DNA of 33,796 bases from Nanobdellota archaeon (GTDB lineage: Archaea; Nanobdellota; Nanobdellia; Pacearchaeales; GW2011-AR1). This document shows positions 1 through 33,796 of this stretch, in pieces (positions within the stretch are counted from its first letter, which is position 1; each line of letters starts with the position of its first letter). The notes beneath the pieces are model-generated. The model did no database searches and was not told the origin of the DNA. It was given only the letters and a program-made list of their open reading frames with translations. The DNA lies in contig JAHIRT010000063.1 in assembly GCA_018818285.1 (NCBI GenBank), forward strand, positions 1 to 33,796, in the 5' to 3' direction. The position numbers and the translations under genes are program-made.

Positions 1-42
1 GAAGAAGTAATGGAAAGACTAAGAGAATTAGGATATACTTAA
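1..42 (+). CDS. 3' end of a truncated upstream gene (…EEVMERLRELGYT*)
   Basis: Frame 1 is open from base 1 to TAA at 40-42 and is convergent with the next minus-strand ORF. Confidence 0.4.
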   Translation, partial: EEVMERLRELGYT

Positions 43-290
43 GGAGAAAGCTGATTTTTAGATATTTTTTGCCCAACTATTATTAACTCTGGCCTTATTC
101 TTGGTATAAGCCATGAAACTAATTGCAAAGAATTATAATAACAAAAAGTGTTTATGTAATCCTTATAAATAATTTTTAGTTTATTTGTGAGAAAAAATTT
201 TTCTAACATTGGTTGAGTAAAAGAAAAATTATTGTGAGTATCAAGAGGAAAATCTTTGTTTAATTTAATATTCCATGAAGGATTATCCAT
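39..290 (-). pseudogene. 83-aa ORF resembling the C-terminal end of a class I SAM methyltransferase; probable remnant
   Basis: …HNNFSFTQPMLEKFFLTNKLKII…LIPRIRPELIIVGQKI resembles methyltransferase C-termini. No SAM-binding motif is present. ATG directly follows the stop of the GT8 gene, in the same frame. Confidence 0.35.
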
Positions 291-1298
291 TTAGGTTTTA
301 AAATTTCTTAATTCTTCTTCACTAAGATATCTAAATTCCTGCTGATTCTTAGAGGGCCTGCTAAAAATAGATTTTATCTTTAATTTTGTTTCCCAAGGAA
401 TTGGTTTTATAATCAATCTGAAAAGCTTGAGAATAAATCCTTTTAATGTTATTTTTGGATATTTTGCATTTTTCCAAGGAGTTTGCTTTAAGTAGTGCCA
501 GTATCTGTTTCTTAATGGATGAACTTTTTCATATATCCAAGGTTTTATTGTATAATGCACTATTTTTGGATTTGCGAGAATTTCATTTAATTTTTTTTCT
601 CCTATAACTTTTTTTAATTCCAGGCTTTTATAATAAAATGGATGAACTATGTTCCATTCATATGGAAGAGCTTTCCAGTCTTTTTGCATAATAAAATTTA
701 AGCCATCTTGGTCCTGAATTCTTATTTTATCTGGATTTTCTCTTATGAATTTAATTACATTTTTCAGGACATTGTTTTTCTTCCATTTAACACAATCAAC
801 TACCATAACACCAGAATTAAAGTATTTCTGGTTGTCTGGAAATCCTAAATTTTTTGCTGAGATTTCTTTTGTATATATTCCAACATCAGGAATAGCTCCA
901 ATGGTTTTATTATCTAAACTTATTTCATTTAACTCTTTTATATCTCCTTCTACTATTATGTCTGAATCAAGAATTATAATTTTTTCTATATTTTTTATTT
1001 TTTCTGCAAAAAGAAGCTTGCAGTAGATTATTGGAGTAAGATGCTTGCCTAATTTTAGTCCTTTGAATAAAAGCCAATCATTTACATCTGGTTTAATAAA
1101 ACTAAGTTTTGAACCAAAATCATCACAAATTTTTTTCATTAATTTTTTGCTTTTTTCATTTATACCACCGTCAAAAATATAAAAGTGGATATCTGAAGAA
1201 CAAGAACAATTCTTCATTATAGAAAACATCCAAACTCCTGTGTGCTGGGCATAATTCTCGTCTGCTATTGTTCCTATGTTAATAGAGTTATTTTTCAT
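291..1298 (-). CDS. GT8-family glycosyltransferase
   Basis: INIGTIADENYAQHTGVWMFSI N-terminus, LDSDIIVEGDI (DxD) and FNSGVMVVD motif. Confidence 0.85.
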   Translation of the reverse strand: MKNNSINIGTIADENYAQHTGVWMFSIMKNCSCSSDIHFYIFDGGINEKSKKLMKKICDDFGSKLSFIKPDVNDWLLFKGLKLGKHLTPIIYCKLLFAEKIKNIEKIIILDSDIIVEGDIKELNEISLDNKTIGAIPDVGIYTKEISAKNLGFPDNQKYFNSGVMVVDCVKWKKNNVLKNVIKFIRENPDKIRIQDQDGLNFIMQKDWKALPYEWNIVHPFYYKSLELKKVIGEKKLNEILANPKIVHYTIKPWIYEKVHPLRNRYWHYLKQTPWKNAKYPKITLKGFILKLFRLIIKPIPWETKLKIKSIFSRPSKNQQEFRYLSEEELRNFKT

Positions 1299-1439
1299 TC
1301 TTGTAGTTTAGTAAATCTAACCCTATATAAAGATTTCTGAAATTTTTTGATTATTTGGGATTATTTTATAACCTAATGACAGTAATAAAAAATTTAAGAT
1401 AGATTTATTAATTCAGTGTTCTGAAAATGAATATTTAAG

Positions 1440-2546
1440 ATGGGGGATAAAAAAGAAATTCTTGTTGTTGGAGCTGGAATAACTGGGCTGACTATTGCAG
1501 AAAGAATTGCAAATGTTCTTGGAAAAGAAGTTTTAGTTATAGACAAAAGAAATCATATAGGTGGGAATTGCTTTGATTTTTATAATAAACATGGAATTTT
1601 GATTCCTTTATATGGGCCACATATTTTTCATACAGATTATGAAGAAGTTATTAATTATTTAGATAATTTTACAGATTGGTATCCTTATGAGCATAAAGTT
1701 TTAAGCAGTATAGACGGCAAAACAATTGTTCCTATTCCTGTTAATATTGAAACTGTTAATAAAATTTTTAATAAAGAAATAAAAAATGCTGTTGCTATGG
1801 AAAAATGGCTTGAAAAAAATACTCCAAAAATTGATAATCCAAAAAATAGTGAAGAGTCTGCTATTTCAAGAATTGGAAAAGAACTATATGAATTATTGAT
1901 TAAAAACTACACAAAAAAACAATGGGATTTGTGGCCTCATGAATTAGGTCCTGAAGTTTTAAATAGACTTCCTGTTAGGCCAAATTTTAATGATCATTAT
2001 TTTTCAGACAAATATCAAGGAATGCCTAAAAATGGGTACACAAAAATGTTTGAAAATATGATTAAGAATAAAAAAATTAAAATTCTGCTTAACACAGATT
2101 TTTTTAAATTAAAACAAAAGTTTGGTAGCATAATTTTTACTGGAAAAGTTGATGATTACTTTAAAAATAATGGTTTAAATGAATTACAGTACAGGGCTTT
2201 AAAATTTGAATTTGAAACTTATAATAAAGAATTTTTTCAAAATTCTATGGTTGTTAATTATCCAAACACAGAGGAATTTACAAGGATTACAGAAAATAAA
2301 CATGCAACAGGACAAAGGCATCATAAAACAACAATAATAAAAGAATATCCTGGATGGGAAGGAGAGCCAAGTTATCCTGTTTTTTCTGAACAAAATAAAA
2401 AATTATATTTAGAATATGAAAAATTAGCAAAACAAGCTGAAAAAGAAAATATATTTTTCTTAGGGAGATTAGCAGAATTTAAATATCTTGATATGGATGA
2501 TGCTTTTAAAAATAGTTTAGATTTTTTTGAGAAGAAGATTAAATAA
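1440..2546 (+). CDS. glf: UDP-galactopyranose mutase
   Basis: FAD-binding GAGITG, DKRNHIGGNCFD, YGPHIFHT, RPNFNDHYFSDKYQGMPKNGYT. Confidence 0.95.
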   Translation: MGDKKEILVVGAGITGLTIAERIANVLGKEVLVIDKRNHIGGNCFDFYNKHGILIPLYGPHIFHTDYEEVINYLDNFTDWYPYEHKVLSSIDGKTIVPIPVNIETVNKIFNKEIKNAVAMEKWLEKNTPKIDNPKNSEESAISRIGKELYELLIKNYTKKQWDLWPHELGPEVLNRLPVRPNFNDHYFSDKYQGMPKNGYTKMFENMIKNKKIKILLNTDFFKLKQKFGSIIFTGKVDDYFKNNGLNELQYRALKFEFETYNKEFFQNSMVVNYPNTEEFTRITENKHATGQRHHKTTIIKEYPGWEGEPSYPVFSEQNKKLYLEYEKLAKQAEKENIFFLGRLAEFKYLDMDDAFKNSLDFFEKKIK

Positions 2547-2564
2547 AAAAAATAAAAAATTATT

Positions 2565-2924
2565 TTATGCTACTTGTTTTTGTGCTGGATTGTATTCAAT
2601 TAGTTCTCTTACTAATTCCCTTTCTTTTGGTGGGAGATTTCTAAGTGATTGTTGTAATGCATCAAAAGAAAACCCTTTCGCACTGAGTGATTCTTGAGTA
2701 CAATATCTATCAAATTCTTTTGCAAATGTTTCTAGAATAGGGCTTGTTTCTTTTCTAAATGCTCCTCTATGCTGACCTATAAGTGCAACTAAATTTCCAT
2801 TTGAAAAACAAACTTCATAATCAACACCATCACCAACCATACCATCTGTATCAGCATAGAACACACCCATATATGCGTCTGCAGTAACATTTTTTGCTTT
2901 TTTATCAGGAGACTGTAAAATCAT
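2565..2924 (-). CDS. hypothetical protein (119 aa)
   Basis: Intact ORF in its own intergenic space; no recognised family. Confidence 0.5.
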   Translation of the reverse strand: MILQSPDKKAKNVTADAYMGVFYADTDGMVGDGVDYEVCFSNGNLVALIGQHRGAFRKETSPILETFAKEFDRYCTQESLSAKGFSFDALQQSLRNLPPKERELVRELIEYNPAQKQVA

Positions 2925-3048
2925 ACAATGATTGTATGCTGATTTTTTTCATGATTTGTTTCTTTGACAAGTAGATACGAAAGATATATTATAGATTGTA
3001 TACTTTAGAGCATAATAATTCTTAAAAGTTGTTTTTATAAGATTTATT

Positions 3049-3867
3049 ATGAAAAAAGGAAATCTCGCAATTGTAAGCATGAGTTTTGTTAAACCAGAAG
3101 ATGCAGCATTACAAGAAAGAATACTTGGTACAATGAAAGCTTTTACAGATAGGGGATATCCTGTTTATGTTGCTGATGGGGGAAGCCCAGATGAATTTGT
3201 TAGGAATATTAAAGGGCTTGGTGTTAATGTTATAACAAAAGAAGAATTAATAGAATGTTATGGACAGCATCCAAAACTTCCTGGACAGCATAAGTCAGCT
3301 TATTTTGCTGCTCTTGATGATGGTGCAGAACATTGTTTATATTCAGAACCAGATAAAAAAGAATGGGCTGAATCAGGAAATTTAGAGTTGGCTGTTAAAC
3401 AATATTTTAATGAACAATTAGAACATGGAGAAATTGCAAGAACTCCTGAACAAATGCAGACTTTTCCTGCTGCACAACAAATAACAGAAGGAATTTTAAA
3501 TAAACAGCTTGGTTTATGGACTGGAGTTGAAGGAGATTATATTTATGGACCCCAAATATCTTCAAAGGGATTAATAGAAACAATTGATCATATTCCAAAT
3601 AATCCTTCTCTTGGATGGGCAACAGTTACTTGGCTTCCAATTATAGCAACTATGCGGGGAATGAAACTTGGAATGCTTAATTATGGATTAGGATGCCCAA
3701 CAGAACAGCAAACAGAAGTAACACAAGAAGATGTTGAATATAGATTAAAACAAGGCAGAGATAATTTAATGGGGATTAATACTGCTGTAGCATTGGGAAT
3801 AGAAAGTGAATTGGATAGAATAGGTATATTGAATCAATATATTCAAAGAAATGTTGATATTAAATAA
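3049..3867 (+). CDS. hypothetical protein, possibly GT-A-fold/glycosyltransferase-like
   Basis: N-terminus LAIVSMSFVKPEDAALQERILGTMKAFTDRGYPVYVADGGS resembles a GT-A Rossmann start. Family not certain. Confidence 0.5.
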   Translation: MKKGNLAIVSMSFVKPEDAALQERILGTMKAFTDRGYPVYVADGGSPDEFVRNIKGLGVNVITKEELIECYGQHPKLPGQHKSAYFAALDDGAEHCLYSEPDKKEWAESGNLELAVKQYFNEQLEHGEIARTPEQMQTFPAAQQITEGILNKQLGLWTGVEGDYIYGPQISSKGLIETIDHIPNNPSLGWATVTWLPIIATMRGMKLGMLNYGLGCPTEQQTEVTQEDVEYRLKQGRDNLMGINTAVALGIESELDRIGILNQYIQRNVDIK

Positions 3868-3876
3868 AAAATTATT

Positions 3877-5247
3877 TTAATTTTCTAAAGATTTCTGCTC
3901 ATCTTTTCTCAAACCTAATTTTGTTTTAAGGATTGTTTTAATTTTAAACAAGCAATAGCTAAAATGCCTGTTTTTCATGAGAAGCATTGCTTTTTTAAAA
4001 TATGTAAGATAAGATGTTTTGCTTAATTCATTAACTGTTTCTAAAAGCAATTTTGTTGGAACTTCACTTACATTAATGCTTCCTTGCTTTAAAGTACCAA
4101 ATTCTGCCCATTCATTAAGAGTTTTTGGGGCTTTCATCAAGCCTTGTTTAATACACAGATTATAAAGCTCTGTGTTTGGATAAGGAGTGAAAACTTTTAT
4201 ATCAACTGCCTCTGGCTTGTATTTTTTTATAAAATTTTCTGTTTGCTTAAGTTCTTTAATTGTTTCTGTTGGCAATCCAGCCATAAAACTTCCATCTACA
4301 AAAATTCCATATTTTTTGCATTGTTTTATTGCTTCAATATTCTGTTTGAGAGTTACATCTTTATGCAGAAAATCCAAAATTCTTTGGCTTCCTGATTCAA
4401 AGCCAAACTGCATGCTCCAACAGCCAGCTTTTTTCAGATTTTTCATAACTTTATCCTGGACTTGGTCAACTCTTTGAAAAATATGAAAGATTGCATTATA
4501 TTTTGATAATGCATTGCAAATCTTTTCTGTTCTTTTGCTTAAATTAGCAAAATTATCATCTGCAATTGTAAATTCCCTTATATTATATTTTTCCAAAACT
4601 TTTTTAATTGATTTTATTGTTTTATCTGTGTCGTAAAATCTTAAAGTTCTCCCAAGATTATAACAAAAAGTGCATCTTCCTGGACAGCCACGCGAAGTGA
4701 AAAAAGTTGCTACTGGATATTTTTTTACTTCAATCAAGTCATAATTTGGGATTGGCAAGTCTCCTAAATTTATAAATGGGTGCATTGGATTGTAATTAAT
4801 ATTTTTGATTTTCAGAATGTTCTTATTATCTGCTTTTTTTTTGTCAATTAAATCGCAAATTTCAAGCAGAGCAAGTTCTCCTTCTCCTCTAATAACATAA
4901 TCAATATATGGAAAATCTAAAAGTGATTTTGGCTCAAGAGTTGCATGAGTTCCTCCTATGATAACCAAAGCATTGGAATTTTTTTTAACAATCTCTGACA
5001 CCTGCATTATGTCCTTTAAGCCCTGAGAAGTATATGCTGTCATTCCAACAATATCTGGAGTGAATTTTTTTAGAATTGAAATTAGTTTTTTATTGTTATA
5101 ATAAAGATTTCTGTCTAAAATATTTGCTTTATGTTTTTTTTCATTTAATAAAGTTGCAAGTTCAACTAATGCCAAAGGCATCCATGGAGAAGTATTTTCA
5201 GGATTGTCTATATCATAATTCCCCTGAACAAATAAGACTTTTGCCAT
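3877..5247 (-). CDS. B12-binding-type radical SAM protein
   Basis: IIGGTHATLEP / DYVIRGEGE cobalamin-binding-like N-domain; TSRGCPGRCTFCYN CxxxCxxC motif. Confidence 0.9.
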   Translation of the reverse strand: MAKVLFVQGNYDIDNPENTSPWMPLALVELATLLNEKKHKANILDRNLYYNNKKLISILKKFTPDIVGMTAYTSQGLKDIMQVSEIVKKNSNALVIIGGTHATLEPKSLLDFPYIDYVIRGEGELALLEICDLIDKKKADNKNILKIKNINYNPMHPFINLGDLPIPNYDLIEVKKYPVATFFTSRGCPGRCTFCYNLGRTLRFYDTDKTIKSIKKVLEKYNIREFTIADDNFANLSKRTEKICNALSKYNAIFHIFQRVDQVQDKVMKNLKKAGCWSMQFGFESGSQRILDFLHKDVTLKQNIEAIKQCKKYGIFVDGSFMAGLPTETIKELKQTENFIKKYKPEAVDIKVFTPYPNTELYNLCIKQGLMKAPKTLNEWAEFGTLKQGSINVSEVPTKLLLETVNELSKTSYLTYFKKAMLLMKNRHFSYCLFKIKTILKTKLGLRKDEQKSLEN

Positions 5248-5334
5248 TTTTTACCAAATAATCTTGTTTTAAATAATTAATTATTCTTAAACATTACTAA
5301 TTAGATTTAAATATCTTAAATAGCAGATTATTAT

Positions 5335-6906
5335 ATGGAAGAGGAGAATACAAGGGCTGTTATTGGAAAAAATTCTTTCTGGGAATTAATATCTAAGATA
5401 ATTGAAAAAATTGGGGCTGTTGTATTCACTATAATTCTTGCCAGATTTTTGCTTCCTGAAAGTTTTGGGGCTTATAGTCTTACTATTTCTGTTGCATTAA
5501 TATTTATTGCAGCGATTAATTATTCGGTAGACAGAACTATGATGAAATATGTTTCTGATGCTTTAGGAAAAAAAAGAAAATCTCTTGCTTCAGCTTATTT
5601 TAAGTATATATTTAAAAAAAAGGTAATGTTTTCTTTGATAGCTTCTATTTTGCTGATAATTCTTTCTTATCCATTAGCAGTTTATGTTTTTAAAAAGCCA
5701 TTTCTTTTTCCTTCTCTTTTGATTTCAGGGGCATACATATTTGTTTTGGCCTTAGAAAGTTCTTATGAATCTTTATTTTATGTTTTCAAAAAAGTAAAAG
5801 GAAAAGCAATTAAAGAGACATTCAAACAGTTTTTCAGAATATCAACAATCTTAATTATTTTTTTATTTATTGCAAAGTCATATTATGTTGTAGGGGTTAT
5901 ATTTGGATTGATATTGACGAGTATTTTTGTTTTAATTTTCATTAGAAAATATATGGAAAAATCTGCATTTTTTATTTTTAAAAAAGAAGCAAAGGTAAAA
6001 ATTGACAAGAAAAGAGTAACTGGTTTTTTTTATTATATGCTTTTGATTAGTTTTATTGGAACTATTCTTTCTTATACAAATGTGGTTTTGCTTGGAATTT
6101 TTTTGCCAGATTCAATGTATATTGGATTATATAGCTCTGCAATAGCATTAATATGGGGACTTACTGGAATGTTAAATCTATCCTCTGTATTTTTGCCTGT
6201 TTTTACTCAAATCAAAGAAAAAAATCTTGAGGTAGGATTTAACAAGATTCTTAGATATTCATTAATACTTACAGTTCCTGCAGCATTTGGAATCTTAGCA
6301 CTTTCAAGGTACATTATTTTTTTTATTTATGGAGAGAGTTATTTAGAAGCTTCAATTATTCTTTCTGTTATGGCATTTATGATAATTGAAGGTGTTAATG
6401 GAAGCATTATCTTTACCTTATTTTCTGCAAAAGAAAAACTTAAGTACTTTACAAAAATTATAGCCTATACATTTTTTATGAATATAACTTTGAGCATTAT
6501 TTTAATAAAAGTTATATTAAGTTATACAAATTCTCAATTACTTGCTTCAACAGGAGCAGCAGTTTCAGCACTAATCAGCAATTATTTCTTTTTTATTCTT
6601 TTAATAATTGGATTAAAAAGGAAAATAAAAATAAAAATAGAATATGTTAATTTTGTCAAGCCACTTATAGCTTCATTAATTATGTTTTTTTCAATTTTGG
6701 GATTACTTAATCTTGTAAAAGACATTAATTTAATTTTTGGAATTTTTTTGGTTTTTGTGGGGGTTATTATTTATTTGTTGGTGCTTTTTGCTATCAAGGG
6801 AGCATGTATAGAAGACATTAAAACATTTATAGAGATTCTTCCGGCTACAAATCTTTATAAATTGAGGGCTTCTGTTTTAGATTATGGAAAAATCAAAGAA
6901 ATTTAA
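5335..6906 (+). CDS. polysaccharide flippase, Wzx/MOP-like
   Basis: About 12-14 hydrophobic segments; N-terminal FWELISKIIEKIGAVVFTIILARFLLPESFGAYSL typical of MOP flippases. Confidence 0.85.
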   Translation: MEEENTRAVIGKNSFWELISKIIEKIGAVVFTIILARFLLPESFGAYSLTISVALIFIAAINYSVDRTMMKYVSDALGKKRKSLASAYFKYIFKKKVMFSLIASILLIILSYPLAVYVFKKPFLFPSLLISGAYIFVLALESSYESLFYVFKKVKGKAIKETFKQFFRISTILIIFLFIAKSYYVVGVIFGLILTSIFVLIFIRKYMEKSAFFIFKKEAKVKIDKKRVTGFFYYMLLISFIGTILSYTNVVLLGIFLPDSMYIGLYSSAIALIWGLTGMLNLSSVFLPVFTQIKEKNLEVGFNKILRYSLILTVPAAFGILALSRYIIFFIYGESYLEASIILSVMAFMIIEGVNGSIIFTLFSAKEKLKYFTKIIAYTFFMNITLSIILIKVILSYTNSQLLASTGAAVSALISNYFFFILLIIGLKRKIKIKIEYVNFVKPLIASLIMFFSILGLLNLVKDINLIFGIFLVFVGVIIYLLVLFAIKGACIEDIKTFIEILPATNLYKLRASVLDYGKIKEI

Positions 6907-8521
6907 GATTTTGATAATTGTTCCAAGATATCCTTCTGATAAAAGAAGTGTTAATGAGGCTAATTTTAGATATCAATTTCCATTTGGATTAGCATATATT
7001 TCAGCTGTTTTAAAAAAAGAAGGATATGATACTGATATTTTAAATTTAAATCATTATAATGGCAGTACTGAAGAACTTATTAATAAAAAACTTGATGAAA
7101 AGAAATATGATTTTGTTGGGAGTGGTGGAAATGCAATGATTTATTATATTATTAAATGCATGATAAATTCTGTAAAAAAACACAAAACAAAACCAAAGTT
7201 TATTTTGGGTGGGCCAATAATCACAAGCGAGCCTGAACTTATTTTCAAGAGTTTAAAGCCAGATTTTGCTGTGGTTGGGGAAGGAGAAGAAACAATTGTA
7301 GAATTATTAGATTGTTTAGAAAAGAAAAAAAATATGGAAAAAGTAAAGGGGATAATTTATTTTGATAAAAATAGTAAAATGATTATGAATAAAAAAAGGG
7401 AGGTTATCCAAAATTTAGAAACTCTTCCATTTCCAGATTTTGATGGGCTTGAATTTGAGAAGTTTCTTAAGCATAGCCATTGCAATGATTTTTTTTATAC
7501 ACAATTTTTTGATTATCCAAGAATTTATCCAATATTTGGAAGCAGGGGCTGTCCTTTTAACTGCACTTTTTGTTATCATGAAGGAAGATATAGAAAAAGG
7601 TCGATAAAAAATATTATGAAAGAGCTGATTCCTGCAGTTAAAAAATATAAAATAAATATAATATACTTATATGATGAGTGTTTTTCCATAGATAAAAAAA
7701 GATTATATGAACTTTGCAAAGAGATTAAAAAATTGAGAAAGGAAATATCTTGGGATTTAAGATGGACATGTCAACTTTCAGCTGGTTATGTTAATAAAGA
7801 AGTATTAAAAGAAATGAAAAATTCTGGCTGTGTTATGATAAGTTATGGTTTTGAAAGCATGAGTCCTGAAGTTTTGAAAAGCATGAGAAAGCCAATTACT
7901 CCTGAGCAGATTGATACAATTTTTAAAGAAACCTTAAAACAAAAAATGGGAATGCAGGGATTTTTTATTTTTGGGGATATTGTAGAAACAAAAGAAACAG
8001 CTAAAATAACTTTAGATTGGTGGAAGAAAAATGCAAAAGGGCAAATAGGTTTGGGATTTATTCAGCCATATCCCGGAAGTGAGATATACAATCATTGCTT
8101 GAAAAAAGGCATAATCAAAGACAGATTAGAATACATAAAAAATGAAATCTCAATAGATCAGTGGCATAATATGACTGACAAGATGACTGATAAGGAAATT
8201 AAGAAATTAAAAAAAGAGATTTTGGGTTGCATGGCGAGATACTGCAAATTTGTAAAGCCAATTTCCATGAAAAAAGAAAAAGAAAATGTTTATGAATTCA
8301 AAGTCAGATGTCCTTATTGTGGAAAAATGCAGGATTACAAAAACTGTTTTGTGAAAAACAGGTATAGTTATGGATTTTATATGACTTGCAGGAATTGTTT
8401 TATGAGATTCTTTATAGTGAGTCTTATCCAAAAATTAGGATATAGATATTACCCCCAAGTCAGAGCAATAAGAGATTTACAAAGAAGATTTCATGAATAT
8501 TTCATAAAAAAGAAGTTATAA
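6884..8521 (+). CDS. B12-binding-type radical SAM protein with C-terminal zinc-ribbon-like domain
   Basis: FILGGPIITSEP / AVVGEGEET, GSRGCPFNCTFCYH; C-terminal RCPYCGKMQDY…YMTCRNCFMRF. Overlaps the flippase by 23 nt. Confidence 0.9.
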   Translation: MEKSKKFKILIIVPRYPSDKRSVNEANFRYQFPFGLAYISAVLKKEGYDTDILNLNHYNGSTEELINKKLDEKKYDFVGSGGNAMIYYIIKCMINSVKKHKTKPKFILGGPIITSEPELIFKSLKPDFAVVGEGEETIVELLDCLEKKKNMEKVKGIIYFDKNSKMIMNKKREVIQNLETLPFPDFDGLEFEKFLKHSHCNDFFYTQFFDYPRIYPIFGSRGCPFNCTFCYHEGRYRKRSIKNIMKELIPAVKKYKINIIYLYDECFSIDKKRLYELCKEIKKLRKEISWDLRWTCQLSAGYVNKEVLKEMKNSGCVMISYGFESMSPEVLKSMRKPITPEQIDTIFKETLKQKMGMQGFFIFGDIVETKETAKITLDWWKKNAKGQIGLGFIQPYPGSEIYNHCLKKGIIKDRLEYIKNEISIDQWHNMTDKMTDKEIKKLKKEILGCMARYCKFVKPISMKKEKENVYEFKVRCPYCGKMQDYKNCFVKNRYSYGFYMTCRNCFMRFFIVSLIQKLGYRYYPQVRAIRDLQRRFHEYFIKKKL

Positions 8522-8565
8522 TGTTTTACATAAAGACTTAAAAACTACTAATTTTTCAAAAACAA

Positions 8566-9993
8566 ATGAAAAATACTAAAATTGTTTTAATTAATCCGCC
8601 TATACAAATTAAAGAGATAGCTGGAAGTTTAGAAGAAATTGCGAACATTATCCCCCCTTTAGGAATTGGCTATATCGGAGCTGTTTTAAAAAAAGATGGA
8701 TTTGACGTCAAGATAGTGGATTGTATTCCATTAAAATTAACAAAAGAAAAATTAGGAGAGATTCTAAAAGAAACAAATCCTAATATTATTTCCTTTACTG
8801 CAACTATCCTCACTATAGGTCATGCAATTAAAACAGCAAAATATCTTAGAAGTATTTTTCCTGAAAAAATATTTGTAATTGGAGGTCCGCATTTTACTTC
8901 TTTGCCAGAAAAAACAATGAAAGAAAGTGATTTCGATTTTGGAATTTTAGGAGAAGGAGAAAATACTTTTCTTGAATTTGTTAATATGATTGAACAAAAA
9001 AAGAAAAACTTCTCAAAAATTAAATCATTAGTATGGAGAAAGTATGGGGAGATTGTAATAAATCCAAGGAGAGAATTCATAAAAAATCTTGATAATCTGC
9101 CTTATCCTGCAAGAGAGCTTTTTCCTCCATTAGAATATTATCAGCCCATGCCGGGAGGTTATAAAAGACTTCCTTTTGGGCATATGGTCACAAGCAGAGG
9201 TTGTCCTTATAGGTGCACTTTTTGTGATAGGAGTGTATTTGGAGAAAAATTCAGGGCAAGAAGTGCAAAAAATGTTGCTGATGAAATTGAGTTCTTAATT
9301 AAAGAATATGGAATCAAAGAAATCAAATTTTATGATGATTTATTTACTGCTGATAAAAGTAGAGTTATGGAGATTTGTGATGAAATAATAAAAAGAAAAA
9401 TAAATATCTCATGGAGCTGTTCATCGAGAGTCAATACAGTTGATTTTGAAATGCTTAAAAAAATGAAAGAAGCTGGATGCTGGCAGATAGATTATGGAAT
9501 TGAGTCTGGAAATCAGGAAGTTTTGAATAAAATGAGAAAAGGAATAACCTTAAAGCAGTCTGAACAGGCTGTTGAGTGGACAAAAAAAGCAGGGATAAAG
9601 GCAAGGGCTTTTATAATAATTGGAATGCCTGGAGAAACAAAAGAAAGTATAGATGATACAATTAATTTTGTGAAAAAACTGCCTTTAGATGTTGTTGCAT
9701 TTTATGCTGTGATGATTTATCCCGGAAATGAACTTTATGAAACAATTAAAAAACAGGGAAAGTTAATTCATGAGGATTTCTCACAATATTCTTCATTGAT
9801 TGATGTTGAGAACACAAAATTACATTATGTTCCTGAGGGTTTAACAGAAGATTATGTTAAAAAATCAATTCAAAGGGCTTACAAGGAATTTTATTTAAGG
9901 CCAGGATATATAATAAGACAAGCTTTATCAATTAGGAGTATAACAGATATAAAAAGATACTGGCAGGCTTTTAAGACAATTTTGGGAATGTGA
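8566..9993 (+). CDS. B12-binding-type radical SAM protein
   Basis: INPPIQ N-terminus, FVIGGPHFTSLPE, TSRGCPYRCTFCDR. Confidence 0.9.
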   Translation: MKNTKIVLINPPIQIKEIAGSLEEIANIIPPLGIGYIGAVLKKDGFDVKIVDCIPLKLTKEKLGEILKETNPNIISFTATILTIGHAIKTAKYLRSIFPEKIFVIGGPHFTSLPEKTMKESDFDFGILGEGENTFLEFVNMIEQKKKNFSKIKSLVWRKYGEIVINPRREFIKNLDNLPYPARELFPPLEYYQPMPGGYKRLPFGHMVTSRGCPYRCTFCDRSVFGEKFRARSAKNVADEIEFLIKEYGIKEIKFYDDLFTADKSRVMEICDEIIKRKINISWSCSSRVNTVDFEMLKKMKEAGCWQIDYGIESGNQEVLNKMRKGITLKQSEQAVEWTKKAGIKARAFIIIGMPGETKESIDDTINFVKKLPLDVVAFYAVMIYPGNELYETIKKQGKLIHEDFSQYSSLIDVENTKLHYVPEGLTEDYVKKSIQRAYKEFYLRPGYIIRQALSIRSITDIKRYWQAFKTILGM

Positions 9994-10027
9994 GAATGTT
10001 ATGACTGAGCAACAATTTAGGATATGA

Positions 10028-10519
10028 TTAGTAAGCCCTATTTAATAAACCCGCCCTTTTATCATATTTTAATTTTTCTGGATTAGGAACCCGCCTCGTT
10101 TTGTCATATGATAAATAACCTTTCCCATAACAGTATTCTCTAATATCAAAAGCTGAACAAAGAAGTCCGGCTACAGGAGCGAAAATATGGGGAACTCTAC
10201 TGAAACTTTTTTCATTGTCATAAATAAAGTTTGCAAAAACTCCATGTTTTTTGTATATTCTGCAAAGATCTGCAAATAGATTCTTATGGTATCCCCACTC
10301 ATTTACAGGCTTTGGATTTATACCCAAAAAACCATCAATAGACTTAAAAGACTTTTTAAAATCCTTAAGGGGAATCCTAAGAGACTTAATAAGTTTTTTT
10401 CCATTATCTGTTAAAAAACAAGGGTGTCCATCAATAAAACCATCTAAACAAAGCTGGTCATATATTCCAAAGAAAATTGACATGTCATTCTGTGTTTGTT
10501 CGGCTTTTGTTGAAATCAT
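10028..10519 (-). CDS. hypothetical protein (163 aa)
   Basis: Intact ORF; no recognised family. Confidence 0.5.
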   Translation of the reverse strand: MISTKAEQTQNDMSIFFGIYDQLCLDGFIDGHPCFLTDNGKKLIKSLRIPLKDFKKSFKSIDGFLGINPKPVNEWGYHKNLFADLCRIYKKHGVFANFIYDNEKSFSRVPHIFAPVAGLLCSAFDIREYCYGKGYLSYDKTRRVPNPEKLKYDKRAGLLNRAY

Positions 10520-10649
10520 TCTACTAATTTAATAAAGACTTTCTTTTATTTAAGGTTTCTATCGACTCGCCTTGTATAGTAAGTTATTTAATTATTATGC
10601 AAATCCATCAAACCTAAAGATATATTAACTAAAATTTTTTGAGTTTTCT

Positions 10650-11750
10650 ATGTCAATTTTAACAAACATAGAAAAACATTTAACATCAGTAAGAAAATTT
10701 AATGGTTATACTTACTTTGATGTTTTAAAACAAGGAATTTTATTTCCATATGATTATTTTTTTAGAAAAGGAAAATCTTGTATGCCTTTGAATATTGCTC
10801 TTTTTTTAACATTAAGATGCAATGCAAGATGTGAGATGTGCAACTTAAAGGAACTTTTAAACAAAGACAGAGAAGAACTTAGTTTAGAGAAAATTGATGA
10901 ATTTTTAAAAGAAGTTAAAAAGTTTAAACCAAGCATTGTTCTTTTTGGTGGAGAGCCGATTTTAAGAAGTGATTTTATTGACATACTAAGAAAAGTGAAA
11001 TCTTATGATTTGAGTTGTGGAATTTTTACTAATGGAACTTTGTTTAGTCCTGAAGTTATTAAAAAAATTGTTGAATTAAAAATGAATTTTGTGGCATTTT
11101 CTTTGCAAGGTATAGGAGAGACTCATGATAAGATTGTTGGAATTAAGGGAGCTTATAACAGAATAATTAATGCAATAAAAGAATTTTCAAAATATCCCAA
11201 TAAAAAAACAAAGATTATTTTGCATACAACTTTTTCAGAAGATAATTTAAATGATTTGGGAAAAATTGTTGGGCTCGGAGAAAAACTAAAAGTTGATTTA
11301 ATAAGATTTGGACATCCAACTTTTTTTACTGGGCAGGATATTGAAAGAAACAAAAAAGTTATGAGGGTATTATTTCCAGAAGAAAAGATTGAGGAAATTA
11401 GTTATGCTTATGAACCAAAAGAAAAATCAGATTTATTTTATAAGAAAATTTCTGATTTTATAGACAAATACAAAGGGAGATTTAGTATAACTCCCGATTT
11501 AACAAAAGAAGAGATTAAAGATTGGTACTCACCTGATTTTAAATCAAAAAGAAAATGTTATTTTGTTTGGAGGGGTTTGTTTATTTATCCTAATGGAGAT
11601 GTTGTTCCTTGTGAAAGTTTTAGATTTGTAATGGGAAATATAAACAAGCAGAAATTTAAAGATATATGGAATTCTAAAAAGTTTATAAAATTCAGAAAGG
11701 GCTTGAAAAATGGATTATATCCTGGATGTGCAAGGTGTTGTAAGCTTTAG
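10650..11750 (+). CDS. radical SAM protein with SPASM-like C-terminus
   Basis: LTLRCNARCEMCNL, FGGEPILR, C-terminal YPNGDVVPCESF…C..C. Confidence 0.88.
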   Translation: MSILTNIEKHLTSVRKFNGYTYFDVLKQGILFPYDYFFRKGKSCMPLNIALFLTLRCNARCEMCNLKELLNKDREELSLEKIDEFLKEVKKFKPSIVLFGGEPILRSDFIDILRKVKSYDLSCGIFTNGTLFSPEVIKKIVELKMNFVAFSLQGIGETHDKIVGIKGAYNRIINAIKEFSKYPNKKTKIILHTTFSEDNLNDLGKIVGLGEKLKVDLIRFGHPTFFTGQDIERNKKVMRVLFPEEKIEEISYAYEPKEKSDLFYKKISDFIDKYKGRFSITPDLTKEEIKDWYSPDFKSKRKCYFVWRGLFIYPNGDVVPCESFRFVMGNINKQKFKDIWNSKKFIKFRKGLKNGLYPGCARCCKL

Positions 11751-12292
11751 AGAAATTCAATATCTTTTCTTTTTCTATTAAACATAAGCCAAGTTAAAGA
11801 CCAGATTCTGGGGTTCAATGTTTTAAATCTTGAATAAATATCTATGGCATCGAGAAATTGATGAATAAGAATTCCAAGTAGGATAAAAAATATTAGTTTG
11901 TTGAAATAAGATATAATTAAAAGAAAAATTAAAAATTCGAGTGTATGAAAAATCATTAAAGGAGCTTTAGTATTTTTTTTATACAGAAATTCTTGAAAAC
12001 CACTTCTTTTAGGCAGTGAAGAATTTCTGCCTCTAAAAATTCCAAACAAACCCACAGGAATTTTTTGATTTTTATATGACTCTACTAATTGCTTATCTAT
12101 AGTTAGGAAATATTTGTTTGCTTTTTTTAAGTTAAAATCCTTTTTTCTAAAAACATAAACAAGATAATGGTCAAAATCAATTAAAAATGATGAGAGGAAA
12201 ATAACAAAAGTGTAAAATTTGATTTCAGGGAAAATTAAAAATATTGTAAAAGAAAAAAGTGCTCCTAAAAGAATGTGGTGTTTTGGCAGCAT
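11747..12292 (-). CDS. integral membrane protein, DUF457/YdjM-like (MLPKHH start preferred)
   Basis: H near the N-terminus, SSFLIDFDHYLVY, GILIHQFLDAID. Starting at the internal ATG (12290-12292) removes overlap with the upstream gene. Confidence 0.6.
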   Translation of the reverse strand: MLPKHHILLGALFSFTIFLIFPEIKFYTFVIFLSSFLIDFDHYLVYVFRKKDFNLKKANKYFLTIDKQLVESYKNQKIPVGLFGIFRGRNSSLPKRSGFQEFLYKKNTKAPLMIFHTLEFLIFLLIISYFNKLIFFILLGILIHQFLDAIDIYSRFKTLNPRIWSLTWLMFNRKRKDIEFL

Positions 12293-12293
12293 T

Positions 12294-13763
12294 TTACACT
12301 TTCTCAAATAAACTTAATATATGATATTTTTTTATTAATTTGAAATTATCTAAATCCAAATTGTCTTGTAAACTTATTGCATATTTTATTGAACTGTAAT
12401 CTGTATTGTCTTTATTATCTGAAAGTCTCTCTAAATATGCAGATATACAAATCTCTCTTCTGTTTTGTATTTTTGAATTTGAACAGATTGTTTTTTTGAA
12501 TATTAATGAGGAATCCTGCAAAAAAAGCCTGTAATCCTGAATACTTACAAATTCTTTTATGTTTTTTTCCCAATATACATGGGCAAGTGTTTGATAATCA
12601 TCAGGAGAATTTCCTACAATAAAAATCTGAGCAGGATAATCTTTTGCTATTGCAATGATATCTTCATTTAGTGTTGATTCATAGAAACTGGAATTTAATT
12701 CCAAGCTTCCTAAATTTATTACAAATTGAGAGAAATCTTTGCTGTTAGTTTCATATTTTGCCTGAATTAAATAAAGATTTGCTATTAATAATGTTAGGAC
12801 AATGAAGATTATGAGCTGAATCTTGAATTGTTTTTCTGTGAGAATTTCTCCAAGAAGTAGAATAATAATTGGGATGAGCATAAAAACATATCTTATTTGA
12901 GAGCCTGCAAGCCAAATCATAAATAATGAAAACAAAATAAAGAAAATTTGTTTTTTGTATTTTTTAAAATTTCTTTTAGTAAATAAAATAAGAGTGTAAA
13001 TAGGGATTATTAATAATGTTGGTAAGAGTGCAAGAAGGCTCCTGTTTTCTGTTTGTCCATAAATGCTTCCATAAAAACTAAATGCAATTACTGAAAAAAA
13101 ATGTTTTAATATGCTGTAAAATGGAAATCCAAAAAAAATGTAGTCAATTAAAAGTTTTGGAAAAACACCAACAAGTAAAGCTAAAACAAAATAAATAGAG
13201 TGGCTTAATTTTTTATTTAGTAAAAATGTAATAACAAGAGCAAAAGCAAAATAAGTAACTGCTTCCCAGAAAATCCATGCTACTCCAATAAGGAGTCCAG
13301 AATAAAGGAGATGTTTTAGTTCTTGTTTTTCATCATATTTTTTTATAAAATAATAGCTCCAAAGAAACAAAAAACATGTTAAAGGAATAGGAGAAATATA
13401 CGGAGACATATACCAAATTACAGGGGTTGTTAAAATTAATAAAATGGTTTTTTTATTTTTGTTGCTTATGTAATACACGCTGATGATTATTAAAGAGAGC
13501 CATAAAACAGAGCTTAATTTAAGAAAAATAAAACTATCCATTATTTTCAGAAATGGTGTGTGCATTAAACCATAAGAAATTGGGTGACTTGTTCTTAACT
13601 TGGCAGAATATTTCCCAGCAAAAAACTTTGCTATGTCAGAATAATCTCCAACATCTGAAACTCCATAAAATTTTGTTAAAATACAAAGCAAAAAAAGCAA
13701 GGCTATAACTAAAGAGATTATTATCCAGTTTTTTTCAAATTTCTTAACTTGTTTTTTAATCAT
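12294..13763 (-). CDS. GT-C-type multi-pass membrane glycosyltransferase (PMT/ArnT-like)
   Basis: Many TM segments; early extracytoplasmic DVGDYSDIAKFFAGKY…HP typical of GT-C enzymes. Confidence 0.65.
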   Translation of the reverse strand: MIKKQVKKFEKNWIIISLVIALLFLLCILTKFYGVSDVGDYSDIAKFFAGKYSAKLRTSHPISYGLMHTPFLKIMDSFIFLKLSSVLWLSLIIISVYYISNKNKKTILLILTTPVIWYMSPYISPIPLTCFLFLWSYYFIKKYDEKQELKHLLYSGLLIGVAWIFWEAVTYFAFALVITFLLNKKLSHSIYFVLALLVGVFPKLLIDYIFFGFPFYSILKHFFSVIAFSFYGSIYGQTENRSLLALLPTLLIIPIYTLILFTKRNFKKYKKQIFFILFSLFMIWLAGSQIRYVFMLIPIIILLLGEILTEKQFKIQLIIFIVLTLLIANLYLIQAKYETNSKDFSQFVINLGSLELNSSFYESTLNEDIIAIAKDYPAQIFIVGNSPDDYQTLAHVYWEKNIKEFVSIQDYRLFLQDSSLIFKKTICSNSKIQNRREICISAYLERLSDNKDNTDYSSIKYAISLQDNLDLDNFKLIKKYHILSLFEKV

Positions 13764-13847
13764 GAATTAATAGGAAGTATTAGGTTTAAAAATATTGTGA
13801 AATGATTTTTTCAACACATTTAAAAAACATTATTCTTAAATAAATTA

Positions 13848-14696
13848 ATGAAATGCGATAATTGCAAATCAAAAAATATCAAAGTCCTGTATAAGTTGAA
13901 AGGTTTTGATGTTGCTAAATGTGGGAATTGTGGATTAAGATTCAGCTGGCCCCCATTAAAGCATAGTTATGAAGAAGGATATTTTACAAAAGAACAAAAG
14001 GATTATTTTGAATCAAAAGATTATGAAGAAGATTCTAAAGCAAAACTTTTTGGAACATGGTTAAAAGAAATTGAAAAATTTGTGAAACCAGAGAAAGGCA
14101 AAAAAAAGAAAATTCTTGATGTTGGATGTGCTACTGGAGTTTTTCTTGATATATGCAAAAAGCATTGTTGGGATTGTTATGGAATTGATATTTCAAAATA
14201 TGCAACAGAATATGCAAGAAAAAAATTTAAAGTCAAGACAAAGGCAGGAGACTTAATTAATGCAAAATATAAAGACAATTTTTTTGATGTTGTTTTTATG
14301 AGCTTCTTTATAGAGCATGTTTCAAATCCTGATGAAATTATAAAAGAAAGCAAGAGAATTTTAAAAAAAGGTGGGATTTTATTTGTCTCAACAATTAATG
14401 AGGATAGTCTTCTTAATTTATTTGCCGATATTATCTATAAAATAAGTTTGGGAGTAATTAAAAAACCAGTTGAGTTATTGCATGCACGCCACCATTTAAC
14501 TCATTTTTCAGAAAAAGATATAGTCAAGATAATAGAAAAAAATAATTTTAAGATATTAGATGTAAAAAAATTAGACTTACCTACAGATAATTTTGGAGGA
14601 GGAATTCTTAAAGATATTATATTGAAATTTTTTTATTTTTTTCAAAAAATATTTAATAAAGAGTATATAGTTTGGGTGATTGGAAGGAAGAAATAA
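13848..14696 (+). CDS. class I SAM-dependent methyltransferase with N-terminal zinc ribbon
   Basis: CDNCKSKN…CGNCGLRF zinc ribbon, then ILDVGCATGVFLD and FDVVFMSFFIEHVSNP. Confidence 0.85.
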   Translation: MKCDNCKSKNIKVLYKLKGFDVAKCGNCGLRFSWPPLKHSYEEGYFTKEQKDYFESKDYEEDSKAKLFGTWLKEIEKFVKPEKGKKKKILDVGCATGVFLDICKKHCWDCYGIDISKYATEYARKKFKVKTKAGDLINAKYKDNFFDVVFMSFFIEHVSNPDEIIKESKRILKKGGILFVSTINEDSLLNLFADIIYKISLGVIKKPVELLHARHHLTHFSEKDIVKIIEKNNFKILDVKKLDLPTDNFGGGILKDIILKFFYFFQKIFNKEYIVWVIGRKK

Positions 14697-14707
14697 AAAA
14701 TTTAAAA

Positions 14708-15820
14708 TTAATTTTCTTCTTGTTTGTAAAATTCTTTTATTGAATCAACAATATACTTAATTTGTTCTTCTGAAAGTTCAGGAAACATTGGCAAAGAGAG
14801 AATTTCATTTACACAAGATTCTGTTATAGGAAAATCTCCTTTATTATAATTTAAATCAGAATAAGCTTCTTGCAGATGAATTGGGACAGGATAATGCAGT
14901 CCAGAAGAAACTCCTTTTTGTTTAAGGAACTCCTGCAATTTATCCCTGTTTTTTGCTTTTATAACATATAAGTGGTATATATGTTTAGAATATTCTGCTT
15001 CATGAGGAATTATGATTTCATTTAAGTCCTTTAATAATTCATTATAAAGCTGTGCATTTTTTCTTCTTTTTTCGTTCCATTCTTCAAGATATTTTAATTT
15101 TACTCCTAAAACAGCTCCTTGGATTCCTTCTATTCTTGCATTAAATCCTTTGATTTTATGAATATATTTTTTTTCTTGTCCATGGTCTCTTAATATTTTT
15201 ATTTTTTCAGCAAGCTCTGGGTTGTCTGTAACTACTGCTCCTGCTTCTCCATATGCTCCTAAATTTTTTCCAGGATAAAAACTAAAACAACCAATATCTG
15301 AAATAGGAAGTTTTTTTCCTTTGTATTCTGCTCCATGTGCTTGGCAAGCATCTTCAATTACAATAAGGTTGTGCTTTTCTGCTATTTCTAAAATAGGTTT
15401 CATGTCAGCTGGCTGTCCATACAAATGAACTGGAATAATGGCTTTTGTTTTTTCAGTTATTGCAGATTCTATTTTAGAAACATCAATTGTGCAGGTTTTT
15501 GGCTCTATATCAACAAAAACTGGTTTTGCTCCAACCATGGAAATTGCTTCTGCTGTTGCTATGAATGTATTTGGAACTGTTATAACTTCATCTCCTAATT
15601 TTACTCCAGATGCAATAAGTGCAAGTTGTAATGCAGATGTTCCAGAATTAAGTCCTATAGAAAATTTTTTATTGCAGTATTCTGCAAAAGATTTTTCAAA
15701 ATTTTCAACTGCTTCTCCAAGAATAAAAGCTGTATTTTCAAGGATACTTCTAATTGCAGAATCAATTTCTTCTTTTATTGCTTTGTATTGTGATTTTAAA
15801 TCAACAAAAGGAATTTCCAT
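14708..15820 (-). CDS. DegT/DnrJ/EryC1/StrS PLP aminotransferase
   Basis: [48 protein letters not shown]. Confidence 0.93.
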
Positions 15821-15834
15821 TTTTTATATTGTTA

Positions 15835-16869
15835 TTAGTACTTTAAAAACTTTTTATTTTTAAGTATAATCATTTTTTCAAAAAAAGGCAGGATTTGCCT
15901 TGCTGTGAATGCATCAATAAAAATGCTTCCAATAACAAAAAGATTTGATGGCTCAAAATATCTGCATTCTTTGCATAGTCTAACTAAATTTTGCTTTCCT
16001 TGAATATGTTTTCTTCTTAATTCAACTAATGGTTTGTCATTCCAGATTTCTTTTATTGGTTTCTTGTTTACATTTCCAACAACATACATAGAGTCATAAT
16101 CATCACAACAAGGAACAACATCTCCATTCCAATACACACTAAGATTTCTCCATAAATAAATGCAGGGTCTTTCATTTTGTTTTTGTTTTAAATGCTCTAT
16201 GGCATAAAATTTTTTTTCTCTGTCCAGATTAATAAATGGCTTAATTCTAACAAGGTCTGCATTTGTTTTTTTCCAAATTTCTAAAAATTTTTTAGCTTCG
16301 CTTTCTGTATGAGTCATATAAATCATCTGAATTCTTGTGTGTGGTTTTCCTTGGCCTTTTAATTTCAAAAAAGTTTTTATGTTCTGCAAAGTTTGTTCAT
16401 AATTTGCTCCTTTTCTAACTTTTTCATAAGTTTCTTTTGTAGCACCATCAAAAGAAATTGTTAGCATATCTAAACCTGAATTAATTAATTTTTTGCATTT
16501 TTCTTCATTCATGTGAGTCATGTTAGAATTAACCAAAGTTTTCAGTCCTTTGGATTTGCAGTATTTTATCATTTTAAAGGCTTCTGGATTCATTAAAGAT
16601 TCTCCAAATAAATCCAAATCAACAATTTCTACATGGCTTTTTACTTGGTCAATAATTTTCTTAAATAAATTAAAATCCATAAAACCCTGCTTTCTTTTCA
16701 TCTTGTCATGGGGACACATTATACAATGAAGATTGCATATATTAGTTAATTCTATTGTTATTTCGGTAGGAAGTCCTCTTGAAACTAGTTCTTTTTTAAG
16801 AAAACTATAATTAATTAAGAATCTATTTTTAAGATTTTTAGGGGAAAATGTTTTTTTGTTGAATAGCAT
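15835..16869 (-). CDS. radical SAM/SPASM protein
   Basis: IELTNICNLHCIMCPH, YWNGDVVPCCDDYDS, CKEC. Confidence 0.9.
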   Translation of the reverse strand: MLFNKKTFSPKNLKNRFLINYSFLKKELVSRGLPTEITIELTNICNLHCIMCPHDKMKRKQGFMDFNLFKKIIDQVKSHVEIVDLDLFGESLMNPEAFKMIKYCKSKGLKTLVNSNMTHMNEEKCKKLINSGLDMLTISFDGATKETYEKVRKGANYEQTLQNIKTFLKLKGQGKPHTRIQMIYMTHTESEAKKFLEIWKKTNADLVRIKPFINLDREKKFYAIEHLKQKQNERPCIYLWRNLSVYWNGDVVPCCDDYDSMYVVGNVNKKPIKEIWNDKPLVELRRKHIQGKQNLVRLCKECRYFEPSNLFVIGSIFIDAFTARQILPFFEKMIILKNKKFLKY

Positions 16870-16876
16870 TTTAGTT

Positions 16877-17599
16877 TTACTTAAACCCTCTTAAATTCCA
16901 CCAAACTTTGATTGTTCTTAAAACTGTTTTTGGCCCGTCTGTTAAAACATTAAACTTAGAGCCTTCTATTCTTGCGATGTATTCTGCTGGAATTTCTTTA
17001 ATTTTATATCCTCTTTTCTGCATTTTTCCCAGAACTTCCATATGAATTTCAAATCTGTCAGAAGTTAAACCAAGACTTTTTATAACTGGGGATTTAAATG
17101 CTACAAATCCACTTTGAGAGTCTCTTACTTTTAATCCAAATAAGATTCTATTCATAAAATAATAACACCAGCTTGGAATATCTCTTGAAATTGGTATTTC
17201 CCCCTGAACTCCTGCATATCTTGAAGCTATAACCATATCAAGATTTTCTTGGTTTAATGTTTTTATTAAAGGAAAAATTATGTTTGGAGAAGTTGATAAA
17301 TCTGCATCTAATATAATTGTTATTTCTCCTGTAGCATGATTATAAAGCTGTCTGTGAGAATACCCCATGCCTTTATTAGGATAATGAGAAAGAACCCTCA
17401 CTTTTTTATCTCTTGCAGCTATTTTTTTTAGAATATCGAGAGTTTTGTCCTTGCTTCCATCATTAGCAAATATGATTTCATAATTTTTTCCAGGGAGTTT
17501 TTCAGCTTCTTTTTTAATTTTTGCATAAGTATCTTCAATTAATTCTTCTTCGTTATAGCATGGGACTGCAATTGATATTTTTTGGGTTTTTGTTTTCAT
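16877..17599 (-). CDS. GT2 glycosyltransferase, dolichol-phosphate mannosyltransferase-like
   Basis: SIAVPCYNEEELIEDTY, FANDGSKDKT, ILDADLS, DSQSGFVAFK. Confidence 0.9.
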   Translation of the reverse strand: MKTKTQKISIAVPCYNEEELIEDTYAKIKKEAEKLPGKNYEIIFANDGSKDKTLDILKKIAARDKKVRVLSHYPNKGMGYSHRQLYNHATGEITIILDADLSTSPNIIFPLIKTLNQENLDMVIASRYAGVQGEIPISRDIPSWCYYFMNRILFGLKVRDSQSGFVAFKSPVIKSLGLTSDRFEIHMEVLGKMQKRGYKIKEIPAEYIARIEGSKFNVLTDGPKTVLRTIKVWWNLRGFK

Positions 17600-17619
17600 C
17601 TTAAAAATTTCCTGTTTAC

Positions 17620-17639
17620 TTCAAAATGTAAATTTTGAA
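17620..17639 (-). other. hairpin TTCAAAAT-GTAA-ATTTTGAA
   Basis: Perfect 8-bp inverted repeat upstream of the GT2 start codon. Confidence 0.6.
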
Positions 17640-17642
17640 TGT

Positions 17643-17665
17643 CTCAGAAATCTTTGATTTCTGAG
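17643..17665 (-). other. hairpin CTCAGAAATC-TTT-GATTTCTGAG
   Basis: Perfect 10-bp inverted repeat in the Gfo/Idh-GT2 intergenic region. Confidence 0.75.
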
Positions 17666-17699
17666 TTTAGAGACAAAAAATTTCTTGTTTTTTTCATTT

Positions 17700-18695
17700 T
17701 TATAAGATAATTTCTTTTCCATTATTTTTTATAGACTCATCAGTTGCTTCTAAAATCCGAACAATATCCAAACCATCTTGGCCATCACTTCTGGGAACTG
17801 TGTTGTTTTTTATGCAACTTATAAAATGAGAACAAGATGTTTTTAAAGGTTCTGTATCTTCAATTTTAATTGGAGTGATTTCCCCTTCAGGATAAGTTAT
17901 TTGGTTTTGATTTATATTTACTGATTTGTTATGAATTTTAATTTGGTCTTTGTCTAGCATATTATAAACTAACATTTTTTTGCTTCCGACAATTGTCATT
18001 TTTCTTGTTTTTTCTGGTTCTGTCCAACTAACTGTTACAAATGCTTTTATTTTATCTGGAAAATTTAGTGTTATAACAGCAACCTCATCTATATCTTCTC
18101 TAAAATATGCTTTTGTATGAGCACTTAGACTTATTGGTTTTTTTCCAAGTATGTAATTTAATGCTGCAAAAACATGAACAGCCAAGTCCCATATAACATT
18201 TACTTCTGGTTGCAATCTTCCAAGACTCAGCCACTCTGCATGAATATAATTTGGATTTCCTAATTCCTTATTATCAAGGATTTGTTTTATCTTGTTAATT
18301 GCAGGAGAGTATTCAAATATATGATCCACCATTATAATTTTATTTTTTTGATTTGAAATTTCTAATAATTCTTCTGCTTCTTTTGAAGTTAAAGTTTCTG
18401 GTTTTTCTATAAAAACATGCTTATCATTTTCTAAGGCTTTTTTAGCAAGTTCAAAATGAGTAAAAACAGGGGTAGCAATTATTATTGCGTTGATTTTATT
18501 ATCATTAAGAAGTTCATCATAACTGTCGGTTGTTTCAATAGTGGGATATTGTTTTTTTATTTCTTCAAGCTTATTTTTATCTAAGTCGCAGATTTTAGAA
18601 AGATTTGCTTCTGGTAGTTGAGAAAAATTTCTTATTAAATTTGGACCCCAATAACCACAACCAACAATAGCAACATTGAGCTTTTTTTCATCCAT
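17700..18695 (-). CDS. Gfo/Idh/MocA-family oxidoreductase (WlbA/WbpB-like by eye)
   Basis: VAIVGCGYWGPNLIRNF Rossmann motif, FIEKPETLT. Confidence 0.9.
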   Translation of the reverse strand: MDEKKLNVAIVGCGYWGPNLIRNFSQLPEANLSKICDLDKNKLEEIKKQYPTIETTDSYDELLNDNKINAIIIATPVFTHFELAKKALENDKHVFIEKPETLTSKEAEELLEISNQKNKIIMVDHIFEYSPAINKIKQILDNKELGNPNYIHAEWLSLGRLQPEVNVIWDLAVHVFAALNYILGKKPISLSAHTKAYFREDIDEVAVITLNFPDKIKAFVTVSWTEPEKTRKMTIVGSKKMLVYNMLDKDQIKIHNKSVNINQNQITYPEGEITPIKIEDTEPLKTSCSHFISCIKNNTVPRSDGQDGLDIVRILEATDESIKNNGKEIIL

Positions 18696-18747
18696 CTCAG
18701 AGATAAATTTAAAGAGGGGTATTTAAAGATTATGATATTCAATAAAA

Positions 18748-18807
18748 TAGTTTATTCATACTCTTAAAATCCTAAAAAATGCTTGAAGATTTTAGGATAA
18801 TAAACTA
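18748..18807 (-). terminator. two-tier inverted repeat TAGTTTATT…ATCCTAAAA/TTTTAGGAT…AATAAACTA
   Basis: Two consecutive perfect 9-bp arms at the 3' end of the 94-aa membrane gene. Confidence 0.5.
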
Positions 18808-19076
18808 AATATCCCTTTTTGAATTAAAAATAAGGTTATTAAAATAATTAAAAATTTGGGCAGGGCAAATGAAAAAGATGCAAAAATCAAAATTGCACAG
18901 AATACATCTATTATGCTTGCTATATCTTGGGAGATTAAAAAGAAAATTCCTTTGATTAATAAATAAACTGCAGGAATTGTAACAATGTATGAGGGGAATA
19001 TTCCAAAGATTGCAAAGAGCCAGAATATAACTGCAGTTAAAATATCTAAACTGCCGAGAATTTTTAATATCATCAA
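18792..19076 (-). CDS. small integral membrane protein (94 aa)
   Basis: Almost entirely hydrophobic with regular TM spacing. Preferred over the overlapping ORF 18805..19083. Confidence 0.6.
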   Translation of the reverse strand: MMILKILGSLDILTAVIFWLFAIFGIFPSYIVTIPAVYLLIKGIFFLISQDIASIIDVFCAILIFASFSFALPKFLIILITLFLIQKGIFSLLS

Positions 19077-19093
19077 AAAACATAAAAAAATTA

Positions 19094-19525
19094 CTATTTA
19101 AAATGTTTGTAGATTGAATAACTTAAAAAGAATTTTTTCTTGAACAAGCCAAGTGGTATGTGCTCAAATAAATCTTCAATTAAATGTGCAGTAAATCCAA
19201 GGAAAATGAAAAAAATTATAGGATAAAATTTTGACAATAGAATCAAAATTAAAAGAGGTTCAATTCCATGGAAAATTAAAATAAACTTATAATGAATTTT
19301 TCTTTCTTCAGGAGACATTTTCTTTATTCTTGCTTTATTTAATGTGTGCCATCTGTAAGCTTTTCCTAATGAGAAATTTTTCTTTTCAAAAATATAATAG
19401 AAATAATGGTCGATGTCAATTAAAAAAGAAGCAAGGAAAAAAATTAAAACATAAAATGGTTTGAGAACTAAAAGTAAAATTAGAGAAACTATAAAATTAA
19501 TTATGATATGTTGTTTTGGGAACAT
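19094..19525 (-). CDS. integral membrane protein, DUF457/YdjM-like; paralog of 11747..12292 (MFPKQH start preferred)
   Basis: MFPKQHIIINF…ASFLIDIDHYFYYIFEKKNFSLGKA aligns with MLPKHHILLGA…SSFLIDFDHYLVYVFRKKDFNLKKA. Confidence 0.6.
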   Translation of the reverse strand: MFPKQHIIINFIVSLILLLVLKPFYVLIFFLASFLIDIDHYFYYIFEKKNFSLGKAYRWHTLNKARIKKMSPEERKIHYKFILIFHGIEPLLILILLSKFYPIIFFIFLGFTAHLIEDLFEHIPLGLFKKKFFLSYSIYKHFK

Positions 19526-19547
19526 TTTGTATTTTTTAGTAAATAGA

Positions 19548-21065
19548 TTACCCCTCAATTCTCTTTAATATTTCTGCAAAAGCAGGGCGTGTTATTAAAA
19601 CACCTGTTGTAATTCCAATTATAGTTGTTATTGCAAATCCTCTTAATAATCCTGCCCCTACCCAGTAAAGAGGAATTAATGCTGCAAGAGAAGTGAAATA
19701 AGCTCCAACAATAATAAACAAAGCTCTCTTTATTCTTTCTGTTATGCCTGCCTGTGTTTTTGAGCGGGATTCATCTATAAGAATAATCTGCTGGTCAACT
19801 CCTGTTCCTATAACAACAAGTATTCCTGCAATACTTGCTAAATCAAGATTCCATTTGATAAGTGAAGCAAATCCTAAAATTATAAATATCTCAGAAAAAC
19901 TTGTAAGTAAAATAGCTATTGAAGATTTGAAATTTCTGTATCTTATAAAGACAATTAATGCAACAGCAAGTAAAGATGAGAGACCTGCAAGCAAAAGGTA
20001 ATTTATGAATTTTTGTCCTAATATTGGGGAAATTGTGTCAAGTTTGACTATCTCTAATTTATATGGAAGGCTTCCAGTGATTAAAATTGTTTGAAGTTTG
20101 TGCATATTTTCTTTGGCATTATTAAATGCCTGCTCTGTTGTGCTTCCAAAACCAGAACCAGAAACAGCTATTTGAGTTGTTATTCTTCCTTTTAAATCCT
20201 CTGAAATAAACAAAGAGTCTACAAGAACATCATCAAGATAAAGGTCTAATTTTTTTTCAAGATATCTTCCCTGCTCAGTTATATTAACACCAAGTTCTGA
20301 AGTTATGTTCGCATGTCTTTTAGCTGCTGACTCACTTAAATAAACAACAAAAGAAAATCTGCATGCTTCTCCTTCTTGAGTTTGAAAACAGGATTCTATT
20401 CTTGAGCAAGTTGCATCATTTCTGCAAACTCCTCCTATGTCTTCTTTTCCTCCTGAAAAAACAGTTTGATTTCCTATTTTTGCATCAAATTTTCCTTGTT
20501 TTCCTATAAGTTCTTTTAAGTCTGTGGGAGTTGCTCCTGCTATTTCAACAAGCATAAAATTATTTCCTTCTAAATCTTTTACTGGACGAATGCTTATATC
20601 TGAAATTCCATAAACATTAAATCTTTCTTGTGTTATAGCAATTAAGTCTGATATTTCTGATGCTGAAACAGATATATTAGATGGTTGGATTAATGCTCTT
20701 GCACCTCCACTTAAATCTAATCCTGTTTTTATTTTTGTTCTTGGTATTTGGGCAACAGTAATTTCAGGAGTTTTATCAGTATATAATATAATTTCTCCTT
20801 CATCTGTTAGAAATAAAACTTTTTTAAAAGAACTGCTGTCTTGGGAGAATATCTCGCTTATTGCATTATTATAATCTTGTATTGTTTTGATTTCCTGAGA
20901 ATCTATTTTTTCAATTATCATTCCTTGTTTTAATCCTTGTTCTAAAGCAGATGAGTTTTTTTCTATTGTTTTGATTATTATCCCTGATTTAAATGATGGA
21001 GATATTGCTAACAAAGACAGAAAAAGAAAAAATATTAAAACCCAAAGTTTAAAACCAATTTTCAT
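19548..21065 (-). CDS. secD: protein-export membrane protein SecD
   Basis: KTGLDLSGGARALIQP, PDZ-like insert, RND-type TM block GTGVDQQIILIDE. Confidence 0.93.
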   Translation of the reverse strand: MKIGFKLWVLIFFLFLSLLAISPSFKSGIIIKTIEKNSSALEQGLKQGMIIEKIDSQEIKTIQDYNNAISEIFSQDSSSFKKVLFLTDEGEIILYTDKTPEITVAQIPRTKIKTGLDLSGGARALIQPSNISVSASEISDLIAITQERFNVYGISDISIRPVKDLEGNNFMLVEIAGATPTDLKELIGKQGKFDAKIGNQTVFSGGKEDIGGVCRNDATCSRIESCFQTQEGEACRFSFVVYLSESAAKRHANITSELGVNITEQGRYLEKKLDLYLDDVLVDSLFISEDLKGRITTQIAVSGSGFGSTTEQAFNNAKENMHKLQTILITGSLPYKLEIVKLDTISPILGQKFINYLLLAGLSSLLAVALIVFIRYRNFKSSIAILLTSFSEIFIILGFASLIKWNLDLASIAGILVVIGTGVDQQIILIDESRSKTQAGITERIKRALFIIVGAYFTSLAALIPLYWVGAGLLRGFAITTIIGITTGVLITRPAFAEILKRIEG

Positions 21066-21952
21066 TCTATTCCTCTTTTCTCAGCATACCATTTAAGTAT
21101 TCCAAGATTTGCAATCCATGTGTTTATTAAATCAAATGAAAGTCCAATAACTAAGATTGTAAAAATCTGTGAAAGTGTATTTGAAAAAGAAATGACGATT
21201 ATAAGTGAAATTGAGACAGCTACCAAAGATGTTAAAGTCATTGTGAGCCCTGTTTTAAATGCTTCAAAAATTCTTGAATTAAGTGAGTTTTCTTTTCTTT
21301 TTAAAATTCTTGTTGTTAAAAGAATATCTGAATCAACAGAATAACCAATAAGCATCAAGAATGCAATAATTCCTGCAGCAGAGAGTTTTATTCCAAGAAA
21401 ATTAACAAGAGCCAAAGACATGCAAATATCAGCGAGGGCTGACAGAATTACTGCAAGACTTGGAACAAAGGTTCTGAAAATAAAAAAAACTACTAAAGAC
21501 ATTAATATAAATGCAATAATAATCGCTGTTCTTAATTGTTTGTAAAATCCCTGCCCCATGCTACTTCCTGTAAATTCTATTGTTGAGTTTTTTTCATTTA
21601 AATTAAATCCAAGATAGTCTTCTAAAACTTTTTTAACATTTTCAGGTTCATCTGAAACTTCCACAATAAATGCTTCTTGCTGTCCTGTTTTTAAATTAGA
21701 AATTTCTCTTACATTAAAATCCTGAAATTTTTCAGATAAAAATACTTTCAGTTCATCTAAATTTGTCTGAGAAAAAACAGTTATTGAAGTTCCGCCTTTA
21801 AGGCTCACATCTCTGTTAATTATATCTCCTGTTTTTTGATAAAAAATAAATAAAGAAATTAAAGAAATTAATAGTAAGATTGCTGGTATTACTAATAAGA
21901 TTTTGTAATATTTATCATGCCAGTTTTTATTTTTAATTTGTTCTTGTTCCAT
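21062..21952 (-). CDS. secF: protein-export membrane protein SecF
   Basis: DVSLKGGTSITVF, ADICMSLALVNFLG, MLIGYSVDSDILLTTRIL. Lies upstream of secD. Confidence 0.92.
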   Translation of the reverse strand: MEQEQIKNKNWHDKYYKILLVIPAILLLISLISLFIFYQKTGDIINRDVSLKGGTSITVFSQTNLDELKVFLSEKFQDFNVREISNLKTGQQEAFIVEVSDEPENVKKVLEDYLGFNLNEKNSTIEFTGSSMGQGFYKQLRTAIIIAFILMSLVVFFIFRTFVPSLAVILSALADICMSLALVNFLGIKLSAAGIIAFLMLIGYSVDSDILLTTRILKRKENSLNSRIFEAFKTGLTMTLTSLVAVSISLIIVISFSNTLSQIFTILVIGLSFDLINTWIANLGILKWYAEKRGIE

Positions 21953-21953
21953 T

Positions 21954-22238
21954 TTATGTCCTTAAAGTTATTTTTCTTCCATAAAGCATGTTTATTGGAA
22001 GGTGGTGATTTTTACAAAATCCAGAAATTTTCCCCCAAAGTTCTTTTGTTGTTTGATAATCTCTTTTTCTTAAGACTTCTGCTTCTTCAGGAATTGTTTG
22101 ATATTTTTTTAAATTATATCCAAGTAGTGTTAAAGGCATTCTAAATGCTTCTATCAGATTCCCATATTGAAATACTAAAGAGCTATTATCAAGCCTGATT
22201 TCTAAATCTTTTCCTTTTATTAAATTTTCTTCTTGCAT
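21954..22238 (-). CDS. conserved-looking hypothetical protein (94 aa)
   Basis: Intact ORF directly upstream of secF (1-nt gap). Confidence 0.5.
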   Translation of the reverse strand: MQEENLIKGKDLEIRLDNSSLVFQYGNLIEAFRMPLTLLGYNLKKYQTIPEEAEVLRKRDYQTTKELWGKISGFCKNHHLPINMLYGRKITLRT

Positions 22239-22303
22239 TTTAATTTGTTTTTGTGGTTAATGTGCGTCTGATTTCCTGATTTAATCTTCTTTGTTAAATC
22301 AAA

Positions 22304-22375
22304 TGCGTCGGCCGGGAATTGAACCCGGATCAACTGGTTGGAAACCAGTTATACGAACCATTATACTACCAACGC
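22304..22375 (-). tRNA. tRNA-Gly(TCC)
   Basis: Minus: GCGTTGG…ACTGG TTTCCAA CCAGT…GGTTCAATTCC…CCGACGC; cloverleaf folds by hand. Confidence 0.92.
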
Positions 22376-22413
22376 TTAATAATATATAAAGAATGTGTTT
22401 TAAAAGTTTGTGA

Positions 22414-22488
22414 TGCACCTGAGAGGACTTGAACCTCTGACCCCTTGCTTAGGAGGCAAGTGCTCTATCCAAACTGAGCTACAGGTGC
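22414..22488 (-). tRNA. tRNA-Arg(CCT)
   Basis: Minus: GCACCTG TAGCTC…CTTGC CTCCTAA GCAAG…AGGTTCAAGTCCT…CAGGTGC. Confidence 0.92.
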
Positions 22489-22520
22489 ATTTAATAATTA
22501 GAAAAAACTAAGTTAAAAAA

Positions 22521-23033
22521 TTATCTTTTTAAAAACCTTGAAAATAAACTTTTCTTTTTTGGTTTTTCATATCTTGGTTTCAAATAAATAATTTGCAAAC
22601 CATAAGCTTGAGCTGATTTTGCTTGCACTAAATCTGAAGTGACTAAAACAGCTCTAAATTTTAAAGCTACTTCTCTTATTAAAGCATCTATTTCTCCTGA
22701 TTTTGCATATCTAATTTGCATTTCATTTGGCCTTTTTCCTTGAAAGGAAATTTTTATTCCTTGTATTTTGTGCATTTTAGATACTTGTTCTAAACCAATA
22801 AAACCTTCTTCTTTTCCTTTATTTGCGAGATTTTCAAGTTCTGCCATAACTGCATTAGGTATTATAATTTTGCCTCTAACCCCTTTTTTTATTAAAAAAG
22901 GGAAAAATTTGTTGATTATAGTTGAGGTGTCTATTACATAACTCTGAATTTTTCTTGATATTTTTCTATTCAAAGTTTTTCTTGCTCTTGATTTTATTTT
23001 TTGAGATATTGTTCTTTTAATTCTTTTTACCAT
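22521..23033 (-). CDS. stand-alone PIN-domain protein with basic N-terminal extension
   Basis: SYVIDTSTIINKF, IIIPNAVMAELENLAN, GEIDALIREVALKFRAVLVTSDLVQAK. Confidence 0.8.
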   Translation of the reverse strand: MVKRIKRTISQKIKSRARKTLNRKISRKIQSYVIDTSTIINKFFPFLIKKGVRGKIIIPNAVMAELENLANKGKEEGFIGLEQVSKMHKIQGIKISFQGKRPNEMQIRYAKSGEIDALIREVALKFRAVLVTSDLVQAKSAQAYGLQIIYLKPRYEKPKKKSLFSRFLKR

Positions 23034-23115
23034 CTTTAATATTAGAATTGCTGTTTTTTAATTGTTTTGCTATAATTTTGATTAATGCTATTTCACTTTG
23101 TTCAATAGCAAACAA

Positions 23116-23199
23116 TGCGGGAGAAAGGATTTGAACCTTTGTAGGCACTGAGCCAATGGATCTTGAGTCCATCCCGTTTGACCACTCCGGCACTCCCGC
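23116..23199 (-). tRNA. tRNA-Leu(CAA)
   Basis: Minus: GCGGGAG…ATGGA CTCAAGA TCCAT, long variable arm, GGTTCAAATCC, CTCCCGC. Confidence 0.93.
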
Positions 23200-23242
23200 C
23201 GAATAACTTATAATTAATATACAAGAACACCATAATTAAACT

Positions 23243-24004
23243 TTACTTTAATTGATTTAAATTATTTTTTATAATTTTCACTGCTTGATAAAAAATTTCT
23301 TCGGCTGGAATTTGCCCCCAAGATTCAATAAAAAAAGCAATCTCTTTTCCAGGAATTATTTTTATGCAGTTTTTTCCATGTTTTTTGCATTCTTCAACAC
23401 AAGATTCACACAAATCACATTTGTATTTATCAATAAATTCAATTTTATTTTTATTAATTTTTAATATTTTTTGAGGGCATGCTTCCACACATTCTTTGCA
23501 CGAGTCACAATTTGAGTCTGTTTCAATTTCAGCAACATTTCTGTAATAAACTAATCCTGGAGAAAATTTTGTATGTTCTTTTCCTGTTCCGATTTTTGCA
23601 GTTGCTATTAATTCAAGTTCTTGGTTTTGGACAAGATTTACAATAGGAATTTCAGCATAAACTGCCTCTGTTTTTCCTTTCATACTTTTTGAATAAACAA
23701 CGCAAGGCCCCTTTTCACATATTTTTAATTGAATACTGCATTTACTACAACCCTTTCCCTTACAACTGCATTTTTCTCTAATAATCATATCTTTTGGAGT
23801 TTTTAATGGAATTAAGCCTAATCTCAAGGCAAGAACTTCATCATATAAAACAGAATCATTTTTAATAAATTCAATTTCATCTATAGCAAGAATTGGAATT
23901 TCAGATGCACTTCTTCTTATTGCATTGGCTAAACTTTCACTAATTTCTTCAACAAATTCAACTTTTTCTGGTGTTTTTTTTGTGGTTTTCATTTTATTAT
24001 CCAA
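23243..24004 (-). CDS. rpoD: DNA-directed RNA polymerase subunit D with two ferredoxin-like 4Fe-4S motifs
   Basis: RRSASEIPILAIDEIEF, LRLGLIPL, CDSCKECVEACP and CDLCESCVEEC. Confidence 0.95.
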   Translation of the reverse strand: MDNKMKTTKKTPEKVEFVEEISESLANAIRRSASEIPILAIDEIEFIKNDSVLYDEVLALRLGLIPLKTPKDMIIREKCSCKGKGCSKCSIQLKICEKGPCVVYSKSMKGKTEAVYAEIPIVNLVQNQELELIATAKIGTGKEHTKFSPGLVYYRNVAEIETDSNCDSCKECVEACPQKILKINKNKIEFIDKYKCDLCESCVEECKKHGKNCIKIIPGKEIAFFIESWGQIPAEEIFYQAVKIIKNNLNQLK

Positions 24005-24022
24005 CAGATTTAGTTTAAAAAT

Positions 24023-24406
24023 CTATACTCTCCTCCCCCTTCTTCCACCTTTTACTTTAGGCCCACCTCTCGGAATTTTTGTAACATCAATTATGCTTAT
24101 TATTTTAAGTCCTTGTTTTCCAAGGGTTTTTATTGCAGCATGTGCTCCTGGTCCCGGAGACGTATTTCCTGTTTTTGCTTTAACTCTAACATACAAACTT
24201 TTAATTCCTACACTCTGTGCAACTTCTGCAGCTTTTTTTGCAACAAACATGGCAACAGTAGGATTTGCCCTTAACCTTGATTGTTTTGTCATCATTCCTC
24301 CAGAAACTCTTGATATCGTACTCCCAGATAAGTCTGTTATATGAACAATTGTATTATTAAATGAAGTAAAAATATGTGCTATTCCCTCTCTTTCTTCTTT
24401 AATCAT
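24023..24406 (-). CDS. rps11: 30S ribosomal protein S11
   Basis: IAHIFTSFNNTIVHITDLSG…GPGAHAAIKTL…PRGGPKVKGGRRGRRV. Confidence 0.97.
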   Translation of the reverse strand: MIKEEREGIAHIFTSFNNTIVHITDLSGSTISRVSGGMMTKQSRLRANPTVAMFVAKKAAEVAQSVGIKSLYVRVKAKTGNTSPGPGAHAAIKTLGKQGLKIISIIDVTKIPRGGPKVKGGRRGRRV

Positions 24407-24905
24407 TTTTATTTTCCTTTAATTTTAATTCTTTTTTTTCTATAATTTTTTTGATTTGAGGTTTATTAACTTTAATTTTATCTTCTTCATCAACATTAAC
24501 AACATAACTTGGAACATTCACTATACTACCATTTATTGTTACATGTTTATGTGCTATCAATTGCCTTGCTTCTTTTAATTTTGCTAATTTTTTTGAAACA
24601 ATCATGCTTTGAAGCCTTCTTTTTAACCAATCTTCTTTTTTTAAATCTAAAACATCTGCTGTTTTTTCTACTTTAAATCCCATTTTATTTAGTTTATTAA
24701 AAAGGATATCTTGTTTTTCTTTACTTGCTGTAACAAGATTCTTTGCTTGATTTCTTATTCTTTCAATTGATGCTTCAGCTTTCCATAACTCTTTTTTATT
24801 TTTTAGACCATATTGTTTTTTTAATTCTTTTTCTTCATCTATTCTTAATTTATCAAATAATTTTCTTGGCCTGCTGTATCTTTTTTTCTTTCTTATCCAT
24901 GTCAT
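24399..24905 (-). CDS. rps4: 30S ribosomal protein S4
   Basis: YSRPRKLFDKLRIDEEKEL…RRLQSMIVSKKLAKLKEARQLIAHKHVTINGSIVNVPSY. Confidence 0.97.
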   Translation of the reverse strand: MTWIRKKKRYSRPRKLFDKLRIDEEKELKKQYGLKNKKELWKAEASIERIRNQAKNLVTASKEKQDILFNKLNKMGFKVEKTADVLDLKKEDWLKRRLQSMIVSKKLAKLKEARQLIAHKHVTINGSIVNVPSYVVNVDEEDKIKVNKPQIKKIIEKKELKLKENKND

Positions 24906-24906
24906 T

Positions 24907-25377
24907 TTAACTTCCCTTATTTTTTACTTTTTTAGCTGAAACACCAAGTGTTTTATTTTTTCTAAAGTGACTCTTTGTTCTTTGCCCTCTTACAGGCCTT
25001 CCTGTTATGTGCCTTACTCCCTTATAACTTTTAATTTTCTTCATTCTTTTAATATCAAACTCTTCTTTTAATTCAAGTTCAGTTCCAATTAAATGCTCAC
25101 TTTTTCCACTCTCAAAATCTTTTCTTCTATTTAATACAAATTCAGGAATATCTGAACTTTTTATAAACTTGGAAATATCCTCTATTTCTTTTTTACTTAG
25201 TTCTGAAATTTTTTTGTTCTTGTCTATTTTCAATTTATTGCAAATAGCATTAGAAAGACTCCATGAAATCCCCCTTATTCTTGTAATCCCAGAATAAATA
25301 TTTTTATTTCCAGGGATATCTGTAGACAAAATTCTTATTATGCTCTCTCCTAAATGGATTTCTTTTTTATCTTTCAT
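24907..25377 (-). CDS. rps13: 30S ribosomal protein S13
   Basis: IIRILSTDIPGNKNIYSGITRIRGIS…SYKGVRHITGRPVRGQRTKSHFRKN. Confidence 0.97.
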   Translation of the reverse strand: MKDKKEIHLGESIIRILSTDIPGNKNIYSGITRIRGISWSLSNAICNKLKIDKNKKISELSKKEIEDISKFIKSSDIPEFVLNRRKDFESGKSEHLIGTELELKEEFDIKRMKKIKSYKGVRHITGRPVRGQRTKSHFRKNKTLGVSAKKVKNKGS

Positions 25378-25384
25378 TTTCTTA

Positions 25385-25406
25385 AAAATTTCCTGTTTTC
25401 ATTTTA
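25385..25406. repeat. 22-nt perfect direct repeat, copy 1 (AAAATTTCCTGTTTTCATTTTA)
   Basis: Identical to 25468..25489. Confidence 0.85.
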
Positions 25407-25467
25407 TTAAAAATACTCTTATCAAGGCAACCTCTTTTGTTGGGCGGTGGTGCATTTTTGATTTTTG

Positions 25468-25489
25468 AAAATTTCCTGTTTTCATTTTA
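25468..25489. repeat. 22-nt perfect direct repeat, copy 2, overlapping the DUF655 stop codon
   Basis: Identical to 25385..25406. Confidence 0.85.
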
Positions 25490-26015
25490 CAAATAAATTA
25501 TGCCTTTTTATTTCTGTAAATTCTTCCATAATTCTCTTTTCTACTGCTTTTTTTGGATCAGGTAAACTCGGGATTCTTTTTTTTATCTCATCAAAACTTT
25601 CAAAAGGTTTTTCTTCCCTTTCCTTTAGAATTTCACTTGTATGTTTTTTACCAAATCCAGGAAGTAGTTCCAATTGATGCACTCTCATATTTACTGCCTC
25701 AGCTTTATTAAAAAAATCAACAAATTCAGATTCTCTTTCATTAACTATTTGTTTTATAAAATCTTCTAAATAAATTTTTGCATTTTCAGTTAATTTTTCT
25801 TTTGGTAATCTTCCTAAGATATAATATACTTCTTCTCTTTTACCTTCTCCAATATAAACTCTTTGCTTAGGTTCTAAAGTTATTCCTCTTCGTGGAACAA
25901 GTTCTAGAAGTGTTAATTTTTCTCCAACAGCCTGAGCTATAGGATTCATTTTTCCTTCTAAAGGATCTCCATAAGGCAGATAATCTAAGATCATTGCATA
26001 TTCTTCTTTTTCCAT
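25482..26015 (-). CDS. DUF655 family (helix-hairpin-helix putative nucleic-acid-binding protein)
   Basis: MILDYLPYGDP, HQLELLPGFGKKHTSEILKERE; sits in the conserved L21e-rpoF-DUF655 order. Confidence 0.88.
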   Translation of the reverse strand: MEKEEYAMILDYLPYGDPLEGKMNPIAQAVGEKLTLLELVPRRGITLEPKQRVYIGEGKREEVYYILGRLPKEKLTENAKIYLEDFIKQIVNERESEFVDFFNKAEAVNMRVHQLELLPGFGKKHTSEILKEREEKPFESFDEIKKRIPSLPDPKKAVEKRIMEEFTEIKRHNLFVK

Positions 26016-26020
26016 TTTTT

Positions 26021-26323
26021 TTATATATGCTTTTTAATTGTATCAAGCAATTTATTAATTTCATCTTCATTTAAACTAACATCTACAAAAATTTTATTTA
26101 AATCTGAAGAATCTTGAGGCAATAAATCAATTATTTTAACAATATGTTCTTTCTTAACCTTTAAAATTTGAAGCTCTTCAATTTGTTTTCGCATTTCTTC
26201 AGATTTTTCTTTGCTTAATTTTGTGATTTTTGCCAAAAATACCTTTAATTCGGCGTTTTCTTTTGTAGCATCCACTATATCTTTTGTTTCTGTTAAACTC
26301 AATAATTTCATTTCATTTATCAT
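26021..26323 (-). CDS. rpoF: DNA-directed RNA polymerase subunit F (Rpb4-like)
   Basis: LLSLTETKDIVD…KVKKEHIVKIIDLLPQDSSDLNKIF; 4-nt overlap with L21e. Confidence 0.85.
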   Translation of the reverse strand: MINEMKLLSLTETKDIVDATKENAELKVFLAKITKLSKEKSEEMRKQIEELQILKVKKEHIVKIIDLLPQDSSDLNKIFVDVSLNEDEINKLLDTIKKHI

Positions 26324-26568
26324 AGTTTTTTCAAATGATTTGGTTTAATTATAAACAATCTTTCCTTGTTTGAAACACTTATTTTTACTATATAAGCCTT
26401 TCCTTGTTTTCCATCAATGATTCCTGTTTCTCCCTGAATTCTTTCTGGGAAATTTCCTTCTTCAGAAAGGTCCCTTATTACAGCAACCCGGTCTCCATTA
26501 TTTAATTCTTGGAAAATTCTTCCTAACTTTAATTTTCCTTTTTCTCTTATTTTTTTGCTTTTTGCCAT
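26320..26568 (-). CDS. rpl21e: 50S ribosomal protein L21e
   Basis: GDRVAVIRD…RIQGETGIIDGKQGKAYIVKI…KERLFIIKPNHLKKL. Confidence 0.92.
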   Translation of the reverse strand: MAKSKKIREKGKLKLGRIFQELNNGDRVAVIRDLSEEGNFPERIQGETGIIDGKQGKAYIVKISVSNKERLFIIKPNHLKKL

Positions 26569-26672
26569 TTTTGATTTATATAGTTATAACTAATACTCCT
26601 CTTCAGTATTCATTTCCTAAGTAATTTTTATGCTTTATAAGCTTTTTGTAATTAATTTGCAAATAGAAATAT

Positions 26673-26888
26673 TTATGGTTCTTCTTTATTTTGACATACA
26701 TTCCCCTGATTTATATCTCCCCTTTCCTTTGCTTTAGTCATGTTTTCAATAATCGCATTCAGCATTTTTTCACTAAATGCTTTTTTTCCACAAGAAGAGC
26801 AAAAATCAATTACACTTTCATCTGGAATTTCACAACCACAATAAATGCATTTTTTCATAGATTTTTCCTCTTTTTTCTTAGAATACAT
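26673..26888 (-). CDS. small zinc-ribbon protein
   Basis: CIYCGCEIPDES…FCSSCGKK. Confidence 0.6.
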   Translation of the reverse strand: MYSKKKEEKSMKKCIYCGCEIPDESVIDFCSSCGKKAFSEKMLNAIIENMTKAKERGDINQGNVCQNKEEP

Positions 26889-26923
26889 TTTGAGATTAAA
26901 TTAGTTTTTAAATCTTTTCTTAA

Positions 26924-28150
26924 TCATTCATACCTCAAAGCATCTGCAGGTTTTAATTTGCTTGCCTGAAAAGCAGGAAGTGTTCCAGCAATACAACCAA
27001 CAATAAAACTAAATCCCAAAACAAAAAAAATCATAGTTGGCTCAAAAATTATTTTTAAAAGAGTTATTCCATAAAAATTAACCACAACATATTCCACTGT
27101 TTTGCTGATGCCCATTCCTAAAATCAAACCAATCAAACCACCAATAAACCCAATTAATCCCGACTCAATTAAGAATATAAATAATATATCTGAGTTTTTT
27201 GCTCCAACAGCTTTCATTGTTCCTATTTCCTTTGTTCTTTCTAAAACAGATGTATACATTGTGTTCATAATTCCAATTCCTCCAACTAAAAGAGAAATTG
27301 CTGCAATTCCAATAAAAACCGCCTGAACTACACCTAAAATATTTCCAAAAGTCTCAAGCAGCTGTTCAGATGTTGAAACAGAAAAACTTTCCTCACCTTC
27401 TTTTTCATCTCTGTCTTTCCTCATCTTTGTTTCAATTCTTTTTGCTGTTTCTTCTGCTTTTCCTTTTTCTGTTTGAACATAAATCATTGAAACTTTATCC
27501 GGTTCATTTGTTATTTCTCTTAAAATATCATTTGGAACATAGATTGACTTGTCATCTTGAGGATTTCCAATTGACTTTAAAATTCCAATAATTTTAAATT
27601 CCTCTTTATCAATCTCAACTTTGCTTCCAATATCAATTTCTTTTTTATAAATCTCATTAAATCTTGAGCCCACAACTGCAACATATTTATCACTTTCTTT
27701 TAATTGTCTTCCTTTGTCTATTTTAAATGAAGAAAGATGCCCAAATAATTTGTCTATATCTCCTGGTTCCATTCCATAAAGAAATAATCCCTCAGTTTCT
27801 TTTCCAAATTTAATTTGAGTGGGGTACATAATCATAGCAGATGCAATATCAACTCCACTTATTTTATTGATTAAATCAACATCTTTTTGTGTAAGGGGTT
27901 TTTCACTTATTGAAGAAGCTATTGGGCTCACAACTGAGCCTGCCTTGCCCATAATCATGATTATGTTTGTTCCAACCTGCTCAAATTGTTCATTAATGTA
28001 GTTTTCTAAGCCCTGCCCAAGAGTTATAAAAGCAACTATTGAAGCTATTCCAATAAAAATTCCAAGAATAGTAAGCCAGCTTCTCAGCTTTCTTCTTCTA
28101 AGATTATTAAATGCAAGAAAAAAATAATGATTCATTCTAACCTCTCTCAC
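26924..28150 (-). CDS. ABC transporter permease, MacB/FtsX-like
   Basis: NLRRRKLRSWLTILGIFIGIASIVA; periplasmic-type domain; VLERTKEIGTMKAVGAKNSDI. Confidence 0.92.
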   Translation of the reverse strand: MREVRMNHYFFLAFNNLRRRKLRSWLTILGIFIGIASIVAFITLGQGLENYINEQFEQVGTNIIMIMGKAGSVVSPIASSISEKPLTQKDVDLINKISGVDIASAMIMYPTQIKFGKETEGLFLYGMEPGDIDKLFGHLSSFKIDKGRQLKESDKYVAVVGSRFNEIYKKEIDIGSKVEIDKEEFKIIGILKSIGNPQDDKSIYVPNDILREITNEPDKVSMIYVQTEKGKAEETAKRIETKMRKDRDEKEGEESFSVSTSEQLLETFGNILGVVQAVFIGIAAISLLVGGIGIMNTMYTSVLERTKEIGTMKAVGAKNSDILFIFLIESGLIGFIGGLIGLILGMGISKTVEYVVVNFYGITLLKIIFEPTMIFFVLGFSFIVGCIAGTLPAFQASKLKPADALRYE

Positions 28151-28979
28151 TTACCCTTAACTTTTTCTTTCTTTTAAGCTTTCTCCACATCCACCACAAA
28201 ATCAATAAAACAAAAATTACACCTGCATATGTTGGTGTATTGCTCTTTTTTATTATCCCTAATTCAATTGCTTTTTCTGTTGTATAAATATTTATTGGCA
28301 AATCAATATTTTCTATTTTTTCTTGATTGTCAAAATCTCTGTATTTGATTACTGAACTAAATCTTGCATTTTTATTATTAAATATAACATCAAAAGAAGC
28401 TGTATCTGAATCATCAGAACCAATAGTTCCAATATACACTTTTTGCTCAGAGAGCAAAACATATCCAAAAGGAGAAACTTCTACTGAAACAAATTTTGCA
28501 TCAGCAAAACCAACATTAACTATCTTCAATAAAATTTTGCCATTGTTTCCAACAACATTATTTTCTGTATTTAATGTAACAATTAATTCTGCTTTTCCTT
28601 TTATGATTATTCCAATTGTTCCAGTTTTATCTGTTCCATCCTTGTAACTAATTTTATATGGAATTTGATAATCTCCTGGACTTGCATCATTTCCAGCTTT
28701 AATTCTAAAATTAAAGTCTTTTGTTTTATCTTCTCTTATTTCATCAAAATTTTTTTCAGAACCACCTACAGGTGTAAAAACAGAGTTAGTAAAATCTAAA
28801 TTAAAAGAAACTTCTTCAATATCTTCTTCAAGAGTATTTTTGACTGATATAGTTAAATCTGTTTCTTGTCCAGGAAATAATTCTCCATAATTCACATCAC
28901 TTACAACTAAAGCTGACACTAAAACTAAATTTAAAATTAAGATTAATACAAAACTTCCCATAAATATTTGTGTTTTCAT
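28137..28979 (-). CDS. secreted, membrane-anchored beta-domain protein (COG1361/CARDB-like)
   Basis: N-terminal signal, Ig/CARDB-like repeats (LFPGQETDLTISVKN…), C-terminal TM followed by RKLKRKKK. Confidence 0.75.
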   Translation of the reverse strand: MKTQIFMGSFVLILILNLVLVSALVVSDVNYGELFPGQETDLTISVKNTLEEDIEEVSFNLDFTNSVFTPVGGSEKNFDEIREDKTKDFNFRIKAGNDASPGDYQIPYKISYKDGTDKTGTIGIIIKGKAELIVTLNTENNVVGNNGKILLKIVNVGFADAKFVSVEVSPFGYVLLSEQKVYIGTIGSDDSDTASFDVIFNNKNARFSSVIKYRDFDNQEKIENIDLPINIYTTEKAIELGIIKKSNTPTYAGVIFVLLILWWMWRKLKRKKKLRVSERG

Positions 28980-29066
28980 TTTAATTTATTTATCTCATCT
29001 TTTATAAATGTTTCTATTATTAAATGAACACAAAATTATAATCTCTGAAACAACTCAGAAATTCAC

Positions 29067-29738
29067 TCATTCTTGAACTCTCCCATCTTTTAACCTTATA
29101 ATCCTCTTTGCTTTTTTTGCAATTTCTAAATCATGAGTAACCATAATAATCGTTTTTCCCTGTTTATTCAGTCTTGTAAACATTTCTATTATTTCTTTTC
29201 CGGTTTTTGAATCAAGATTTCCTGTTGGCTCATCTGCAAGTATAACCTCTGGATTATTAGCAAGAGCTCTTGCAATAGCCACTCTTTGTCTTTCTCCCCC
29301 AGATAATTCGTTTGACAAATGATTAAATCTTTTTTCTAATCCAACTTCTATTAACAATTTTTCAGCTCTTTCTCTTCTTTCCTCAGAACTATATTCTTGA
29401 AACATCATAGGAAGCATAACATTTTCCAAGGCAGTTAAAGTTGGAATTAAATTAAATGTCTGGAATATAAAACCAACTTTCTTTCCTCTTATTTGCGCAA
29501 GTTCTGATTCCTCTAAATGTTCAATATTTTGTCCATCAAGAAAAATATCTCCTTCTGTTGCTAAATCAAGAGCTCCAACAAGATTCATCATTGTTGATTT
29601 TCCAGAACCACTTGGCCCAATTATAGCAACAAAGTCTCCTTTTTTAATATCAATATTCACAGAATTTACAGCACTAACTATTGAATCACCCATTTCATAA
29701 TCTTTATGCACATTTTTAAATTGAATTATTGAATTCAT
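29067..29738 (-). CDS. ABC transporter ATP-binding protein, MacB/LolD-like
   Basis: GPSGSGKST Walker [28 protein letters not shown]. Confidence 0.95.
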
Positions 29739-29796
29739 TTTTTCTCTCAGAATAAGGTTCTGAGGCTAACACCTCTTAAAATCCTTGCATAATAAA

Positions 29797-29806
29797 CTTT
29801 ATAAAG
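29797..29806. promoter_or_regulatory. palindromic TATA-like box CTTTATAAAG between divergent rpoN and ABC operon
   Basis: Perfect palindrome about 25 nt upstream of the rpoN ATG and about 25 nt from the start of a leader hairpin on the minus strand. Confidence 0.5.
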
Positions 29807-29826
29807 CTTTTTCTTAACATAATATC

Positions 29827-30024
29827 ATGATAATTCCAATTAGATGCTTTAGTTGCAACAAACCAATTGCACATCTTTATCCAGAATTTAAGAAACAAAT
29901 AACCGAAGGAAAAGAACCTCTAAAAATTTTAGAGGAACTTGGAGTAGAAAGATATTGTTGCAGGGCAATGTTTTTAGGGCAAGTTGATTTAATTGATGAA
30001 GTTGCGAAATTTAAGAAGTTTTAA
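29827..30024 (+). CDS. rpoN: DNA-directed RNA polymerase subunit N (Rpb10-like)
   Basis: MIIPIRCFSCNKPI…ILEELGVERYCCRAMFLGQVDLID. Confidence 0.96.
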   Translation: MIIPIRCFSCNKPIAHLYPEFKKQITEGKEPLKILEELGVERYCCRAMFLGQVDLIDEVAKFKKF

Positions 30025-30066
30025 TTAACAATAGTTAATATTTTCTTAGTTAATTTACAATCTAAT

Positions 30067-30324
30067 TTACTTGACTTTCCATCTAATGATTTTCCCACAT
30101 CCACAACACCTTACTTTTTTCATGCATTTCTTTATGCTTTCTGTTTTTAATTTATTAGAATAACATTTTTTACAAAACATTTTTTTCTTGTCTTTTAATT
30201 TAATCTTATAATGCATAGCTAATCTCTTAATCTTCTTTATCTGTTCTGGTTTTTTATTCTTTATATTTATAAAAAAATCTTCAATTTTCTTTTCAACTTC
30301 TTTTTTAGTTAATTTGTTTTTCAT
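30067..30324 (-). CDS. RNase P protein component 4 (Rpp21/SNM1 family)-like; start reassigned to MKNK
   Basis: RLAMHYKIKLKDKKKMFCKKCYSNKLKTESIKKC…VRCCGCGKIIRWKVK. The longer ORF start would run into the 5S gene. Confidence 0.75.
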   Translation of the reverse strand: MKNKLTKKEVEKKIEDFFINIKNKKPEQIKKIKRLAMHYKIKLKDKKKMFCKKCYSNKLKTESIKKCMKKVRCCGCGKIIRWKVK

Positions 30325-30374
30325 ATAAAACTTTATATAACAAACTTTAAAAACCCTTTTTTTATAATACTCTT

Positions 30375-30488
30375 GAAGACAGCCATAGTAATTAGGAAAC
30401 ACCTGTTCTCATTCCGAACACAGAAGTTAAGCTAATTATGTTTATGTCTGTACTCGCCTACAAGCGGGAAAAACATAAAGTTGTCTTC
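30375..30488 (+). rRNA. 5S rRNA
   Basis: GAAGACA/TGTCTTC terminal helix; core ACCTGTTCTCATTCCGAACACAGAAGTTAAG. Confidence 0.9.
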
Positions 30489-30535
30489 GCTTATTTTCTA
30501 AAGTTTTTTATACTCTTCCTAATTTGATTTTTTAA

Positions 30536-30670
30536 GCGGGAATGCCGGAGCGGTCAAACGGGATAGGCTAAGGAAAGCAAACTCATAAAACAAATAAAAA
30601 GTTATTATGCATTAGCTTTGAGAAACCTATTGGCTTAGTGCCTGCGAGGGTTCAAATCCTTCTTCCCGCA
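30536..30670 (+). tRNA. intron-containing tRNA-Leu, anticodon reads AAG; intron about 30574..30624
   Basis: GCGGGAA/TTCCCGC acceptor, D-arm identical in layout to tRNA-Leu(CAA), ATAGG/CCTAT anticodon stem, BHB-like intron at 37/38, GGTTCAAATCC T-loop. Confidence 0.8.
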
Positions 30671-30685
30671 TTAAAATCTCAATGT

Positions 30686-30708
30686 AATTTTATTTGCTAG
30701 TTAACTGC
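30686..30708 (+). repeat. imperfect direct repeat, copy 1 (AATTTTATTTGCTAGTTAACTGC)
   Basis: 20/23 identical to 30820..30842. Confidence 0.6.
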
Positions 30709-30795
30709 ACTCGGCTCCCACATTTTCAAAAATCCATAAAAGATTTTCTTGTTAACTTTCCTTTAAGATATCTAAAAATTATTTGAGAACACAAA

Positions 30796-30804
30796 CTTTA
30801 TAAA
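30796..30804 (+). promoter_or_regulatory. candidate TATA box (CTTTATAAA) for the L18e-L13-S9 operon
   Basis: Archaeal TATA consensus-like; predicts a TSS near 30825-30830 and a leader of about 60 nt. Confidence 0.45.
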
Positions 30805-30819
30805 CCAAACTTTGTTGGG

Positions 30820-30842
30820 AATTTTATCTGCGAGTTAAATGC
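30820..30842 (+). repeat. imperfect direct repeat, copy 2 (AATTTTATCTGCGAGTTAAATGC)
   Basis: 20/23 identical to 30686..30708; coincides with the predicted start of the L18e leader. Confidence 0.6.
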
Positions 30843-30845
30843 GTT

Positions 30846-30866
30846 AGCAGAAGTTAGACTTCTGCT
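30846..30866 (+). promoter_or_regulatory. 5'-leader hairpin AGCAGAAG-TTAGA-CTTCTGCT upstream of L18e
   Basis: Perfect 8-bp stem ending 20 nt before the L18e ATG. Confidence 0.6.
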
Positions 30867-30886
30867 TGTTTTATAAAATTAAAAAA

Positions 30887-31258
30887 ATGAAAAGCAAAAC
30901 TAAGATAGAAAAACAAATGAAAAGAAAAACAAATCTTAAATTAGTTAAGACTATAATTCAATCTAAGAAACATCTTGAATGGGTTGGAGTGGCAGAGATT
31001 TTGGCTTCACCGAATAAAATTGTGAAAAATTTAGAAGATATAGAAAAAGAAAGCAAAGAAGGAGATACAATTGTTATTCCTGGAAAAGTTTTAAGTATTG
31101 GAGAGATTAGTAAAAAACTAAGGGTTGTTGCATTTTCATTTTCAAAACAAGCTGAAGAAAAACTTAAAGAGAAAAAATGTGAAATTGTATCAATCTTAGA
31201 GGAAATTAAATTAAATCCAAATGCAAAGGGGATAAAAATATTAAAGGGAAATTTTTAA
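30887..31258 (+). CDS. rpl18e: 50S ribosomal protein L18e (start MKSK)
   Basis: KHLEWVGVAEILASP…VNLEDIEKESKEGDTIVIPGKVLSIGEISKKLRVVAFSFS-like archaeal L18e pattern. Confidence 0.92.
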   Translation: MKSKTKIEKQMKRKTNLKLVKTIIQSKKHLEWVGVAEILASPNKIVKNLEDIEKESKEGDTIVIPGKVLSIGEISKKLRVVAFSFSKQAEEKLKEKKCEIVSILEEIKLNPNAKGIKILKGNF

Positions 31259-31259
31259 A

Positions 31260-31688
31260 ATGAGTGAAGAAGTTATAATAAATGGAGAGAATGCAGTTTT
31301 AGGAAGGCTTGCAAGTTATTGTGCAAAAGAATCATTAAAAGGAAAGAAAATAATAATTGTAAATTCTGATAAAGTAATTATTACAGGTAACATGAAAAAT
31401 ATAATTGAAAAATACAACCAAAGAAGAGCGAGAGGTGGGAGTGCTCAAAAAGGACCAAATTTTCCTTCAACACCTGAAAGAATATTAAAAAGAACAATCA
31501 AGGGAATGATACCCAATAAAAAGGGTAGAGGAAGGGAAATTTTTAAGGAAATTAGATGCTATAATGAGATTCCAGAAGAATTTAAAAATAAAAAAATGAT
31601 AAAATCTGGAAAAGGCAATACAGGAATAAGTCTTAGAAAAATAAGTAGTATGCTAAAGGGGGGAACTGAAAGCACTGGAAATTTTTAA
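31260..31688 (+). CDS. rpl13: 50S ribosomal protein L13
   Basis: VINGENAVLGRLASYCAKESLKGKKIIIVNSDKVIITG…GPNFPSTPERILKRTIKGMIPNKKGRGREIF. Confidence 0.96.
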   Translation: MSEEVIINGENAVLGRLASYCAKESLKGKKIIIVNSDKVIITGNMKNIIEKYNQRRARGGSAQKGPNFPSTPERILKRTIKGMIPNKKGRGREIFKEIRCYNEIPEEFKNKKMIKSGKGNTGISLRKISSMLKGGTESTGNF

Positions 31689-31689
31689 A

Positions 31690-32097
31690 ATGAATGAACA
31701 AAAAATTATTGTGTCAGGAAAGAGAAAAAGGTGTGTAGCGAGAGCAATGATAACTACTGGAAGTGGTAAAATTATAATTAACAAAAGACCTTATGAATTA
31801 CTAAAAGGCATAAGAAGATTGATAATTGAGGAACCATTAAGAATAGCAAAGGAAATATTAGGAAAGATAAACTACGATATTTCTGTTACAACAAAAGGAG
31901 GAGGGCAGGAATCTATGATTGAAGCATCAAGACTTGCTATTGCAAGAGCTCTTGTCGAGACAAGCAAATCAAAAGAATTAGAAAAAGCATATCTTGATTA
32001 TGACAGAAATCTTTTAGTTGCAGATACAAGAAGAAAAGAAGTTTATAAACCAGGGGACAGCAAGGCGAGGGCAGCAAGACAGAGTAGTAAGAGGTAA
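31690..32097 (+). CDS. rps9: 30S ribosomal protein S9
   Basis: VSGKRKRCVARAMI…GGGQESMIEASRLAIARALVE…DTRRKEVYKPGDSKARAARQSSKR. Confidence 0.97.
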   Translation: MNEQKIIVSGKRKRCVARAMITTGSGKIIINKRPYELLKGIRRLIIEEPLRIAKEILGKINYDISVTTKGGGQESMIEASRLAIARALVETSKSKELEKAYLDYDRNLLVADTRRKEVYKPGDSKARAARQSSKR

Positions 32098-32140
32098 TTA
32101 ATTTTTTCTTTTTACTGGGTGGTTTTTATATCTTGGAGGT

Positions 32141-32500
32141 CTACTTGATTTTTTTTGTAGGTAATTTATTTCTTAAAATAGGATAAGAATCTCCTGTAAT
32201 TAATCTTCCTTCAGCCGGAACACATATTTCTTTTTGATAAAAATCAACTGATTTTTCTAACTGGCCCTCTCCTCTTTCTTTAAGATTCTTTTCTCCATTT
32301 GATTTGTATTCGACTATTACAACTTTTCTGGATTTTAACCAATAAATCAAATCAACAGAAGTATAAAATGAACCTCTTTTAAATAAGGCCACCTCTACAG
32401 ATGATGTTAAAACCTCCTTCTTTTGGAGTCCAATTATTTCAGGATGTAATCTTAATACTTCAAGTGCCCTTCTATGCAAACTTCTTTCCTCTTTTGCCAT
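32141..32500 (-). CDS. PD-(D/E)XK nuclease-like protein (start MAKEER preferred)
   Basis: TSVDLIYWLKSRKVVIVEYKSNG gives D…ExK; downstream Q (EGQLEKSVDFY). Confidence 0.55.
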   Translation of the reverse strand: MAKEERSLHRRALEVLRLHPEIIGLQKKEVLTSSVEVALFKRGSFYTSVDLIYWLKSRKVVIVEYKSNGEKNLKERGEGQLEKSVDFYQKEICVPAEGRLITGDSYPILRNKLPTKKIK

Positions 32501-32562
32501 AAAAATTAAAAGAATTTTTAGTTTATAAAAATAATAATAAACCAGCATATATAATAATAAGC

Positions 32563-33084
32563 TTATTTTATTCCTAAACCCTCTAATTTATTCTGAACTT
32601 TGTTGAATAATTCTGATGAGATTATTGGTTCATGATTTCCTTGTAAAATTTGTCCATTGAATTTAACTTTTCCAATATTGGTGAAATTTCTTAGAATCTT
32701 CTTTATTCCATTGACTGAAAATCCATGCTCTTTTGATAATTTGTTTAAGCTTATATCTTTTTCAAGAAAATCCATAAAAATTTTCTGAACTTTTAATTTT
32801 TTTCCCAAATCTAAAACTAATTTTTTATTTTCAATCTTGTATCCAAAAGGTGCTCTTGAAATCACATTTCCTTGTTTTACTTTTTTTTCCATTCCAATAA
32901 AATTTTTATTTGTTTGAAATTTTCTAAAGCTTTCTAAAGTCTGCCAATCTAATTTTTCATTAATATATTTTTCAAAATCTTCTTTGTTGTCTGGAGAAAA
33001 CTGAGCACATATTTTACATAATAACTTGTCAAATCTTTTTAAATTATTTGAATCTTCATAACTGCATTTTTCACATTTGTTCAT
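32563..33084 (-). CDS. zinc ribbon fused to a large-serine-recombinase 'Recombinase' domain, lacking the resolvase catalytic domain
   Basis: CEKC…CKIC N-terminus; ISRAPFGYKIENKKLVLD…VQKIFMDFLEKDISLNKLSKEHGFSVNGIKKILRNFTNIGKVKFNGQ…HEPIISSELFNKVQNKL matches the PF07508 pattern by eye. Confidence 0.75.
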   Translation of the reverse strand: MNKCEKCSYEDSNNLKRFDKLLCKICAQFSPDNKEDFEKYINEKLDWQTLESFRKFQTNKNFIGMEKKVKQGNVISRAPFGYKIENKKLVLDLGKKLKVQKIFMDFLEKDISLNKLSKEHGFSVNGIKKILRNFTNIGKVKFNGQILQGNHEPIISSELFNKVQNKLEGLGIK

Positions 33085-33134
33085 TTTTAGTATAAGAATT
33101 AAAGATTTATAAATTATGTTCTTTTCTTGTTTAT

Positions 33135-33563
33135 ATGGGATTAATAAAAATATTCTTTTGTGTTTTCTTAATATTTGTAATCATTTGTTTAGTAATTGCA
33201 GTATACTTTTATAATTTTCATGTTTTCAAAACCTTGAGAGTCTGCATTTCTAATGATGTTCAGGGAACTACGATATCCTGTTCAAATAACCAGGATTGCA
33301 TTAAATTAGTAAAAGAAAATATAGAAGAAATGAAAAGTTTGGGTAATCTTCCTGATTTCATGATGGTGAAAATAGATGAAGTTTTTAGTAAAATTGTTTA
33401 TTGTGATTCTAATTGTAAAATGAAAAAAATTTATGGTATGGGTTTTGGAGGAGTAGAGGAAGCTGAATTTTGTAAAGAATTGGAAGAAGAAATTAAAATA
33501 GAAATCAGAGGTAAGGAAGGTTGGGAATTTTTGAAATTTATGAAAGATAGTAAATTTGGTTAA
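33135..33563 (+). CDS. hypothetical protein with N-terminal TM anchor and several Cys
   Basis: N-terminal hydrophobic segment FFCVFLIFVIICLVIAVYFYNF. Confidence 0.5.
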   Translation: MGLIKIFFCVFLIFVIICLVIAVYFYNFHVFKTLRVCISNDVQGTTISCSNNQDCIKLVKENIEEMKSLGNLPDFMMVKIDEVFSKIVYCDSNCKMKKIYGMGFGGVEEAEFCKELEEEIKIEIRGKEGWEFLKFMKDSKFG

Positions 33564-33796
33564 ATCATTTCAAACACTCGAATATCTGGAGATAATAAAT
33601 AAATACAGTCTGATTCTGAACGAAGCCCCCTATAAATTCTTTGTAAAAATTCTCGTCTTGCTTTGTCCATATAAAATTTGCTATAATGTTGGGGCATTGT
33701 TCTTTTTAAAATTTTCCAGAAAAGAGAACTTACATTTGGAAAAGGAAATTTTGTCAGAACAATGCTATTGCAAATTTTTCCTGGGAAATCCACCCC
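33560..33796 (-). CDS. C-terminal part of an XPD/DinG (Rad3-like) helicase, truncated by the window edge
   Basis: DFPGKICNSIVLTKFPFPNVSSLFW…QRIYRGLRSESDCIYLLSPDIRVFE matches the superfamily 2 XPD/DinG C-terminal motif pattern. Confidence 0.7.
   Translation of the reverse strand, partial: GVDFPGKICNSIVLTKFPFPNVSSLFWKILKRTMPQHYSKFYMDKARREFLQRIYRGLRSESDCIYLLSPDIRVFEMI

Follow-up and report, generated by a model that had tools for sequence, protein, structure and literature searches.

What does the DNA-binding domain of a serine recombinase do once it stands in an archaeal genome as a protein of its own, without a catalytic domain? The question is raised by a gene near the end of the window, by which we mean the whole stretch of 33,796 nucleotides analysed here (positions 1 to 33,796 of contig JAHIRT010000063.1, assembly GCA_018818285.1, Nanobdellota archaeon). 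Its 173-aa product, which we call the RD-only protein, consists of a shrunken HNH-like zinc hairpin followed by the DNA-binding domain of serine recombinases (RD):

32563..33084, minus strand: RD-only protein, 173 aa (ORF and translation; PF07508 match)
32578..32895, minus strand: RD DNA-binding domain, residues 64-169 (PF07508 over residues 95-168; A118 integrase alignment; Foldseek match to 4kis)
33007..33075, minus strand: paired CxxC, residues 4-26, aligned with the HNH zinc ligands of relatives, HH segment missing (alignments)

Profile search matched PF07508 to residues 95-168 of this protein (E 2.1e-8, 34.7 bits, against a curated cut-off of 21.1 bits), and phmmer aligned residues 64-169 with the RD of the A118 serine integrase (PDB 4kis, E 6e-4). 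The predicted fold points the same way, as its strong PDB matches in Foldseek are complexes of large serine recombinases with DNA only (best E 8e-5), for an AlphaFold model that is weak overall (mean pLDDT 62, three sequences) and was used for the RD core only. The RD ends at about residue 169 and the protein at residue 173, which leaves it without the C-terminal zinc-ribbon/coiled-coil part. A catalytic domain with its Ser nucleophile is absent from the RD gene and its flank, the upstream side of which is occupied by an opposite-strand ORF (33135-33563). Throughout the home genome (82%-complete assembly) no resolvase catalytic domain (PF00239) was found at E<=10, and the RD gene is the single PF07508 locus. 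The two core claims of the initial annotation, a recombinase DNA-binding domain and a missing catalytic domain, are both borne out by these results. It had named beforehand two outcomes that would speak against it. A decayed catalytic domain upstream, the first, was found neither in the flank nor in the 82%-complete genome, and a lack of PF07508 similarity, the second, is contradicted by the profile match.

The N-terminus had been read as a zinc ribbon. Neither C4-x2-C7 nor C23-x2-C26 varies in the two named relatives closest to the RD-only protein, and in the alignment its CxxC...CxxC coincides with the zinc ligands of the relatives' HNH domain (CQKC...HHI...LCSICH), which is complete in some of them (PF01844, E 8e-12 in L049). 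The segment with the HH core is missing in the RD-only protein and in many relatives, and a profile search with PF01844 gave no match for the RD-only protein. The paired CxxC of the earlier reading stands, but the alignments and the PF01844 matches in relatives argue against a generic zinc ribbon and for a degenerate HNH, and the element would be better described as a shrunken HNH domain from which the catalytic part has been deleted. Among relatives, the N-terminus may be a full HNH, a coiled coil or a serine-recombinase catalytic domain, and its type switches 23 times on the tree. Fusions of a full HNH domain to the same RD occur in L078, L079, L081, L082, L083, L084, L087, L089 and L091; genes of this HNH-RD type often share an operon with a compact serine recombinase, and it is possible that their products are RD-targeted nucleases.

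RD relatives are present in 112 of the 180 genomes of the home organism's family, which, like all genomes compared here, are draft assemblies. Close matches in named genomes belong to Candidatus Pacearchaeota, and matches at E<=1e-12 are confined to the home family in a sample of 200 genomes of the order that includes few from outside the family. The initial annotation had suggested a survey of DPANN archaea; in the genomes compared here, those of the family and the sample of the order, the protein is conserved, with a spread that is that of one archaeal family and not of DPANN at large. Reading frames are open in nearly all RD relatives, and dN/dS in close pairs, where computable, is about 0.08-0.13: the RD gene is under purifying selection and is no relic. 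The suggestion that a mobile-element module had been exapted holds good in the sense of a domesticated and conserved gene. In the tree of RD sequences, the RD-only proteins fall into a single clade (SH-aLRT 92), except for some HNH-RD paralogues and one zinc form that sit with a clade of serine recombinases; the catalytic domain was therefore probably lost a single time within the RD-only clade, with the N-terminus varying later. Support is lacking (12) at the node uniting the RD-only clade with those serine recombinases whose RD is most similar. We also considered a viral source of the RD-only form and set it aside, as viral contigs gave distant matches only (22-31% identity), which read as ordinary phage integrases.

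Around the RD gene, the window contains the following genes:

31690..32097, plus strand: ribosomal protein S9, conserved landmark adjoining the RD gene (ORF clustered with S9 of 54 other loci)
32141..32548, minus strand: small protein with a PD-(D/E)XK-like pattern, VDLIYWLKSRKVVIVEYKS (translation read by eye)
33135..33563, plus strand: predicted protein of 142 aa whose N-terminus includes a hydrophobic segment; its gene is divergent from the RD gene

The protein at 32141-32548 has no Pfam match, and a protein of this type recurs beside RD genes in several loci, as an optional neighbour; for the protein at 33135-33563 there was no convincing Pfam match. About 70 loci extend as far as S9, and in most of them the RD gene is found directly downstream of L18e-L13-S9 and is usually convergent with it, the loci having been chosen for containing RD genes, so that synteny counts describe that set. 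In many genomes 0-40 bp separate the stop codons of S9 and the RD gene, which disfavours the idea that an island boundary with attachment sites lies between the two genes. The next conserved landmark past the RD gene is a pair of convergent genes for coiled-coil/HTH proteins, CC5 and CC10; in many genomes Cdc6/Orc1 and the small subunit of PolD come next (the names Cdc6, PolD and ORB were assigned by reading the sequences). The window contig (C23) ends shortly after the RD gene; on a second contig of the home genome, C3, XerA, dif, three repeats, CC5 and CC10 follow one another as expected, with no Cdc6, and we infer from synteny that C23 and C3 join.

The linkers of CC10 (L099:3539-4243), CC5 (L099:4411-5256) and their relatives encode repeats at the DNA level, (ACAG)n in CC10 and GTTCAAACAGGT-type units in CC5. 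Codons in CC10 oppose background usage (GAC 71 versus GAT 8, CAG 72 versus CAA 34), as if the DNA word of the linker were itself maintained.

A single recombinase is encoded between the RD gene and CC5, either a tyrosine recombinase of the XerA type or a compact serine recombinase of about 255 aa made of a catalytic domain and an RD. Among 77 loci scored, 33 have Xer, 36 the serine recombinase and none both; the remaining eight have neither, several of them being cut by a contig end. On a ribosomal-protein tree of the species, the recombinase state switches 16 times. The serine type is over-represented among genomes that have no tyrosine recombinase at all (15/21, Fisher P 2e-7), with the list of serine-type genomes compiled by hand, one of the 21 not identified by name, and Fisher P values resting on phylogenetically non-independent genomes. 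The XerA on home contig C3 matches that of Pyrococcus abyssi (PDB 4a8e, E 5.5e-45). The home genome has a second tyrosine recombinase, on a contig without landmarks of the locus (G000:C57, L098).

Each recombinase type comes with its own kind of crossover site. Many Xer loci carry a dif-like palindrome, found with a 6-bp spacer at G000:C3:5993-6016 in the home genome; the dif of G116 is perfect and unique, its runner-up having four mismatches. In a minority of Xer loci the scan gave only a promoter half-site or a poor match, and in a few it found no dif within 3-4 mismatches. At most serine loci the site is a dyad particular to the type, TTTAGGGTGCCCTAA or TAAGGGTTCCCTTA. The recombinase sites overlap the promoters of their own recombinase genes.

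Adjoining either crossover site, in Xer and serine loci alike, are one to four copies of a 17-bp repeat, ACTWAGGTTARCTWAGT, often 350-500 bp apart. Typically 3-5 kb separate this array from Cdc6/oriC. A dif and a repeat could both be called in 15 Xer loci, and there the repeat nearest to dif lies at a median of 142 bp (permutation P 0.001); where cargo displaces the recombinase gene the first repeat stays near the crossover site. Genome-wide, ACTWAGGTTARCTWAGT occurs at <=1 mismatch in 68 of 180 genomes, that is 67 of the 112 with RD proteins versus one of the 68 without, and a reversed-pattern control gave about a dozen scattered matches. Beside CC5, at <=2 mismatches, it is found in 49/52 RD-positive loci versus 1/30 RD-less loci, for a pattern derived from RD-positive loci and then counted in the same loci. 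The sole RD-less locus with the repeat is that of G101, a 75%-complete assembly whose congener G058 has an RD gene. ACTWAGGTTARCTWAGT tracks the presence of RD proteins and not the type of recombinase. Of 60 RD-less genomes, 43 have CC5; since it persists without the repeat, and the repeat is also found in serine-recombinase genomes, ACTWAGGTTARCTWAGT is disfavoured as a site of CC5 or Xer. The word ACTTAGG is common to ACTWAGGTTARCTWAGT and the promoters of serine recombinases, and is not found in Xer promoters. L105 and L106, with nothing but a serine recombinase of another RD clade, are without the repeat; L089, whose RD-only protein groups weakly with another RD clade, retains it. RD presence changes only six times on the CC5 tree, giving two supported independent pairs, too few for a significant sign test, and the association of repeat and RD is therefore phylogenetically weak.

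In many loci, ORB-like TTTCCATRGGAAA elements lie upstream of cdc6. In L048, L049, L068, L073 and L115 they are paired, with a trailing GTGTG, and such pairs are a likely replication origin of the home family. Skew changes at the locus in G002, in agreement with an origin (half of the contig was sampled), and is equivocal in G116. The recombinase locus is close to Cdc6 and the ORB-like elements in many loci, unlike the characterised archaeal dif sites, which are in termination regions (PMC2958812).

The initial annotation had suggested an architectural or regulatory chromosomal factor. An architectural role is plausible, but the neighbouring Xer/dif or serine-recombinase locus and its repeat array, which lie beyond the window contig, were for that reason missed, and they point to a more specific job. 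We propose that the RD-only protein, as a domesticated serine-recombinase DNA-binding domain, would bind the array of 17-bp ACTWAGGTTARCTWAGT repeats beside a chromosomal site-specific recombination site; in the array of the home genome (G000:C3:5255-6130), the proposed target of the 173-aa protein is ACTTAGGTTAGCTTAGT. Once bound, it would serve as an accessory or architectural factor for the resident recombinase, either XerA at dif or the compact serine recombinase at the dyad site, and help to assemble or restrict the synapse, the outcome being that joined sister chromosomes would be resolved. As the repeat tracks RD proteins and shares ACTTAGG with serine promoters, the economical reading is binding of the array by the RD-only protein, with a role as accessory factor at the crossover site next to it. 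The repeats are spread over about 1 kb, more than in the accessory sites of classic resolvases. This counts against an accessory role, as do the phylogenetic weakness of the association of repeat and RD, the position near Cdc6 where characterised dif sites are in termination regions, the synteny-based link between C23 and C3 in the home genome, and the repeat retained in L089. On balance, we give an even chance to a serine-recombinase-derived accessory factor that binds the array and assists chromosome resolution without FtsK. More tentative is the broader picture, possible though somewhat doubtful, in which resolution would be organised at an oriC-proximal array bound by a descendant of a serine recombinase, with XerA/dif and the compact serine recombinase, with its own site, swapped many times about that fixed array.

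Some of these observations would also suit other functions. Repeats spaced at 350-500 bp in the vicinity of Cdc6 and ORB-like elements, the coiled-coil forms of the RD protein and the skew change at the locus in G002 are what a centromere-binding or origin-organising protein might display, the array being an oriC-proximal partition site and the recombination site a mere neighbour, as in plasmid ori/par/res regions. We consider this unlikely, if deserving of attention, given that the first repeat keeps close to the crossover site despite the cargo that displaces the recombinase gene, and that skew in G116 is equivocal. A protein that descends from an autoregulatory serine recombinase and regulates transcription of the recombinase gene would fit the overlap of recombinase sites with their own promoters and the position of the first repeat, less than 200 bp from the recombinase start in several loci. 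It fits poorly with repeats up to about 1.2 kb away, and where cargo separates dif from the xer gene the repeats remain with dif, which makes such a regulator improbable.

The protein might instead be the remnant of a selfish RD-aimed HNH nuclease that is now a passenger, as the full HNH motif kept in relatives and the 23 changes of N-terminal type on the tree could suggest; the strong constraint and fixed position of the HNH-less forms render this very improbable. Finally, we reject a decaying integrase or chance ORF, to which we accord hardly any probability: the missing catalytic domain is what decay would leave, but constraint (dN/dS about 0.08-0.13), frames open in nearly all relatives, fixed synteny, and the lack of a catalytic remnant in the flank or the 82%-complete home assembly all oppose it.

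Taking the RD-only protein as an accessory factor, how does it compare with known systems? It has the same RD, by sequence and predicted fold, as large serine recombinases such as the A118 integrase (PDB 4kis), but neither their catalytic domain nor their C-terminal zinc-ribbon/coiled-coil part, since it ends just past the RD; in contrast with serine integrases, no integrated element is seen. With HNH endonucleases (PF01844) it shares the paired CxxC zinc ligands, and relatives fuse a full HNH to the same RD, whereas the RD-only protein is without the catalytic HH segment. PepA, ArgR and ArcA act as accessory proteins when Xer recombines the plasmid sites cer and psi, and by analogy the role proposed here would resemble theirs, binding DNA that flanks the crossover without taking part in catalysis; however, the RD-only protein belongs to an unrelated, recombinase-derived family, and its repeats are spaced wider.

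In bacteria, Xer recombination is controlled by FtsK. Archaea have XerA and dif but are without FtsK, and according to a review their dimer resolution must be regulated in another way (PMC8371274). The RD locus offers a candidate regulator of archaeal dimer resolution together with its likely DNA sites and a natural exchange of two unrelated recombinase classes around the same sites, which makes the question of regulation testable. If true, this would be a chromosomal serine-recombinase system replacing Xer; no report of such a stand-in was found in the open-access literature searched, most subscription journals being outside its scope. As in the XerA/dif system of Pyrococcus abyssi (PMC2958812), the RD locus has a XerA homologue and a dif-like palindrome; it differs in that its dif lies near Cdc6 and the likely oriC, the characterised archaeal sites being in termination regions, in that a repeat array and an RD protein are added, and in that a serine recombinase replaces Xer in about half of the RD loci.
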